Of a stretch of 64,000 nt of DNA, positions 1 to 64,000 are shown one piece after another. How positions within the stretch are numbered: position 1 is the stretch's first letter; the number at the start of each line of letters is the position of its first letter. Under the pieces are notes generated by a model. It made no database searches and was not told where the DNA came from. It saw only the letters and a list, made by a program, of their open reading frames with translations. The position numbers and the translations under genes were made by a program. The stretch comes from Liquorilactobacillus nagelii DSM 13675 (GTDB taxonomy: Bacteria > Bacillota > Bacilli > Lactobacillales > Lactobacillaceae): assembly GCF_019444005.1 (NCBI RefSeq), contig NZ_CP049304.1, forward strand, positions 1,922,001-1,986,000, read 5' to 3'.

Positions 1-398
1 ATCATACTGGTTTCTAAGTATAAAAACATTTTCAAAATTTTTTTGAAAGGAACATTTTTTGCGCCCATCACAAACACAAAATAATAAAAGAAACTTGGGT
101 CCATTGAACGCTGGTAGACACCCCAAAAGAGTAAGCCAAACAATAAAATAATTATGGCTTTCTCCCAATTCCAGCGATCAACCACAAATATTTTAACGGC
201 AACCAATGCACTAGCTAATTCAGCAATATTGGCCAATAACTCTTTTGAAACATAGACGCTGAACATTGTCCCACCAATAAAGTTGCTAATCAAATATGCG
301 GCTAATGCCAACAAATAAACCATTTCCGCAATTTGCGGCCAATTGTATTTAGTTTCTAGTCTTTCTGCAAGACTATTCTTTTTTAAAAATTTCACCAT
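1..398 (-). CDS. Polysaccharide polymerase-like membrane protein, N-terminal part (cut by window edge)
   Basis: The frame is open from an ATG at 398 to the window edge, giving about 132 residues of a longer protein. A GGTGGAG ribosome binding site lies 7 bases upstream of the ATG. The N-terminus is a short basic stretch (MVKFLKKN), followed by hydrophobic segments at roughly residues 25-45, 55-70 and 80-95, with WNWEKA and GAKNVPFKKILK loops between them. This layout and the position at the end of a glycosyltransferase cluster fit a Wzy-type repeat-unit polymerase or O-antigen-ligase-like protein. Family membership is inferred because the C-terminal part is outside the window. Confidence 0.6.
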   Translation of the reverse strand, partial: MVKFLKKNSLAERLETKYNWPQIAEMVYLLALAAYLISNFIGGTMFSVYVSKELLANIAELASALVAVKIFVVDRWNWEKAIIILLFGLLFWGVYQRSMDPSFFYYFVFVMGAKNVPFKKILKMFLYLETSM

Positions 399-439
399 TC
401 AATAACTCCACCTTAATTAGAAAATCTTTGAATTATAGT

Positions 440-1552
440 TCAATCCAATTCTTTTTCAACCGTTACTAAAGCTGCACCAATCACTTGATCCATATTATAG
501 TAACGATATTGTCCTAATCGACCACCGAAAATGATATTATCGGCTTTTGCATCGGCCAACTCTTTGTATTTTTTGTATAAAGCATTATTAGCGGAGTTAT
601 TGACTGGATAATACGGTTCATCCCCGCGATGCCAAGTTTTAGGATACTCACGGGTAATAATTGTTTTGTTCTTATCGCCTTTACCAAACTCAAAATGTTT
701 GTGCTCAATAATTCGAGTAAAAGGCGTTTTGGCATCGGTATAGTTCACGACTGCATTTCCTTGGAAATTATCTTGGTCAAGTTCTTCGGTTTCAAACTTC
801 AAACTGCGGTATTCCAGTTCACCATAACAGTAATCAAAATACTGATCAATCATCCCGGTAAACACTACTTTATCATAATTTTTAAGATACTCATCCTGAT
901 TGTTAAAGAAGTCGATGCCAGTCTCAACCGTGATTAAATCACTACTCAGCATCTTCTCAACAATTTGAGTATAACCGCCAATCGGAATTCCTTGATAAGG
1001 ATCATTAAAATAGTTATTATCATAGGTCAAACGCACCGGCAGGCGACGAATGATAAACGCTGGTAAATCTTTAGCTGAGCGACCCCACTGTTTTTCAGTA
1101 TAGCCCTTAATTAGTTTTTGATAAATATCAGTACCAACCAGTGAAATGGCTTGTTCTTCTAGATTTTCTGGCTTTTTCCCCTGTAAAACAGCTCGCTGTT
1201 CATCAATTTTAGCCAAAGCTTCTTGCGGCGTAACTACTCCCCAAAGTTTATTGAAAGTATTCATATTAAATGGTAAGTTATAAATTTCACCAAGATAGTT
1301 TGCAATGGGTGTATTGGTATACCGATTAAAGTCAGCAAACTGATGAACATAATCCCAAATTTTTTTATTAGCTGTATGGAAGATGTGTGCTCCATATTGA
1401 TGAACTTGAATTCCAGCAACTTCCTTAGTGTAAATATTACCGGCAATATGATTTCTTTTTTCAATTACCTTTACTTGATTGCCACGTTTAGCTGCCTCAT
1501 AAGCAAAAGTTGCGCCAAACAGGCCAGCACCTACTACTAAATATTTTTTCAT
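440..1552 (-). CDS. glf: UDP-galactopyranose mutase
   Basis: Flavoenzyme that interconverts UDP-galactopyranose and UDP-galactofuranose, the donor for galactofuranose residues in surface polysaccharide. The 370 residues begin with the FAD-binding fold (VVGAGLFGATFAYEAAKRG, about residues 6-24), followed by the family motifs HQYGAHIFHT (about 51-60) and the KQWGR and RLPVR region (about 154-173). The C-terminal GGRLGQYRYYNMDQVIGAAL segment is typical of Glf. Length matches the family. The start has GAGGTG 6 bases upstream. Its place beside a probable galactofuranosyltransferase (3719-4744) indicates that the polymer made here contains Galf. Confidence 0.95.
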   Translation of the reverse strand: MKKYLVVGAGLFGATFAYEAAKRGNQVKVIEKRNHIAGNIYTKEVAGIQVHQYGAHIFHTANKKIWDYVHQFADFNRYTNTPIANYLGEIYNLPFNMNTFNKLWGVVTPQEALAKIDEQRAVLQGKKPENLEEQAISLVGTDIYQKLIKGYTEKQWGRSAKDLPAFIIRRLPVRLTYDNNYFNDPYQGIPIGGYTQIVEKMLSSDLITVETGIDFFNNQDEYLKNYDKVVFTGMIDQYFDYCYGELEYRSLKFETEELDQDNFQGNAVVNYTDAKTPFTRIIEHKHFEFGKGDKNKTIITREYPKTWHRGDEPYYPVNNSANNALYKKYKELADAKADNIIFGGRLGQYRYYNMDQVIGAALVTVEKELD

Positions 1553-1593
1553 TTTTTCACCTCATTATAAAATTTAGGAGTTCAACCTGCTGG

Positions 1594-2559
1594 TTAAAAT
1601 CCTTTCCCACCTAAAATAAAAAATGTATCCGATAAAATTCTCCGACCTGTTGTTCCTTGATGCGGCAGATATCGCTTGACAAATTGCATTCGCTTTAATT
1701 TTGAACCATTTAATGCTTGATATACGGCCAATAACGACTGTTTAGATTGTCCATCATCAAGGTCATCAATAAACAGCCGATAGAGTTGGTTAATTTGTCT
1801 AACTGGCAATGATTTTATCGGCCAACTTTTATCAGACCATTTGCGCTGTAAATTTGCTATTTTCTTGTTCAACTTACTAGAACGCAAAACTGCAAAAAAA
1901 TCTTGTCCACCATATTGATTATTACCATGTTGCCGGTATTTAATCAGTGGCTCATTCACAAAAGCTATTTTTCCTAGTAATGCAGCTACTAAAGCTAGCC
2001 AATGATCATGCAAAAAAACATCTTTTAAATCAGCTCGACATGCATACTTTTTTAAATTGTTATCAACCATAACCGTGCAACCAGTTATATTATTAAAAAA
2101 AACAATTGACAATAAATCATGCGGACGTTGTTCCAACGATGGAGCGTGCAATAAGTTTAGTTTCCGATCCACAATCAATTTATTAGTATGTACTAAAAGA
2201 GGTGTAGCAGAATCATTTTGTTTTCTTAATTCTAACATAGCTGTTAGTGTAGCAGTTATTTTTGTTGGCAACCATACGTCATCTTGATCGCAAAACATAT
2301 AAAAGTCTGCTTGGATATTTCGAAAAAGTTCAAAAAAAGAACCGACCACACCGAGGTTTTCTCCATGCTTTCTCTGATATAAATGGACTCGTTCATCATT
2401 TTGTTGATACTTTTTAATAATCTTTAAAGTGTCATCCGTTGAACCATCATCGCGAATATATAGATTCCAATCTTGATCTGTTTGCTGTTGAATTGACTCA
2501 AGTTGCAACGGTAAATATTCTTGACCATTATAAGTTGACATTAAAATTGCAATTTTCAT
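1594..2559 (-). CDS. Glycosyltransferase family 2 (rhamnosyltransferase-like)
   Basis: A 321-residue GT-A fold enzyme predicted to add a sugar to the lipid-linked repeat unit at the cytoplasmic membrane. The N-terminal MSTYNGQEYLPLQLESIQQQ and RDDGSTDDT motifs (about residues 8-44) and DQDDVW (about 91-96, the metal-binding acidic motif) are classic GT2 signatures. The pattern resembles bacterial rhamnosyl- and galactosyltransferases of exopolysaccharide clusters; the actual sugar cannot be read from the sequence. The start codon overlaps the stop of the upstream gene by four bases (ATGA, 2556-2559), which implies translational coupling. Confidence 0.85.
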   Translation of the reverse strand: MKIAILMSTYNGQEYLPLQLESIQQQTDQDWNLYIRDDGSTDDTLKIIKKYQQNDERVHLYQRKHGENLGVVGSFFELFRNIQADFYMFCDQDDVWLPTKITATLTAMLELRKQNDSATPLLVHTNKLIVDRKLNLLHAPSLEQRPHDLLSIVFFNNITGCTVMVDNNLKKYACRADLKDVFLHDHWLALVAALLGKIAFVNEPLIKYRQHGNNQYGGQDFFAVLRSSKLNKKIANLQRKWSDKSWPIKSLPVRQINQLYRLFIDDLDDGQSKQSLLAVYQALNGSKLKRMQFVKRYLPHQGTTGRRILSDTFFILGGKGF

Positions 2560-3698
2560 TTGCTCTCCTTCTCACTACTGTACAAATCTAGTAAAGCCGC
2601 TGTGGTCCTTTCAAGTGTAAAACCTTTCTTACTCAAATAAGCTACTGCTCGAGAACTCTCAACTTTTTTATTTTGCTTTTTCTTACTCAGTTCTTTCATC
2701 TGGTTTGCCCAATTCTGGACAGCTACGGTTGACGTTATCTCTAATGGATGAACATTCTTCATCTCAAATAACTCTGGAGATTGGTTTTTTGAGACAATTG
2801 CTTGAGTTCCATTAGCCAAATTTTCGAGTAATGATAAAGATAAGCCCTCATATAGCGAAGGAAAAGCAAAAATATCAAAAGCATTTTGCATTTCTGCCAC
2901 ATTCTCAACATAACCTGTAAAAATAACATTATCAGTCAACTTATAAGCGGCTGTCTGACGCTTTATTTCTTCAAGGTTCTCGCCATCTCCAATCAGAACT
3001 AAAAAAGAATCCGGATGTTGTTGGTGAAATTGATTATAAGCTGCTAGCAAAAACTGATGATTCTTTTGACGCAAAAATCGACCACAATGTCCAATAACTA
3101 TTGAGTTTTCTGAAATTCCGTATTTTTTTCTGAACCGCTGAGCAGCAGTACTCATATACAGGTACTTTTTCAATAAAATTCCGTTATAAATAAACTTAAA
3201 ATTTGACTGGGTTTGTAATTTCCTGGAATAGAAAAAATCAGCTGCATATTGCGAACACGCAATAAAATCAGTTCCATCATGCGCGGCTACTTTCATTCCT
3301 AAGTGGTGGGCCAGCTTTTTTAATTTGCCATATTGTCCTCGTTGATCTGAGTGTGAGTGAATGATAATTCGTCGATATCCAATATGCTTAGCCAGCATAA
3401 TCGGCAAGAAGTTGTGCAACGAGTCCAAATGAAGATGAATGGTTTTGCTGTATTTCAAATTTAACTTTAAAGCTCGCTTAAGTTCTGTGAAATGCTGAAA
3501 GGGTCCTTTTTTCAACTGCTTAATCTCGGTGTAATTTCCAATTTGTTTTAAATCACGCGCTGGTTTAGCATTAGCAATATTGATAAAACGAAAACTCCAG
3601 CCAAGACCTGTCAACCGCTGATAATTTCTTTTTACAAAAGTTGTAATTCCATTATTTGCGTTAAAACTGCCTAAAACTACTATTGTTTGGTCATTCAT
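2556..3698 (-). CDS. Glycosyltransferase family 4 (GT-B fold) for exopolysaccharide
   Basis: A 380-residue retaining glycosyltransferase. The N-terminal half carries the acceptor domain (LGSFNANNGITTFVKRNYQRL). The C-terminal half has the donor-binding pattern: GHCGRFLRQKNHQFLL, then LIGDGENLEEI, FTGYVENVAEM and FPSLYEGLSLSLLENLANG, which holds the E-x7-E nucleotide-sugar signature. A GAGGG site 6 bases upstream supports the ATG at 3698. It is 20 bases downstream of the galactofuranosyltransferase-like gene and overlaps the GT2 gene. Sugar specificity is unknown. Confidence 0.85.
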   Translation of the reverse strand: MNDQTIVVLGSFNANNGITTFVKRNYQRLTGLGWSFRFINIANAKPARDLKQIGNYTEIKQLKKGPFQHFTELKRALKLNLKYSKTIHLHLDSLHNFLPIMLAKHIGYRRIIIHSHSDQRGQYGKLKKLAHHLGMKVAAHDGTDFIACSQYAADFFYSRKLQTQSNFKFIYNGILLKKYLYMSTAAQRFRKKYGISENSIVIGHCGRFLRQKNHQFLLAAYNQFHQQHPDSFLVLIGDGENLEEIKRQTAAYKLTDNVIFTGYVENVAEMQNAFDIFAFPSLYEGLSLSLLENLANGTQAIVSKNQSPELFEMKNVHPLEITSTVAVQNWANQMKELSKKKQNKKVESSRAVAYLSKKGFTLERTTAALLDLYSSEKESK

Positions 3699-3718
3699 AT
3701 TTTTCCCTCACAAACCTG

Positions 3719-4744
3719 CTAATTTCTAGTTCCAGCTGTTTGTTGCATTAAATTACGAATAGCTTTTTTTATGAAAGAACCATTTCTCAACAACTTACCA
3801 ATTTTTAGAGCATTTTGCTTATACGATTGATATTGCTGCTGATCAATTTTCGTTAGTACTTGGTCAAGTTCATTCAAATCCGCAACTGCTAAACCAACTT
3901 GATTAACTTCAATAAATTTTGCAGCAGCTGCCTTTTTCCAAACAATTACTGGAATTCCGCTACTGAGATAAAGTGATGTTTTATGTGGCATATTATATTT
4001 CATGTATTCACCAAAATCACCATCACACCTAGTTAACGAATCTCCATTCCAAACTAAACCAAAATTAGTTTTTAAGTACTTTGGTAATTGATCTGCTGGA
4101 TAAATTCCTTGATAATTAATATTCTTAGGATAAACGGATGCTTGATTAGGACCAAAAAGATCCAAACGGCTGGCCTTTAAATTTATCCTCTGTAAAAAAC
4201 CAGCACCCTTTAAATTACCAGCAAAACAAATTGATTGGTCATAAAAAAATGATTCTTGTTCAGCATTTGGATTAAGATAATCAAAAATTCCCAGTTCTTC
4301 TAAAGGAACCGTTACCCCATTTTCTTGTAACCACTGATGCATTGCTGCATTGTGAACAACCATGCCGTCGGTACTATTAAAGATTGCTAGTTCTTTTTTT
4401 TGATAACTTGAATCTCCCTTATAAGCCCGCAAACTTTCGATGTCATGAACAATAAAATAAATTTTTGCTTTCGTATATTTTCTAATAGCTCGAATAAATC
4501 GCTGAGTTAAAAAGATTGAATAGATTGGATATTGGAAAACTAGGTTATCAATTTTTTTGCCACGAAAAACTTTATTTAAACCAATCAATGCATATAATAA
4601 CTTTTTAACTTTGTTTCGTGAAAGTTCTAAGTTTAATGGCTCGAATCCCTCTTTAATCAAGATCTTTTCAATATCATTTTTAGCTTTAGGTCCGGCATCC
4701 TTGTTATCCTTATTAACAATTGATGACATAATAACATTTTTCAT
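3719..4744 (-). CDS. Probable galactofuranosyltransferase
   Basis: A 341-residue cytoplasmic glycosyltransferase of the type often annotated as beta-1,6-galactofuranosyltransferase in lactic acid bacteria. Visible landmarks are KIYFIVHDIESLRAYKG (about residues 93-109), DGMVVHNAAMHQWL, FAGNLKGAGFL, WNGDSL and YMKYNMPHKTSLYLSSGIPVIVWKKAA near the C-terminus, a GT-B donor site lacking the usual GT4 E-x7-E. GGAG precedes the ATG by 6 bases. The glf gene three genes downstream supports use of UDP-Galf. The exact linkage is not deducible. Confidence 0.7.
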   Translation of the reverse strand: MKNVIMSSIVNKDNKDAGPKAKNDIEKILIKEGFEPLNLELSRNKVKKLLYALIGLNKVFRGKKIDNLVFQYPIYSIFLTQRFIRAIRKYTKAKIYFIVHDIESLRAYKGDSSYQKKELAIFNSTDGMVVHNAAMHQWLQENGVTVPLEELGIFDYLNPNAEQESFFYDQSICFAGNLKGAGFLQRINLKASRLDLFGPNQASVYPKNINYQGIYPADQLPKYLKTNFGLVWNGDSLTRCDGDFGEYMKYNMPHKTSLYLSSGIPVIVWKKAAAAKFIEVNQVGLAVADLNELDQVLTKIDQQQYQSYKQNALKIGKLLRNGSFIKKAIRNLMQQTAGTRN

Positions 4745-4767
4745 TGATTTCTCCTATGTTTATACTG

Positions 4768-5592
4768 TTACGACTGTTTTATTCCAACATTATGCTTGTC
4801 ACGATCATTTTTCTTTGGTGGCTGCATGTAATCACCATAAAGTTGTTTTAAATACTCATCGTAAAAAAACGTTCCTGTAAATTGTGTATCTTCAAATGCA
4901 TACTTTTTCAATCGATCATAAAACTTTCGAGGGAACATTTCATTTAGTTTATATGCTCCCATAAAGTTGACTGCATAAGGGCAATCCTGGTAACGATATT
5001 TGCGTAAATCCCGATCTAAAAGTTGCATCATTTTTAATTCTTTCAGAAATTTATCTGATCGAATTAACCGTCCAAATTTAATAACAACTTTTTCAAAAGA
5101 AGTTCGATTTGGGTTGTTTAAAGCAACACCATTTGATAACTGTGATAATTTTAATAACGCTCGATCAATCATTAACTTTGTACCATGAATTTTTCGAACA
5201 AATTTATTTGCGGGCATTCCATCCAACGGGAAAATATCAATCCATGGGTAGATGATTTCTTTACTCGCAACATTATTATTAACTAATTCAATACTTTGAT
5301 CAATAACTTTTGCTGGATAGTCATGATTGCTATTAAAACGAAAATCCAACAACTTAAGATTGTCGTCTTTTAGATTCAAAACTAATTGGCAAAAGCGATC
5401 ATAGTCATTACGCGACATGCCAAAATCGATATCATCATCCCACGGAATAAAGCCATGGTGACGAATAGCCCCTAACATAGTTCCACCAAGCATAATATAT
5501 TTAATTTGATTCTGGTCGCAAATAGCAATGATTTTCTTAGCTAAGTTTAATTCAATTTGTTGCAATTTCTTTATATCTTTTTGACTATGCAT
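4768..5592 (-). CDS. LicD-family phosphotransferase
   Basis: A 274-residue LicD/fukutin-type nucleotidyl- or phosphotransferase that decorates surface glycans with a phospho-substituent; phosphocholine is the classic one, but other alcohols are known. The core signature is intact near the N-terminus: YIMLGGTMLGAIRHHGFIPWDDDIDFGMSRNDYDRF (about residues 33-68 in two blocks), including the acidic DDDID cluster needed for catalysis. AAGGTG lies 6 bases before the ATG. No choline uptake or activation genes are visible, so the substituent is unknown. Confidence 0.85.
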   Translation of the reverse strand: MHSQKDIKKLQQIELNLAKKIIAICDQNQIKYIMLGGTMLGAIRHHGFIPWDDDIDFGMSRNDYDRFCQLVLNLKDDNLKLLDFRFNSNHDYPAKVIDQSIELVNNNVASKEIIYPWIDIFPLDGMPANKFVRKIHGTKLMIDRALLKLSQLSNGVALNNPNRTSFEKVVIKFGRLIRSDKFLKELKMMQLLDRDLRKYRYQDCPYAVNFMGAYKLNEMFPRKFYDRLKKYAFEDTQFTGTFFYDEYLKQLYGDYMQPPKKNDRDKHNVGIKQS

Positions 5593-5837
5593 AATTACAC
5601 CTTAATCTCCTAATAAAACTTACTTAACAACTATCCGATACTGTTTTCAATAGCGGTCCTTACATAACCATACAATATATCACTACTTCAAACACTCTAA
5701 ATTTCAACATAAATGGCGAAAGCAATAAAATTGCCTCCGCCATTTATTCCACCGTTACTAATTCTACAACCTGACTAACTTTCAGTTATTAAATTTCAAT
5801 TTTTAAAAACTAAAAGACAAAGGGCTGCTTTTAATAC
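5593..5837 (-). repeat. Intergenic hairpin between EPS genes
   Basis: This 245-base gap interrupts an otherwise tight gene cluster. It holds a strong inverted repeat: AAATGGCG (5711-5718) pairs with CGCCATTT (5738-5745), and inside it GCAAT (5722-5726) pairs with ATTGC (5730-5734). No uridine-rich run follows on either strand, so it is not a standard terminator. It may stabilise or process the mRNA, or mark a junction where cassette genes were exchanged. No ORF is supported here. Confidence 0.55.
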
Positions 5838-6620
5838 CTAATCACTAGTGCCTTTAATTTTCCGGTAAATAAAACTAGCAATTTTTTTAATCCAGTGCTG
5901 ATTGCCCATAAACATTACGGGTACTTCAACATATTTAATTTGGTTTTTCTCAATCCAAACATCTAACAAAATTTCACCGACAAAACCATAAATTCGTTTT
6001 TCATAGTCAGTATAACTACTGATATCTACCCGTTTTTCAATTTCAGGTAAGATTTGAAATAGCCATTCTGTATAATTATCAAATAAATCAGCTCGCGCAA
6101 TCAACATATTAAACATATGTACTGCCCTTTTCTGAACCATCTTATCAAAAGCTGGTAAATATTCTGGACACTTTTCTGAAATGACCTGCCGAGCAAGTTG
6201 CAGGCCTTCAATATGATGAACATGTTCATAATGTGACCATGATGTTTCAATATAGTAATTGCGTTTCCGTGGCAAAATCATTGGCGCTTTTTTTAGTAAC
6301 TTTTCCAATGTTTCCGAGGTCATAATATCCGCAAATTTTCCAGCGTAAGATTTAAAGAAATTTCGTTTACCATTGGAAAAATAACGCCGATAGTGGACTA
6401 GCCCCTTTACGTCAGCTGTTCGATTTTTCCATGCCCAATATTGAGCGGTCAATTCACAATAATTAGGATTCTTTACAGCAATATTATCACCAGTATTATC
6501 ACGGACAAAACCAGTGAACTTTTCGTCAGCTGTCCCAACTTGGATTGGAACATACATTCGATCTTGTGGCAGTTTGACTAATTTGTGACTAACGATATAA
6601 ACCTCAGCTTTCAAGGTCAA
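5838..6620 (-). CDS. DUF4422-family exopolysaccharide glycosyltransferase
   Basis: A 260-residue protein of the DUF4422 family, found in capsule and exopolysaccharide clusters and regarded as a putative glycosyltransferase. Signature segments are VYIVSHK near the N-terminus, NPNYCELTAQYWAWKN (about 53-68), VKGLVHYRRYFS (about 75-86) and a central ILPRKRNYYIET block; FMGNQHWIKK lies near the C-terminus. No ATG is available. The start is a TTG at 6620 preceded by AGGAAAG; a second TTG at 6614 is also possible. It follows the priming transferase with a 14-base gap. Confidence 0.8.
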   Translation of the reverse strand: MTLKAEVYIVSHKLVKLPQDRMYVPIQVGTADEKFTGFVRDNTGDNIAVKNPNYCELTAQYWAWKNRTADVKGLVHYRRYFSNGKRNFFKSYAGKFADIMTSETLEKLLKKAPMILPRKRNYYIETSWSHYEHVHHIEGLQLARQVISEKCPEYLPAFDKMVQKRAVHMFNMLIARADLFDNYTEWLFQILPEIEKRVDISSYTDYEKRIYGFVGEILLDVWIEKNQIKYVEVPVMFMGNQHWIKKIASFIYRKIKGTSD

Positions 6621-6634
6621 ACCTACTTTCCTAT

Positions 6635-7279
6635 TTAATAAGCACCTTCACCCTTAAAAATGCTCATAACGTTTTTTAACAAAATTTTTGTGTCAAATAA
6701 AAAAGATGCATGATCAACATAATATAATTCATAGTTACATCTTTCCGGGTAGTTAATATTGCTTCGCCCGGAGGCCTGCCAATATCCCATTGCACCTGGT
6801 GTTACTGACAAGAACTTATCAACCCGCTTCCCGTATTCCTGCAATTCCTCTTGAATTATCGGTCGGGGTCCAATCAATGTCATGTCACCCTTTAAGATGT
6901 TAATAAATTGTGGTAGTTCATCAATTGAGGTTTTTCGCAAAAACTTTCCTAGTTTCGTTATCCGTGGGTCAATTTCCGGTGGAAGTTTATAACTATTTTC
7001 AACATACTTTTGATATAGTTCCGGATTGTGGTGTAATTTTTTTTCAGCTCCAACGACCATTGATCTAAATTTATAAATAAAGAACTTCTGCCCGCCTTTT
7101 CCAACCCGTTCCTGTTTATAAAAAAGTGGTCCACGGTTCTCACCAAAGCTGTAAACTATTAATAATAACAAGAACAATGGAATCATGCAGGTCAGTGCAA
7201 TCAAGGCAATGATGATGTCAATTACTCTTTTGACGAATAGATATAATTTCTTGTCTGCCGTCCTGTTTTCTTGACTCAT
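6635..7279 (-). CDS. Undecaprenyl-phosphate sugar phosphotransferase (priming glycosyltransferase)
   Basis: Starts repeat-unit synthesis by moving a sugar-1-phosphate from a UDP-sugar onto undecaprenyl phosphate. The 214 residues have one N-terminal membrane segment (about 18-42), then the bacterial sugar transferase domain: GPLFYKQERVGKGG, FIYKFRSMV, DPRITKLGKFLRKTSIDELPQFINILKGDM and LIGPRP, ending in the LSVTPGAMGYWQASGR block. Its length corresponds to the catalytic core type without the large N-terminal polytopic domain. It is the first gene after a good promoter (7349-7377). GGAG precedes the ATG. Confidence 0.93.
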   Translation of the reverse strand: MSQENRTADKKLYLFVKRVIDIIIALIALTCMIPLFLLLLIVYSFGENRGPLFYKQERVGKGGQKFFIYKFRSMVVGAEKKLHHNPELYQKYVENSYKLPPEIDPRITKLGKFLRKTSIDELPQFINILKGDMTLIGPRPIIQEELQEYGKRVDKFLSVTPGAMGYWQASGRSNINYPERCNYELYYVDHASFLFDTKILLKNVMSIFKGEGAY

Positions 7280-7348
7280 TTTTTTCTCCTGTAAAAACTC
7301 TTAAAATACCACCTTATAGCTTAATAATGATGGACGTACATAAGATGT

Positions 7349-7377
7349 ATTATAATACCATTCTTTTTATTTAGCAA
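7349..7377 (-). promoter_or_regulatory. Promoter of the exopolysaccharide gene run
   Basis: On the - strand, TTGCTA (-35, 7372-7377) and a consensus TATAAT (-10, 7349-7354) are separated by 17 bases. The promoter sits about 70 bases before the priming glycosyltransferase and faces into the cluster, so the cluster from there leftward can be transcribed independently. Confidence 0.7.
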
Positions 7378-7423
7378 TTATCTGCCCAAGTTGTTGTCAT
7401 CAAGTACGCATCTTTCAATAAAA

Positions 7424-7453
7424 TTAAAAAAAGCTGATTTTTAACCAGCTTTT
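7424..7453 (-). terminator. Terminator after thrB
   Basis: On the - strand AAAAGCTG pairs with CAGCTTTT and is followed by a T run continuing into TTTAATTTT. It lies 15 bases after the thrB stop and separates the threonine genes from the exopolysaccharide promoter. Confidence 0.85.
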
Positions 7454-7467
7454 CTCTTTCTCATTAA

Positions 7468-8340
7468 TTATTTTACAACCACTCCTTGTCGTTCAACTTT
7501 CAACTGAAGTAATTCTCCATTCAAATCACTGTTCGCGACCAGGTCTATAAATCGTTGCCTATGGTTTGAATCAATCACTGTCATTGTCGTCGGACCTGCT
7601 CCACTTAAATAGGTAGCAATTGCTCCAGCTTGATGCCCCAAATCTCTTAAAGCAGCTAAATGCGGCACTAACTTTGCACGGTATCGCTCATGAAATTGAT
7701 CTAGCTCCATCAAATAACCAGCCTGCTCTAAATCTCCGGCAAACAAAGCAGCCACCAAAGTATTACCAATGCTACTGGCCTCGACTGCTTTTTTAAAAAC
7801 CAGCTTTTCAGGCAACACAGACCGACTAGCTGAAGTTAATAACTCAGTCGGGGGAATAAAAGCCATCAAAGCTACTTCAGGAAAATGTCCCTTTAAGCTA
7901 AAAACCCGTTGATCAGGTGTATAAGTTGATATCGTCAAATCACCCAAAATTGCCGGTGCAACATTGTCCGGATGACCTTCAATTTTAGTCGCTAATTGTA
8001 GTTTCTCCCGATTGTCGAGATTTAAATTTGCTAATCGATTCGCTAATTCAAGTCCGGCAATAATTGCTGATGAACTGCTGCCAAGCCCACGTGCCAACGG
8101 AATCTCAGAGATCACCTTTAAATAATGTGGCTTTATATTAGGCGCAATCTGCAGTGCCGTTTTAACAATTAGGTTACGATCATCAGTTGGCACATCATCT
8201 CCCAACTGATGATCAACTTGCCAAACACTTTGAGCTTCGCCGACTTCGACCGTTAAATACTTAGAAACAGCAATTCCAATTGAATCAAAACCCGGTCCAA
8301 GATTAGCACTTGTAGCTGGAACAATTATCTTAAAACCCAT
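7468..8340 (-). CDS. thrB: Homoserine kinase
   Basis: Phosphorylates L-homoserine to O-phosphohomoserine, the penultimate step of threonine synthesis. The 290-residue GHMP-family protein begins with VPATSANLGPGFDSIGIA (about residues 6-23) and carries the ATP-binding IPLARGLGSSSSAIIAGLELA (about 81-101) and, near the C-terminus, YLSGAGPTTM. A GGTGAG site precedes the ATG. It follows hom by 12 bases and ends at a terminator, so hom-thrB is one transcription unit. Confidence 0.95.
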   Translation of the reverse strand: MGFKIIVPATSANLGPGFDSIGIAVSKYLTVEVGEAQSVWQVDHQLGDDVPTDDRNLIVKTALQIAPNIKPHYLKVISEIPLARGLGSSSSAIIAGLELANRLANLNLDNREKLQLATKIEGHPDNVAPAILGDLTISTYTPDQRVFSLKGHFPEVALMAFIPPTELLTSASRSVLPEKLVFKKAVEASSIGNTLVAALFAGDLEQAGYLMELDQFHERYRAKLVPHLAALRDLGHQAGAIATYLSGAGPTTMTVIDSNHRQRFIDLVANSDLNGELLQLKVERQGVVVK

Positions 8341-8352
8341 ATTTTCTCACCT

Positions 8353-9636
8353 TTATTCCGGTAAAACTTTATAAGCCGCAACAACCTCGACATCTTTCAA
8401 AGCTCCAAAAGCTGCCACTACTTGATTACGTTGTGCTTCAGACATTTGATGAGTAGTCATCACAATTCGAGCATGCTGATCGTCCAGTTCACTTTGAATG
8501 ATTAAATGAAAACTTGCCTGTGCTTCACTCATTGCTTGGGTAATTTTCAACATTTGACCTGGCTGATCTTTAACTTTCAGTGAAAAATAATATGAATAAC
8601 AAACATCAGCTGGACGAGCCTGCTTTAAATCACGCTGGAAGTCGTTGAAACGACTTCCAGTCGTTTTCAAGACAATATCCTTAGTTACTGCAATAATATC
8701 ACTTAAAACACTATTAGCCGTTGGCAGTTCGCCAGCTCCTGGACCATAAAACATTGTTTCACCAACAGCCGCTCCGGTAACCAAAACAGCATTGTTTTCA
8801 TTTTGGACTGCGGCTAGTGGCTGATCCTTAGGTACTAATACTGGACCAACCGAAACATCAACCTGATCCTCAATCAGTTTAGCAATTCCTAATAACTTTA
8901 TATTGTAGCCTAGTTCTTTCGCCTGCTGAATGTCAGCTAATTTAACATCACTAATTCCACCAATTTTTAACTGCTTCATCGAAATATTCATACCGAAAGC
9001 AAACTGCGTCAAAATTACCATTTTATAAGCTGCATCGATACCCTCGACATCATTTGTCGGGTCTGGTTCTGCAAAGCCTAAATTTTGGGCAGCTTTGAGA
9101 GCGGCCGCAAATGAAACTTGTTGTTGACTCATTTGAGTCAAAATATAATTAGTGGTTCCATTAACAATACCTTTTACCTCAACAATCCGATCAGCTGCAA
9201 ACGAGTTGACAATTGTCCGCAAAATTGGAATTCCACCTGCTACACTGGCTTCATAAAATAAATCACAGCCATTTTCACGAGCTAATTCTGCTAATTCAGC
9301 ACCGTAAGTAGCAATTAAATCCTTGTTAGCTGTTATAATATGTTTTCCTGCTCGAAGCAACTGTTCAACATATTTTTTAGCAGTATCAACTGTCCCCATT
9401 ACTTCAACAACCACTTCAATCTCTGGATCATGCAATACTTTTTCAAATTGATCAGTTAATTCAATACCCGCCAGATCAACATTGCGCTGTTTTGTTAAAT
9501 TGTGTACAACTATCGTCTTAATTTCCAATTGACAGCCGGTAATACTGGAAATCTTCGCCTGATGATCCCGCAAAAGCCGAACCACACCGCTACCAACTGT
9601 CCCCAAACCCAGAACCCCAATCTTTATGACCCGCAT
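8353..9636 (-). CDS. hom: Homoserine dehydrogenase with ACT domain
   Basis: NAD(P)-dependent reduction of aspartate semialdehyde to homoserine. Order: Rossmann domain starting IGVLGLGTVGSGVV, catalytic domain with ANKDLIATYG, YEASVAGGIPIL, GIVNGTTNYILTQM and AEPDPTNDVEGIDAAYK, then a C-terminal ACT domain (about the last 80 residues, KVKDQPGQMLKITQAM) that usually confers threonine feedback. The ATG at 9636 is chosen because GGAGG lies 5 bases upstream. An in-frame ATG 12 codons earlier (9672) has no ribosome binding site and the shine sequence would fall inside its coding part. Length 427 residues is normal. Confidence 0.95.
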   Translation of the reverse strand: MRVIKIGVLGLGTVGSGVVRLLRDHQAKISSITGCQLEIKTIVVHNLTKQRNVDLAGIELTDQFEKVLHDPEIEVVVEVMGTVDTAKKYVEQLLRAGKHIITANKDLIATYGAELAELARENGCDLFYEASVAGGIPILRTIVNSFAADRIVEVKGIVNGTTNYILTQMSQQQVSFAAALKAAQNLGFAEPDPTNDVEGIDAAYKMVILTQFAFGMNISMKQLKIGGISDVKLADIQQAKELGYNIKLLGIAKLIEDQVDVSVGPVLVPKDQPLAAVQNENNAVLVTGAAVGETMFYGPGAGELPTANSVLSDIIAVTKDIVLKTTGSRFNDFQRDLKQARPADVCYSYYFSLKVKDQPGQMLKITQAMSEAQASFHLIIQSELDDQHARIVMTTHQMSEAQRNQVVAAFGALKDVEVVAAYKVLPE

Positions 9637-9838
9637 AGTTTCCTCCAAAGGTAAATTATTTTTTGTTGTCATTATTCTATCATATATTTCTTATTTTTTT
9701 ACGCTTGAAATAAATTTTAATTAACTTTTGACAAACTTAATCTTTCAAATTGTAAGTGATAATAGCCTTAATTTTATTTTTATGGTATTCTTCCTAGTAA
9801 GATAAAAATTAAAAAATAATAAGGAGATTTCATTTGTC

Positions 9839-11320
9839 ATGGAAATACTTTACCAAAGCACCCGTGATCCTCTTGCTAAAAAAGTTACTGCTTCCCAAGC
9901 AATTTTACAAGGTTTAAGCCCAGATGGAGGATTATATGTGCCTACACAAATTCCAATTATTGAAACTCCTCTCATTGAGTTAGCCAAATTATCATATCAA
10001 GAATTGGCATTTAAAATCTTAAAACCTTATTTAAATGATTTTTCGACCCAAGAGTTGCAAACTTGTCTAGCAGCAGCTTACGGAAATAATTTTGACAATC
10101 CAGCCATTGCACCTTTAACCGAACATGCAGGGGCCTTTTATCTAGAACTTTTTCACGGGCCAACTATTGCCTTTAAGGATCTAGCATTGCAACTACTTCC
10201 ACAACTGATGATAACTACAGCTCACAAAAATCAGTTAGAAAAAGAAATTGTAATTTTAACCGCCACTTCTGGTGATACTGGCAAAGCTGCTATGGCTGGC
10301 TTTGCTGACGTACCCGGAACAAAAATCATTGTTTTTTATCCTAAAAACGGTGTTAGTCCAGTCCAAGAAAAACAAATGTTAACCCAAACTGGCAATAACA
10401 CTTTCGTTTTAGGAATTGACGGAAACTTCGATCAAGCACAAACCAATGTTAAAAAGATTTTTAATGATCAGTCCTTTAAACAACAATTAGATCTAAATGG
10501 CTATCAATTCTCATCAGCTAATTCAATTAATATTGGTCGGTTGCTGCCGCAAATCGTTTATTATTTCTATGCCTATAGTCAGCTTTTGACTGCTGGTAAA
10601 ATAAAAGCTGGTGATAAAATCAACTTTAGCGTCCCAACCGGCAACTTTGGGGATATTTTAGCTGGTTATTATGCTAAACAAATGGGTCTTCCAATTAAAA
10701 AATTAATTTGTGCATCCAATAAAAACCACGTTTTAACTGATTTTTTCAATAGTGGAACCTATGACCGAAAACGACCATTTTATGTAACTTCTTCTCCTTC
10801 AATGGATATTTTAGTTTCTAGCAATCTAGAACGATTGCTTTACTACTTGAGTGACAAGAACTCTGAGACAACCCGCCACTTAATGGAACAATTACAAGAA
10901 GATGGTCGTTACCAGATCACCGCTGCTATGCAAGCAAAACTAGCTGACTTTGCCGCCGGTTTTGCTGATGAACAACAAACTGCTACTGAAATCAAACGCA
11001 TATTTAAAATTGATGCAACGGCTGTTGATCCACATACAGCCGTTGCATCAAACGTAGCACAACCCTGGTTAACTACTGCTCCAACTGTTATTATCGCGAC
11101 TGCCAGTCCATACAAATTTCCTCAAGTAGTTTGGTCTGCTTTGACTGACTCTGCTGCTTCTAAAGGAACTCAAAAAACGCTGGCTCAATTAAAAAATTTA
11201 ATCAAGGTTCCTTATCCGCCTGCAATTGAAATGCTGTTAACTACTACCAGTCGGGCAAAACAAACGCTGGCTCCTGAAAAAATGAAGTCGGCAATTGAAA
11301 ATATTCTTTTCGATGACTAA
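9839..11320 (+). CDS. thrC: Threonine synthase
   Basis: PLP enzyme that turns O-phosphohomoserine into threonine. The 493 residues start YQSTRDPLAKKVTASQAILQGLSPDGGLYVP, the standard N-terminus. The PLP lysine is in HGPTIAFKDLALQ (about residue 111), followed by TATSGDTGKAAMAGF, the phosphate-binding loop, and NSINIGRLLPQ. AAGGAG lies 12 bases before the ATG, slightly long. It is divergent from hom, with a 202-base spacer that must carry both promoters; no single strong promoter stands out. Splitting thrC from hom-thrB is unusual but the pathway set is complete from homoserine onwards. Confidence 0.95.
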   Translation: MEILYQSTRDPLAKKVTASQAILQGLSPDGGLYVPTQIPIIETPLIELAKLSYQELAFKILKPYLNDFSTQELQTCLAAAYGNNFDNPAIAPLTEHAGAFYLELFHGPTIAFKDLALQLLPQLMITTAHKNQLEKEIVILTATSGDTGKAAMAGFADVPGTKIIVFYPKNGVSPVQEKQMLTQTGNNTFVLGIDGNFDQAQTNVKKIFNDQSFKQQLDLNGYQFSSANSINIGRLLPQIVYYFYAYSQLLTAGKIKAGDKINFSVPTGNFGDILAGYYAKQMGLPIKKLICASNKNHVLTDFFNSGTYDRKRPFYVTSSPSMDILVSSNLERLLYYLSDKNSETTRHLMEQLQEDGRYQITAAMQAKLADFAAGFADEQQTATEIKRIFKIDATAVDPHTAVASNVAQPWLTTAPTVIIATASPYKFPQVVWSALTDSAASKGTQKTLAQLKNLIKVPYPPAIEMLLTTTSRAKQTLAPEKMKSAIENILFDD

Positions 11321-11408
11321 GTCAATAATATTTTTTAATTCAAACAAGTGCGATCAAAGATCTTTTATGTTATATTATATTACATAGAAATGCTTGGAGG
11401 GACGTTTA

Positions 11409-11861
11409 ATGGATGAAATTGATTTGAAAATTGTTTCTACTTTACAAAAAGATGCTCGAATCTCATTAAAAAAATTAGCTGATATTTGCTTTATTTCCGC
11501 TCCAGCAGTTTCAACTCGCTTAACTCATTTAGAAGAGCGCGGAATTATCACTAATTATCAAACACAGATTGATTACAAAGTCCTAGGCTATCCAATCAAG
11601 GCTTATGTCAGCTTACGGTTGTCCCCTAAAGACAAAGACGCATTTTATCCTTATATCAAATCTGTCGGAAACGTTATTTCTTGTGACTGTGTAACTGGCA
11701 GCTATTCACAAATTATAACTTGCTATTTTAAAACAACTAAAGCACTAGATAATTTTATAAATGATATCCAAAGATTCGGCGAAACTAAAACCCAAATTGT
11801 CTTCTCAACCAGTGTCGATACTCGCCCCTTAGAGTTAACGCCTAACGAAAATTCTTTTTAA
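11409..11861 (+). CDS. Lrp/AsnC-family transcriptional regulator
   Basis: A 150-residue regulator: N-terminal winged helix (DEIDLKIVSTLQKDARISLKKLADICFISAPAVSTRLTHLE in two stretches, about residues 2-43), then an Lrp/RAM ligand-binding domain with YPIKAYVSLRLSP and CDCVTGSYSQII. Such proteins sense amino acids. The ATG at 11409 has GGAGG 8 bases upstream; an earlier in-frame TTG (11394) would place that site inside the gene. Its location directly after thrC suggests control of threonine or related amino-acid genes, which is inference. Confidence 0.85.
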   Translation: MDEIDLKIVSTLQKDARISLKKLADICFISAPAVSTRLTHLEERGIITNYQTQIDYKVLGYPIKAYVSLRLSPKDKDAFYPYIKSVGNVISCDCVTGSYSQIITCYFKTTKALDNFINDIQRFGETKTQIVFSTSVDTRPLELTPNENSF

Positions 11862-11879
11862 ATTTATAATATCCTAACC

Positions 11880-11935
11880 AAAAAGACTTATGATCAAAAA
11901 CAACATTTGCTGCTTTGATCATAAGTCTTTTTGAT
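11880..11935 (+). terminator. Terminator after the Lrp gene
   Basis: A 19-base perfect stem (11880-11898 with 11914-11932) closes a 15-base loop and ends in TTTTT. The A-rich left flank would let it work in both directions. Confidence 0.9.
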
Positions 11936-12017
11936 GTTGGTTTGTAATTAATCAAATAGCATTATTGAACACAATCATTATTTACGTGCAAACAATGCAT
12001 ACTGGGGTCTATACTTT

Positions 12018-12057
12018 CTGATATTGGTGGAACATAAAAGCCAATATCAGTTTTTTT
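12018..12057 (+). terminator. Terminator inside the left end of the ISL3 element
   Basis: CTGATATTGG (12018-12027) pairs with CCAATATCAG (12041-12050) and is followed by seven T residues. It lies between the left inverted repeat and the transposase, and would block transcription entering from the thrC-lrp side, a known protective feature of insertion sequences. Confidence 0.75.
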
Positions 12058-12132
12058 ATTTTATACGTTAAAGGACATGGCATCCTATGTTACGATTTAA
12101 GTGTCTAAACCCAATCGAAAGAAGGAAAAACC

Positions 12133-13310
12133 ATGTCCCAATTAGATTCTATCGCACGCTTACTCGAAATAAAAGACTCAAATATCAATTTCTTTAAAGT
12201 TGAAGACCTTAGAACTGTTAGATCTGGCGTTGTGTATCATTTCAAAGTGATCCATGCTCGCCTTAGTTATCAGTTTTCTCGTTGCCCTCACTGTGGTTTT
12301 GCATCGCTGATTAAAAATGGTACTACTTTGACCAAACTCCGTTTGCCGACACTCAATGGCCCAATGATTTTATTGTATCTGCGAAAACAACGTTATTTTT
12401 GTAAATCTTGTCAGACTACTTGTGGTGCCAACACTCCAATCGTTGAAAAAAATCATTCTCTTACCAGGGGTCTCAAATCTGCTGTTGTTAAATTAGCCAA
12501 ACAATCACTCCCTGTTACGACGATTGCCAAACTAGTCGGGATCTCTCCTAGTTCAGTTACACGGATTTTATATCATGATTTTCAAAGACCTCAGCGCCTA
12601 GCCAAACTTCCTGAACATCTTTGTTTTGATGAATTCAAATCAGTTGCCAGATCGTATTCATTTATTGCTATCGCTGCTAAAAAACACAATTTGATCTCAA
12701 TTCTTGATGATCGCTTGTCTAAAAACATTTGTGTTTACTTTGAAAATCGCTATTCTCTAGAAGAACGTTCAGCTGTCAAATCGGTTGTCATTGATTTAAA
12801 TGCCAATTACCAGCTTTTCATCAAACGACTTTTCCCGCATGCTAAAATCATTATTGATCGCTTTCACATTGTTCAATTGGTAAATCGGGCTTTCGATCAG
12901 CTTAGGGTTACAATTTTAAAGCAACAAAGCGATAAGCATAGCCGGATTTACAAAGCTTTAAAAATCAATTGGCGTTTGTTTCATCAAGATACTGAAAAAA
13001 TCAATCGTTCAAAAACACAATACTTCAGAGGGCTTAACGAATATATGACGCAACAGAACCTGATTGATTTAGGGCTTAGTACTAATTCAAAGCTTAAATA
13101 TACCTATGAAACAGCTCACCAAATCCAAGAAGCAATTAAAAAACAAGATTCAAAAAAGCTCAGACAAGTTCTAACTAATTACCAAAAACAACAATCTCCA
13201 ATGTACCTATCGAAGGAATCAATCGTAAAATCAAAGTACTTAAACGGATCTGTTACGGATTCAAAAATATGGATCATTTTTATGCCAGAATTCTTTTAAT
13301 TGTAAAATAA
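12133..13310 (+). pseudogene. ISL3-family transposase, internal deletion and frameshift
   Basis: The open frame (12133-13299, 388 codons) has the N-terminal zinc finger (C51, C54, C90, C93), the helix-turn-helix (about 127-146) and two acidic catalytic residues in CFDEF (D166) and IIDRFH (D242). After LTNYQKQQSP (about 13200) the frame changes. The normal C-terminus, IEGINRKIKVLKR...YARILLIVK, is readable in another frame ending at 13310. About 30-40 codons of the family are missing at the join. The IEG glutamate, the third DDE residue, is therefore out of frame and the protein should be inactive. Confidence 0.85.
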
Positions 13311-13368
13311 AGAAGCCCCCCATTCAGAGGACTTCATGGTTCCACCAATACGATTTGACGGAGACCCC

Positions 13369-13405
13369 AAAAAAACACCTGGAACTTACTGAAAAGTTCC
13401 AAATG
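13369..13405 (-). terminator. Terminator of the fru operon
   Basis: On the - strand an 11-base stem CATTTGGAACT / AGTTCCAGGTG (with G-T pairs) is followed by seven or more T residues. It lies about 20 bases after the fruA stop, directly abutting the IS right end. Confidence 0.85.
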
Positions 13406-13424
13406 CTTTTTTAAAAAAATTAAT

Positions 13425-15380
13425 TTATTTTGCGTTAGTTTTTTCTGGACGCCAGATTCCCAGCAGAACGCCAGCGATGATCGAACCAATCACAACGGCA
13501 ATGATATAACCAAAAGGATTACTTGCTAACGGAGTTACCCAGAAACCACCATGCGGCGCTGGAACACTAACATGCCACCATTGAGTTAAAGCTCCAGCCG
13601 TAGCAGACCCTAAAATACATGAACTTAAAACACGCAATGGATCGGCTGTAGCAAATGGAATAGCACCTTCAGTGATGAATGAGAAACCAAGTACCCAATT
13701 GGTAATTCCAGCTTTACGTTCATCATCCGTAAATTTCTTTGGCCAAAAAGCTGTAGCAATCGCTGTAGCAAACGGTGGAACCATCCCACCTGCCATAACA
13801 GCAGCCATCAAATCACCATTTTTAGTTGAAGTGAAAGCAGCAACGGCGAAAACATAAGCAGCTTTGTTGAAAGGACCGCCCATATCAATTGACATCATCC
13901 CACCAAGAATCAAGCCAAGCAAAACAGCATTTCCAGTACCCATATGATTCAAGAAAGCAGTAACCCAAGTATTTACAACCGCAAAGATCGGGTTAACGAT
14001 AAAGAACATAATCAGTGCAACTAACAGTAAGCCAAAAATCGGATAGAGTAACATCGGTTTCATACCCTCTAAAGATTTTGGCAATTTTGCAAAAAGTTTC
14101 TTCAAGAATAGGGTTAAGTAACCGGCAATGAAACCAGCGGCAATCCCACCAAGAAATCCAGCTGAACTTTTAGCATTAGTCATAACGTTAGCAACATATA
14201 CGCCGCCAAATGATCCACTATAGACCGTTGCCATAAAGCCACCAACAAATCCAGGCATTAACGCTGGACGATCGCCAATAGATTCAGCGATATACCCTGC
14301 TAAAACCGGAATCATAAAAGCAAAGGCCAAACTTCCGGCATTATTTAAGAAAATAAATGGTAATGATTTAGCACCACCGAAATATTGCTCAATTACAAAA
14401 GATAAGGCAATTAAAATACCACCACCAACAACAAATGGTAACATATGAGAAATTCCATTCATTAAATCTTTATAAATTTCTCCCCAAACTGTCCCGTTTG
14501 CGCTAGTATCTTCAGCGGCACCCTCATCAGCTGCTGCATGATAAACCGGTGCATTACCTTTAACAGCTTCATTAATTAACTGATCAGCCTTTTTGATTCC
14601 GTCTACTACAGGACGATTAACTAGTGGTTTGCCATCAAAACGTGCCATTTCAACTTTTTTATCAGCTGCAATAATAACGCCAGCTGCCCGACTGATCTCA
14701 TCAGAGGTTAACCGATGTTTAACTCCTTCAGAACCATTTGTTTCAACTTTGATATCAACGCCCATCGCTTCAGCAGTCTTTTTCAGTGACTCTTCAGCCA
14801 TGTAAGTATGAGCAATTCCAGTTGGGCAAGCTGTAACAGCAACAACATACGGTTTATCATCAACTTTAACTGTTGTTTGTTTGGCAGCTTCTTTAGCCGC
14901 TTCAGCCTTTTCTTTAGCTTCCTTTTTAGCCTCAGCATCAGCAAATAACTGATGGACTTCTTCAGGTGTTTGTGCTTTTTTCAAGGCTGCAACTAATTCA
15001 GGATTAATCAACAAACTCGAAAGAGCTGCTAGAGCTTGCAAATGAGTATTATTGGCGCCTTCTGGAGCAGCAATCATAAAGAATAAATGAACTGGATTGC
15101 CATCTAAAGCATCGTAGTCAACGCCTGTAGCACTTTTAGCAAACATAACAGTTGCTCGCTTAACAGCCTTGTCTTTTGCATGCGGCATTGCAATCCCATC
15201 ACCAATTCCCGTAGTTGACTGAGCCTCACGTGCCAAAATGTCCTTTTTGTAAAGTTCTTCATCATCGATTACACCAGCTTTGAAATACTGATGAACCATT
15301 TCATCAATTGCTTCTCTTTTAGTAGAAGCTTTCATGTCCATGATCATTGCATCTTTTAACAATAATTCACGAATATCCAT
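13425..15380 (-). CDS. fruA: PTS fructose transporter EIIABC
   Basis: Single-chain fructose permease that imports fructose as fructose 1-phosphate. Order: EIIA (about residues 1-150; phospho-His in GIAMPHAKDKAV), a charged Ala-Lys-Glu linker, EIIB (about 175-275; phospho-Cys in VTACPTGIAHTYMAEE) and a multi-span EIIC (about 310-645; GGFMATVYSGSFGGVYV, GGPFNKAAYVFA and EGAIPFATADP). The ATG at 15380 has AAAGGAAG 8 bases upstream; an upstream GTG (15389) abuts that site and is rejected. Downstream of fruK by 14 bases. Confidence 0.95.
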   Translation of the reverse strand: MDIRELLLKDAMIMDMKASTKREAIDEMVHQYFKAGVIDDEELYKKDILAREAQSTTGIGDGIAMPHAKDKAVKRATVMFAKSATGVDYDALDGNPVHLFFMIAAPEGANNTHLQALAALSSLLINPELVAALKKAQTPEEVHQLFADAEAKKEAKEKAEAAKEAAKQTTVKVDDKPYVVAVTACPTGIAHTYMAEESLKKTAEAMGVDIKVETNGSEGVKHRLTSDEISRAAGVIIAADKKVEMARFDGKPLVNRPVVDGIKKADQLINEAVKGNAPVYHAAADEGAAEDTSANGTVWGEIYKDLMNGISHMLPFVVGGGILIALSFVIEQYFGGAKSLPFIFLNNAGSLAFAFMIPVLAGYIAESIGDRPALMPGFVGGFMATVYSGSFGGVYVANVMTNAKSSAGFLGGIAAGFIAGYLTLFLKKLFAKLPKSLEGMKPMLLYPIFGLLLVALIMFFIVNPIFAVVNTWVTAFLNHMGTGNAVLLGLILGGMMSIDMGGPFNKAAYVFAVAAFTSTKNGDLMAAVMAGGMVPPFATAIATAFWPKKFTDDERKAGITNWVLGFSFITEGAIPFATADPLRVLSSCILGSATAGALTQWWHVSVPAPHGGFWVTPLASNPFGYIIAVVIGSIIAGVLLGIWRPEKTNAK

Positions 15381-15394
15381 TGAACACACTTCCT

Positions 15395-16312
15395 TTAGTT
15401 TTTAAAATTTTCTATTTTTATCTGTGGCAAAATTTCATTAATCTTGTCTCGATCAGCCAAATCCTCTGAAAATGCAGTAGCACTTCCACAAGCTAATCCA
15501 TAGCGAAAACTCTCAAGTGGATCACTAGTTGCAGCAAAAGTACCAACAAATCCGCCAATCATTGAATCACCAGCACCAACCGAATTAATAACTTTTCCCT
15601 TAGGTGCGGGGCTAAAGTAAACTTTATCTGGTGTAACTAATAAACCACCATCACCTGCCATTGAAATCAGAACATGCTGTGCTCCCATTTCTAATAATTT
15701 ACGCCCGTATTTTACGATATCAGCTAATCCATCCAACTTAACATTAAATAATTCTGCCAACTCATGATGGTTAGGCTTAACAACTAATGGATGCTCCTTG
15801 AGCGTCCGTAACAAACTCTCACCGGTTGTATCAATTACAAACTCAGCACCATGTTCGCGAATGATTTTAATTAATTCAAAATAAAAATCAGCCGTTAAAC
15901 TAGGAACTAAGCTACCGGAAAGAATAACTACATCCCCTGCCGATAAACGATCAAATTGCTGTTTGAACTTAGTTACTTCGTCATCCGTCAGTTGTGGACC
16001 CTGACCATTGATCTCCGTTTCATTTTGCGCTTTGATCTTAACGTTAATTCGAGTATCAGCTGCCACATGAGTGAAGTTAGTTGTTAAGGATTTTTCTTTT
16101 AGAGATTTTTCAACGAAATCCCCAGTAAATCCGCCGACAAAACCCAAGGCAACATTTTGGTGTCCTAGTTCTTTTAAGATACGAGAAACATTGATTCCTT
16201 TGCCCCCGGGTAATTTGGTATCATATGCCATTCGATTAACTTCACCCAACGTTAATTCTGGTAATTGTACGATATAATCAATTGAAGGATTGACCGTTAC
16301 CGTGTAAATCAT
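15395..16312 (-). CDS. fruK: 1-phosphofructokinase
   Basis: Phosphorylates fructose 1-phosphate to fructose 1,6-bisphosphate, feeding glycolysis. The 305-residue PfkB-family protein begins MIYTVTVNPSIDYIV, has the substrate signature GGKGINVSRILKELG (about residues 36-50), and ends with the anion-hole and catalytic motif NSVGAGDSMIGGFV (about 244-257). The start overlaps the fruR stop by four bases (16309-16312). Product of fruA is its substrate. Confidence 0.96.
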   Translation of the reverse strand: MIYTVTVNPSIDYIVQLPELTLGEVNRMAYDTKLPGGKGINVSRILKELGHQNVALGFVGGFTGDFVEKSLKEKSLTTNFTHVAADTRINVKIKAQNETEINGQGPQLTDDEVTKFKQQFDRLSAGDVVILSGSLVPSLTADFYFELIKIIREHGAEFVIDTTGESLLRTLKEHPLVVKPNHHELAELFNVKLDGLADIVKYGRKLLEMGAQHVLISMAGDGGLLVTPDKVYFSPAPKGKVINSVGAGDSMIGGFVGTFAATSDPLESFRYGLACGSATAFSEDLADRDKINEILPQIKIENFKN

Positions 16313-17064
16313 AGTGAAACCTCCTGAATATTTGTTTGCGCGTTATATTCGTTGAAAACTGACCGCGGCAATTTATTTGTTATAATTGTTGCAGCAGCTA
16401 AATCCGCCACTTTAACAAAAGAAACTTGAGAAAATTTAGAATCGTCCGCCAAAATAAAAGTTTGATTTCCCTGCTGACTAGCGGTTGTTTTAACTGCCGC
16501 TTCATCAGGATCAGGAGTGGTAAAGCCATACTTTACATGAATTCCATTCATTCCTAAAAAGACTTTATCAAACCGATATTTAAGCAATTCCCTGACTGTC
16601 TGTACTCCGACAATTGCCTTAGTAGTATTTTTCAACTCACCACCAATTAAAATAGTTCGAATATTTCGATCGGCCAACACAGAAGCATGTACCACCCCAT
16701 TGGTAACAACCGTTAAATGATTATCGGCATTTAGATATTGAATCATCGCTAATGTCGAGGTTCCAGCATCCAAGTAGATCACATCTTCTCTTTTGATCAA
16801 CTCCGCTGCCTGTTTAGCGATTAACTTTTTTTGTTGGATGTTTTCCAAAGATTTACCGGTCATGTCCGGTTCTTGTTGGAGCGAATGTTTGACTTTCGCT
16901 CCTCCATGAACCCGCAGTAAAGCTCCTCGCTGTTCTAACAACTGTAAATCTCTCCGAGCCGATGACTCAGAGCAATTAGTTAGTTCGCAAATCTCTTGCA
17001 ACTTTAAAATATTTTTGTCTTTTAAAGCTGTTAAAATCATTTGTTGTCGTTCCTCTGCAAGCAC
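16309..17064 (-). CDS. fruR: DeoR-family fructose operon repressor
   Basis: A 251-residue DeoR-type regulator: N-terminal helix-turn-helix (ILKLQEICELTNCSESSARRDLQLLEQ in two stretches, about residues 19-45) and a C-terminal sugar-phosphate sensor domain with YLDAGTSTLAMIQYL, VVTNGVV and FLGMNGI. It probably senses fructose 1-phosphate. The start is GTG at 17064, with GAGGAGG 9 bases upstream. First gene of fruR-fruK-fruA. Confidence 0.92.
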   Translation of the reverse strand: MLAEERQQMILTALKDKNILKLQEICELTNCSESSARRDLQLLEQRGALLRVHGGAKVKHSLQQEPDMTGKSLENIQQKKLIAKQAAELIKREDVIYLDAGTSTLAMIQYLNADNHLTVVTNGVVHASVLADRNIRTILIGGELKNTTKAIVGVQTVRELLKYRFDKVFLGMNGIHVKYGFTTPDPDEAAVKTTASQQGNQTFILADDSKFSQVSFVKVADLAAATIITNKLPRSVFNEYNAQTNIQEVSL

Positions 17065-17397
17065 TTACAAAAGCCTCCTCAAGTATCTTATCATGGTGTT
17101 ATCGAAAAATCAATCATAATCAGTCAAAAATAGTCATGTTTTTCCAAATTAATGATTCTATTTGATTTATTTTGACGTCTCAATCCTTTGTCTCTCATAA
17201 TTCACCCGATTATTCTAAAAGAATCAAGTAATTAATGAATTATTTCCCTCAAAACAATTCACAATCGGTCAAAAAGTAACCAAAAATTAGAATTTTACTA
17301 ATAAAAAAAGAGCACTAAAAACAAAGAATTGTTCTAGGCTCTGTTAGTTTAACATAAAAGATTTACAACGATACCCAATAATTCAAAATCGTACTAA
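17065..17397 (-). promoter_or_regulatory. fruR upstream region with candidate operator repeats
   Basis: The 333-base gap holds the fru promoter region and the terminator of the UPF0210 gene. Two similar direct repeats, AATCAGTCAAAAATAGTC (17118-17135) and AATCGGTCAAAAAGTAAC (17263-17280), match at 13 of 18 positions and are candidate FruR operators. No gene is seen here. Confidence 0.4.
17301..17342 (-). terminator. Terminator after the UPF0210 gene
   Basis: On the - strand GAGC pairs with GCTC, extended by CTAGAACAA with TTGTTTTTAG, and followed by a seven-T run. It begins about 55 bases beyond the stop codon. Confidence 0.75.
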
Positions 17398-18741
17398 TTA
17401 ATTTTTGAAACTATGAATTGGCGCTGGAATAGATCCACCACGATTAATCATTGCAGCTGAGGACGCTGAATTAACTGCCATAACCGGTGCATAACCCATC
17501 AATCCTCCAAACTCAACCATTTCACCAACTTTTTTTCCTTTAACTGGTAATACTCTGACTGCGGTTGTTTTGTTATTAATCATCCCAATTGCAGCTTCAT
17601 CTGCAATCATTGCCGCGATTGTTTCTGCTGGAGTATCTCCGGGGATTGGAATCATATCCAGCCCCACTGAGCAAACAGCTGTCATTGCTTCTAGTTTTTC
17701 AACATTTAATGAACCTGCTTCGACTGCTGAAATCATACCGGAATCTTCAGAAACCGGAATAAATGCCCCAGACAAACCGCCAACTCGACTGCAAGCCATA
17801 ATTCCACCTTTTTTAACTGCATCATTTAATAAAGCCAAAGCAGCAGTTGTTCCATGCGTACCCACTTTTGCCAAACCAATTTCTTCTAAAATTTGAGCTA
17901 CCGAGTCACCCACGGCTGGAGTAGGAGCCAATGATAAATCAACAATTCCAAAAGGCACACCCAAACGTTCAGCCGCAATCGTTCCAACTAGCTGACCCAT
18001 CCTAGTAACTTTAAAAGCAGTCTTTTTGATTGTTTCTGCTACTACGTCTAGTGACTCGCCTTTAACTTTTTCTAAAGCGTGTTTAACAACTCCCGGACCG
18101 CTTACACCAACACTAACTACTGTATCCCCCTCACCGACTCCATGAAAAGCACCAGCCATAAAAGGATTGTCTTCCACAGCATTACAGAAAACAACTAGTT
18201 TAGTGTTAGCTGTTGTCGAACGTTCAGACGCAGCCTTAACAACTCGTCCCATCTCCGCAACAGCATCCATATTAATTCCACTGCGCGTTGATCCGACATT
18301 TACCGAACAGCAAACTAAGTCAGTTTCAGCTAAAACTCGGGGTAATGATGCAATTAAACGCTGATCCCCATGCTGATAACCCTTTTGAACCAAAGCTGAA
18401 AAGCCACCAATAAAATTAACCCCTACCGTTTTAGCCGCCCGATCAAGAGTCTGAGCATATTTAAAATAATCTCGATCTGAACTAGCTGCCGCAATCAATG
18501 AAATCGGAGTTACTGAAATTCGTTTATTAATAATCGGAATTCCATACTCAGCTTCAATCTGCTGACCAACCTTAACTAAATTAGCTGCTTTAGTCGTGAT
18601 TTTTTGATATATTCGTTGACATGCTTGATCACTGTCACTATCAATACAGTCAAGCAAAGAAATACCCATTGTAATTGTTCGAATATCCAGTTTTTCATCA
18701 GAAATCATATGAATTGTTTCTAAGATTTTGTCGGTTTCCAT
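17398..18741 (-). CDS. PFL-like UPF0210 (DUF711) family protein
   Basis: A 447-residue conserved protein of the UPF0210 family, which is related in fold to pyruvate formate-lyase and anaerobic ribonucleotide reductase but has no proven activity. Family landmarks include [15 protein letters not shown] near the C-terminus and [14 protein letters not shown] in the middle. The ATG at 18741 is preceded by AAGGAG; the longer open frame extends into the upstream gene and is not used. It is always found paired with an ACT-domain UPF0237 protein, as here with a 13-base gap. Confidence 0.9.
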
Positions 18742-18754
18742 CAAATAACTCCTT

Positions 18755-19024
18755 TTACAATTGATGCATCGCGTGATAGATTTCCTCACGTCTAATCTTG
18801 ATTTCTACCCCTAAAGCTTTGCCCAATTCAGTTAATTGGTCAGCTAGAGTAGTGAAATCAGCTTGAGAGGTTGGAAGTTCAACCATCATCATCATGGTAA
18901 AATACCCATCCATAATGGTTTGCGAAACATCTAGAATATTAATTTCTTTTTCGGCCAAAAAATGACTAACACCAGCAACGATCCCAACTTGGTCCTTGCC
19001 AATTGTGGTTAGAATTGCTTTCAT
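18755..19024 (-). CDS. ACT-domain protein, UPF0237 family
   Basis: An 89-residue stand-alone ACT domain ([35 protein letters not shown] in two stretches, then [12 protein letters not shown]). ACT domains bind amino acids or other small ligands. The pairing with the downstream UPF0210 protein is widespread in Gram-positive bacteria, suggesting it senses the ligand that regulates its partner; the ligand is unknown. Confidence 0.9.
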
Positions 19025-19303
19025 CTAACTACCTCCATTGTTGTCTTAAATTGAATTTCAGTATAGCTTTTTACGAATAATATAGCAATTTGTTTAAGAA
19101 AAGCTTTAAACTACATTGTCTATGGATATTATTATAACAGCTTTTTAAGTGGTTAATTAAAAAATAATTTTTTATCAAACTGAATGATAATTTATTTTCA
19201 ATAATAATTGTTAGGATTTTAACTGATGCTAACTTGAATTTTGTTAGTTTGCTCCGTAAAATAAATGGTGTTGTGTTATTCTTCAGGAAGTAGGTTCAAT
19301 TTT
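19025..19303. other. Divergent intergenic region, no gene
   Basis: This A+T-rich 279-base spacer lies between the leftward ACT-UPF0210 pair and the rightward MFS gene and must hold both promoters. No ORF with a ribosome binding site and no clear structured RNA were seen. Confidence 0.5.
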
Positions 19304-20656
19304 ATGATCAAACAACTTAGTCAAGAAAAGCGAGCGATTGTTACAGCCGTTTTATTAATTGCCTCATTTTTAGCTTTAACTAGCCAAACAATGATGGTAA
19401 CTGCCCTACCAGTTATTCAACAAGAATTACACGTGTCCTTAACCCAAGTTCAGTGGTTGACCACTGGATATATTTTAATTATTGGAATTATCACGCCACT
19501 TTCTTCAAATTTATACGAAAAGTTCACTAATCGACAATTATTTCTCACTACCACTGGTTTATTTATAGTTGGAACTTTTTTAGGCAGTATTTCACAATCA
19601 TTTGCTACTTTACTATTAGCCAGGATTTTGCAGGCAATTGCTGGAGGAATTATCATGTCTTTTCAAATGACAGCGCTAGTTGTTATTTTCCCTCCAGAAA
19701 AACGCGGTACTATTCTAGGAATGTCCGGTCTAGTTGTCGCCTCAGGCCCAGCTCTAGGCCCCACAATTGCTGGGATAATTTTACATTTTTTCAATTGGCA
19801 TTATCTATTCATTTTAGTTTTACCACTCTTCATTATTCTATGGTTTATTGGCCTGATAGGTTTTCCTAACTTTTCTCAGCCGCAAGCTTTAAAAATTGAT
19901 ATTGGATCAGTCTTTTTACTGCTGATTGGATCAAGCTTAGCTCTGTCTAGTCTTACATTATTTAAACAAAACATTTTGACCGGAATGATTGCCTTACTGG
20001 TTGGTTTAACTTTGCTTTACATTTTTGGTCACCGTCAACTTCATTTGAAACAGCCATTATTGCGAATTCAAATTGCCAAACTACCATCCTTTTCTTTAAT
20101 GACTATTGTTGGCATGTTAGCTTTTATGGTATTAATTGGTACTGAACAAATAATTCCGATTTTTGTTGAAAAAGTTGTGGGCTTAAACAGTATGCAAGCT
20201 GGTTTAATTTTACTTCCAGGAGCCCTAGCAAACGCAATTTTTGCAGCTTGGGCAGGCCGCTACTATGATGCTCATGGAGCTAAACTATTGATTCTTTGTG
20301 GTATTAGTTTAATGATTATTGCTGCTATTCCCTTGTTATTTATGACTAAAGCGATGCCAATCTGGTTAATTGTAGTTGCTTATATGATTCGAATGATTGG
20401 CAATTCTTGTGTCTTTTCACCTGCTATGTCAGAAGCCTTCATTGACATTACCCCAACAGAAATTAGTCATGCAACTGCACTCAATAATGCAATTCGTCAA
20501 GTTGCCGGTTCAGTTTCAACTACCTTGATGGTTGTTCTAGCGGATATTCCAGCATCACTGACTCAAGGAGTTCACTGGGCAATCCTGTTTACCTTCGTCC
20601 TATTAGGATTAATGATTTTATTCTTCAGATATTATCTAAAACAAAAAGCTGTTTAA
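19304..20656 (+). CDS. MFS drug exporter, DHA2 (EmrB/QacA-type)
   Basis: A roughly 450-residue integral membrane protein of the drug:H+ antiporter family with many transmembrane segments. Motif C-like SGPALGPTIAGIIL (about 147-160) and motif A-like sequence near NLYEKFTNRQLFL are visible, with TALPVIQQEL at the start as in DHA2 carriers. The ATG at 19304 is preferred, with GGAAGTAGG upstream; an earlier in-frame ATG (19265) lacks a site. The substrate cannot be predicted. Ends at a strong bidirectional terminator. Confidence 0.85.
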   Translation: MIKQLSQEKRAIVTAVLLIASFLALTSQTMMVTALPVIQQELHVSLTQVQWLTTGYILIIGIITPLSSNLYEKFTNRQLFLTTTGLFIVGTFLGSISQSFATLLLARILQAIAGGIIMSFQMTALVVIFPPEKRGTILGMSGLVVASGPALGPTIAGIILHFFNWHYLFILVLPLFIILWFIGLIGFPNFSQPQALKIDIGSVFLLLIGSSLALSSLTLFKQNILTGMIALLVGLTLLYIFGHRQLHLKQPLLRIQIAKLPSFSLMTIVGMLAFMVLIGTEQIIPIFVEKVVGLNSMQAGLILLPGALANAIFAAWAGRYYDAHGAKLLILCGISLMIIAAIPLLFMTKAMPIWLIVVAYMIRMIGNSCVFSPAMSEAFIDITPTEISHATALNNAIRQVAGSVSTTLMVVLADIPASLTQGVHWAILFTFVLLGLMILFFRYYLKQKAV

Positions 20657-20670
20657 AATGTTGTTAAAGC

Positions 20671-20770
20671 AAAAAAGCATTGTCTGTTTCTAATTATGAA
20701 GTGAACCTCCAAGATTATTGTCCAATCTCAGCGTTTCACCTCATTAAATGAAACAAACGATGCTTTTTTA
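20671..20770. terminator. Large bidirectional terminator between the MFS gene and queH
   Basis: AAAAAAGCAT plus TCTGTTTC (20671-20690) pairs with GAAACA and ATGCTTTTTT (20750-20769), with a further internal stem between. It has an A run on one side and a T run on the other. The queH stop codon lies within the T run. Confidence 0.75.
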
Positions 20771-21541
20771 TTCTAAAACCTCTTGATCATGATAAACAAA
20801 TCTAATTTCTGGAAACTCTTTTTTCCCATCTTTGCCAGCCATAAACTTCACTGCTTCTCGTCTGATTTCCGATAAATCGACCCCTTGCGCCTTGGCCGCA
20901 AATATGCAGCCACAATAACACTGACGATAAACATCATATTCATGACACATTTCAACTGAACGACGATAACCGTTGTTCTTTTTAAAATCACTAGGCAAAT
21001 ATTGTGTTGCGTACAGATTCTGAACTTCGATTCCTACACTATTAATTACTTGAGAATTCTTATGCGGACTAATTGTTAAAGTACTGCCAAAATAATCAAA
21101 TCCTAGTTCAACCGCTTTAGCAGCAACTAAATCTAATCGGTAAGTAAAACATGCTCGGCATCTTTTACCACCTTCAGGTTCCTTTTCCAAGCCACGAACA
21201 TTTTCAAAATACTTCTGTGGCTGATAAGGAGCTGCAATAAATTGAACATGACTGCCGGTTTGGTGATTGAAATCATGAATGAATTTTTGTTGCACATATT
21301 CACGTCGTTGGTACTCTGCTCGCGGATGAATATTCGAATTAGCATAATAAATTGTTACATCCGCATATTGTGTCAAATATTCTAAAGTATACGTACTACA
21401 AGGTGCACAACAACTATGCAGCATAACTTTGGGCCGCTGGTTATTAATCTGCCAGCTTTTAATCATTTTTTGTAAAATCTTGTCATAATTTATTTTTTGG
21501 TTAGGATTCATCTGATCCAAAAACTGATGTAAATCAATCAT
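20768..21541 (-). CDS. queH: Epoxyqueuosine reductase QueH
   Basis: Catalyses the last step of queuosine tRNA modification by reducing epoxyqueuosine; this is the non-cobalamin QueH type (DUF208). The 257 residues contain the N-terminal LHSCCAPCSTYTLEYL motif (C44, C45, C48), EGGKRCRACFTYRLD (CxxC) and a third cysteine-rich segment YRQCYCGCIFA, which together hold the iron-sulfur cluster and metal. Length matches the family. Presence implies that this organism modifies tRNA with queuosine, though no other que gene is in the window. Confidence 0.92.
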   Translation of the reverse strand: MIDLHQFLDQMNPNQKINYDKILQKMIKSWQINNQRPKVMLHSCCAPCSTYTLEYLTQYADVTIYYANSNIHPRAEYQRREYVQQKFIHDFNHQTGSHVQFIAAPYQPQKYFENVRGLEKEPEGGKRCRACFTYRLDLVAAKAVELGFDYFGSTLTISPHKNSQVINSVGIEVQNLYATQYLPSDFKKNNGYRRSVEMCHEYDVYRQCYCGCIFAAKAQGVDLSEIRREAVKFMAGKDGKKEFPEIRFVYHDQEVLE

Positions 21542-21607
21542 AATTTTTGTTCATCCCTTCAGAACTTTTCTGTTGCTAAGTATATACCCTCGGTTAGCTG
21601 CAAGCAA

Positions 21608-22747
21608 TTATTGACTAATAGATAATAGCTTTTCTTCAACTGCTGGTAATAATTGGCTCGTCAATAACTGACCTCCAGCTTGATTAAGGTGTAAGTGATC
21701 ACCCAAATCATACGCGGGCACCAACTGATCTTCTTTAACAACTGCTGTTGCCGTACTGGTAAAAGGCTCCAAATGGGCTAGCTCACTATTAACCAATTTT
21801 CGAAGTGTGAGAGCTTGTTCATAGTTAGCTGAGTGATGAATCTGACCATGTCCTAACTTAAAAGGCAATAAATTACTGAATAATAATTGGCTTTGAGCCA
21901 TTTCAACTAAATTGAATAATTCTTCAACTTGTGCAGTAAAATCAGTGGGGTTTATTTGTTGTTTAATTGCCTGCCGACTAATTAATGGCAATAAAAGATC
22001 ATTACTGCCCACAAAACAAATCACTAACTTTGGACGATGCAATCGCATCAGTAGCGGTAACCTTTCAGCTAGACTTGTTCCAAAAGTTTGATATAATGGC
22101 TCATCTTGTGGAGCATTATACAACAATCGGTTACCAGAAATTCCTGAATTTAAAACCGTCAACCGATTGGGATACTTCAAGTAGAGCTGTTCAGTTAATT
22201 CATCTGAAATTAAGCCCATTTCCGCTAAAGAATCACCTGTAAATTCAATTACAGCTGCTTTGGTCCCACTCAAAACTTCAACTTGCGCTAAACTAAACCA
22301 ACCGCGGCGAGCCGTAAAAGTTGTCCGCAACGTTGGCAAATGATTGCTGCGCCGGATTAAACTAGCATTTGTCAATTTAGTATTATAAGTACTAGCAAAA
22401 TCACAATAAGTTTGCCTAAAACTACTGCTAATTCTAAAATATAATTTTTGACCAGGATGAACTGTTAATTGACAGGGGTCGCTCACAACTGCCTTTCCTG
22501 CAGGAATTTTAAATATCCGGCTGTTGTGAAAAAATAACGATTGTTTCACATGAAACATTGGATCTAAACCAACTTCAACTCTGTCAAAAATTAATGACTG
22601 CAGTCCAAAATAATTTGTTAGTGTAGCCCTAAGTTCACCACCATGTAAATTACAAGTCGTTTGAATAACTTCCGTTAATTCAGGCATCGTCACTGGCAGA
22701 AAACTAAAATTAGCAATTTGATGATACCAAGCGATTTGCCAATGCAT
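21608..22747 (-). CDS. SGNH/GDSL-family hydrolase
   Basis: A 379-residue esterase-like protein with an N-terminal beta-rich region (about 1-165) and a C-terminal SGNH domain. The blocks are GDSLAEMG (nucleophile Ser), NSGISGNRLL (Gly), GSNDLLLP (Asn) and DHLHLNQAG (catalytic Asp-x-x-His), all in order. There is no signal peptide, so it acts in the cytoplasm. Comparable lactobacillus proteins are annotated as lipase/acylhydrolase; the substrate is unknown. GGAGG precedes the ATG. Confidence 0.85.
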   Translation of the reverse strand: MHWQIAWYHQIANFSFLPVTMPELTEVIQTTCNLHGGELRATLTNYFGLQSLIFDRVEVGLDPMFHVKQSLFFHNSRIFKIPAGKAVVSDPCQLTVHPGQKLYFRISSSFRQTYCDFASTYNTKLTNASLIRRSNHLPTLRTTFTARRGWFSLAQVEVLSGTKAAVIEFTGDSLAEMGLISDELTEQLYLKYPNRLTVLNSGISGNRLLYNAPQDEPLYQTFGTSLAERLPLLMRLHRPKLVICFVGSNDLLLPLISRQAIKQQINPTDFTAQVEELFNLVEMAQSQLLFSNLLPFKLGHGQIHHSANYEQALTLRKLVNSELAHLEPFTSTATAVVKEDQLVPAYDLGDHLHLNQAGGQLLTSQLLPAVEEKLLSISQ

Positions 22748-22763
22748 TTTTTATTCCTCCTCG

Positions 22764-22805
22764 AAAAAATGGGACTCGGGCAAAATCATTTTTGCTCAGT
22801 CCCAT
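22764..22805 (-). terminator. Terminator after lplA
   Basis: On the - strand ATGGGACT pairs with AGTCCCAT, with an inner GAGC/GCCC stem, and is followed by TTTTT. It sits about 80 bases after the lplA stop and just before the SGNH start, insulating the two. Confidence 0.75.
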
Positions 22806-22882
22806 ATATTTTGCAGTTTCAATCATCCCTAAGATCTCAAGCACATCATTTAAAAATTAATTTATCTTCCTTTTTATGTTAA

Positions 22883-23896
22883 CTAATCTGCTAGTAGTTG
22901 GATGATTTCAAGCGGCGGAATTCCTTGAAAGTAACTGTTAACATCAACTTTGCTCAGAACTTGCGCTATTTCAGCTTCACTATAGGCAACTCCATTTAAT
23001 TTAACTTCTAATTCATGCACATCATTTGTTCCAAAGAAATCCCCAAAAAACTTGATATTTTTAATATGGCCTACTTCAACCAAAATTCGAGCATCAATTG
23101 TTCCGCTAGTAAAATGTCGCCGCTTTTGAATAGTGAATTTTGGTGATTGACCGTAGACCCAATCCCAATTGTTATAAGATTGCTGTTGAATCGCTGCAAT
23201 TTGCTGTTCATCCGTTGGTGTTAATTGATATTCCTGTTTTTTTGCAGTTTCCATATTGTCAACGCCCAAGATTTTCATAATTAATAAATCACGAAATTCT
23301 TCAGTAGTAATCTTTTGATATTCTTCAGCCAAATATGGGCGCAAATTAGTTACGCGACTACGGACCGATTTAATTCCCTTAGATTCGATCTTATCTTGGG
23401 GAACGTGTAACGCTTTAGCTACTTGTTCAGTATCAACATCAAGCATCAAAGTACCATGAGAAAAAGTTTTACCACCACGAGTGTACATTGCATTTCCGGA
23501 AAATTTTTTCCCGTCAACCACAATATCATTTCGACCAGTAACTTCCGCTCCAGTGACTCCCATCTCATGCAAAGCATTAACGATCGGGGCAACCATTGTT
23601 TTAAAATCACCAAATTGATGGCTGCCAGCATCAACAATAAAACTGAAACACAAATTGCCTAAATCCTGATACATTGCCCCACCCCCAGATAACCGTCGAG
23701 TGACAGTCACTTGGTGTTCACGACAATATTTTTGATCAATTTCTTCAATTGTATTTTGATTACGACCAACAATTACGCACGGTTTCTCAATGTAAAATAA
23801 AACCATCGGCAGCTTGATTTGGTTGTTGTTCATTAAATACTGTTCTGTTGCTAAATTTTGTCGAATATCATAACTACACATCGCTAAATATTGCAC
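22883..23896 (-). CDS. lplA: Lipoate-protein ligase A
   Basis: Attaches scavenged lipoate to the E2 subunit of pyruvate dehydrogenase. The BPL/LplA catalytic domain (about residues 20-240) includes EQYLMNN, VGRNQNTIEEID, TRRLSGGGAMYQDLGNLCFSF and GRNDIVVDGKKFSGNAMY, followed by the accessory C-terminal domain. GTG at 23896 is chosen because AGAGGAAG lies upstream; the longer frame would start at TTG 23917. It follows pdhD by 26 bases, so the E2 substrate and its ligase are co-expressed. Length 337 residues is normal. Confidence 0.93.
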   Translation of the reverse strand: MQYLAMCSYDIRQNLATEQYLMNNNQIKLPMVLFYIEKPCVIVGRNQNTIEEIDQKYCREHQVTVTRRLSGGGAMYQDLGNLCFSFIVDAGSHQFGDFKTMVAPIVNALHEMGVTGAEVTGRNDIVVDGKKFSGNAMYTRGGKTFSHGTLMLDVDTEQVAKALHVPQDKIESKGIKSVRSRVTNLRPYLAEEYQKITTEEFRDLLIMKILGVDNMETAKKQEYQLTPTDEQQIAAIQQQSYNNWDWVYGQSPKFTIQKRRHFTSGTIDARILVEVGHIKNIKFFGDFFGTNDVHELEVKLNGVAYSEAEIAQVLSKVDVNSYFQGIPPLEIIQLLAD

Positions 23897-23922
23897 TTTA
23901 CCACTTCCTCTAACCAAAGTTT

Positions 23923-25329
23923 TTAAATATTGATTGGCAATTTCAGTCCAACGTCAGCAGCATCCATAACTGCCTCGCTAACGCTTGGATGTGGATGAAT
24001 GGTTAAAGCAATATCTTCAACCGTTGCACCGGTTTCTACCGCTAGTGTTAACTCAGTAATTAGATCACTAGCATTAGGTCCAACGATTTGCGCTCCTAAA
24101 AGTTGATGACTTTCCTTTTCAAACACCAGCCGGATAAAACCATCAGTACTATTCATAGAAATAGCTCGACCGTTAGCGGCAAAAGGAAACTGAGCTTTAT
24201 CTGGTTTCAAGCCCTGTTCCTTAGCTTCAGCCATAGTTAAACCAGTTGTTGCAATTTCACTATCTGTATAGCAAACAGCTGGCATGGCCCGATAGTCAAT
24301 AATTGCTTTAGAACCAGAAATTGCTTCAGCAGCGACTTTACCTTCATAACTTGCTTTATGAGCTAGAGCTGCTCCTGGCACAATATCTCCGATGGCATAA
24401 ATGTTGCTGACACTTGTTCTTCCTTGAGCATCCACCTTAATTAAACCCCGCTGATCCATCTCAATTCCAACGTGTTCTAAGCCCATATCAGCGGTATTAG
24501 CTCGCCTACCAACACATACAATGCAATAATCCGCTTGCAATTGTTTTTCTTCGCCAGCCACTTCAAAAGTGATTTTGACACCATCAGCTGTCTGTTCAGC
24601 TTTCCGAGCCATCGCTTTAGTGTAAATATCAACTTTTTGTTTACTAAAGTGATGTTCAACAACTGACACTAAGTCACGTTCATAATTCGCCAAAATACGT
24701 TCAGTACCCTCTAAAATTGAAACGTGTGCTCCTAAATTGGCATAAACCGATGCCAACTCGCAGCCAATATAGCCACCACCGACAACAACTAGATCTTTGG
24801 GAACTTCCTGTAAATTCAAAGCGCCGGTTGAATCTAAAACCCGGTTTTCAAATTTGAAATTAGGAATTTCAATTGGATGGCTACCAGTTGCCAAAATCAA
24901 ATTGTTAAAAGTGTAAGTTTGTGCAGAATCATCTTTGATCACACGTAAACTGTGATCGTCTTTCAAAAAGGCGCTACCCCAAATAACATCGATTTTATGC
25001 TTTTTAAAAAGACTGGCTACTCCACCTGTTAGTTTATTCACAACACTTTCTTGTTTCCAAGTCTGTGTCTGTTTAAAATCAAGCGTTGCTGCGGTAATCC
25101 TTAAACCCATATCAGCTGAGTTCATTGCCTTTTGATACCGATGAGCTGCTTCAATTAAAGCTTTTGATGGGATACAACCAACATTCAAGCAAACCCCGCC
25201 GATGAATTCACGTTCAATAACGGTAACTTTTTGTCCCTTTTCAGCTGCCCGAATAGCTGCTACATATCCGCCAGGACCAGCTCCAATGACAACTGTGTCT
25301 AGATCAATTGCAAAATCTCCTACAACCAT
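23923..25329 (-). CDS. pdhD: Dihydrolipoamide dehydrogenase (PDH E3)
   Basis: FAD enzyme that reoxidises dihydrolipoamide on E2. The 468 residues carry the FAD motif VVIGAGPGGYVAAIRAAEKG, the redox disulfide GGVCLNVGCIPSKALIEAAH, the NAD-binding VVGGGYIGCELASVYANLG, YAIGDIVPG and the C-terminal HPHPSVSEAV dimer interface. It is the fourth gene of pdhABCD, and the stop of pdhC is 7 bases upstream. Confidence 0.97.
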   Translation of the reverse strand: MVVGDFAIDLDTVVIGAGPGGYVAAIRAAEKGQKVTVIEREFIGGVCLNVGCIPSKALIEAAHRYQKAMNSADMGLRITAATLDFKQTQTWKQESVVNKLTGGVASLFKKHKIDVIWGSAFLKDDHSLRVIKDDSAQTYTFNNLILATGSHPIEIPNFKFENRVLDSTGALNLQEVPKDLVVVGGGYIGCELASVYANLGAHVSILEGTERILANYERDLVSVVEHHFSKQKVDIYTKAMARKAEQTADGVKITFEVAGEEKQLQADYCIVCVGRRANTADMGLEHVGIEMDQRGLIKVDAQGRTSVSNIYAIGDIVPGAALAHKASYEGKVAAEAISGSKAIIDYRAMPAVCYTDSEIATTGLTMAEAKEQGLKPDKAQFPFAANGRAISMNSTDGFIRLVFEKESHQLLGAQIVGPNASDLITELTLAVETGATVEDIALTIHPHPSVSEAVMDAADVGLKLPINI

Positions 25330-25336
25330 CTTCTAA

Positions 25337-26653
25337 TCACCCTTCCATTAACAATAATTCTGGATCTGACAGTAACTCTTTAAATCGATTCATTGCTCGT
25401 TGAGCTGTCGCTCCGTCAATTACTCGGTGATCAAACGACAAGGACAATTTCATTACATAAGCTACCTGAACTTGATCATCGACAACAACCGGCTCCTTAG
25501 TAATCCGGCCCAGGCCAAGGATTGCTACTTCTGGCCAATTAATTACTGGAGTAAAGAAGCCGCCACCAATTGAGCCAATGTTAGTAATTGACATTCCAGT
25601 ATGCTTCATGTCTTCACCACCCAATTTACCGTCCTTGGCTTTTTGAGTGTTAGCACTGATTTCACGTGCAATATCAAATAAACTTAGTTGATCAGCGTGT
25701 TTGATATTAGGGACAAACAACCCCCGGTCAGTGTCAGTCGCAACTCCAACATTAATATATTCACGATGAACAATTTCTTGGCTATCCATATCAACTTGCG
25801 AATTAAAAATTGGATATTCTTTCATAACTAAACTGAGCGCTTTAACCACATAAGCTAAGAAAGTTAAGTGAACTCCTTTGTCTGTAGCTAACTGCTTATA
25901 TTTCTTTCGATGATCCCACAATTTATCAACCACTGCTTCATCGAAGACTGTTACGTGTGGAATCTGCTGCTTACTGCGAATCATTGCCTTGGCAGTCGCT
26001 TTGCGAATTCCCGACATCTTCTCCCGTGTTTCTGGCCAAGCCTCATTTGAAGCTGGTAACGATGGCACAGCCGCTTTAGTCGTATCAGCATTCTGATCAG
26101 TTTGAACAACCCCATTTTGCAAGAATTGATCAACATCTGTTTTAGTAACTTGCCCATGATTTCCACTACCATTAATCTGTGTTAGATCAACGGCTTTTTC
26201 ACGTGCATAAGCTCGAACTGCTGGCATCGCTAACACTGGCAGACTAGTATCTCGCGGTTGAACAGCAGTTTCAGTTGGAACAGTTGTCTCAGTCGCTGGT
26301 TTGACCTCTACAGCTGCTGGTGATGCTGGAGTTGCCGCTTTGACTTCTTTTTCTGGCTCTGGAGCCGCTGCTGCATTTTTTTCTGATTGAGATTCAGTTT
26401 CAGGTACATCTCCTGCAACTTCAAATTCGACCAAAGCTTGGCCGACTTCAGCAGTCTCCCCTTCTTCAACTAAAATTTGTTTAATCGTCCCAGAAACTGG
26501 TGCAGGAATTTCTTCGACTGATTTATCATTTTCAATTTCTAATAAATCATCATCTTCTTTTAATTGGTCACCTACTTTAACATACCACTTAGCAACCGTT
26601 CCTTCGGAAATACCTTCACCAATGTCTGGCAACTTGAATTGATATAAACCCAT
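25337..26653 (-). CDS. pdhC: Dihydrolipoamide acetyltransferase (PDH E2)
   Basis: Core of the pyruvate dehydrogenase complex. One N-terminal lipoyl domain (residues 1-78; lipoylated K44 in EIENDKSVEEI), an Ala-Pro-Val-rich flexible linker (about 85-140), a peripheral-subunit-binding domain (about 145-178; LAMPAVRAYAREKAVDL) and the catalytic domain ending with SLSFDHRVIDGATAQRAM (catalytic His-Arg). Normal length for a single-lipoyl Gram-positive E2. Twelve bases after pdhB. Confidence 0.96.
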   Translation of the reverse strand: MGLYQFKLPDIGEGISEGTVAKWYVKVGDQLKEDDDLLEIENDKSVEEIPAPVSGTIKQILVEEGETAEVGQALVEFEVAGDVPETESQSEKNAAAAPEPEKEVKAATPASPAAVEVKPATETTVPTETAVQPRDTSLPVLAMPAVRAYAREKAVDLTQINGSGNHGQVTKTDVDQFLQNGVVQTDQNADTTKAAVPSLPASNEAWPETREKMSGIRKATAKAMIRSKQQIPHVTVFDEAVVDKLWDHRKKYKQLATDKGVHLTFLAYVVKALSLVMKEYPIFNSQVDMDSQEIVHREYINVGVATDTDRGLFVPNIKHADQLSLFDIAREISANTQKAKDGKLGGEDMKHTGMSITNIGSIGGGFFTPVINWPEVAILGLGRITKEPVVVDDQVQVAYVMKLSLSFDHRVIDGATAQRAMNRFKELLSDPELLLMEG

Positions 26654-26665
26654 CTAATCTGCCTC

Positions 26666-27643
26666 CTAATATTCCATAATCTCGTTAGCTTTAGCAACGA
26701 TATCATTTTTGTTTGGTAACCAATCACTTTCCGCCTCACTAAACGGATACGGAGTGTTGGGTGCTGCTACTCGACCAATTGGAGCATTCAAATACAAAAT
26801 TCCCTTTTCTGCAATCAAAGCTGCTACCTGTGCCCCTACACCAGCTTGCTTTTGAGCTTCTTGAACAACTACAGCTCGGCTGGTCTTTTTGACTGAAGCC
26901 AAAATAGTTTTTTCATCGATTGGAGAAATCGTCCGCAAATCAATTACTTCAGCTGAAATGCCAGCTTTTGCTAATTCATCACTAGCTTTCAAACACTCTT
27001 GAACCATTGCACCATAACTAATTAAAGTGATATCTTGTCCTTCATGGGCTACGGCTGCTTGATCCAACGGAACAGTATAGGCTTCATCTGGAACTTCAGC
27101 TTTAATTGAACGATAAAGTTTCATATGTTCTAGGAAGAAAACTGGATCATCAGAACGAATTGCTGAAATCAATAACCCTTTTGCATCATAAGGATTACTA
27201 GGAATCACTACCCGCAAGCCAGGAACTTGAGCAATTAATCCTTCCAAGCTATCAGCATGCAATTCGGGCGTATGCACACCACCACCAAATGGAGCACGAA
27301 TCGTAATTGGCATTTTGCGAGTGCCACCCAATCGGAATCTCATCCGAGATAGCTGGCCAGCAATTTCATCCATTGCTTCAAAAACAAAACCAAAAAATTG
27401 AATTTCGGGAACTGGTCGGAAACCTTTCAGCGCTAAACCAGTACTTAATCCAATAATACCTGATTCTGCAAGTGGTGTATCAAACACACGTTGCTCGCCG
27501 TGAGTTTGCTGTAATCCTTCAGTTGCCCGGAAAACACCACCATTTTTACCAACATCCTCACCAAAAACAAGCACTTTGTCATCACGGGCTAATTCTTCAT
27601 CCATTGCTGCCGTAATCGCTTTAATCATTGTCGTTTTTGTCAT
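26666..27643 (-). CDS. pdhB: Pyruvate dehydrogenase E1 beta subunit
   Basis: Forms the E1 heterotetramer with PdhA. The 325 residues contain the transketolase pyrimidine-binding domain ([46 protein letters not shown]) and a C-terminal transketolase domain with [13 protein letters not shown] and [13 protein letters not shown]. Two bases separate it from pdhA. In lactobacilli PDH mainly supplies acetyl-CoA. Confidence 0.97.
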
Positions 27644-27645
27644 GA

Positions 27646-29095
<1,450 letters not shown>

Positions 29096-31006
29096 TTAGT
29101 CAGCAACTTTAGCAATTTTACCCTGTTCAATGTAAACCGCCAGGATTGATAAATCTGCCGGATTAACACCACTGATTCGACTAGCCTGTGCCAAAGTTTC
29201 TGGTTGAATCTTTTGTAATTTTTGTCGTGCTTCAGTCGCTAAACCTTCAATAGCTGCGTAATCAATTCTTTCTGGAATTTTCTTAGCTTCCATTTTCTTA
29301 AGTTTTTCGACCTTGTGATATTCTTTTTTAATGTAACCAGCATACTTAAACTGAATTTCAACTTGTTCAACAATTCGAGCATCAAGCGGGTGCGATGGAG
29401 CAGGAATAAAATGTTGCAAATCTGCATAAGTAACTTCTGGCCGCCGCAAAAACTCGCTAGCCATTACACCATCTTTCAGCGGTGCTGAACCTTTCTTAGC
29501 TAAAAAGTCATTGACCTGCTGATTTGGTTTAATTCGCGTTTCTTCCAATCGTTGTTTTTCAGTCGCTATAGCTGCTTTTTTTGCTAAAAACTGCTGATAA
29601 CGTTCTTCAGAAATTAATCCAATTTTATGACCTAACTCTGTCAATCTTAAATCAGCATTGTCATGGCGCAAAATCAACCGATACTCAGCTCTCGACGTCA
29701 AAAGTCGGTATGGTTCGTTGGTACCTTTAGTAACCAAATCATCAACCATAACTCCAATGTAGGCATCACTACGCTTCAAAATAACTTCTTCTTTGCCTAA
29801 AGCATGCAAGCCAGCATTAATTCCAGCTAACATTCCTTGTCCAGCTGCCTCTTCATAGCCTGAAGTTCCATTAGTCTGACCAGCAGTATACAAGCCCTTA
29901 ACCAGCTTAGTTTCCAATGTTGGTCGCAATTGATAAGGAGAAACAATATCGTATTCAATAGCGTAGCCTGGTCGCATCAATTGTGCATGTTCCAAGCCTT
30001 GAACCGAATGAGTCATTTCCTGTTGAATTTCTTCTGGTAATGATGTTGAAAGACCTTGGAGATAATATTCATCGGTTTCCCTTCCTTCAGGTTCAATAAA
30101 AATCTGATGCCGCGGTTTATCAGCAAAACGAACAATCTTATCTTCAATTGACGGACAATAACGTGGACCAACGCCTTCAATCACTCCTGAAAACATTGGT
30201 GCTCGATCAAGATTATTACGAATAATTTGATGTGTTCTTTGATTTGTATAAGTTAACCAGCAAGGCATTTGTTTTTCTGGCGACAAATAATCAGCATCTT
30301 TACTTTCAAAACTAAAATGATTAGGCGCTTGATCACCAGGCTGTTCTTGCGTTTGATCATAATCAATCGTATTTCCATCGACTCGTGGTGGTGTTCCTGT
30401 TTTAAAACGTTTTAATTCAAATCCCAATTTCTCTAAATTACCCGACAATTTCTTAGCCGGCTGGGTATTATTCGGACCAGACGAATACATCAGTTCACCA
30501 ATAATGATTTTACCGCGAGCTGCCGTTCCAGTTGTCAAGACAACACTTTTTGCACTATACCGTGCCCCGGTATTAGTAATAACGCCTTTAACAACCCCAC
30601 CTTCAACAATTAAGTCATCAACTATTGCCTGCCGCAAGGTTAGATGTGCTTGGCGTTCTAATGTGTGTTTCATTTCAATGGAATACATTCTTTTATCCGC
30701 TTGTGCTCGTAAAGCTCGGACAGCTGGTCCTTTCCCAGTATTAAGCATCCGCATCTGAACATAGGTCTTATCGATATTACGACCCATTTCACCGCCTAAA
30801 GCATCAACTTCACGAACAACAATTCCTTTGGCCGGACCACCAATCGACGGATTACATGGCATAAAGGCAACCATTTCCAGATTAATCGTAATCAGTAGCG
30901 TTTCATTACCCATTCGAGCAGCTGCCAGCGCAGCTTCACAACCAGCGTGTCCCGCACCAACAACGATTACATCGTACTTTTTCCCTTGATATTGTTTTAC
31001 TTCCAT
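29096..31006 (-). CDS. mnmG: tRNA uridine-5-carboxymethylaminomethyl modification enzyme MnmG
   Basis: FAD protein that, with MnmE, places cmnm5 on U34 of tRNA. The 636 residues start with [20 protein letters not shown] and show the GidA signatures [22 protein letters not shown] and [21 protein letters not shown], ending with the C-terminal helical region that binds MnmE and tRNA. It follows mnmE by 38 bases, forming the usual mnmE-mnmG unit. Confidence 0.97.
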
Positions 31007-31044
31007 CTTTTAAGATTCTCCTAGATTATTTATCCTCAAACTTG

Positions 31045-32436
31045 CTATTTTCCTAAACAAAATTGACTAAACAATTGATCCAACAATTCATCTTGATAAC
31101 TATCACCAGTTATCTCGCCAAGTAGTTCCCAACAGTTTGTCATGTCAATTTGAACTAGGTCAACCGGCATTCCCTGTTTAATTCCACGCAAAACATCATC
31201 CAAAGCCTGCTCAGCTTTTTTTAGCAATGCAATATGGCGGGCATTAGTAACCATAACGGTTGTTTGACTATTTTCAATCCCACCAAAAAACAAATCCGCA
31301 ATTACCTGTTCAAGTTGATCCAATCCTTGATTTTTCAAAACTGATGCTTGCAAAATCTGCGTTTTAGGATCAACCATCTGCTGAACCTGACTAATTTCCA
31401 ACTTATTAGGTAAATCGGACTTGTTTAACAAAATCAGTCGTTTCTTGTCAGCCGTTAGTTCTAATAATTGACGATCTTCAGTGGTTAAAGGCTCACTGTT
31501 ATTTAAAAGGATCATTACTAGATCAGCCTGATTAATTGCCTGTTTGGATCTTTCAACCCCAATTTTCTCAACTTTATCTTCTGTTTGATGAATTCCAGCT
31601 GTATCAATTAATTTTAACGGAACACCATGAACATTAACATACTCTTCAATTACATCACGTGTTGTTCCAGCAACATCCGTTACAATCGCCTTGTCTTCAT
31701 GCAAAAGATGATTTAAAAGACTTGATTTGCCAACATTGGGCCGACCAATAATTGCTGTTGCCAGACCTTCACGCAATATTTTACCTTGCCGCGCAGTCGT
31801 CAATAATTGTTTAATTCTTTGCTTGACCTCAACTGCTTTTTCTTGCAGCATTTTTGTCGTTAACGTTTCAACATCATCGTATTCTGGGTAATCAATATTT
31901 ACTTCAACTTGGGCTAACACATCCAAAATATCTTGTCGTAAGTTTTTAATTAAATGCCCTAAATTACCATCCAATTGATTCAAAGCAACCTTCATTGAAC
32001 GATCCGTTTTCGCACGAATTAAATCCATCACTGCTTCAGCTTGGGACAAGTCGATTCTCCCATGCAAAAATGCCCGCTTGGTAAATTCACCTGGCTCAGC
32101 TAAACGCGCTCCACTACTTAAAACCAATTGTAAAATCTGATTAGTTGGAACAATGCCACCATGACAATTAATTTCAATAATATCTTCACGAGTAAAAGTT
32201 TTTGGAGCTCGCATAACTGAAACCATTACTTCATCAATTTCTTGTTTGGTTTCTGGATTGATAATATGCCCATAATTAATCGTATGGCTGGCAACTTTGG
32301 TTAAATCCCGACCAGAAAAGATCTTTTTGACTACTGCTATTGCCTGATCGCCACTCAACCGAACAATTGAAATGGCTCCTTCACCTGATGGTGTTGAAAT
32401 AGCCGCAATTGTATCAAATTCCGTAACCACTTTCAT
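31045..32436 (-). CDS. mnmE: tRNA modification GTPase MnmE
   Basis: GTPase partner of MnmG. N-terminal tetrahydrofolate-binding domain (about residues 1-118), helical domain with inserted G domain (G1 [12 protein letters not shown]3 DTAG, G4 NKSD) and the C-terminal cysteine motif FCLGK. The ATG at 32436 gives 463 residues, the normal length, with AGGAGG 11 bases upstream; an earlier in-frame start (32487) lies in the hairpin and is rejected. A terminator lies in its 5' leader. Confidence 0.96.
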
Positions 32437-32471
32437 AAATATTCTATCCTCCTGAAAATCTGTCTTTAGAC

Positions 32472-32527
32472 AATAAAAAAGCGCCACTCCACGCCTAAAA
32501 ATAAAGACGTGGATAAAGCACTTTGAC
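32472..32527 (-). terminator. Terminator hairpin inside the mnmE 5' leader
   Basis: On the - strand AAAGTGC-ttta-TCCACG pairs with CGTGGA-gtg-GCGCTTT and runs into TTTTTT. It lies downstream of the mnmE promoter and ends 36 bases before the mnmE ATG, leaving no room for a second promoter between. Confidence 0.75.
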
Positions 32528-32561
32528 TACTTTATCGGTTAAGATAAGAATGATTGTCTTT

Positions 32562-32590
32562 AATATACTGGCAATTTCAGCAATTGTCAA
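32562..32590 (-). promoter_or_regulatory. mnmE promoter
   Basis: On the - strand TTGACA (32585-32590) and TATATT (32562-32567) are 17 bases apart, a near-consensus sigma-A promoter. Transcription would start near 32555. Confidence 0.8.
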
Positions 32591-32707
32591 CTGTTGAAAC
32601 TAGCCAGTCTTAGCTAAAAAACAGCTTTTCTAATTACCTAACTTCCTCCTTTAGAATAAGTATTTTCAAAGTTTTTTCACTAAAATGTAATTTTTATTGA
32701 AAAAAGG

Positions 32708-32737
32708 CTTGTAATTTTAATTTTACAAGCTATAATG
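32708..32737 (+). promoter_or_regulatory. Promoter with overlapping palindrome, for the branched-chain leader and EIIC gene
   Basis: TTGTAA (32710-32715) and TATAAT (32732-32737) are separated by 16 bases. A perfect inverted repeat GCTTGTAA-N8-TTACAAGC (32708-32731) covers the -35 and the whole spacer, so a repressor could sit there. Transcription would start near 32744. Confidence 0.7.
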
Positions 32738-32785
32738 TGTTTAACGATTATCAAGTTGAATTCAGATTAAAGGAGGTTGGGTAGC

Positions 32786-32896
32786 ATGTCGTCTACATCT
32801 CAAAAGTACTTGAACAGTAATGTTGCAGTTCAATATCTAGTGAGCCTAGTCATTATTAGCACGCGCGATGTGCTACTCAATGTCTCGGCTAATTAA
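32786..32896 (+). CDS. Branched-chain amino-acid leader peptide
   Basis: A 36-codon ORF with AGGAGG 9 bases before the ATG. Thirteen of 36 residues are Leu, Val or Ile, concentrated in the QYLVSLVIISTRDVLL stretch. It ends just before two tandem terminators. The composition resembles ilv-type leader peptides. The codons of TRDV lie in a hairpin AGCAC-N7-GTGCT (32858-32874), and the loop GCGCGATG is the exact complement of the left arm of terminator 1. This makes it a peptide-controlled attenuator of the downstream carrier gene. Confidence 0.75.
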   Translation: MSSTSQKYLNSNVAVQYLVSLVIISTRDVLLNVSAN

Positions 32897-32911
32897 AATG
32901 CATTGACACTG

Positions 32912-32955
32912 AAAACCATCGCGCTTAAGCAAGCTTAACTTAAAGCGATGGTTTT
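32912..32955 (+). terminator. Attenuator terminator 1
   Basis: AAACCATCGC (32913-32922) pairs with GCGATGGTTT (32945-32954) and the stem is followed by T residues. CATCGCGC (32917-32924) is also complementary to GCGCGATG (32863-32870) inside the leader ORF, so the two structures are mutually exclusive. Confidence 0.8.
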
Positions 32956-32970
32956 TTTCTATTTTTAGCA

Positions 32971-33010
32971 GCACCCATCGTTTTAGCTTTAAAACGATGG
33001 GTGCTTTTTA
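32971..33010 (+). terminator. Attenuator terminator 2
   Basis: A perfect 14-base stem (32971-32984 with 32991-33004) around a six-base loop, followed by TTTTT. It directly follows terminator 1 and lies about 185 bases before the carrier gene. Confidence 0.85.
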
Positions 33011-33194
33011 ATTTTTCTCTCACTTAATCAATTCAATAATCGTCTTAAAGGAGGGATCATTTCAAATTACTTGCATAGCTTTTTAGATGTTATTAAATAT
33101 CTTTTAACTTAATTAATCGATAATAGGGGATCGGTTAACTTCAGTTATCAGATATAGTTCAGGCTCAATTGGCTAACTAAGGGGGATTTGTTTA

Positions 33195-34277
33195 ATGGAA
33201 AACACTGCTACTGCTCATACTACAACTGTCAAAGAGTACGCTTATCGGATTTGTGCTGCTGTTGCAAATGCTATTTTGGTAACACTTGGCATTGGTTTAT
33301 TACTTCAGACGTTGGCTTCCTTTATTCATTGGAATGCACTTTACCAAGTCGGAATCATTGCCAATGAGCTGCTAGCTCCAGCTCTTGGTGTCGCAATTGC
33401 TTCTCAGTTAGAAACCAATTCATTAGTTATTTTTAGTGCTATGATTTCTTCAACTATTGGTGCTAACGCAGTTCATTTTACATCTGCTGCCGTTAATGGC
33501 ACTACTGCCACCGGTTCATCATTGATGCAGGCTGCTGGCAGTACCGTTTTTGCCACCGGTCAGCCTGTCAGTGCTGTCTTAGCTGGGCTAATTGCAGCTT
33601 TAGTCGGAAAGTACTTAACCGGGAAAACACCTTTAGACATGATGCTGGTGCCTTTAACAGCAACCTTAATTGGTGGAGTTTCTGGATTAGGACTAGCAGC
33701 AGTTACAACACCATTATTACTGAATGTGAGTGCTTTTATTGCTAAAACCATGCAAATTAATCCATTAGTTGGTTCAATTTCCGTTTCACTTGTTTGGGCC
33801 TTATTCTTAATGACTCCAGCATCTTCAGCGGCTTTGGCTATTGCTTTAACACTTGATCCAATTTCATCAGCCGCTGCCTTGATTGGAACAACTTCACAAT
33901 TTGTCGCTTTTACAGCCATGTCATTCCGCCAAAACAATCTAGGTGCTAATATTGCTCAAGGTGTAATGACACCTAAAGTACAATTTCCTAATTTGCTAGT
34001 AAATCCGTTACTGTTAGTTCCTTCATTGTTATCAGCAATTGTCTGTGCCCCAGTGGCAACAATTTTGTTTGGCTTTCGTTCAACCTATAAGCTGGCAGGA
34101 TTGGGTTTGAACTCATTTATTGCTCCTTTAGCATATGCAGCACAAGGATGGGGATCCTTCGCAGTTTACATGCTGACTGGAGTTATATTACCAGCAGTTA
34201 TTTCTCTGACTGCCTACGGTATGATGAAAAAAGCTGGTTTGATTCAAGATAATCAGCTTCATTTGGAAATTGTTTAA
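33195..34277 (+). CDS. PTS_EIIC_2-family membrane carrier
   Basis: A 360-residue protein with about nine hydrophobic segments, belonging to the EIIC-like family that occurs without EIIA or EIIB partners; no phosphorylation domain is present. The central FMTPASSAALAIAL and TSQFVAFTAMSFRQNNLGANIAQG segments are characteristic. A GGGGG site 9 bases before the ATG supports the start. It is the only gene downstream of the branched-chain leader and ends before a bidirectional terminator. Its substrate is unknown; the leader makes branched-chain amino acids or their precursors the best guess. Confidence 0.8.
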   Translation: MENTATAHTTTVKEYAYRICAAVANAILVTLGIGLLLQTLASFIHWNALYQVGIIANELLAPALGVAIASQLETNSLVIFSAMISSTIGANAVHFTSAAVNGTTATGSSLMQAAGSTVFATGQPVSAVLAGLIAALVGKYLTGKTPLDMMLVPLTATLIGGVSGLGLAAVTTPLLLNVSAFIAKTMQINPLVGSISVSLVWALFLMTPASSAALAIALTLDPISSAAALIGTTSQFVAFTAMSFRQNNLGANIAQGVMTPKVQFPNLLVNPLLLVPSLLSAIVCAPVATILFGFRSTYKLAGLGLNSFIAPLAYAAQGWGSFAVYMLTGVILPAVISLTAYGMMKKAGLIQDNQLHLEIV

Positions 34278-34520
34278 TTACCTTTGCAAGTAATTTGAGA
34301 AATGAAAATTGTTTAATATCAGCTTTTGTTCGGAATTTAATATTAGGGATAAACATAATTGATACCATGCAAAGCCAGCTTGACTTGACCTGGTGGGTAC
34401 GATTGAAAAGAACTTCATTTGATTTTAAGTTGCAACTGCTAAATATACAGAGTAGTCCTTTTAATCAAAAGCTACTAATCGTTGATTAAGTTACTTGACT
34501 AATACATCAACTATGTTTAG

Positions 34521-34568
34521 CACAAAGAGCGTTGGTCTAGATAAAAACCAACGCTCTTTGTGTTTTTT
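34521..34568. terminator. Bidirectional terminator
   Basis: A perfect 16-base stem, 34521-34536 with 34547-34562, followed by TTTTTT and preceded by A residues on the other strand. It serves the carrier gene and the convergent universal stress protein gene. The 240 bases before it hold no supported gene. Confidence 0.92.
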
Positions 34569-34571
34569 AGT

Positions 34572-35024
34572 TTAGCGTGCCAATAAAACATCACATTTGG
34601 CTGTACGAATGACATAAGAGGCTACTGAGCCGACAATTAAACGTTCAATGAAGTTTTTGCCAGTAGCTCCGACAATAATTAAATCATTTTGGTATTCTGG
34701 CTGAAAATCATTAACAATCACCGATTTAGGATTACCAAACCGCAAATGGACACTGATCTCAGCTGCTGGCAGCTGTTTTTCATCAATTAATTGTTGTTTT
34801 AAATCTTGTAAATAATTTTCATTAACTTGCTCAACTTGATAAACCTTTTTTCCATCTAAAGACAACCCGGTGTTGTCATAGGATAAAGAATTCAAATCTA
34901 AAACTTGTAAAATATCCAAATGTGCTTGCTCTCGTCTGGCAACTTTAACCGCTTTTTTTAAAGCTGCATCTGAACCACTTGAACCATCAATTGCGACTAA
35001 TACTCGTTGATATTTATTTTCCAA
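34572..35024 (-). CDS. Universal stress protein, UspA family
   Basis: A 150-residue cytoplasmic nucleotide-binding protein. It starts RVLVAIDGSSGSDAALKKAV, and the C-terminal G-2x-G-9x-G ATP-binding motif is GATGKNFIERLIVGSVASYVIR (in two stretches). GGTGG precedes the ATG. Function in stress survival is known only for the family. Confidence 0.92.
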   Translation of the reverse strand: MENKYQRVLVAIDGSSGSDAALKKAVKVARREQAHLDILQVLDLNSLSYDNTGLSLDGKKVYQVEQVNENYLQDLKQQLIDEKQLPAAEISVHLRFGNPKSVIVNDFQPEYQNDLIIVGATGKNFIERLIVGSVASYVIRTAKCDVLLAR

Positions 35025-35091
35025 TTAATCCACCTGTCCTTTACTTTGCTATTAAATATAATCCTGCCAGCTTCTAAGTACAACTTATTAC

Positions 35092-36033
35092 CTAAGCTGG
35101 ATTCAAACTTAAACTAGCTAAAACAATAACTGCAAGTGTTACAACAATTAGCAGTTTATTGGTAAAAAAAATTTTTAAGGTTGATTTAGGCATTTGGTGA
35201 AGCCAAAGCCATTTTCTGATTTGTGGACGAGAATGCCATAAAATTATCAGTCCTCCCAAACCACCTAACAACAATATCGCGCCGCTAATTTCTGAAGCAA
35301 TTGCCGTCGAAAATGAACGCAATCCAAAATACATAAGATCGCCTAGTATAAAATTATTAAAGACATGTAAAGCCAATGACCAAAAAATTCCATAAGTTAA
35401 AGCTGTATAGCCCAAAACCAATCCAATCAAAAAAGCAAACGGACTCTGAACAAAGTTAGTATGATATAGCCCAAACAGATAAGCTGACGCGATAATTGCT
35501 AACCGCGAATTTATTTGGCTAAACCGGCGTAATGCTACCCCGCGAAAAACAAGTTCTTCCATTAATGGTCCAAATAAAGCTGCATACAAAAACATCGACC
35601 AACTTTGACTATGCTGAGTAGCTGTCTCTAATTGTTGTAAAACGCTTAGACCGAACAAATTAAAAAAAAGTTCAAGCAACTGCCCTAAAAGACTAGCTAT
35701 AATTTGGCCGGCCATCAAAACCAGCAGAAGCTCTACAAAAGTTTTCAATTTCATTTTTGATTGACCTGCATGTAAATATAATTGCCAATCTTTTTTTGTA
35801 GAAATCAGTATAATGAATAAAAATCCTGCAGTAATTGCCGCTAAATATGGTAAACCACTCTGATGAAGAGTTGACCTTGAAAAACCGGCATATTTTTTTA
35901 AACTCATCATTATTGCCAAAGCTCCGACTTGAAAAATCAAAAAATATATCAATGTGCTTCCAATCGTGCGATTAATTTTTCGTTGTACTTTTTGATGTTC
36001 ATTTAATTGCTGTTTCCTTTTAAAAAGATTCAT
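35092..36033 (-). CDS. CPBP-family intramembrane metalloprotease
   Basis: A 313-residue multi-span protein with the Abi/CAAX-type signature: GPLMEELVFRG (E159, E160), then FGLYHTNFVQ (His) and LALHVFNNF (His). Such enzymes are linked to bacteriocin self-immunity and to prenyl-type processing in lactobacilli; no bacteriocin gene is visible nearby. An extra pair of C-terminal hydrophobic segments follows the core. GAGGTGG precedes the ATG. Confidence 0.88.
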   Translation of the reverse strand: MNLFKRKQQLNEHQKVQRKINRTIGSTLIYFLIFQVGALAIMMSLKKYAGFSRSTLHQSGLPYLAAITAGFLFIILISTKKDWQLYLHAGQSKMKLKTFVELLLVLMAGQIIASLLGQLLELFFNLFGLSVLQQLETATQHSQSWSMFLYAALFGPLMEELVFRGVALRRFSQINSRLAIIASAYLFGLYHTNFVQSPFAFLIGLVLGYTALTYGIFWSLALHVFNNFILGDLMYFGLRSFSTAIASEISGAILLLGGLGGLIILWHSRPQIRKWLWLHQMPKSTLKIFFTNKLLIVVTLAVIVLASLSLNPA

Positions 36034-36141
36034 TAGTCCACCTCTTCTCGGTTACTTAAGTATAATATTTTCAATACTGACTGACAAATTGCGCCAGCTG
36101 TTTCAAATTACTTGGATAATTCAGTGGAAATTACCTAGAAA

Positions 36142-36178
36142 AGTAAAAAAGTAAAGACAATCCGTGATTATCCTTACT
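36142..36178 (-). terminator. Terminator after the deoxynucleoside kinase
   Basis: On the - strand GTAAGGATAAT pairs with ATTGTCTTTAC and is followed by TTTTTTAC. It lies about 20 bases past the kinase stop. Confidence 0.75.
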
Positions 36179-36196
36179 CTTCTTAAATATTCACAA

Positions 36197-36934
36197 CTAA
36201 TTTAATATTTGTTGATGTCTGATCAACATCTGTGATGCTTGATCAGTTGAAAGTTTGCCTAAGCTTGTTAATTTTTTTTCAACAAGTTCTAAGACGTGAA
36301 CCCGATCATTTACATTGCCAACAAAGTCATAGCGATCGCCATCAATTACCAGTAAAGGTGAAATTTGATAATTTTCCATCCATTCATCGTAATAACCTAG
36401 CAGACGATGATAATAACTAATCAATGAAGAATCATTTTGAATTAATTCATACTCCCGACCACGTTTATTAATTCGCTGAATCATTGTCTCATAGGAAACC
36501 TTAATGGTAATCATCAGATCAGGAGATTTTTTTTTGGCAGCATAAGGCAATTCTTCCATCATATTATTTAACAAACTTTTATAAATTTGATACTCTACAT
36601 TAGTTGCATTTCCCAAATCCGTATTCATTTTCATAAAAAGCTCGTCTTCATAAATTGATCGATCAAGAATGTTATTATCATCTTGCATCGCTTCTTTAAT
36701 CATTTTAAAGCGACGATTCAAAAAATAAGTTTGCAATAAATATGCATACGGATTAGTCGCCTCTTCATCACCAGCAGCTCGCTTTTGCGCGGCAATTTCA
36801 TTTCCCTTATAAAAAAGCGGCAATACCGGGTTATCTTCAACGGGTTCAAAAAATGCCTTTGTTCCTAATTCTTTTGCTAAAATACCTGTTAAACTTGATT
36901 TACCGGAGCCGATAATCCCAGATAATGTAATCAA
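36197..36934 (-). CDS. Deoxynucleoside kinase (deoxyguanosine/deoxyadenosine type)
   Basis: Phosphorylates deoxynucleosides for salvage. P-loop LSGIIGSGKSSLTGIL at the N-terminus, FFEPVEDNPVLPLFYKG, and the substrate and catalytic segments ILDRSIYEDELFM and RINKRGREYE (lid). Here TTG at 36934 is chosen because GGTGGAG lies 8 bases upstream and homologues start with such a short ITLSG segment; an ATG at 36958 is the alternative. Divergent from the nucleoside deoxyribosyltransferase, which makes its substrates. Confidence 0.9.
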   Translation of the reverse strand: MITLSGIIGSGKSSLTGILAKELGTKAFFEPVEDNPVLPLFYKGNEIAAQKRAAGDEEATNPYAYLLQTYFLNRRFKMIKEAMQDDNNILDRSIYEDELFMKMNTDLGNATNVEYQIYKSLLNNMMEELPYAAKKKSPDLMITIKVSYETMIQRINKRGREYELIQNDSSLISYYHRLLGYYDEWMENYQISPLLVIDGDRYDFVGNVNDRVHVLELVEKKLTSLGKLSTDQASQMLIRHQQILN

Positions 36935-37095
36935 AATGACTGCTCCACCCTTTCGCATCTTTAATTTTCTTTTTCAGACCAACTATCATCTTACTAGATG
37001 CTGGATCAAAAATAAAGCATTACCAAGGCAAAATATAGTATGATGAAATTAGTATCAGTTAAAGTTCAGTATCTTAATAAAGTGAGGTTTTCATT

Positions 37096-37569
37096 TTGAA
37101 TAAAATCTATTTAGCTGCTCCCTTTTTTAGTGACCATCAACAACGAAGAATTCAACTAGTCAAAAAAGCCCTTCAAAACAATCCCACAATTGATCCACAA
37201 AATATATTTTTACCACAAGAACATCAATTTGAAGAAGAACCCTTTGGTAGTCGTGCTTGGCAGCAATACGTTTTTGCTTCCGACATTCGTCAAATTCAGC
37301 GTGCTGATATCTTAGTCGCAATTCTTGATTACAAACTAGAAGAAAGCGACAACGAAAGTGATTCTGGAACTATGTTTGAAATTGGAACTGCTTATCAAGC
37401 TCGAATTCCCATTGCTATTATTCAATTTGATCCCGTAAAAAAATTGAATTTAATGATTGCTCAAAGTCTCACTGCCTATTTTGATGCCAGCCAACAAGGA
37501 CTAGCTGAATTAACCGCCTATAATTTTAATGAATTGAAATCCAAACCCGCTGATCGTGAAGTATTTTAA
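37096..37569 (+). CDS. Nucleoside 2-deoxyribosyltransferase
   Basis: Swaps the base on 2'-deoxyribonucleosides, a lactobacillus hallmark for salvage of deoxynucleosides. The 157 residues include IYLAAPFFSDHQQRRI at the N-terminus and the active-site segment ESDSGTMFEIGTAYQ with the catalytic Glu. TTG at 37096 is the start, with GTGAGG upstream. Length matches the family (about 158). Confidence 0.92.
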   Translation: MNKIYLAAPFFSDHQQRRIQLVKKALQNNPTIDPQNIFLPQEHQFEEEPFGSRAWQQYVFASDIRQIQRADILVAILDYKLEESDNESDSGTMFEIGTAYQARIPIAIIQFDPVKKLNLMIAQSLTAYFDASQQGLAELTAYNFNELKSKPADREVF

Positions 37570-37582
37570 TCCAAGTTATACC

Positions 37583-37619
37583 AAAAAAGACCATCAACTT
37601 TTGCTGATGATCTTTTTTA
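37583..37619 (+). terminator. Terminator after the nucleoside deoxyribosyltransferase
   Basis: AAAAAAGA and ATCA pair with TGAT and TCTTTTTT (37583-37618). The element is bidirectional in composition, and would also end the small leftward ORF at 37642. Confidence 0.75.
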
Positions 37620-37641
37620 GATTAGCTACCAGCTGGTATAG

Positions 37642-37806
37642 CTAAAAGAGACGGTGGTCTGCTCGACGAACTTTCGCATGTTTTTTCTTTTGCAACAACT
37701 CGGAAATCTCATCTTTAAATGTAACCAGTTCGATGGCTGTTCCCAGAAATAGCGCTAGTAGCATCATCAAAACCAACAACATTAAAGAATTAACAATTGA
37801 AATCAA
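37642..37806 (-). CDS. Candidate holin-like small toxin
   Basis: From a TTG at 37806 (AAAGGA 11 bases upstream) the ORF encodes 54 residues: MISIVNSLMLLVLMMLLALF, then an ELVTFKDEI hinge and a basic tail LLQKKKHAKVRR. This single membrane segment with a lysine-rich C-terminus resembles the putative holin-like toxins of type I systems in lactobacilli and enterococci (Fst/TxpA/BsrG group). No antisense RNA was proven. A longer frame back to 37848 lacks a ribosome binding site. It could also be just a short membrane peptide. Confidence 0.5.
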   Translation of the reverse strand: MISIVNSLMLLVLMMLLALFLGTAIELVTFKDEISELLQKKKHAKVRRADHRLF

Positions 37807-37934
37807 ATCACAGGCTGTCCTTTCTGTAGCTAAGCTGAAGTACTTCAAAACTTTCTACGTTTTTAAGGTATACCTAAATTTAATATTTGTAAACCCTAAA
37901 CAGAATAATAACTAGATTATTTTCATTTGCCAAA

Positions 37935-38915
37935 TTACCTTTTTTCCTGTTTAGCCAATAAATTTAATTGTTCTAAATGATTAGTAATTGTTTTATAATG
38001 CCCTGCCTTGCGATCAATGTTTTCTACTAATTCACTTAATTTTTGATTCTCACTTTGTGCTCGTGTAACAATTTCAGCGACACTATTAGTCGCACTTTGC
38101 AAAGCCTGACCATTTTGTTGTTGAATCTCTGCAACACTTAACATCTTTTGACTTAACTTGTCCTTAGCTTCACTGATGGTTTCCATATCCTGATTAGAAC
38201 GACTAACCATCTGATTAGCTTCAGTAACGCTAGTTTTACCCTGTTTAACCTGTTTTTCTAATCCGCGAACTAATCCTGCTAACTGTTCCATTCCATCGAG
38301 GATTTCCTTTGAAAAATCTTGTGTTTCCTGTGAAAGTGCAGTCGTTTCACGAGCTACAACAGCAAATCCTCTACCAGCCTCACTTGCTTTGCTAGCCTCA
38401 ATCGAAGCATTTAAAGCTAATAATGAAGTACTCTCAGCTATTTCGCTAATGTTTTTTACTTTATCTTCAATTTGATTAAACTCTGTTCCTAACTTAGTAA
38501 TAATTGTTGAGAAGCCCAATAAAATATCAGTTAGTTGATTAAAATGTTCTAGTGTCTGATTAAAATTTTGTTGGGAAGATTCAACTGTTTCACTAGTTAA
38601 GTCCAATTGGTCAGACATGTTAGCAATTTGTTGTTGCAAGTGATCGTTTCCTTGAGAAACTTGAATAACTTGTTGAGAAACATTTTTAATTTCACTAACA
38701 GTTTGTTGGTTGCCGTTTGATAATTCATTCAATCCTAACGAGGTAACGCCTTCTTTGTCTAATAATTCTTTAAACTGTTGTTGAGTTTGATTTGCTAATT
38801 CTTGAACTGCCAATAAATCTACTGAATCAGCAATTTTTTTCTTGGTTAATTCTGGTGTCACTGTTACCTGATTAGCTACTGCAGGAACCTTTTTTTGATT
38901 AGCGTGAAATAACAT
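37935..38915 (-). CDS. Cytoplasmic methyl-accepting chemotaxis protein
   Basis: A 326-residue chemoreceptor signalling protein without any transmembrane segment. Long coiled coils flank the conserved tip AESTSLLALNASIEASKASEAGRGFAVVARE (in two stretches, about residues 150-181), which binds CheA/CheW. It has no recognisable sensor domain; its start overlaps the FIST gene's stop by one base (TAATG), so the FIST protein is probably its sensor. A functional role implies a chemotaxis apparatus elsewhere in the genome. Confidence 0.9.
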   Translation of the reverse strand: MLFHANQKKVPAVANQVTVTPELTKKKIADSVDLLAVQELANQTQQQFKELLDKEGVTSLGLNELSNGNQQTVSEIKNVSQQVIQVSQGNDHLQQQIANMSDQLDLTSETVESSQQNFNQTLEHFNQLTDILLGFSTIITKLGTEFNQIEDKVKNISEIAESTSLLALNASIEASKASEAGRGFAVVARETTALSQETQDFSKEILDGMEQLAGLVRGLEKQVKQGKTSVTEANQMVSRSNQDMETISEAKDKLSQKMLSVAEIQQQNGQALQSATNSVAEIVTRAQSENQKLSELVENIDRKAGHYKTITNHLEQLNLLAKQEKR

Positions 38916-39967
38916 TAATCATCACCCATTTCTGTATTTTCTTTAATGGCTAATAAGACCATTGTTTGATTAAGATGTTGCCAATTAAACTGTTCACCAT
39001 TACTGACAAAACCAATTTGTTGTGTTGCAACTTGGTTTAATGAGGCCAAAACCTTCCCCCATTGCTGACTTTGGGTTAAGTAACGACTTCTCAAGGTACA
39101 ATGAATTGAGAAAAGCAATTCTGCCTGACCTATTTGTTGACGTGTTTTCGTCAGAATCTGATCGATCTTTCCAGGAGTTAAAATTTCCACAAAAGTGTTG
39201 GGAATAATCTGTGCATAAAAACTAATTGAATGATCATCATTTATTCTTTGAGGGGAATTGATATAAATATCCTCACCGCGTTTCTTACCTATCGGATGGC
39301 GAATAAAACTAGCTGTCAATTCAGCAACACTAATTCCTAATTGGTTAGCGTATTCTTCAGCCGCCGGTCGGCCGTTAAATGTGTAAACTACTCTTTTTAG
39401 AGGATCCGCTTTCGTAACCAACAGTCTTTTTCCAATTGGTAAGTAAAGATTTTCTTTAATAAGCAAAGTTTTAGCTGGTAGACTAAAGAAAATTGCTAAA
39501 TTCGGAATTTTTTTATTTCCTAGAGAAATTACAGTTTGACCTTTATTTTCGTCAGCTGCACTACCGCCAATCATCTTAAAGTGCGGATCTAAAAAATAAA
39601 AACTAGTTAAAATCATTTCTTCATGTGCTTGACAACCATCACATAATAATAGCAAAAATGCATTGGGATCTGCTGCGACTTGCTGATAGGCCTGCTGCAA
39701 ACTAGCTAATGATAAAATTGGTGGCTCGTCGATTGGAACCAATTCAGTATATTGACTGGCAACAACTAAACCAGAAAAACCCGTTTCACTAACTCCCGTA
39801 CTCGATACCAGTCTTTCAGTTGAACAAAGAACAACATTTTCTGGCATTAACTCAATTGCAGTCGTAACTAATTGATTTTTTCCGAAAAGAATTAATGTTT
39901 GGTCACAATGTTTTAAAGCATACTCTTTAATAGAAACCGCATTAGAAAATGAGATCGTTTTCATCAT
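38915..39967 (-). CDS. FIST-domain sensor protein
   Basis: A 350-residue protein with FIST_N (about residues 20-195; KMIGGSAADENKG) and FIST_C domains (about 205-335; YANQLGISVAEL, LTPGKIDQILTKT and NGEQFNWQHLNQT). FIST domains are predicted to bind small ligands such as amino acids and are usually linked to signal-transduction modules. The start has AGGAGATA upstream. It and the following chemoreceptor form a two-gene unit. No catalytic function is implied. Confidence 0.88.
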   Translation of the reverse strand: MMKTISFSNAVSIKEYALKHCDQTLILFGKNQLVTTAIELMPENVVLCSTERLVSSTGVSETGFSGLVVASQYTELVPIDEPPILSLASLQQAYQQVAADPNAFLLLLCDGCQAHEEMILTSFYFLDPHFKMIGGSAADENKGQTVISLGNKKIPNLAIFFSLPAKTLLIKENLYLPIGKRLLVTKADPLKRVVYTFNGRPAAEEYANQLGISVAELTASFIRHPIGKKRGEDIYINSPQRINDDHSISFYAQIIPNTFVEILTPGKIDQILTKTRQQIGQAELLFSIHCTLRSRYLTQSQQWGKVLASLNQVATQQIGFVSNGEQFNWQHLNQTMVLLAIKENTEMGDD

Positions 39968-40067
39968 TATCTCCTATCGTCTTATTCTTGATTTATCTTT
40001 TATATCGTCTAATATCAATAAAATTAAATATTTTCTCTTAAATTAATTTAAGCCAAACAAAATAAAT

Positions 40068-40109
40068 TAAAAAAATAGAACCGAATAAATTTTTATTTGT
40101 CCAGTTCTA
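40068..40109 (-). terminator. Terminator after the MoaF-like remnant
   Basis: On the - strand TAGAAC pairs with GTTCTA around an inner AAATAAA stem, followed by seven T residues. It sits a few bases past the stop of the frameshifted gene. Confidence 0.75.
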
Positions 40110-40120
40110 ACTTCAACTAT

Positions 40121-40434
40121 CTAATGTTTAATTGTTCCCTTTAACCGCCAAAATTGATTATCCGGCACATTTGTAATATTGGTATATGCTACTTTCGCAG
40201 TAAAGTCGTCAACATGACTAACTGTATTCCCGCTATCAGGCTCTGTCCAAGTCAATAAATACAGATCATCACGAACCTCTGTCATTTCAATCGTAAAATG
40301 ATTAACTATGCCAGATTTAAAATAGCTATCAGCTACAACTTTAACTTCAAGCTCAGTTTCACTTTTAAACTTAATTTGGCATTCTCTCCAAAATCAAAAA
40401 GATATTCATGACCAACAATTTTATATTTTCCCAT
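40121..40434 (-). pseudogene. MoaF-like protein, frameshifted
   Basis: ATG at 40434 with a GAAGG site starts MGKYKIVGHEYLFDFGEN, then meets a stop at 40333. Shifting by one base near 40380 restores CQIKFKSETELEVKV, continuing through DDLYLLTWTEPDSGNTV and DDFTAKVAYTNIT to a stop at 40121. The joined product, about 104 residues, has the pattern of the small MoaF-like (calycin-type) family (TW-E-...-G-TV-H--DF). A single missing base explains the break; sequencing error cannot be excluded. Confidence 0.7.
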
Positions 40435-40549
40435 TAGATAACCTTCTTTAGTTTAATTTACTATTTTTTATTATACTACTGATTGTTTTATTAGCTGGCT
40501 TTAATGAAAACGCTATCTAGACTTTTTTGGAATTTTTATTAATTAATTG

Positions 40550-40578
40550 TTGACACTAAATTAAAAATGCGTTAAATT
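40550..40578 (+). promoter_or_regulatory. Promoter of the leucine operon
   Basis: A consensus TTGACA (40550-40555) and TAAATT (40573-40578) separated by 17 bases. Transcription would start close to 40585, just before the leader-peptide ribosome binding site. Confidence 0.8.
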
Positions 40579-40610
40579 ATCCTTAAATAAAGCGGAAGGG
40601 AGTTCTTCAA

Positions 40611-40664
40611 ATGGTAGTCAATACAACTAAAAACTTTATAATTGTATTTGCCCTACTACTATAG
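40611..40664 (+). CDS. leuL: Leucine operon leader peptide
   Basis: A 17-codon ORF with GAAGGGAG 9 bases upstream: MVVNTTKNFIIVFALLL. It ends with three consecutive CTA leucine codons directly before the stop, with Ile-Ile-Val just before. Stalling at the leucine codons when leucyl-tRNA is scarce would change folding of the downstream RNA. Between it and leuB lie the hairpin AGGACT...AGTCCT (40668-40696) and the terminator at 40731-40766. This is a textbook leucine attenuator arrangement. Confidence 0.85.
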   Translation: MVVNTTKNFIIVFALLL

Positions 40665-40730
40665 CTGAGGACTCTGACATTTTAGTCGAGTCCTATTTAA
40701 GTTATAGAGTGGGGCTCGAGCAAACAGCAA

Positions 40731-40766
40731 GCGTCTCATTCTGAATGAATGAGGCGTTTTTCTTTT
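40731..40766 (+). terminator. Leucine attenuator terminator
   Basis: CGTCTCATTC (40732-40741) pairs with GAATGAGGCG (40747-40756) around a five-base loop, followed by TTTTTCTTTTT. An upstream hairpin (AGGACT with AGTCCT, 40668-40696) and a possible alternative pairing of TCGAGTCC with GGGCTCGA upstream of the terminator provide candidate switching partners. Confidence 0.85.
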
Positions 40767-40821
40767 TGTCTTAGCCGTTTTTAATTATCCAAGAAAGTTT
40801 AATTTAGAAAGGAACTTAATT

Positions 40822-41871
40822 GTGAATACTAAGAATATTGCAATTTTACGCGGTGACTATATTGGACCGGAAATCATGGATGCCGGTTTAGCCGTCTTAG
40901 CTGCTGCCGCTAAGAAAAGTAGTTTTTCATACCAAACAATTGATTATCCCTTCGGAGGAGCCGCAATTGATCAAACCGGAACTCCTTTACCAATTGCAAC
41001 TATTGAAGGCTGTCAAGCAGCTGATGCCGTCTTGTTGAGTGCAATCGGTGGTCCAAAATGGGAGCAAGCTTCCAAGCGACCAGAAGCAGGTTTGCTGGAG
41101 ATCAGAAATAAACTTGGTTTATTTGCTAATATTCGTCCAACTAAGATTAATTCCATTTTAGCGAAACGTTCACCAATTAAAGCTGAAGTTATTGCAGGAA
41201 CTGATTTTGTCATTGTTCGTGAATTAACTAGCGGAATTTATTTTGGCAAACCAAGAAACCAAACTGCCACTGCAGCAATTGATGCTTCTACTTACACTGT
41301 TGAAGAAATCGAACGAATTGTTCGCGTAGGTTTTAAAATGAGTCAGCATCGGAAGCAGCATGTCACAATTGTCGACAAAGCTAATGTTTTGGCAACTTCA
41401 AAGCTTTGGCGCCAAGTCGCTGCCAAAGTCGCTCAGGACTATCCTGAGATTACCTTAGACTATTGCTATGTAGACGCTGCTGCTATGAAAATCATCTCTC
41501 AGCCAACCTTCTTTGATGTTATTATTACTGCTAACTTATTTGGAGACATTTTAAGTGATGAAGCTTCTGTTTTAACTGGTTCACTAGGAACTATCCCATC
41601 AATGAGTGCTGGAAGTACTGGGCCAAACCTCTATGAACCAATTCACGGTTCCGCGCCTGATATCGCTGGAAAAGGTATTGCTGATCCAATCTCAATGATT
41701 CAAAGCATTGAAATGATGCTTCGTGAGTCATTCCAGGAAAACCAATTAGCAGACCAAATTGCTCAAGCTGTTCAAAAAACTATTGCAGCTGGAATTTTAA
41801 CTCCTGATCTTGGTGGAACTGCCACCACTCAAACAGTCACCACAGAAATTATTAGAAACTTGGAAGGATGA
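40822..41871 (+). CDS. leuB: 3-isopropylmalate dehydrogenase
   Basis: Oxidative decarboxylation of 3-isopropylmalate to 2-ketoisocaproate. The 349 residues show the N-terminal [14 protein letters not shown] in place of the more usual GDGIGPEI, the substrate loop [11 protein letters not shown] and the metal and NAD motif [20 protein letters not shown] and [15 protein letters not shown]. Start is GTG with AAAGGAAC upstream. It is the first structural gene after the leader; leuA is absent. Confidence 0.94.
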
Positions 41872-43256
41872 ATTTTAAAATGGGAAAAACTTTATTTGAT
41901 AAGCTTTGGGAAAAACATGTGATTAGTGGGCAACCGGGTGAACCACAGTTAATTTATGTTGATCTGCATTTAGTGCATGAGGTTACCTCGCCGCAAGCTT
42001 TTGAGGGTTTACGAACCAATCAACGCCAAGTTCGTCGACCAGATAAAACTTTCGCAACAATGGACCATAATGTACCAACAAAAGATATTTTCAATATTCA
42101 AGACCAAATCTCCAAAAAACAAATTGAAACTTTGCAGCGTAACTGCCAAGAATTTGGACTTCGATTAGCAGATATGGGCAATGCTGATCAAGGAATTGTC
42201 CATGTCATCGGTCCACAACTAGGTTTAACTCAGCCTGGCCAAGTAGTGGTCTGCGGTGACTCACATACAGCGACTCATGGAGCTTTTGGTTCAATTGCTT
42301 TTGGGATTGGAACTTCAGAAGTTGAACACGTCTTAGCTACCCAAACAATTTGGCAGCTGAAACCTAAAACGATGGGAATTCATCTTCATGGTAAGTTGCA
42401 ACCTGGGGTAGCAGCTAAAGATATTATTATGGCTTTAATTGCTCAAAATGGGGTCGATTTTGGAACTGGTTATGCGGTCGAATTTTTTGGAGATACTTTA
42501 CAGCAATTATCAATGGAAAATCGGATGACTATTTGCAATATGGCAATTGAAGGTGGTGCCAAAATGGGCATGATGAAACCCGACCAAACAACCTTTAATT
42601 ACCTGCGTGGACGTAAATATGCCCCCAAAAATATGGATAAAGCTATCGAGTATTGGCAGCAATTTTACACTGACAACCCCAACGATTATGATCGCGTAAT
42701 TGATTTTGATGTCAGTCAATTAGCTCCATATGTTTCATGGGGAACAAATCCAGCGATGGCTGTCCCAGTGACTGGAACCTTACCCCAAATAACAGATATG
42801 AATGTCCAAAGAGCATATGACTATATGGACTTAAAACCCGCTAGCAAAGCGACGGATATTCCAATTCAATGGATCTTTATTGGTTCTTGTACGAACGGCC
42901 GATTATCTGATATGAAAGAAGCAGCACAAATTTTAAAAGGCAAAAAAATTGCTGCTGGGGTTACTGCTTGGATCGTTCCCGGATCACGCGCTGTCAAAAA
43001 TGCAGCCGAAGATCTTGGCTTAGACAAAATTTTTAAAGCTGCTGGTTGTGAGTGGCGTGATCCTGGCTGTTCTGCTTGTCTGGCAATGAATCCTGATAAA
43101 GTTCCAGCTGGAATTCACTGTGCGTCTACCACCAATCGGAATTTTGAAGGACGCCAAGGAAAAGATGCACGAACTCACTTAGCTAGTCCTGCCATGGTGG
43201 CTGCAGCAGCAATTCATGGTCATTTCGTTGATATTCGCCAGAAGGAGGCAATTTAA
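41868..43256 (+). CDS. leuC: 3-isopropylmalate dehydratase large subunit
   Basis: Large subunit of the [4Fe-4S] isomerase that converts 2- to 3-isopropylmalate. It has [45 protein letters not shown] and [16 protein letters not shown], where the three cysteines bind the cluster. The ATG at 41868 overlaps the leuB stop (ATGA); an alternative ATG at 41880 gives [10 protein letters not shown], as in most homologues. Confidence 0.95.
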
Positions 43257-43258
43257 AC

Positions 43259-43840
43259 ATGGAAGCTATTACGATTCATCAAGGAACAACCATCCCGTTA
43301 ATGAACAATAATATAGATACCGATCAGATTATTCCTAAACAATTTCTGAAAAACATTTTAAAAATTGGCTATGGCAAACACCTTTTTAATGATTGGCGTT
43401 ATTTGGATGATGGAACGCCAAATCCTGATTTTATTTTAAATGCACCTGAGCGGAAAAATTCCACCATTTTAATCACTGGTGATAACTTTGGTTGCGGTTC
43501 TTCTCGTGAACATGCTGCCTGGGCTTTAAAGGATTGGGGCTTCAAAATTATTATTGCTGGAAGTTACAGTGATATTTTCTTTATGAATTGTACTAAAAAT
43601 GGATTGTTGCCAATTACTTTGCCACAATCCGCTCGAGATTATTTAGCACAATTAGCTCCTGATCAAACAATTACCATTGACTTGCCACACCAAAAAGTCA
43701 GTTGTCCCAGTAAGACCTATTCTTTTGACATCGATGCTACTTGGAAAGAAAAATTCATTCAAGGAATTGATGACATTGACCTAACTTTGCAACATGCTCA
43801 AGAAATTCATGATTTCGAGAAAAAAATTCGAGTCTTTTAA
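43259..43840 (+). CDS. leuD: 3-isopropylmalate dehydratase small subunit
   Basis: Small subunit of the isomerase, 193 residues, with the swivel-domain motifs [14 protein letters not shown] and [21 protein letters not shown], and GLLPI in the C-terminal half. It follows leuC by two bases, so LeuCD are made in equal amounts. Confidence 0.95.
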
Positions 43841-43862
43841 GCATCCAGGGGGGAGTAATGTT

Positions 43863-45212
43863 ATGGAAGAAACAATCGACTTTCAAACTAGTACTAGTTC
43901 AATTCAAGCATTTGAATTAAAAAAACGGATGGACCAAATCCAACCGACTAAAACTTTTTATCGAATCTTTATATTAGTTTCAGCTGGAATGTTTCTCGAT
44001 GCAATCGATGTTTACTTAGCTAGTGGTGTCAGCAGCTATCTACTTAAATCTAGCTGGTCAACTTTGCAATTTAATTCAATTTTTCTGTCTGTTGGTTTTT
44101 TCGGCTTGTTCTTGGGTTCCGTTTTTGCTGGACTAATTGGCGATTTCTTCGGTCGAAAAAAAGCTTATCAATTAAATTTGTTAGTTTTTGGATCATTTAC
44201 GTTGTTAGGCTCATTTGCATCAAATATGTACTTCTTAATTGTTTGCCGCTTAATTGCTAGCATTGGTTTAGGGACTGAAATTGTCACTGGTTTTTCAATA
44301 ATTAATGAATTTGCTCCGATTAAAAGTCGTGGTCGCTGGTGTGCATTAACTTCCTTTATCGCTAACTGCGGAGCCCCAATTACGATGCTCTTATGTACGG
44401 TGTTGATCCCCTTGTTTTCTTGGAGAATTATGTTTGTAATTTCTGGAGGTGCTGCTTTAATTTTGTGGTATTTTCGTCGTAACTTACCTGAATCTCCCCG
44501 TTGGAGCATCACACATCAAAAATATCAAGACGCTCAGGATGTCATTGCTAAATTGGAAACTGAAATGACCTCAGCTGGAATTGCTAAAGCAGCTTTGCCA
44601 AATGAGAAAAATGCCGAACAAACCGCTAAAAATGTTAATGCTCATTTTGGACGAAACTTATTCGTTGCAATTTTCGCTGTTTCAGCAGCTATCGTCTGTC
44701 AGTATACCTTCACTTCTTGGGTACCAACTCTGTTAGTCAAACAGGGAATTAATATTGTTTCTTCTTTAGGTTTTACAACTGTCATGATGCTGGGTGCACC
44801 CGTTGGCGCATTTTTAGGCTCACAATTAGTTGATCGAGTCGGCCGCAAACCAACAATCGTTACGGCTTTTGTTGCTGCAGCAGGACTAGGGTTACTTTAC
44901 TCGCACCAAACTAGTGCTGCAATAGTCATGTTCTTAGGCTTTTTATTAACAACTTGTTTTTATGTTTTAATGGCCTCAGTTGTTGGTGTCTATGTTTCTG
45001 AACTATTCACCACCAAGTATCGGTTTCGTGGATCGGGAATTGCTAATGGAATTTCCAAGTTAATCACTGTTGGAATGCCATTAGTTGTTTCTTGGCTGTT
45101 AAGTGTATCTAATCCTAGTATGATTTTCACTTTAATTAGTGGATTTGCAATAATTGCTGCTTTAATTGTTTTCTTTTTTGGACCTGAAACCAACAATCAA
45201 ATTCTGGAATAG
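43863..45212 (+). CDS. MFS permease of the metabolite:H+ symporter type, in the leu operon
   Basis: About 450 residues with 12 predicted membrane segments, related to sugar-porter or aromatic-acid and metabolite symporters: GLIGDFFGRKKAYQLN (motif A after the second segment), DAIDVYLASGV early, and PESPRWSITHQKY after the sixth. Start ATG at 43863 has GGGGGGAG 9 bases upstream; the open frame reaches back into leuD but is not used. The gene is 22 bases after leuD and ends at a strong terminator, so it shares leucine control. Substrate is unknown; a branched-chain intermediate is likely. Confidence 0.85.
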   Translation: MEETIDFQTSTSSIQAFELKKRMDQIQPTKTFYRIFILVSAGMFLDAIDVYLASGVSSYLLKSSWSTLQFNSIFLSVGFFGLFLGSVFAGLIGDFFGRKKAYQLNLLVFGSFTLLGSFASNMYFLIVCRLIASIGLGTEIVTGFSIINEFAPIKSRGRWCALTSFIANCGAPITMLLCTVLIPLFSWRIMFVISGGAALILWYFRRNLPESPRWSITHQKYQDAQDVIAKLETEMTSAGIAKAALPNEKNAEQTAKNVNAHFGRNLFVAIFAVSAAIVCQYTFTSWVPTLLVKQGINIVSSLGFTTVMMLGAPVGAFLGSQLVDRVGRKPTIVTAFVAAAGLGLLYSHQTSAAIVMFLGFLLTTCFYVLMASVVGVYVSELFTTKYRFRGSGIANGISKLITVGMPLVVSWLLSVSNPSMIFTLISGFAIIAALIVFFFGPETNNQILE

Positions 45213-45224
45213 AAATTTGATTCT

Positions 45225-45272
45225 AGAAAAAAATAGTATCAGCACGTAATTTTGTGCTAATACTATTTTTTT
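45225..45272. terminator. Bidirectional terminator at the end of the leu operon
   Basis: AAATAGTATCAGCAC pairs with GTGCTAATACTATTT (one mismatch) around a short loop, with A and T runs on the two sides. It ends the leu operon and the leftward decarboxylase unit. Confidence 0.85.
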
Positions 45273-45276
45273 CACT

Positions 45277-45381
45277 TTATTTGGTTAATTTCGATTTTTG
45301 ACTGCCAACTTTGACTGGAAAAAGCCATGAAAACAGCAGTCCCATTAATAAACCAAAGAAAATTCCCAATCCATTTTTCAT
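45277..45381 (-). CDS. Small putative membrane peptide
   Basis: A 34-codon ORF: MKNGLGIFFGLLMGLLFSWL, then a FPVKVGSQKSKLTK tail. It has one glycine-rich membrane helix and a basic C-terminus. The upstream AAAG/TTGG site is weak. It starts 23 bases after the decarboxylase stop and ends at the bidirectional terminator, so it would be co-transcribed with the decarboxylase. No family is recognised; its existence rests on composition and position. Confidence 0.4.
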   Translation of the reverse strand: MKNGLGIFFGLLMGLLFSWLFPVKVGSQKSKLTK

Positions 45382-45403
45382 TTATTAATACCAACTTTCT
45401 ATA

Positions 45404-47512
45404 TCACTCATCTAAAACATAAATTTTTGCTTTGGTTGGCTCAGTTAATTGATAATATACTCCTTGGACTTCCGGTTCAAAACCTGGAAACTTGGCTGCT
45501 GCTCCTAATAGAACTTCAAAATAATGTTGGGCCGCTAGCGACCAACGCTCACCTGGTGCAACTACAAAAACACCAGGTGGATAAGGCAATGCTCCTTCTA
45601 GAGCAATTTTTCCAGCTGCCTCACTCAATAAACATAATTTACCATGGTTACCCTTAAATTGCTGTTCAGCTGCTTGCGGTGAAAGGACATAGTTTGGTTC
45701 AAAAGCAGCTGCTTGAAACAAATATTTTTGTAATTTAAAGGTTTCGGCATCCCGATAGTACTGATGCATTTCTTGACATAATTGTTGAAGTCCGTAGTTC
45801 TGGTAACGTTTTTGATTTGCCTGATATAATCTTGGTAAAACTTGCTTGATTGGTGTATTAGCAAAATACAGTCGTTCAAATTCCAATAGTTTTTCTAACA
45901 ACTGCTGAAATTGTAGTTGATCATCTCCAGGTGTTAATAAAAACAAAAGTGAATTCAAATCATCCTTTCCTCTAACAATTCCATTTTCCATTAAAAACTC
46001 TGCTACAATCGCTCCTGAAATTCCTTGATTCCGATAAGTTGCATGTTGATAATCAATTCCAGGTGTTGTGATAGTTAATTTAAATGGATCTAACCGAACT
46101 TGGTTAGTCGCCACCATTTTAAATCCATGCCATTTATCATTTGGGTCAATTGACCAATATTTTTTCTTCTGCGCTAACTCAGTTGTTGAAATATTTTCCC
46201 ATGATTGACCTGCAACTTTTTCTGGAACCCATGGACGAAATAATTGTGACTTGTTTAATAATTCTTTTCGCCAGTTAATTCCACGGATTAATAACTGTTG
46301 CCACCACTGAGAATTAGCTTGACTGGTGGCCATCGCTGCATTAACCGTTAATGAAGCATACAACGGATAAGAATAGCTAGATGTCACATATTTTAAGTAG
46401 GCATGATTAAAATGCTTATGATCAATATAACGTTGCTGTCCTATTAAATGACGGTCTTTTTTTAAGATTTGCGATGTCTGTCCCATACCAGCTTGTTGTT
46501 TATGAATTGATTGAGTAACTAAAATTCCCGGATCTTGCGCCTGATAATGACGATTTAATGGAGAAAGATCTTCCAACAAAGGTGAAAACTGTTCGTAACC
46601 ACCCCAAGCACAATCAAAAAGAATATAATCACACAGATGTCCAATTTTTTTAAGAATCCAGTCTGCTTGATAAAAAACACCATCATAAGTTTCTAACTGT
46701 AAAATTGCTAACCGAAATGGTCGTTTAGCTTGGGCTTTTTGCGGAGCTTTTTTGGCAATTTGTTGACGCAGCTTCTCTTCAACGAAAGCTTGAGGATCAG
46801 TTTCACCAATCAACCCCAAAGAATTACGATCTGTTGGCAAATAAACCGGCAAGGCTCCGTTCATCAGCAAAGCGCTATTATATAAAGATTTGTGATTGTT
46901 GCGATCAAACAAAACTACATCTCCTGGGCTTAACAACGCGCTAGCACAAATTGAATTAGCGCTCGTTGTACCGTTAGTACAAAAATAAACCTTGTCTGCA
47001 TGATAAGCTTGTGCAGCTTGCTGTTCAGCCGTTAAAGGTGTTCCTGTGTGGGTCATTGTATCTCCCAGCTCACCTACTGTGTCACTAGTATCAGCGAATA
47101 ACAGATTTTTACCGAAAAAACGATTAAAAACTATTCCGGCTGGATGTTTAGTATAATAATTGCCATTATGGTGTCCAGGAGTAGTAAAGCTTATTGGACG
47201 GTTAATTGCAAATTCAATTAAATCACTTAAAAAAGGCGGAATCATTTTGTTAGTATAATGTTCAGCTTGTTGCTTAACTACTTTTCGAATCAATGCTACT
47301 GACTGAGTATAATTAATTTTAATAACCGGCACAGGAAGTTGTGATGATTGCTTAATTATTTGAGCCTGCTTCACTTGTTCGGGTTTAGCAATATTAACCA
47401 CAATTGCTGCCAACTCTGCGGCTAGCGGCTCCGAATCTAGAGTCACTTTCTCCCACTCAGATGGTAACTGTTCCCAAAGCTCCCGAGCAGCAGCTATTTT
47501 CAAATATTTCAT
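45404..47512 (-). CDS. Orn/Lys/Arg decarboxylase, PLP fold type I
   Basis: A 702-residue biosynthetic or acid-stress amino-acid decarboxylase resembling lactobacillus ornithine decarboxylase. N-terminal wing domain, then FTTPGHHNGNYYTKHPAG, TNGTTSANSICASALLSPGD, LFDRNNHKSLYNSAL, DCAWGGYEQF and the PLP lysine in SIHKQQAGMGQTS (about residue 345), with C-terminal EGALPYPPGVFVVAPGE. AAAGGA is 7 bases before the ATG at 47512. Divergent from an APC permease, which may exchange substrate and product. Ornithine or lysine cannot be separated by sequence alone. Confidence 0.88.
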   Translation of the reverse strand: MKYLKIAAARELWEQLPSEWEKVTLDSEPLAAELAAIVVNIAKPEQVKQAQIIKQSSQLPVPVIKINYTQSVALIRKVVKQQAEHYTNKMIPPFLSDLIEFAINRPISFTTPGHHNGNYYTKHPAGIVFNRFFGKNLLFADTSDTVGELGDTMTHTGTPLTAEQQAAQAYHADKVYFCTNGTTSANSICASALLSPGDVVLFDRNNHKSLYNSALLMNGALPVYLPTDRNSLGLIGETDPQAFVEEKLRQQIAKKAPQKAQAKRPFRLAILQLETYDGVFYQADWILKKIGHLCDYILFDCAWGGYEQFSPLLEDLSPLNRHYQAQDPGILVTQSIHKQQAGMGQTSQILKKDRHLIGQQRYIDHKHFNHAYLKYVTSSYSYPLYASLTVNAAMATSQANSQWWQQLLIRGINWRKELLNKSQLFRPWVPEKVAGQSWENISTTELAQKKKYWSIDPNDKWHGFKMVATNQVRLDPFKLTITTPGIDYQHATYRNQGISGAIVAEFLMENGIVRGKDDLNSLLFLLTPGDDQLQFQQLLEKLLEFERLYFANTPIKQVLPRLYQANQKRYQNYGLQQLCQEMHQYYRDAETFKLQKYLFQAAAFEPNYVLSPQAAEQQFKGNHGKLCLLSEAAGKIALEGALPYPPGVFVVAPGERWSLAAQHYFEVLLGAAAKFPGFEPEVQGVYYQLTEPTKAKIYVLDE

Positions 47513-47756
47513 TTTATTTTCCTTTCTTTTCATTGGTTTTCAAAAAAATCTGTAGTATTTCATTTTTATAGGCTACAATTTAAAGTTAGGTGCAATTGTT
47601 GTTTAATCTAAGTGATTTTTGATTTTGTTTTTATTATATAACGTACGAGGAACGATACAAGTGGGACTAATTATTGCCAAAAATCTGCATAAACCGCCAA
47701 GTAAAATCTTTTATCATTGACTTTGTTAAATTATTTTATTTTTGGAGGAAATTTTG
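47513..47756. other. Divergent promoter region of decarboxylase and permease
   Basis: A 244-base A+T-rich spacer between the two divergent genes, with no ORF and no recognisable riboswitch. Both promoters must lie here; none was assigned with confidence. Confidence 0.4.
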
Positions 47757-49196
47757 ATGCCTAGTAATCTTTTACAATCAAAAAAACACTATATGAGCTG
47801 GCCAGTTATTGCCCTATTAGACTTTGTTACCATTATTAGTTTTGAAAACATTTTTTATCCTTTTCAAAATCAAGGCTTGTCAGTTGTTGTATCTTGGATT
47901 TTTTTATTATTTGCCTATATTATTCCATATGAATTAATTGTTAGTCAGCTTAGTTTAACCTTTGATAATCAAAGTGGTGGTTTAGCCTCCTGGGTACGCC
48001 GCGGTAGTAATGATACCCTAGGTTATTGGACCTCTTGGATGTACTGGATTCAAAGCGTTCCTTACATTGTAGATGTTTCTAACTCAGTAATTGTTTCATT
48101 TAGTTGGATGATTTTAGGGAATAATACTTTAGGTCAGCGAATGTCAACTTTTGAATTTGGCATGTTAACCTTTATTATTATTTTATTATTTATTCTCTTA
48201 GAAAATTTAATTAAGAATTCCTTGGAAATCTTATCGTTAATTGGTGGTGGTGCCATGTTCATCATGTCGGTGCTGTTTGTTCTATTGGCTGGATATGCTC
48301 TTTTACATGGAGCAAATATTGCAGCTCAACCTTTTAACTTGCATGCCTTTTTGCCAAACTTTAGTCTAAAATATTTTTCAACAACTGGTCTGTTAATCTT
48401 CGCAATGTCTGGAGCTGAATTGGCTGCACCTTATATTATCCAAATGCGTGATCCAAAACATGAATTTCCCAAAGCTATGTGGCTGTTAGCCATTATGACT
48501 GCCTTCTTGACAATTTTTGGAACCTTGTCTTTAGCCGTTTTCTTCAATGCTAATCAGATTCCGCATGATTTTAAAATGAATGGTCCATACTATGCTTTCT
48601 CCTTGCTAGGTCATGAACTAGGTCTAGGTAAAATTTTGATGTATCTATTTGCGGTTGTTCAAGCTATTTTTATGATGGCTCAATTAGCTGTTTTATTAGA
48701 TGCTTCCAGTCGTGTTTTTGCTGGGGATGTTGCCGATAAATTCATGCCCCATTGGCTGACTAGGAAAAACAAACAAGGTCGACCCGTGAATTCTTACTTG
48801 ATGACTACTGGGCTTAGTTTGTTCTTATTACTATTAACAGGCACATTGCCGAATATCAACACTATCTATAATTGGCTGTTAAATATCAATGGAATTGTTT
48901 CACCATATAAAACCTGTTGGGTTTTCTTTCCCTTTTTAGCTATTCGCTGGCGTCAAAAAGATTTTCACTCTGATTATATCTTTATTCGCAACCGAACCAG
49001 CGCTCTATTAGTTGGTAGTTGGTGTTTAGCCTTTACTTTCATCTGTGCCACTTTAGGGTTTATTCCGCAAGAAGCTGCTTTTGGTACCCATGCTTTCAAT
49101 CATCAATTATTATTAAATTTTGTTACGGTCTTTATATTATTGGGACTAGGATTTTTATTGCCACTATTGCGTAAAAGAGAACTTAAAAACCAGTAA
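47757..49196 (+). CDS. APC-family amino-acid permease or antiporter
   Basis: A 479-residue protein with about 12 membrane segments of the amino acid-polyamine-organocation family, the kind used as decarboxylase antiporters. Recognisable early segments include the SGGLASWVRRG region of the third helix, and FAMSGAELAAPYIIQMRDPKHEFPKA (in two stretches) in the middle. The ATG at 47757 has GGAGG 9 bases upstream; an earlier TTG lies within that site. Ornithine/putrescine or lysine/cadaverine exchange is inferred from the neighbour. Confidence 0.85.
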   Translation: MPSNLLQSKKHYMSWPVIALLDFVTIISFENIFYPFQNQGLSVVVSWIFLLFAYIIPYELIVSQLSLTFDNQSGGLASWVRRGSNDTLGYWTSWMYWIQSVPYIVDVSNSVIVSFSWMILGNNTLGQRMSTFEFGMLTFIIILLFILLENLIKNSLEILSLIGGGAMFIMSVLFVLLAGYALLHGANIAAQPFNLHAFLPNFSLKYFSTTGLLIFAMSGAELAAPYIIQMRDPKHEFPKAMWLLAIMTAFLTIFGTLSLAVFFNANQIPHDFKMNGPYYAFSLLGHELGLGKILMYLFAVVQAIFMMAQLAVLLDASSRVFAGDVADKFMPHWLTRKNKQGRPVNSYLMTTGLSLFLLLLTGTLPNINTIYNWLLNINGIVSPYKTCWVFFPFLAIRWRQKDFHSDYIFIRNRTSALLVGSWCLAFTFICATLGFIPQEAAFGTHAFNHQLLLNFVTVFILLGLGFLLPLLRKRELKNQ

Positions 49197-49206
49197 ACGG
49201 TTGTTT

Positions 49207-49243
49207 AAAAAACTGTGATAAAAAATATTATCACAGTTTTTTT
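49207..49243 (+). terminator. Terminator after the APC permease
   Basis: AACTGTGATAA pairs perfectly with TTATCACAGTT (49211-49238) and is followed by a seven-T run. Confidence 0.9.
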
Positions 49244-49339
49244 AGTTCATCAATGATAGCGCTTAATTTATTACAACTACCATGATTCAACGCCTAACTT
49301 TACTGTTATAATTAGGACAAAAAGATTGGAGGAAACGAA

Positions 49340-49996
49340 ATGCGTCAATTCACACTATATTTAATTCGCCACGGACAGACCTATTATAATATCTACAATA
49401 AATTACAAGGATGGAGTAACTCACCTTTAACTGAAAAAGGTTGGCAAAATGCGCAAACTGCCGGTGAACGATTAAAAAATATTGAATTTGCAGCTGCTTT
49501 TTGCAGTGATTTACCACGAGCTGAATTAACCGCTCGCGAAATTTTAAAACACAATCTACAGTCAAGTCCCAAGGAGCCCATTGTTTCACCACTATTTCGT
49601 GAACAATTCTACGGTTACTTCGAGGGGACGGATATGAACCAAGCCTGGTATGTAGCAGGTGCTCCTCATGATGTCCCAAGCTTTAAAGAAATTGTAGAAA
49701 AATACTCACTTGATCAAGCGAAAGACTTTTTAAAAGCAGCGGATCCGTTCCATCACGCTGAAAACCATCAAGAATACTGGCACCGTTTAAATCAAGGAAT
49801 TGAATTAATTAGGCAAACACCAACAATTCATAATAATAGCAATGTTTTACTAGTCAGCCATGGAAATACATTGTTGAGTTTAGTTGAACGATTTGGTAAG
49901 GGTAAATTTGATGTTACAAAAAGACCAGCAAATGGCAGTTTAACCAAATTAGCCATTTCTGATCAGCAAATTAAAGTAATCTCTTTCAATAAATAG
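49340..49996 (+). CDS. Histidine phosphatase family protein (phosphoglycerate-mutase-like)
   Basis: A 218-residue cytoplasmic phosphatase: LIRHGQTYYNI (catalytic phospho-His) at the N-terminus, CSDLPRAELTAREI, and VLLVSHGNTLLSL (second catalytic His). These proteins hydrolyse various phospho-substrates; no evidence for a glycolytic role. GGAGG precedes the ATG. Its last 11 bases overlap convergently with the next gene. Confidence 0.88.
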   Translation: MRQFTLYLIRHGQTYYNIYNKLQGWSNSPLTEKGWQNAQTAGERLKNIEFAAAFCSDLPRAELTAREILKHNLQSSPKEPIVSPLFREQFYGYFEGTDMNQAWYVAGAPHDVPSFKEIVEKYSLDQAKDFLKAADPFHHAENHQEYWHRLNQGIELIRQTPTIHNNSNVLLVSHGNTLLSLVERFGKGKFDVTKRPANGSLTKLAISDQQIKVISFNK

Positions 49997-51107
49997 TCTG
50001 ATAATGTTGCCAAAAAAACGCAAATCCAGGATTTTTTTTCGGTAATCTTTTCCGACAGCTTACTACAAAAGCCTGATAAATTTCTTTTTTTTGATCCAGT
50101 GGTACTTGCTGCCAAGCAAGAAAATCAACTGGACCTTTTTTAACGATATCAGCATATCCACCTTTCGAATCCTTTAAATATGTTTGGGGACTTTTCCAAT
50201 AGTAGTGGGAAGCTTTCGCGTGATTAAATTGATAACGCAGTTGCGGATCAGTTGGATGTTTTACATCTAATAATTGATGACTATGAGAGAATCGTAGCAG
50301 CCAAGCATACTTTCCCTTAGGCAATCCATAGTTAAAAGAGCCCGTATTAGCAACAGCAGCCCCAGCACTTACTTGATAATCCGCTAAAACTGCATTAATA
50401 TTTCCATTGGCTTGTTGTTGGTAAAAATCCCATTCTGAAACAAATTTTCCAGTCTCTAAATTAACAATAAATTCCGACATTCTCCGACATTTCGTAACTT
50501 GAATTTTCATGTTTTGCGGATAAGTAAAGTCTTGATTACTCAGATAGCGATTATGCAATCTAGCATCTGTACTGTAATCAAATTTTATTTTAGCTTGTCG
50601 CTGGTAATTTTGTAGTTTTTCCCAATCAGTATTTCCTGGGAAATATTGCCGCACATACCACAAATTATGTCGATCAAGATAACTGCGAAACAAATGGATT
50701 TTTATCGCTAATTCATTTTTCCTTTTACTTTGATAAACTGGTCGTAAACCCTGCGGCAAAAAAGTCTGACGGACTGCCTTACGAAACAATTTTAAAAATC
50801 GGCCATGTGGTGGCATACTGGGAGACAATCGATAATCCCCGGCCAGCTGTAAAAAACCGTTTTGATCAATTTGAGCTTGCATTTGTTTTAAAACTAACTC
50901 TAGCTTTTCCATTGGCAATAGCCGCGACTTGGTAAACAGTCTAGTATAACTGTCAGAACCAATTTGTTCTAACTGCAGCAGCAAATCTGCAGTTGACCTT
51001 TTGCAAGCTTCTTTTTTGATGATTTTTTTCCATGCTTTAATTGCATTTGTATCCCAACCGGCTGCTACTGCCGCCGTTATTAATTTTTGCTCAGTCAAAT
51101 TCTTCAT
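49986..51107 (-). CDS. Conserved hypothetical protein (possibly DUF3114)
   Basis: A 373-residue basic cytoplasmic protein with no signal or membrane segment. The N-terminal half is helical and lysine-rich; the C-terminal half holds LLRFSHSHQLLDVKHPTDPQLRYQF (in two stretches), then SHYYWKSPQTYL and a KGGYADIVKKGPVDFLAW block. This resembles the DUF3114 family, assigned with limited certainty. GGGAGGTG lies 10 bases before the ATG. No function is proposed. Confidence 0.6.
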   Translation of the reverse strand: MKNLTEQKLITAAVAAGWDTNAIKAWKKIIKKEACKRSTADLLLQLEQIGSDSYTRLFTKSRLLPMEKLELVLKQMQAQIDQNGFLQLAGDYRLSPSMPPHGRFLKLFRKAVRQTFLPQGLRPVYQSKRKNELAIKIHLFRSYLDRHNLWYVRQYFPGNTDWEKLQNYQRQAKIKFDYSTDARLHNRYLSNQDFTYPQNMKIQVTKCRRMSEFIVNLETGKFVSEWDFYQQQANGNINAVLADYQVSAGAAVANTGSFNYGLPKGKYAWLLRFSHSHQLLDVKHPTDPQLRYQFNHAKASHYYWKSPQTYLKDSKGGYADIVKKGPVDFLAWQQVPLDQKKEIYQAFVVSCRKRLPKKNPGFAFFWQHYQTIY

Positions 51108-51151
51108 TAAAAAAAAACACCTCCCTTAACAATTTTATTTTACCGCCAACC

Positions 51152-51186
51152 AAAAAACATCGCCGGATCTATGTCTGACGATGTCC
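51152..51186 (-). terminator. Terminator after yaaA
   Basis: On the - strand ACATCG pairs with CGATGT and is followed by a T run (CGATGTTTTTTGG). The spacer up to the yaaA stop holds no gene. Confidence 0.75.
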
Positions 51187-51289
51187 TAAGAACTATCTTA
51201 CTGAAAAGCATACTCATTAATTACCTGCTGACATTTTTAATTTTTACTTATTTGGTCTTTACCTGAATTATCAAGTATCCAATCTTTCA

Positions 51290-52030
51290 CTACTTAAGAA
51301 AAACTAATTCCTTCATGGTTGATAATTCAGTTGAAAACCTATATCCTTCAATCGAAAAACTTTTCAAATCAACTACTTTTCTAATCTCATTTTCAACAAT
51401 AAACCGTACCATATTGCCCCGAGCACGTTTAGCTGCTGTTGCCAATTGTCGCAACTTTCCATTGTGAGCTTCTTTAAAAACACACGTAACCCAATTATCA
51501 TCTGGACGTAAATATTTTTCAATTGTCTTTGCATATTCTTTAGATGCAAGGTTAACGACCGGTTCATGAGAGCTAAACAGTTCTCGATATAATTTATCGC
51601 CCCAAAAATCATATAAATTTCTGAATTCTCGTAAATGAATCTTAGCCTGCATCTCTAATCGATAAGGTTTTATTCCCTCCATCGCCCTTAAAAGGCCATA
51701 AAATCCAGAAAGAATATATAAATCATTTTGACAGCGCCTTAGTGCTTTTTCTGTAAACAACTGTGGCCCCATTGCCTGAAATTGAATTCCATTGTAACTC
51801 ATGACGGCAGGTGTTAAAACTGGTTCTGTCAAAATCAAAGTTTTTATATTTTGCCAATTAAGCTGAACAAGTTTGTCACTACAGCGCCAAACCTGTTTAA
51901 GTTCAAGATAACTCAGCGATTGAAGCCAGTTTAACAGTTGCTGCGTATCCGCTAAGAACTGCGGTTGTCCAATGTAGTCAAAGTCGTCATCAACTACCAT
52001 TTTTTTGGCAGGAGAAATAACTATTTTCAT
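51290..52030 (-). CDS. yaaA: Peroxide stress protein YaaA
   Basis: A 246-residue DUF328/UPF0246 protein that limits iron-driven oxidative damage in other bacteria. The signature MKIVISPAKKM at the N-terminus, the NGIQFQAMGPQLFTEKAL segment and LYILSGFYGLLRAMEGIKPYRLEM (in two stretches), plus the C-terminal VKFIVENEIR-like helix, are all present. The ribosome binding site is weak. Confidence 0.92.
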   Translation of the reverse strand: MKIVISPAKKMVVDDDFDYIGQPQFLADTQQLLNWLQSLSYLELKQVWRCSDKLVQLNWQNIKTLILTEPVLTPAVMSYNGIQFQAMGPQLFTEKALRRCQNDLYILSGFYGLLRAMEGIKPYRLEMQAKIHLREFRNLYDFWGDKLYRELFSSHEPVVNLASKEYAKTIEKYLRPDDNWVTCVFKEAHNGKLRQLATAAKRARGNMVRFIVENEIRKVVDLKSFSIEGYRFSTELSTMKELVFLK

Positions 52031-52079
52031 ATCTATTGCTACTGATAACTCATAAAAGGTTATAGATTATTCTTGCCTC

Positions 52080-52965
52080 TTTCCTACCCTGCCTCGTCAA
52101 AAATTCACTAATACAGTTGCTATGATAGTCCATAAGCGTAAATTTCCGACTAGCCATCGGTACATACTTTGAGGCCTTCTTGGCTACTCACTGTGGTTTG
52201 GTTCTCACCACAGTAAAAATAAACTTATTTTGATAATCTTTCTGAATGTTTTGAAGATGTTAATATCAGCCTTGCACTTTAAGCTGCGTTTTGGCTAGAT
52301 TTAAATCAGTAGCAGATTTCCCTTCTTTCTGTTTTCTAGCCTTAAGTGCAAGATACTGGCGGGACATTTTTCTTTGCAGTCTTCTAAAACGCTTTCTAAC
52401 ACATCTTACTTGACTGCTTTTGTTCTTATTATGATACAAAGTACTATCATTAGGATAGCAAATCCTTTTAAACCAAGGTCAATCCCAATAGGATCACCTA
52501 TCAACTCTGGATTTACTAAATCAGCTTGTTCAACTAAACAGGTTAAATAATACCTTCCTGCATGGAATTTGATTCTCCCTTGCTGATTATAAAATGTTCT
52601 GAATCAGTAGGAAGATAGCCAAATTTTTTTAGCGTATCCAGCCAAGTCTTGGTAGTTTAATACGATAACACTCGCAAACAATAATTTGTGTCTTACTATT
52701 CTTAACAAAATAATAACTTTCTTGACTTCATTTAAACGAACGCCAATGAGGAAAACAGCTTTGCTTCCTAAAGAACCATTTCATTGAGGTATCAGCATCA
52801 ATAATTGACTTAGTATACAAGTCTTTAACCCAAAACTTTCAAATAGTCTTCCTCAATGTGTAGCAACTATTCGTTTGGCTGGTAATTTTCCAATTTCTTA
52901 TGGTAGTAGTAATTATCCCTAAAAATTCCGCCATTCCTTTTGGTTTCATAATAGATCATCTCAGT
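52080..52965 (-). pseudogene. tnpB: Decayed tnpB (IS200/IS605-type OrfB) remnant
   Basis: Fragments of a TnpB protein can be read in shifting frames: KWFFRKQSCFPHWRSFK, KLPRLGWIR, KFGYLPTDSEH, then the RuvC-I block IGIDLGLKGFA and a helical stretch STLYHNKNKSSQVRCVRKR with QRKMSRQYLALKARKQKEGK, ending in KFIFTVVRTKPQ. Several frameshifts and stops occur and the C-terminal half with the later catalytic residues and zinc finger is gone. No tnpA, end structure or guide RNA scaffold was recognised, so only the coding remnant is left. Confidence 0.75.
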
Positions 52966-53039
52966 AATAGTATAATATTTTATAACTACTTGTAGATAAT
53001 TACATTAAATTAATTGATATTTATTGCCCGTTCGCTAAA

Positions 53040-53882
53040 TTATTTACGCTCTACTTGTGGATTCTGATTTTCTAAAATGTTTTGTTTGATTAGTTTAATG
53101 ATTTGCTGGTTTTGAGGCAAATCCGAATGCTCAGTATTATTCCCAGTAACTGTAATTCGAGTATAGTGGGCTACCTGTCCTTGAAAAATATATTTTCCAG
53201 TTGCCACACTTTCAGCCGATACCAAACCATCCGTTGTATAATTGATACTTCCATTTATTGAATAGACAGTTAAATGCTTTGGTAATTTTTTCCTCCCGTT
53301 TATCAGTTCTTTTAAAATATTAGTTTGTTTCTTGGGATTACGTTCTTTAAAATTATAAGGGGTTCCAATGGTCATTAAGCGATCAATCGAAAACCGATTT
53401 TGATTAAAGTATTTTTCTAGATATAGTGTCCAAATTAAGCCACCATTTGAATGGCCGATACCTGAAAAACGATTAAATCCATATATTTTCTCAAGCTGGT
53501 TAACAGCGATATTCATCCAAGCGGCCTGACGCTGCACCGGTTGATATCCATCTGCATTGTCTGCAAATGCAATCACCATAAATGGTCGATGATCATGATT
53601 CAATAGTTTGCCACTAATCCGCAATTTATTATTCCGTTCAACCGTTACTTTAATCAAGCTATGCGGTCGAGCTGATCCTTGATTAATAATTTTCACTAAA
53701 CTATCAAAACGATTTTGTGTTGCACTAGACCCCGGCACCATAATTACTGGGTCAAGCGCCGAACGATGAGCAGCTCGATCTGATTTAACTTCTTTTTTCA
53801 TCCAAATTGCTGAAGGAATCCCTAGAATTACTGTAATTATAATTAAACTGATTAACCAGATTAAATTTCTTTTTTTAAGCAA
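53040..53882 (-). CDS. Alpha/beta hydrolase, DUF915 family
   Basis: A 280-residue probable surface or lipoprotein-like hydrolase. One N-terminal hydrophobic segment (about residues 7-27) is followed by VIMVPGSSATQNRFD (oxyanion region), the nucleophile elbow GIGHSNGGLIWTLY and TIGTPYNF, ending with a VTGNNTEHSDLP motif with the catalytic His. Start is TTG at 53882 with GGAGG about 9 bases upstream. It overlaps the EIIC gene by 8 bases. Substrate unknown. Confidence 0.85.
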   Translation of the reverse strand: MLKKRNLIWLISLIIITVILGIPSAIWMKKEVKSDRAAHRSALDPVIMVPGSSATQNRFDSLVKIINQGSARPHSLIKVTVERNNKLRISGKLLNHDHRPFMVIAFADNADGYQPVQRQAAWMNIAVNQLEKIYGFNRFSGIGHSNGGLIWTLYLEKYFNQNRFSIDRLMTIGTPYNFKERNPKKQTNILKELINGRKKLPKHLTVYSINGSINYTTDGLVSAESVATGKYIFQGQVAHYTRITVTGNNTEHSDLPQNQQIIKLIKQNILENQNPQVERK

Positions 53883-55149
53883 ATGTTGCCGCCTCCTTTA
53901 ATGTTTGACGGCTAAGAGTTGCTTTAACAAATGGATAATATATCAGCATACTAATTAGCAAAAGTAACAATGTAAACACTAAAACTCGCCAGCTACCATC
54001 AGTCCCCATAAAAGCACCCAAAAGAGCCGGAGTGCTATTCGGAATTGGATATACTGCCGGTGGTAAGAAATTAAAATTAATTGCTGCTGCTGCTAACCAA
54101 ATGCTGGCCAGCGGAGCTAACAGCAATGGGCATAAAAGTTGCCAGTTAAAAAAGATGGGTAAACCTGCCAAAAAGCCACTATTTAAATTAAAAAAGACTG
54201 GAATAATGTTAAGTTTAGCAATTTTTTGTTGTTGCTGCTTTCCAACTAATAATACTACTAATAATAATGCTAACAGTTGACTCGTGCCACCTAACAAAGC
54301 ATAAGACCCTAAAAGACTATGCAAGTTAAGCGGTTGAGGTAAATCCTTCAAACTATTCTTAGTTAATGCAGCAGCTAAATTAACACTATTAGCTGCATCA
54401 TCACTAAAATCAGCCGCAATATTTCCCGGACTAATTGCCCCAACCCATAATAATAATGTATTTAAAATCGATTGACCGCTGGCGGTTACTATTCCTGGCA
54501 ATTGATAGTTACCTAAACTCAGCCGACTTAAACTACTTGCAATAAACCAATGATCATATTGTAAAAAATGATTTACCTCTCGAATTAAACCACCTTCAAG
54601 TAATGCCGCTAAAGTAATTTGCCAAAGTTGTAACGTCCAATTTTTACGCTTAAATAACCGATGCAAGCCGTAGCAAGTCCCAGCACCTAATAATCCGACA
54701 AGAATTGACTCAAGCAAAGTTGCTTGCCCACCTAACCAGTTAAGACCAGCACCAATTGAAAAGATTCGATGCGAATAACTAATCGTCAATAATAATAAAA
54801 CTGCCGCTAAAGAACTCTGCAACATTTCTGAGCGATTACTTACAATACTACGGCACTGTTGCATTTGAAAAGATGCCGTTGTCATGCATAAAAATAGCAA
54901 AAATGCACTAAAACAGATTTGACTTAAAGCACTTGTAGCTGCAGCTACTTCAATTAACCAGTGCCATTTCCGCAAATTAAGTATTTGGTAAAAAAAACTA
55001 CTTGGCTGCAAACAACTGCTATTTAAAGCTTCAAAAAATAGGCCTAATACTAATAATGGTGCACTTAACTGCAAGCTTTGCCAACAACTTTGACGCCAAT
55101 GTATTAAAAAAATAAATTTTTTTCTCAATTTAAAACAATGAAAACTCAT
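53875..55149 (-). CDS. Orphan PTS EIIC of the lactose/cellobiose type
   Basis: A 424-residue multi-span membrane protein resembling cellobiose-type EIIC: PVFFNLNSGFLAGLPIFFN (cf. the GLPI region) and IPNSTPALLGAFMGTDGSWR (cf. the TPAPIGAFLATGGDWRA motif) near the C-terminus. There is no adjacent EIIA or EIIB and the N-terminus is divergent, so it may be a repurposed carrier. GAGGGTG precedes the ATG. It is translationally coupled with the DUF915 hydrolase. Confidence 0.7.
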   Translation of the reverse strand: MSFHCFKLRKKFIFLIHWRQSCWQSLQLSAPLLVLGLFFEALNSSCLQPSSFFYQILNLRKWHWLIEVAAATSALSQICFSAFLLFLCMTTASFQMQQCRSIVSNRSEMLQSSLAAVLLLLTISYSHRIFSIGAGLNWLGGQATLLESILVGLLGAGTCYGLHRLFKRKNWTLQLWQITLAALLEGGLIREVNHFLQYDHWFIASSLSRLSLGNYQLPGIVTASGQSILNTLLLWVGAISPGNIAADFSDDAANSVNLAAALTKNSLKDLPQPLNLHSLLGSYALLGGTSQLLALLLVVLLVGKQQQQKIAKLNIIPVFFNLNSGFLAGLPIFFNWQLLCPLLLAPLASIWLAAAAINFNFLPPAVYPIPNSTPALLGAFMGTDGSWRVLVFTLLLLLISMLIYYPFVKATLSRQTLKEAATFA

Positions 55150-55762
55150 TGCTGCACCCTCTTACACATAAAATCAGTTCTAATTCTACTCTTTAAACCT
55201 AGCTATGGGATAAATTTTACAACAGTGGCTGCAACAAGTCGACTTTAAAATAGTTAGCTTATTTTTCATCTGCCATTCTAAATGTATTATCTAAATAAGC
55301 GCTTAGTTTTTATATAGTTCTCTTGAAAAGATTTGCTAATTAAATCAATCGCAATACATGCCGTAAAGACGATCATACTCGTAATTAAATCTGAAAAAAT
55401 ACATTGTATAATTGTGGTCTAGTGCCATTTTTTTAAACACCAAGAATTGTCCAATAACATTTCAACCCGAAAGTAAACTGTTCTTGCTCAAAAAATAACG
55501 ACTATAGTGAAATAACGTTTGATTCGATTCATTCAAAAAGCTCGGTAAGTCAACTGACAAAAACAAAAGACTTTTTGTTAATAACTCATTGAACTTAAAA
55601 ACATGTCTCCCAGCAAACCGATACTTGTCGGCCTTTTTAAAAATAAAAATTCACCCACCATTACTAAACCCGGTTAACAATTCTTAGTAGTTCGTAATTT
55701 AAAAATGCTTTTTTGTCATTATAATACCACCTCAAATTTAACGTTACTAAGAATTACACTCT
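55150..55762. other. Gene-free 613-base region, probably decayed sequence
   Basis: No intact gene is supported. On the - strand there are short broken frames, e.g. a start with GAGGTGG (MTKKHF then stop near 55725), a 60-codon open stretch without a start (around 55500-55670) and a hydrophobic fragment DLITSMIVFTACIAIDLI near 55350-55400. The pattern suggests a degraded gene or two. No repeat or RNA structure was recognised. Confidence 0.45.
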
Positions 55763-56242
55763 TCACTTATGATACGGACTTCCTGAATTAATCATAAACG
55801 AGCGATAGATTTGTTCGACCAACACTAGCCGCATTAATTGATGAGGCAAAGTAAAACGACCAAAAGAAATTTGGGTATTTGCTCTTTTTAAAACCGCTGA
55901 ACTTAAGCCCAAAGACCCACCAATTACAAACGTTAGATCGCTATGTCCGTATGTCGTCAACTCTGATATTTCTTTAGCAAACTCTTCAGATGAACGTTCT
56001 TGTCCTAAAATTGCTAATGCAAAGACATATTCCCTATCTTTGATCTTGTCTAGAATTCTTATTCCTTCCGTTTGTTTAACTTGTTCCATTTGTGCTGCGC
56101 TCAATTTTTCAGGAGCTTTTTCATCAGCAACTTCAATAATATTTAATTTACAAAACTTGCTTAATCGTTTAGCATATTCTGAAATTCCTTGTTTTAAATA
56201 CTTTTCTTTCAACTTACCAACGACTATTAATTTAATGTTCAT
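55763..56242 (-). CDS. rlmH: 23S rRNA pseudouridine-1915 N3-methyltransferase
   Basis: SPOUT-family methyltransferase that modifies 23S rRNA at position 1915. The 159 residues have the standard [21 protein letters not shown] start, [17 protein letters not shown] (knot) and [23 protein letters not shown] at the C-terminus. ATG at 56242 is chosen with AAAGGTGG upstream; an extended frame to 56260 lacks a site. Confidence 0.97.
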
Positions 56243-56263
56243 AACTTGCCACCTTTTCACATT

Positions 56264-56586
56264 TTATCCACCGAGTTATCCACATATCCACAATTAGTAA
56301 CTCTATATATTGTTGCGAACAAACTTTCGTCACAACATTTATTTAATTCACTTTTGTCAATATCTAATTAGTTATCCACAACTGCTAATTGTTTTTCTTT
56401 TAGAAATTAGGTTCCTTTTTCACTATACTACCGGCTTTCTATAACTTGAAGTTCAACCTATTTAAAAGTTAATCACAGTTATTTACAGTTTCTGTGGATA
56501 ACTTTTAAACCTGCGAAAACTTATTTTCGTAACGATTCTTCTGGTTTTCAACATGTTAATAATAACTTATAAACAAGTTTTCCACA
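56264..56586. promoter_or_regulatory. Cluster of DnaA-box-like sites
   Basis: Three perfect TTATCCACA boxes: 56276-56284 and 56372-56380 on the + strand, and 56493-56501 on the - strand (TGTGGATAA). Three one-mismatch sites: TTATCCACC (56264-56272), ATATCCACA (56284-56292) and TTTTCCACA (56578-56586). The first three are near-tandem. The 388-base region between rlmH and the ABC transporter holds no gene and contains A+T-rich stretches. This looks like a DnaA-binding locus, possibly a titration or initiation-control site. Confidence 0.65.
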
Positions 56587-56601
56587 GATGAAAAATTATC
56601 C

Positions 56602-56628
56602 AAAAAAAGCTGAACTCCTAGTCCAGCA
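56602..56628 (-). terminator. Terminator after the ABC transporter fusion
   Basis: On the - strand GCTGGACT pairs with AGTTCAGC (one G-T pair) around AGG, followed by a seven-T run. It lies about 20 bases past the stop. Confidence 0.85.
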
Positions 56629-56648
56629 ATTTTAATCATTAATTACTA

Positions 56649-58106
56649 TTAACCCTTAATTCGACGTTCAATCATTTTCGACAATAAGGTCAACAATGTG
56701 ATTAGTAGTAGGTAAATTACCGCAATAATTGTCCAAATACGAAAACCTTCTAGGTTCCGGGCAATTATGATTTTCCCAGTTTGGGTCAGTTCCAATATGC
56801 CAATAATCGACAAAATTGAAGTATCTTTTAAAGTAATAATAAATTGATTTACAAATGATGGGATCATAATTTTAATTCCTTGTGGTAAAATGATTCGTCG
56901 CATTGCTTTACCAAAAGATAAACCCAAGCTACGAGCAGCTTCCATCTGACCTGGATCAACTGCTTCAATTCCTCCCTTAACAAAAGCGGCTGTATATGCT
57001 CCTTCATTTAGCATTAAAGTAATAATTCCAGCGTTAAAGGCCGAAATTTTTACCCCTGTTAAACTTGGCAAACCATTGTAAATAAAGAGCGCTAAAACTA
57101 GCAATGGTAGACCACGAAAAATATAAATAATTGTTGCAGCAATTCCTTTAGCTATCTTATGCGGCAGCACACCCAGCAGACCTAATAAAATACCAAAAAT
57201 CGTTGCACAAATAATTCCTAATATTGTTAATTGAACTGTTTTTGCTAGCCCTTTAAATAAAGCACCTTGATTTTGTTTTAATAGGCCCCAGAATGTATGA
57301 TTAGCCGCTTTGGTAGCTGAATTCTCATCCCGTTCTTTTTTGGTAGCAGATGAATCAAGGTACTTATTAACAATCTTTTGGTAGGTTCCATCTTGTTTTA
57401 GTTTCACTAATCCTTGATCAAATTTTTTTAGCAGTACTTGATTTTTTCCCTTCATTACTGCAAATCCATAATAACCAGATTGCGCAGGTTTCGTAGCGAT
57501 TTTCAATTTTAACCCAGTTTTAATCGCATATTGCATTACAGGGTAATCCTCAAAACACGCAACCGAGTTGCCATTAACCACATCATTATACATCGTATCA
57601 GAATCATCAAAAGTTACGGTTTTAAATCCATATTTAGCTTGGATCGACTGTGCATACGCGGCTGCAGCTGTACCTGTTTTCAAAGCTACTTTTTTACCTC
57701 TTAATTGCCTGAAACTTTTAATTTTACTATCTTTGGCCACTGCGATAATTACGCCCGTTTTATAGTATGGTTTCGAAAAATCAAATGTTTGTCGACGAAC
57801 AGGGGTAATCGCCATTCCTGCCATAACACCATCAATTTGACCCGATTCTAAGGATTGCACTGCCGCATTAAAACCAATTGGTTTAATGTTAACTTTGAAG
57901 CCCTCCTTCTTAGCAATTGCATTCATTAAGTCAATATCAATACCGACGTATTTATTTTGATCATTGGCAAATTCAAATGGCGGATAAGTTACATCGGTTC
58001 CAATTTGATAAACTTTGTCGGCTTTAGCTGAAGCAGTTAACCCAGACATTAAAAAAAACATCACCAAAAGTGATAAAACAATTGCTGTACCTCTCTTTTT
58101 CATCAA
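56649..58106 (-). CDS. Amino-acid ABC transporter, substrate-binding protein fused to permease
   Basis: A 485-residue GlnP-type fusion for polar amino acids. Signal peptide (about 1-29), a family-3 substrate-binding domain (about 32-255; GTDVTYPPFEFA, GIDIDLMNAIAK, SGQIDGVMAGMAIT and KTGTAAAAYAQSI), then an HisM-type permease with LLGLLGVLPHKIAKG, YIFRGLPLLVLALF and the EAA loop AAFVKGGIEAVDPGQMEAARSLGLSF (in two stretches). The ATPase gene is not adjacent, which is unusual. A promoter TTGTCG-18-TACGAT lies about 90 bases upstream of the ATG. Confidence 0.92.
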   Translation of the reverse strand: MMKKRGTAIVLSLLVMFFLMSGLTASAKADKVYQIGTDVTYPPFEFANDQNKYVGIDIDLMNAIAKKEGFKVNIKPIGFNAAVQSLESGQIDGVMAGMAITPVRRQTFDFSKPYYKTGVIIAVAKDSKIKSFRQLRGKKVALKTGTAAAAYAQSIQAKYGFKTVTFDDSDTMYNDVVNGNSVACFEDYPVMQYAIKTGLKLKIATKPAQSGYYGFAVMKGKNQVLLKKFDQGLVKLKQDGTYQKIVNKYLDSSATKKERDENSATKAANHTFWGLLKQNQGALFKGLAKTVQLTILGIICATIFGILLGLLGVLPHKIAKGIAATIIYIFRGLPLLVLALFIYNGLPSLTGVKISAFNAGIITLMLNEGAYTAAFVKGGIEAVDPGQMEAARSLGLSFGKAMRRIILPQGIKIMIPSFVNQFIITLKDTSILSIIGILELTQTGKIIIARNLEGFRIWTIIAVIYLLLITLLTLLSKMIERRIKG

Positions 58107-58236
58107 AAAATCCTTTCTAATTATATTCTTAATAATTCTCTAAATTTCTTAGCGAAATTTTAAATACTTTTATATCGTACCATAGATTCATTCCAAACGA
58201 CAATAAACCTAAATTTTTAGCAACTAGTTGCAAACA

Positions 58237-58268
58237 CAAAAAAACTAGTCGGAGTTTCACCAACTAGT
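58237..58268 (-). terminator. Terminator after htrA
   Basis: On the - strand ACTAGTTGG pairs with CCGACTAGT and is followed by TTTTTTTG. It lies about 20 bases past the htrA stop. Confidence 0.85.
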
Positions 58269-58288
58269 CTTTTATCTTAACTAACTTT

Positions 58289-59578
58289 TTAATTTCCAGA
58301 ATCTGATGAAGTCGTTGTATTTTTGTCAGTTGCTTCCAATGTTAATTTAACATTAGCTGTCTTTAGTGATCCATCATGATAATACTGAATTTGAACAGTG
58401 TCACCAACTTTATGTTCATATAGAGCTTCTCGTAAACTTGCCAATCCTTTAACTTTTTTACCGCCTAATGATGTAATTACATCATATTTTTCCAAACCAG
58501 CATTTTTAGCCGGTGAGCTACTTGAAACCTTCAAAACAACTACACCACCTGTTACACTGGTCGGTAGTTTTAGAACCGACTTTTGATCAGAAGAAGAAAT
58601 ATAACTTAAATCAACTAATGAAATTCCTAATGCCGGTCGACTAATCTTTCCGTTTTTCACCAATTCATTGATTATCTTGACAACTTCATTACTTGGGATG
58701 GCAAAGCCCATTCCTTCTACTGAAGTTGAGGAAGACGTGCTACTACTTGAAGCTGTAGAAGCTAATTTCATTGAATTAATCCCAACTACTTGACCTTCCA
58801 AATTAATCAATGGTCCACCAGAGTTTCCTGGATTAATTGCGGCATCTGTTTGAATAACTGTTGTTTGTCCAGTTGTCATCCCAGAACTATCTGTCGTATC
58901 AATTGTCCGTTTTTTTGCTGAGATAATACCTTGAGTCAATGAAGTTGCATAAGTTGACCCTAATGGTGAACCAATTGCTAGAGCCGTCTGACCAACTTGA
59001 ATGTTATTTGAGTTTCCAAACGATGCTACTTGTTTAACATATTGAGCATTAATTTTTAATACTGCTAAATCTGTAATTGAATCATGCCCTACAACTGTTG
59101 CTTTTAGTTTTTTCCCACTATTAAGTAAAATTTCAACTTTATCTGCTCCTGAAATCACATGATTGTTAGTAACTATAAAGGCTGTATTCCCAGTTTTCTT
59201 ATAGATTACACCAGAACCTTCGCTTTCACTTTCGGTTGTGCCACTGCTGGAATCTGATCCAAATAACCCTTCCAAAGAGCTGCTGCTGCTACTTTCAGAG
59301 TAAGCTTCAACTGAAACAACGGCATTTTTAATTTTATTGAACGCTTTTGTCGATTGAGTGCTAACATTGACTTTTACATTGCTAACTTTAGTTGTTCCCT
59401 TTGAATTTTCAACTGTCGCAGAATTATTCTGGTAATACTGATACCCGCCAAAAGCAATTCCACCTCCGAGAACTCCACCAACTAAAGCAATTAAGAAAAT
59501 TTTACCATAGCCAAAACGTACTTGCCGTTTTGCTGTCGTTTCTTTTACCCCATTATTTTCTTGATTATCATCATTCAT
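58289..59578 (-). CDS. htrA: HtrA-type serine protease
   Basis: Membrane-anchored surface protease for quality control of exported proteins. One N-terminal membrane segment (about residues 27-49), a serine-rich linker, a trypsin-like domain with catalytic H140 (VTNNHVIS), D170 (DSITDLAVL) and S253 (NPGNSGGPL), and one C-terminal PDZ domain (about 320-415). The ATG at 59578 has no near ribosome binding site; it overlaps the stop of a 7-codon upstream ORF (59575-59598). Confidence 0.95.
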   Translation of the reverse strand: MNDDNQENNGVKETTAKRQVRFGYGKIFLIALVGGVLGGGIAFGGYQYYQNNSATVENSKGTTKVSNVKVNVSTQSTKAFNKIKNAVVSVEAYSESSSSSSLEGLFGSDSSSGTTESESEGSGVIYKKTGNTAFIVTNNHVISGADKVEILLNSGKKLKATVVGHDSITDLAVLKINAQYVKQVASFGNSNNIQVGQTALAIGSPLGSTYATSLTQGIISAKKRTIDTTDSSGMTTGQTTVIQTDAAINPGNSGGPLINLEGQVVGINSMKLASTASSSSTSSSTSVEGMGFAIPSNEVVKIINELVKNGKISRPALGISLVDLSYISSSDQKSVLKLPTSVTGGVVVLKVSSSSPAKNAGLEKYDVITSLGGKKVKGLASLREALYEHKVGDTVQIQYYHDGSLKTANVKLTLEATDKNTTTSSDSGN

Positions 59579-59598
59579 GAGTCACGGTCAAACTTCAT
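59575..59598 (-). CDS. Seven-codon upstream ORF coupled to htrA
   Basis: MKFDRDS, starting 11 bases after a strong GGGGGGAAGG site. Its TGA overlaps the htrA ATG as ATGA. The htrA start itself has no Shine-Dalgarno sequence, so translation probably depends on coupling. The stretch also forms a small hairpin ACTTCA-aa-TGAAGT around the upstream start. Confidence 0.45.
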   Translation of the reverse strand: MKFDRDS

Positions 59599-59717
59599 TT
59601 GAAGTCCAACCTTCCCCCCTTCTCTCAATTTTAATCTTAACATCTTCATTTTACCGATAAATTTTGAAAAAATCATGAATTAAAACCTATAATTAATTTA
59701 AAGGAGTTATGACTATT

Positions 59718-60539
59718 TTAAATAATGGTTAATTTAGTTGCCTTTTCTGGTTCAGTATCAAATAATTGAAAATCATGATCCACTGATAGATCATGTTCTT
59801 TCATAATTGAGGCAACTGTTAGGTGTGCTAATTCCTTAATGTTATTATCTTGACTTCGATGCCCCAAATAGATTTTCTTAGTGCGATTTCCTAAAACATC
59901 AATTAAAGCTGTGGCACCATCTTCATTTGACAAGTGACCAGTATCACTCAAGATTCGCTGCTTTAGTGACCATGGATATGCACCCATTTGTAACATTTCA
60001 GGATCATGATTACATTCGATCAAATAACCACTAGCATTTCTGATTATACCCTCTACTCGATTCGACACATAACCAGTGTCAGTTAGCACGACAAAGGAAT
60101 GACCATTGTGATGTAGTTGATAAAATTGTGCTGCCGCTGCATCATGTGAAACTCCAAAACTTTCTACATCAAGATCTCCTAATGTTTTAGTTGAGCCCAT
60201 TTCAAAAATATGACACTGTTCAGCTGGAATTTTACCAATTTTTTTTGCCATTGCCTCCCAGGTTTTACCATTAGCATAGACGTTCAAATGATACTTGCGG
60301 GCTAGTACACCTACTCCTCGACAGTGATCACTATGTTCATGCGTAACTAGCAAATCGTCAACATTGTCTAAGTTACGTCCAATTGAACTCATCAGATTGG
60401 CAATTTTTTTTCCACTCAGACCTGCATCAACTAATACATGTCTTTGAGGAGTTTCAATATAAGTAACATTCCCACTACTACTGCTTGCCAAAACACTTAC
60501 TTTCAAATTATCTTCTTGTTTAGCTGTCAAATCTAGCAA
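59718..60539 (-). CDS. walJ: WalJ (YycJ) metallo-beta-lactamase-fold hydrolase
   Basis: A 273-residue MBL-fold hydrolase of the YycJ family, encoded with the WalRK cell-wall regulator; in other Firmicutes it acts on DNA and affects wall-related or replication processes. Metal ligands are in LLVTHEHSDHCRGVG, with GVSHDAAAAQFY, VVLTDTGYVS and IYLGHRSQDNN further on. Start is TTG at 60539 with GGGGAAGG close upstream, or another TTG at 60530 (LTAKQED). Confidence 0.92.
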   Translation of the reverse strand: MLDLTAKQEDNLKVSVLASSSSGNVTYIETPQRHVLVDAGLSGKKIANLMSSIGRNLDNVDDLLVTHEHSDHCRGVGVLARKYHLNVYANGKTWEAMAKKIGKIPAEQCHIFEMGSTKTLGDLDVESFGVSHDAAAAQFYQLHHNGHSFVVLTDTGYVSNRVEGIIRNASGYLIECNHDPEMLQMGAYPWSLKQRILSDTGHLSNEDGATALIDVLGNRTKKIYLGHRSQDNNIKELAHLTVASIMKEHDLSVDHDFQLFDTEPEKATKLTII

Positions 60540-60569
60540 CGACCTTCCCCATTCTTTTCTTTAAGATAA

Positions 60570-61370
60570 TTAGTTTTGTTCCATAAAAGCACCGGTAAAA
60601 GCATTAATTCGTCGATATTGAATACTCCCAGATGAATTACTCTCAACTGCTAATACCCAAGTAGGAATATAAATTACACTCCCATTAACCGTTAATAACC
60701 GTGTATAAGCCAAATGTACCCATTTAACCGTGCTATTATTAACAAGCTTATTATACTGGTACAGCCAAATAAGTGCTCGCTTTTGACTAATAATTGGTTT
60801 TTGTTCCTTAAGCACTTGTACATTAGATAAATAGCTTTGACTATAATTTAATACATACCCATTTTTGATATTGAACCGAATCTGACCATTAGTTGCATAT
60901 ACTGGCAACTTTCTGATCTTTTGTGTATATACTACCACATTTTTAGTTGAGAGCGATTTGCTATAAACATAGTCTTCTCCGTATAAAACTCTTGTCTTAT
61001 CTTTTATTAAAATATTCAATGTTGTTTGCGGATTTTTAACATTCTTTAATTTAACACTGTTATCAAAAGAAACTGTTAACTTTTGATCGTTATAAGACCA
61101 AAGAACATCGTGTAGTCGAGCCGCTTCATTGCGCAAAGTGTTTTTGACTGGGCTTGCTAAATAGTATCCACTGCTTTTTTTGGTTGATAAGCTACTATAT
61201 GATATCTGATCATTTTTAATGCTTTTCATAATAGAATCAGTTGTATTATTTGAAAAAGTATTAACTGTTGACTCAACTAAATCATCTTTTTGCATATAGG
61301 AGGTAAACAGGAATATATCTAGCACAATAAATGCTATAAAGAAGATCAGTTCAATCTTTTTAAAATTCAT
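60570..61370 (-). CDS. walI: WalI (YycI) regulatory membrane protein
   Basis: A 266-residue YycI-type protein: one N-terminal membrane helix (about 7-25; ELIFFIAFIVLDIFLFTSYM) and an extracytoplasmic domain of the YycH/YycI fold. With WalH it controls WalK in the membrane. ATG at 61370 is chosen with AGGAGG 7 bases upstream. Position after walH confirms the call. Confidence 0.9.
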   Translation of the reverse strand: MNFKKIELIFFIAFIVLDIFLFTSYMQKDDLVESTVNTFSNNTTDSIMKSIKNDQISYSSLSTKKSSGYYLASPVKNTLRNEAARLHDVLWSYNDQKLTVSFDNSVKLKNVKNPQTTLNILIKDKTRVLYGEDYVYSKSLSTKNVVVYTQKIRKLPVYATNGQIRFNIKNGYVLNYSQSYLSNVQVLKEQKPIISQKRALIWLYQYNKLVNNSTVKWVHLAYTRLLTVNGSVIYIPTWVLAVESNSSGSIQYRRINAFTGAFMEQN

Positions 61371-61381
61371 TCTGCTACCTC

Positions 61382-62731
61382 CTAACGCGTATTGCTGGTA
61401 TCCGTATTTTCTAACAAACTTGAATAACTGCTCCATTTTCCATTAATATTTACAAAATAACTCGGAATCAAGTCGGCAACTAATTTTGACGAATGATTTG
61501 TTTGCCAACGATAACCAATTTTTATTCCTTTGATTTTTGCTGGAGCATACCCTGCTTGGATCAATGATTGATAAACCTGAGCAGTCGCTGGTAGAGTTAA
61601 TTGTCTGCCACTTGAAGGAACCATTACCTGCAAACTATAGATCGAAAAGTTATACTGTTGCCCACCAGCATTTAAAATCTGTATTCTAAACCCACCATAA
61701 TCATTACTATTGATAATCGGAAAACCTGCCACAAAGCTATGAAAAGTAGCTGTTTCACTTGTTGAATCAAATCTATCAAAACGCACATCATCCAATGAAT
61801 TTCCGATTGAATTGATTCGAATAAAACTTTGTTTAAGCAAATCACTGTAGCTTAGACTTTCCACATGACTTCGTTTTGTCCCGGTATAGTAGTTTAAATT
61901 CGAATAACTAGAAAAAGTTACTTTACCAGTTTTATTACTGATAACCATTCGATTATCTCCACCATCGGAATAAACTGTCTGATTTTTCTGAACCTTAGTA
62001 GTAATCGTTGACTGTCCATCTGAGTTTAATAATTCAGGAACTAACGAACTAGCATTAACTTTATTAATTAAATAGCTATAACTAGGTAAAGTTATAGCCT
62101 GCTTATATGCAAGCTGATATTGTGAATTTTCCAATTCATACTCAACTGGTAGCTGTTGAATATTTTTATTCTTTAGTTGCTGTTTGATCTTATTCCAAAT
62201 TAATTGTTTAAAAGTTATTTGGAACACGTTCTTATCCGAATCATTTAGTAAGTAGATTACACCTTTACTATTTAAAGGAATCAGAATTCGATTATATTTT
62301 AGATTTTGATATTTAGTAATTTTTTGCTTAAATGCCTGATTAAACAATCGAATTGTCACTGGTGAACCGTAATTCAAAACAATTGCATTGTTTTGCTTTA
62401 AAAAAGATTGATAGTCAGTTAAATTTTTATGCCGAGATATCTGTTGCACTTTTTGTTTAGTAATTTGTTGCCGAAAACTCTGCACTAAATCTACATGGCT
62501 GCTAACTAACTGATATAAATTATTTGATTCGCTTAGAACCACTTGGGTTGGTAAAAAAACATCACCAATTTCCTTGTGATCGTTATTTTGTAAAGTATCT
62601 CCTGTAGCTGTCGTTGCTTTTGAATTATGCTGAAAAGTTGCCGGGTTAAGCCAAATAATTGCCGTCAATAAAATACTAATGATAACCGTAATTATTAGTC
62701 CGCTATGCAGCAAAAAATTCCTAAGCTTCAT
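61382..62731 (-). CDS. walH: WalH (YycH) regulatory membrane protein
   Basis: A 449-residue YycH-type protein with one N-terminal membrane segment (about residues 10-30) and a large extracellular domain. It contacts WalK and WalI to tune WalK activity. ATG at 62731 has GAGGAGG upstream; the much longer open frame is in walK. Overlaps the walK stop by 11 bases. Confidence 0.9.
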   Translation of the reverse strand: MKLRNFLLHSGLIITVIISILLTAIIWLNPATFQHNSKATTATGDTLQNNDHKEIGDVFLPTQVVLSESNNLYQLVSSHVDLVQSFRQQITKQKVQQISRHKNLTDYQSFLKQNNAIVLNYGSPVTIRLFNQAFKQKITKYQNLKYNRILIPLNSKGVIYLLNDSDKNVFQITFKQLIWNKIKQQLKNKNIQQLPVEYELENSQYQLAYKQAITLPSYSYLINKVNASSLVPELLNSDGQSTITTKVQKNQTVYSDGGDNRMVISNKTGKVTFSSYSNLNYYTGTKRSHVESLSYSDLLKQSFIRINSIGNSLDDVRFDRFDSTSETATFHSFVAGFPIINSNDYGGFRIQILNAGGQQYNFSIYSLQVMVPSSGRQLTLPATAQVYQSLIQAGYAPAKIKGIKIGYRWQTNHSSKLVADLIPSYFVNINGKWSSYSSLLENTDTSNTR

Positions 62732-64000
62732 CCCACAGATCCTCCTCATATTCTTGATATGGCAACGAAATGTAGAATGTCGATCCTTTATTCTCAATGC
62801 TATCGACCCAAATTCTACCGCCGTGCATTTCAATAACCTCTTTAGAAATTGCTAAGCCTAATCCAGTTCCACCCTGAGCTCGAGAACGAGCCTTATCAAC
62901 GCGGAAGAAACGATCAAAGATATGTCCAATGTCTTTTTTAGGAATTCCCAATCCTTGATCTGAAATACTCAAAATCACGTGACTGTGAGTTTCCAATAAA
63001 CGACAAGTAATAACGCCACCATCAGGGGAATATTTAATCGCATTATTCATGATATTATCAATTACCTGGATAAATTTATCCGTATCAATCTCAACCCAAA
63101 GTTCTCGTCGTGTAAAGTCTCGTTTAATACTGTAATGTTTATTTTTCTTACTATCTTCAGGTTCATTTTTCAACATCATGTCAAAACGATCTAAGATATA
63201 ATTATACAATTCGTTTAAATTGACTAACTCCAGCTCTAATTTAGCTGTGCCAGAATCCATTCGTGATAAGCTTAAAAGATCATTAACCATGCGAATCATT
63301 CGATCTGTTTCGTCTTGAGTAACTTTCAAAAAACCAGGGGCAACTTTTTCATCTCTCCAAGCCCCGTCATTTAGCGCTTCAATATAGCTGCGCATACTTG
63401 TTAAAGGGGTGCGCAATTCATGTGAGACATTAGAAACAAACTCTCTTCGTTCTCGATCAATTCGCTGTTGCTCAGTTACATCATGTAAAACACAGACTAA
63501 CCCACTAATAAAACCAGATTCTCGTTGAATTAAGGAAAAGTAAGCATTCAAAATTTGGTCATGATTTTCATCTGATAAATCAATAATAATTTGATCTTGA
63601 TTTTCCAATAAATCTCGCAAAGTGTAGTGCCCGCGAATATTTAAAATATCTAGAATGGATTGTCCTTCCGCAATATTAGCCGCAATATCTAAATCCGCCG
63701 ATGCAGTTTCATTCATAATGATAACGTTTCCACGCCGATCGGTTGCAATAACGCCATCAGACATATGTGATAAAACACTGTCTAATCGTCGTCTTTCAGC
63801 TTCGGATGCTTCTTGAGCTTCCTCAACTCGAACAGATAAATTATTAACTGCCTGAGCTAACTGCCCCAACTCATCTCGACCATAGATTCTGACTTGACCA
63901 GAATAATCTCCACGAGCAATTCGCGCTGTTTGTTTTTTCATATCATCAATCGGTTTGGTAATTGCACTTGAAATTAAAATCGCTAAAAACAGCCCTAAAC
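62721..64000 (-). CDS. walK: WalK sensor histidine kinase, C-terminal part (cut by window edge)
   Basis: The cytoplasmic part of the essential cell-wall sensor kinase, from the end of a membrane helix (GLFLAILISSAITKP) through HAMP (about 63850-63970), a PAS domain (DGVIATDRRGNVIIMN), HisKA with the phospho-His in FVSNVSHELRTPLTSM, and an HATPase domain (NIMNNAIKYSP, DQGLGIP and GTGLGLAIS). The N-terminal half with the first membrane segment and extracellular loop is outside the window. WalR should lie just to the right. Confidence 0.95.
   Translation of the reverse strand, partial: LGLFLAILISSAITKPIDDMKKQTARIARGDYSGQVRIYGRDELGQLAQAVNNLSVRVEEAQEASEAERRRLDSVLSHMSDGVIATDRRGNVIIMNETASADLDIAANIAEGQSILDILNIRGHYTLRDLLENQDQIIIDLSDENHDQILNAYFSLIQRESGFISGLVCVLHDVTEQQRIDRERREFVSNVSHELRTPLTSMRSYIEALNDGAWRDEKVAPGFLKVTQDETDRMIRMVNDLLSLSRMDSGTAKLELELVNLNELYNYILDRFDMMLKNEPEDSKKNKHYSIKRDFTRRELWVEIDTDKFIQVIDNIMNNAIKYSPDGGVITCRLLETHSHVILSISDQGLGIPKKDIGHIFDRFFRVDKARSRAQGGTGLGLAISKEVIEMHGGRIWVDSIENKGSTFYISLPYQEYEEDLWDEA

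Follow-up and report, generated by a model that had tools for sequence, protein, structure and literature searches.

What does the leader ahead of a lone EIIC-like membrane carrier in Liquorilactobacillus sense, and what does that say about the carrier? Our literature searches, which covered few subscription journals, returned no paper on the function of this carrier family, its operon or its leader. We analyzed a window (the whole 64,000-nucleotide stretch, from Liquorilactobacillus nagelii DSM 13675) in which the region at issue lies at 32.7–33.0 kb together with the carrier gene. An earlier note had proposed a branched-chain amino acid (BCAA) leader-peptide attenuator in front of an orphan carrier. 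The comparison of leaders and operons described below suggests that the region is very probably a ribosome-mediated transcription attenuator, responding to the charging state of Leu-, Val- and Ile-tRNA and controlling a PF13303 carrier that serves BCAA supply. The features of the region are as follows:

32709 to 32736, forward strand: promoter (−35 TTGTAA, 16-nt spacing, −10 TATAAT); similar promoters at other leaders, judged by eye
32771 to 32776, forward strand: AGGAGG of the leader ORF
32774 to 32790, forward strand: region A, the leader ribosome-binding/start region, pairing with region B at 32862 to 32878 (A:B covariation)
32786 to 32896, forward strand: predicted leader peptide ORF, 36 codons, kept in relatives
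32843 to 32890, forward strand: protector (anti-antiterminator) hairpin P1, enclosing AGCAC-N7-GTGCT (32858 to 32874)
32846 to 32857, forward strand: control codons CTA GTC ATT ATT (Leu Val Ile Ile), mostly within the P1 5′ arm
32863 to 32884, forward strand: region B, the antiterminator 5′ arm, GCGCGATG then CAATGTC (compensatory changes with region C)
32905 to 32924, forward strand: region C, the antiterminator 3′ arm and T1 left arm (compensatory changes with region B)
32911 to 32956, forward strand: hairpin/terminator T1, C:D (covariation)
32970 to 33005, forward strand: terminator T2, E:F (covariation)
33045 to 33063, forward strand: TTAAAGGAGGGATCATTTC, compared by eye with the start of the relatives' branched-chain aminotransferase (BCAT) gene, AAGGAGGAAT..ATG
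33195 to 34277, forward strand: EIIC-like membrane carrier, PF13303 (PTS_EIIC_2), 360 aa

Much of the earlier description of this region held. The ORF with its AGGAGG, whose predicted product MSSTSQKYLNSNVAVQYLVSLVIISTRDVLLNVSAN contains 13 Leu, Val or Ile residues in 36, and the two tandem terminators were found where they had been placed. The AGCAC-N7-GTGCT hairpin is also present, but it is only the inner part of P1, whose helices (AGCC.AG.CATT / AATG.CT.GGCT) have the control codons inside them. Similarly, GCGCGATG (32863–32870), described as loop sequence, is indeed the complement of CATCGCGC (32917–32924), but its last G belongs to the stem. The promoter was recovered, whereas the meaning given to its palindrome was not: the inverted repeat overlapping it (8-bp arms, 8-nt spacer) occurs in 0 of the 22 other leaders compared; we rejected it as an operator, and it is probably incidental.

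The leader element is not a product of chance. The 268-nt leader folds with a z-score of −6.8 and none of 200 shuffles was equally stable, its 26-nt core had no match in 100 shuffled windows, and the core precedes the carrier operon in all 14 Liquorilactobacillus genomes searched. In these 14 genomes the leader ORF, the antiterminator and the two terminator hairpins are all present, with compensatory changes. A pattern search with the core (up to 3 mismatches) returned 27 places, compared with 11 for a reversed control pattern; 22 of the 27 are leaders, and five (L126, L132–L135) were excluded as unlike the core. In a separate search, three matches with 3 mismatches (L136, L137, L139) were treated as chance. 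In 19 of 397 Lactobacillaceae genomes we then count 38 matches to an RNA model; 22 of these matches had trained the model and 15 were new. After removal of near-duplicates, set A3 held 22 of 23 leaders (without L115, near-identical to L114) and set A5 held 33 of 38 (without L114, L115, L120, L123 and L192). An order-wide search of 395 genomes gave a match in three, all Lactobacillaceae, among which was the genome of the window itself.

The genes behind the 38 leaders form a small set: 10 leaders precede an ilvB-C operon, which is what BCAA attenuators classically control, 13 a BCAT gene, 5 the carrier directly, 8 the peptide-binding protein gene oppA, and 2 a BASS-family carrier. The Pfam check of these targets covered ten proteins, including one ilv operon and one BCAT. 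Since ilv biosynthesis operons also lie behind this element, the proposed reading as a BCAA attenuator no longer depends on peptide composition alone. These targets outline a Liquorilactobacillus BCAA regulon of synthesis, aminotransferase and dehydrogenase, peptide uptake and two carriers. Conservation of the leader upstream of carrier homologues, the check that the earlier note had set for itself, holds in the genus and in three genomes of another genus (g23); most carrier homologues elsewhere lack an attenuator leader like that of the window.

Among 23 leaders compared, every predicted ORF contains a Leu/Val/Ile run, and the distance from start codon to control codons is 48–72 nt. CCTAGTCATTATTA at the control-codon site is nearly invariant in these leaders, and this site varies in more distant ones. 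The N-terminal half of the peptide is variable. One class shares a conserved peptide (YLVSLVIISTRDVL.NVSA), and the C-terminus differs among classes (STRDVLLNVSAN, MRVCDLMPGLI, MMHDASSNISAN).

To assess the pairings, we compared duplex energies of cognate and non-cognate arms, permuted within each class. With kinship uncorrected, cognate partners were favored for A:B, B:C, C:D and E:F among the 13 distinct carrier-operon leaders (0/10,000 permutations each), and in the 8 oppA leaders the corresponding counts were 23, 6, 12 and 0 of 10,000. A control pairing, A:C, showed no cognate preference (1815/10,000 in the carrier-operon class, 3085/10,000 in the oppA class). When classes were pooled, off-model pairings also scored (B:E 3/5000, C:F 41/5000); hence only the within-class figures count. 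The T2 left arm is complementary to the T1 right arm; this D:E pairing had no covariation support within the carrier class (3098/10,000) and some in the oppA class (108/10,000). We also considered direct B:E pairing as the means of disarming T2, which had no support in the carrier class (7335/10,000) and some in the oppA class (61/10,000), and set it aside. By a separate count, the antiterminator has 5 pairs with double changes, reached by none of 500 shuffles, and P1 plus T1 has 4 (4/500 shuffles). The count of further pair types did not exceed that in shuffles (antiterminator 125/500, P1 plus T1 192/500). P1 forms in almost every sequence, with 98.2% of cells paired across both helices; its outer stem is nearly invariant, and no covariation was detected there. 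The antiterminator and terminator pairings are mutually exclusive and both covary.

In the free folded RNA of the window, 32862–32878 pairs with the ribosome-binding/start region at 32774–32790. This A:B stem is present and covarying in the 23 leaders compared, is weak (−8.8 kcal/mol) in two BASS leaders (L191, L192), and would make the start site of the leader inaccessible. Both A:B and B:C were also found in 15 further leaders, for which these two pairings alone were used, B:C with caution because automatic T1/T2 assignment was wrong for several (e.g. L184–L187, L189) and cut the C stretch. In masked folding of the unfinished window transcript, an equilibrium calculation only, ribosomes placed on CTA and on the start gave 17.9 expected B:C pairs, and moving the first of them from CTA to the stop codon gave 8.7. 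A lone ribosome at CTA gave only 3.3, and an initiating ribosome alone already gave 17.9; P1 therefore fails to beat B:C at equilibrium once region A is masked. In the free RNA, B:C is formed in many leaders (mean 13.2; 1.4 in the window).

These pairings suggest a mechanism in which the structures are supported by comparison, while the dynamics and the substrate are what we infer. When tRNAs are charged, the ribosome would pass CTA GTC ATT ATT, and P1 and/or A:B would hold region B; C would then be available to form T1 with D, and E to form T2 with F, ending transcription. When a BCAA tRNA is uncharged, the ribosome would stall on the P1 5′ arm, and a second ribosome could occupy region A, given the 48–72 nt between start and control codons. 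B would then pair with C and prevent T1, and D, left without its partner, may bind E and disarm T2, so that the carrier is transcribed. The hairpins would in this way possibly be linked by a relay. If the leader is untranslated, A:B would keep B shut, making off the default state.

Related logic is known from Corynebacterium glutamicum, which belongs to a different phylum. Its three-hairpin ilvBNC attenuator uses the same terminator, antiterminator and anti-antiterminator scheme, and the abstract mentions no tandem terminator of the kind found here (PMC11857589). In Staphylococcus aureus, ilv-leu is likewise under Gram-positive ribosome-mediated BCAA attenuation with a leader peptide, antiterminator and terminator hairpin; a leucine-rich 26-aa leader acts together with CodY, and the passages on it mention no carrier operon, which is present here (PMC5794164). 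The Escherichia coli ilvGMEDA, ilvBN and leuABCD leaders also combine a BCAA-rich ORF, an antiterminator and a terminator at the head of the ilv operon (PMC6123439). As judged from its predicted pairings, the window-type attenuator may differ in its stem closing the leader's own start site. Unlike the E. coli leaders it also has two tandem hairpins with complementary arms, and its targets include the PF13303 carrier, oppA and the BASS carrier.

The carrier itself matches PF13303 (PTS_EIIC_2) along its length, as had been claimed (E 2.2e-75; 254 bits, the gathering cut-off being 28.9; residues 18–356 of 360), and a PDB sequence search with it found no relative at E up to 1. The word orphan fits it only in the window and the closest relatives; in 11 of the 14 Liquorilactobacillus genomes the leader is followed by BCAT, the carrier and an L-2-hydroxyisocaproate-dehydrogenase-like gene (HicDH). 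Relatives' operons showed no PTS partner. This arrangement is likely ancestral. Across 80 carrier loci, BCAT adjoins the carrier at 21, and HicDH in part of them. The neighboring dehydrogenase has as its best PDB match 1hyh, L-2-hydroxyisocaproate dehydrogenase (292 bits; next 187), and falls under the NCBIfam cut-offs for L-LDH and malate dehydrogenase; three BCATs were named by NCBIfam above cut-off. Regulation and neighbors of the carrier point to BCAA metabolism rather than sugars. The window's genome lacks ilvD and has a second BCAT-HicDH pair elsewhere, upstream of which neither a leader nor a T-box was recognized.

Carrier homologues elsewhere are sometimes preceded by other BCAA sensors. 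Leuconostoc carriers have Val/Ile leader peptides of the ...INVVIII type, and T-boxes with, by our reading, a Leu specifier occur at 3 of 80 carrier loci, all in Ligilactobacillus, and before a BCAT in L154. T-boxes bind tRNA directly, without leader translation. The link is not universal, because no BCAA sensor could be recognized at 51 of the 80 loci, which belong to Lactiplantibacillus, Secundilactobacillus, Lentilactobacillus, Terribacillus and other genera; two of them (L040, L094) have less than 300 nt upstream. The leader model matched none of eight carriers with other sensors (L048, L068, L069, L083, L095, L099, L102, L104); in that comparison a reverse-strand match of L127 (E 0.0061) was treated as spurious. 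A generic leader scan was positive at 20 of 80 loci, compared with 4.7 in shuffles; positives L030, L037, L042, L060 and L063 look like chance, and L091 was seen in another scan only. At ten Liquorilactobacillus loci with BCAT the leader lies beyond the 450 nt scanned, and these were judged by the core motif. CodY boxes (best site with up to 3 mismatches, 300 nt upstream) occurred at 10 of 80 loci, none in Liquorilactobacillus, compared with about 4 in shuffles; this is a weak excess only, and we set CodY control of the carriers aside.

Could the leader belong to a known riboswitch class? The Ligilactobacillus T-boxes before carrier homologues make the question reasonable, but the window has no Rfam match at gathering thresholds and none of the 12 Liquorilactobacillus loci has a T-box bulge motif within 700 nt ahead of the carrier, which leaves this idea a negligible chance. 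An arrest peptide sensing an antibiotic or a substrate, instead of tRNA charging, would agree with the conservation of the peptide within one class; it is very improbable given that A:B and B:C are retained across classes whose C-terminal peptides differ, that the N-terminal half varies, and that all 38 matches precede ilv operons, BCAT, the carrier, oppA or the BASS carrier. We give equally little weight to the T1/T2-ended transcript being an independent gene for a small RNA or small protein, with a carrier promoter between T2 and 33195. The 190 nt separating T2 from the carrier start in the window would leave room for one, yet BCAT starts about 175 nt past the core, shortly after T2, in 11 relatives, mutually exclusive pairings covary, and the element recurs before the same small gene set.

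In the textbook view, lactic acid bacteria break BCAAs down through BCAT and L-2-hydroxyisocaproate dehydrogenase. As these enzymes share the carrier operon in relatives, the attenuator could work as proposed with a carrier that completes breakdown by exporting 2-hydroxy or 2-keto acids or by exchanging them for BCAAs. We consider this unlikely, since a BCAA-starvation switch would start breakdown exactly when BCAAs are scarce, and the same switch precedes ilv synthesis and oppA genes. With ilvD absent and the operon expected to be on in starvation, import is the most likely direction: the attenuator-controlled carrier probably takes up either BCAAs themselves or, as seems more likely, the corresponding 2-keto or 2-hydroxy acids, which would become BCAAs via HicDH and BCAT. 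Of the substrates in the earlier note, BCAAs or keto acids are supported by the BCAT/HicDH neighbors and the other BCAA sensors, but we found nothing in favor of its dipeptides.

More broadly, this PF13303 branch might be a PTS-independent, starvation-induced importer of branched-chain 2-hydroxy/2-keto acids, with HicDH and BCAT restoring Leu, Ile and Val. The module would then be under at least three BCAA devices (the relay attenuator with start-site closure, Leuconostoc-type leaders and Leu T-boxes), and the BASS carrier would be its functional counterpart. We regard this as nearly an even call, leaning slightly against. If true, BCAT and HicDH in lactic acid bacteria would serve supply under starvation and not breakdown. 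A carrier family for which we found no function in the literature is now tied to a definite nutrient class by largely independent lines, namely the attenuator shared with ilv, the operon partners, and different BCAA sensors elsewhere. The attenuator is compact and testable in a plasmid reporter.

Finally, the lone state of the carrier in the window appears to reflect lineage loss of BCAT and HicDH at this locus, and TTAAAGGAGGGATCATTTC looks like a remnant of the ribosome-binding site that served the aminotransferase gene before its loss.

The promoter, AGGAGG, open reading frame, complementarity, two terminators and carrier described in an earlier note on a window of this 2.56-Mb Liquorilactobacillus genome (G000) were all found where that note had placed them. 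The main elements of the region, including those added by our analysis, are:

32786..32896 (+): leader ORF, 36 codons, 13 Leu, Val or Ile residues
32774..32790 (+): region A, leader start site
32843..32890 (+): protector hairpin P1
32846..32857 (+): control codons CTA GTC ATT ATT (Leu Val Ile Ile)
32863..32884 (+): region B
32905..32924 (+): region C
33195..34277 (+): EIIC-like carrier, PF13303

Likewise as listed there, GCGCGATG is complementary to CATCGCGC. Folding of the leader RNA far exceeds that of shuffled versions (z -6.8), and the window yielded no family match against Rfam at gathering thresholds. The carrier is a full-length PF13303 match whose closest named relative is in L. ghanensis (93%). 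An inverted repeat with 8-bp arms and an 8-nt spacer spans the promoter (32707-32730); it was absent from all other 22 leaders compared.

We searched the genus with a core pattern, LVIISTRDV back-translated with up to three mismatches allowed, and found 27 places across 14/14 genomes (11 for the reversed control pattern). Of these, 22 were leaders, 14 before the carrier operon and 8 before a peptide-binding protein gene (oppA; one was checked with Pfam and is SBP_bac_5, the remaining 7 were assigned by sequence likeness). The leader that the earlier note suggested looking for upstream of carrier homologues is thus present before the carrier operon in every one of the 14 genomes. Near-invariant nucleotides common to the 22 leaders are CCTAGTCATTATTA, whereas the first half of the encoded peptide differs from leader to leader, both in its length and in its residues. 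A 23rd leader (L138) lies directly upstream of the same carrier in another genus of Lactobacillaceae. G000 itself holds a second leader copy (C1:1822039-1822146; L107, L116) that precedes an SBP_bac_5 peptide-binding protein gene.

Besides the protector hairpin, four pairings recur: A:B, which joins the leader's ribosome-binding and start region to the 3' part of its ORF, the antiterminator B:C, and the terminators C:D (T1) and E:F (T2). To assess covariation, we compared the pairing of each leader's own strands with that of strands from other species (10000 permutations, within leader class). Own strands paired better in the 13 distinct carrier-operon leaders for A:B, B:C, C:D and E:F (0/10000 each) and in the 8 oppA leaders (23, 6, 12 and 0 of 10000, respectively), and the A:C control gave no signal in either class (1815 and 3085 of 10000). 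Pooling leader classes is unsafe, as even B:E (3/5000) and C:F (41/5000) then score. P1 (AGCC.AG.CATT with AATG.CT.GGCT), which encloses the control codons, was detected by RNAalifold; its outer arms showed no covariation because they hardly vary. Pair counting in the leader alignment A3 agrees with the within-class result: 86.7% of antiterminator cells were paired (97.2% in one helix, 74.7% in the other), with 5 pairs changed on both sides (0/500 shuffles), and P1 and T1 together were 97.5% paired, with 4 such pairs (4/500 shuffles). The number of further pair types in A3 was not above shuffles for the antiterminator or for P1 and T1.

We also computed folds of the transcript as far as the T1 loop, masking an assumed 28-nt footprint for each ribosome. 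With an initiating ribosome present on the window's leader, a leading ribosome at CTA or GTC gave 17.9 expected B:C pairs; at the two Ile codons the values were 15.9 and 12.2, a codon further on 8.1, and at the stop codon 8.7; the mean of 23 leaders followed the same trend (22.1 at CTA, 11.2 at stop). Without the initiating ribosome, the window's values were 3.3 at CTA, 0.4 at stop and 1.4 for free RNA; B:C also forms in the free RNA of many leaders (mean 13.2). The start-to-control-codon distance (48-72 nt) gives enough space for a second ribosome. The initiating ribosome alone also gave 17.9 pairs, so that at equilibrium A:B, not P1, restrains B in the window; P1 would need to act kinetically to hold B. 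These modelled numbers agree with the attenuator account in direction only. The value for the initiating ribosome alone slightly lowered our confidence in the account of attenuator and carrier as a whole, which we still consider quite likely to be correct.

Behind the first hairpin, all 14 carrier-operon leaders carry six or more consecutive T, whereas in the 8 oppA leaders and L138 the run is no longer than four (at most two except in L116, where a short TTTT comes three bases further on). T2 must therefore be the working terminator in the latter, and probably is in the second leader copy of G000. This led to the idea of a relay in which the right arm of T1 may pair with the left arm of T2 (D:E). 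Such pairing is feasible in 23/23 leaders (-9.3 to -18.0 kcal/mol); because it covaries in the oppA class only (108/10000; carrier class 3098/10000), we offer the relay as a hypothesis.

To define the regulon, we trained a covariance model, R1, on 22 leaders and searched 397 Lactobacillaceae genomes, yielding 38 matches in 19 genomes (23 already known and 15 new), and inspected the genes behind all of them, mostly by eye. Within the genus, these comprised 14 carrier-operon leaders (first gene a branched-chain aminotransferase, BCAT, in 11 and the carrier in 3), 8 before oppA, 8 before ilvB-C operons and 2 before a BASS/SBF carrier; outside it, 2 preceded ilvB-C, 1 BCAT, 1 BCAT then the carrier, and 2 the carrier directly. 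In one ilv operon (L182), Pfam identified acetolactate synthase, KARI, threonine dehydratase, RidA and SBF; it likewise identified SBF in L191, and the carrier with an aminotransferase in L190. Within the genus ilvD occurs in 9/14 genomes, 8 of which have an ilv leader (in one of these, G010, ilvD is on the opposite strand). Control runs are denser still in ilv leaders (e.g., VILLIVLVIII), and the 10 ilv leaders covary within class for A:B (190/10000) and B:C (2/10000; control A:C 4644). Their C-terminal peptide is unlike that of other leaders and the A:B and B:C pairings are kept, which argues against peptide-specific arrest. Pairing is weakest in the two BASS leaders (A:B -8.8, B:C -14.9). 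A broadened model, R2, matched in 3 of 395 genomes drawn from the order, all Lactobacillaceae; the element is local in this sample.

The order BCAT, carrier, dehydrogenase holds in 10/12 Liquorilactobacillus loci of our named collection (L026-L037, of which two are L. mali and L037 carries the label Lactobacillus sp.); the L. sicerae locus lacks BCAT, and the L. ghanensis and window loci lack both BCAT and dehydrogenase. Genome searches placed BCAT after the leader in 11/14 genomes and the dehydrogenase after the carrier in 12/14. Window positions 33045-33063 look like a BCAT ribosome-binding site that has fallen out of use. Among solved structures, the best match to the dehydrogenase is L-2-hydroxyisocaproate dehydrogenase (L-HicDH; 1hyh, 292 bits), followed by an L-lactate dehydrogenase (187). 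G000 encodes a different BCAT (57%) with an L-HicDH-like gene directly behind it (C1:115026-116970), and this pair has no recognisable leader or T-box. A T-box with AUC (Ile) at the specifier position precedes a related BCAT in G008; in L151 the T-box lies behind the BCAT, not before. Outside the genus, BCAT adjoins the carrier in 11/68 loci: Leuconostoc (9/12), Jeotgalibaca and Secundilactobacillus malefermentans (opposite strand). In Neobacillus, an L-lactate dehydrogenase adjoins it. A second carrier relative (26-28% identical) occurs in 11/14 genomes of the genus.

Other sensors of branched-chain amino acids also precede the carrier. Of 12 Leuconostoc loci, 11 carry a leader of 21-22 codons that ends in INVVII(I/M/T)-stop or something close to it; at the remaining one, L094, the upstream sequence is truncated. 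A terminator-like hairpin also stood before the carrier at 10 of the 11. Similar ORFs occur at one locus each in Fructobacillus (NIIVAIIIIT), Jeotgalibaca (SVIILLIEP) and an Erysipelotrichaceae MAG (STIVVLIL). Targeted searches placed T-boxes directly upstream of the carrier at three Ligilactobacillus loci (E 2.8e-12, 1e-8 and 6e-15; bits below the Rfam gathering score), and our reading of the alignments puts CUC (Leu) at the specifier position of each. In Ligilactobacillus salitolerans (L048 1372-1613 (-) and 160-229), a divergent T-box that reads AUC at the specifier position lies beside the carrier's own, and there is a group II intron match. Including the 12 Liquorilactobacillus loci, 29/80 carrier loci have a recognised sensor; the remaining 51 have no recognisable one.

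Starvation for branched-chain amino acids should switch the carrier on, and a search for ilvD found none in G000. Given this, and the carrier's co-inheritance with HicDH and BCAT, salvage reads best as its putative role: import of 2-hydroxy or 2-keto acids, which would then be oxidised and aminated. Import of the amino acids themselves would be the simplest alternative, and export a rival. Leader-peptide attenuators that respond to branched-chain amino acids are established in enterics; further cases have been reported for S. aureus and L. monocytogenes, while those of Lactococcus, Streptococcus and Corynebacterium are predictions (PMC5794164, PMC6123439 and PMC11857589). The leader thus varies a mechanism already known. 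Among the papers listed by our literature searches, none had described this regulon or a part for PF13303 carriers in branched-chain amino acid supply.

Finally, the BASS/SBF carrier lies behind ilvD on the same strand in six Liquorilactobacillus ilv operons (L182, L185, L193-L196) and alone behind its own leader in two L. mali genomes (L191 2973-3947; L192). PF01758 was found in both of those tested (L182 and L191), and we propose this protein as a candidate carrier of branched-chain keto acids. The PF13303 carrier of Terribacillus is followed by a BASS-like gene (L086 4125-5069; below NCBIfam cut-offs).
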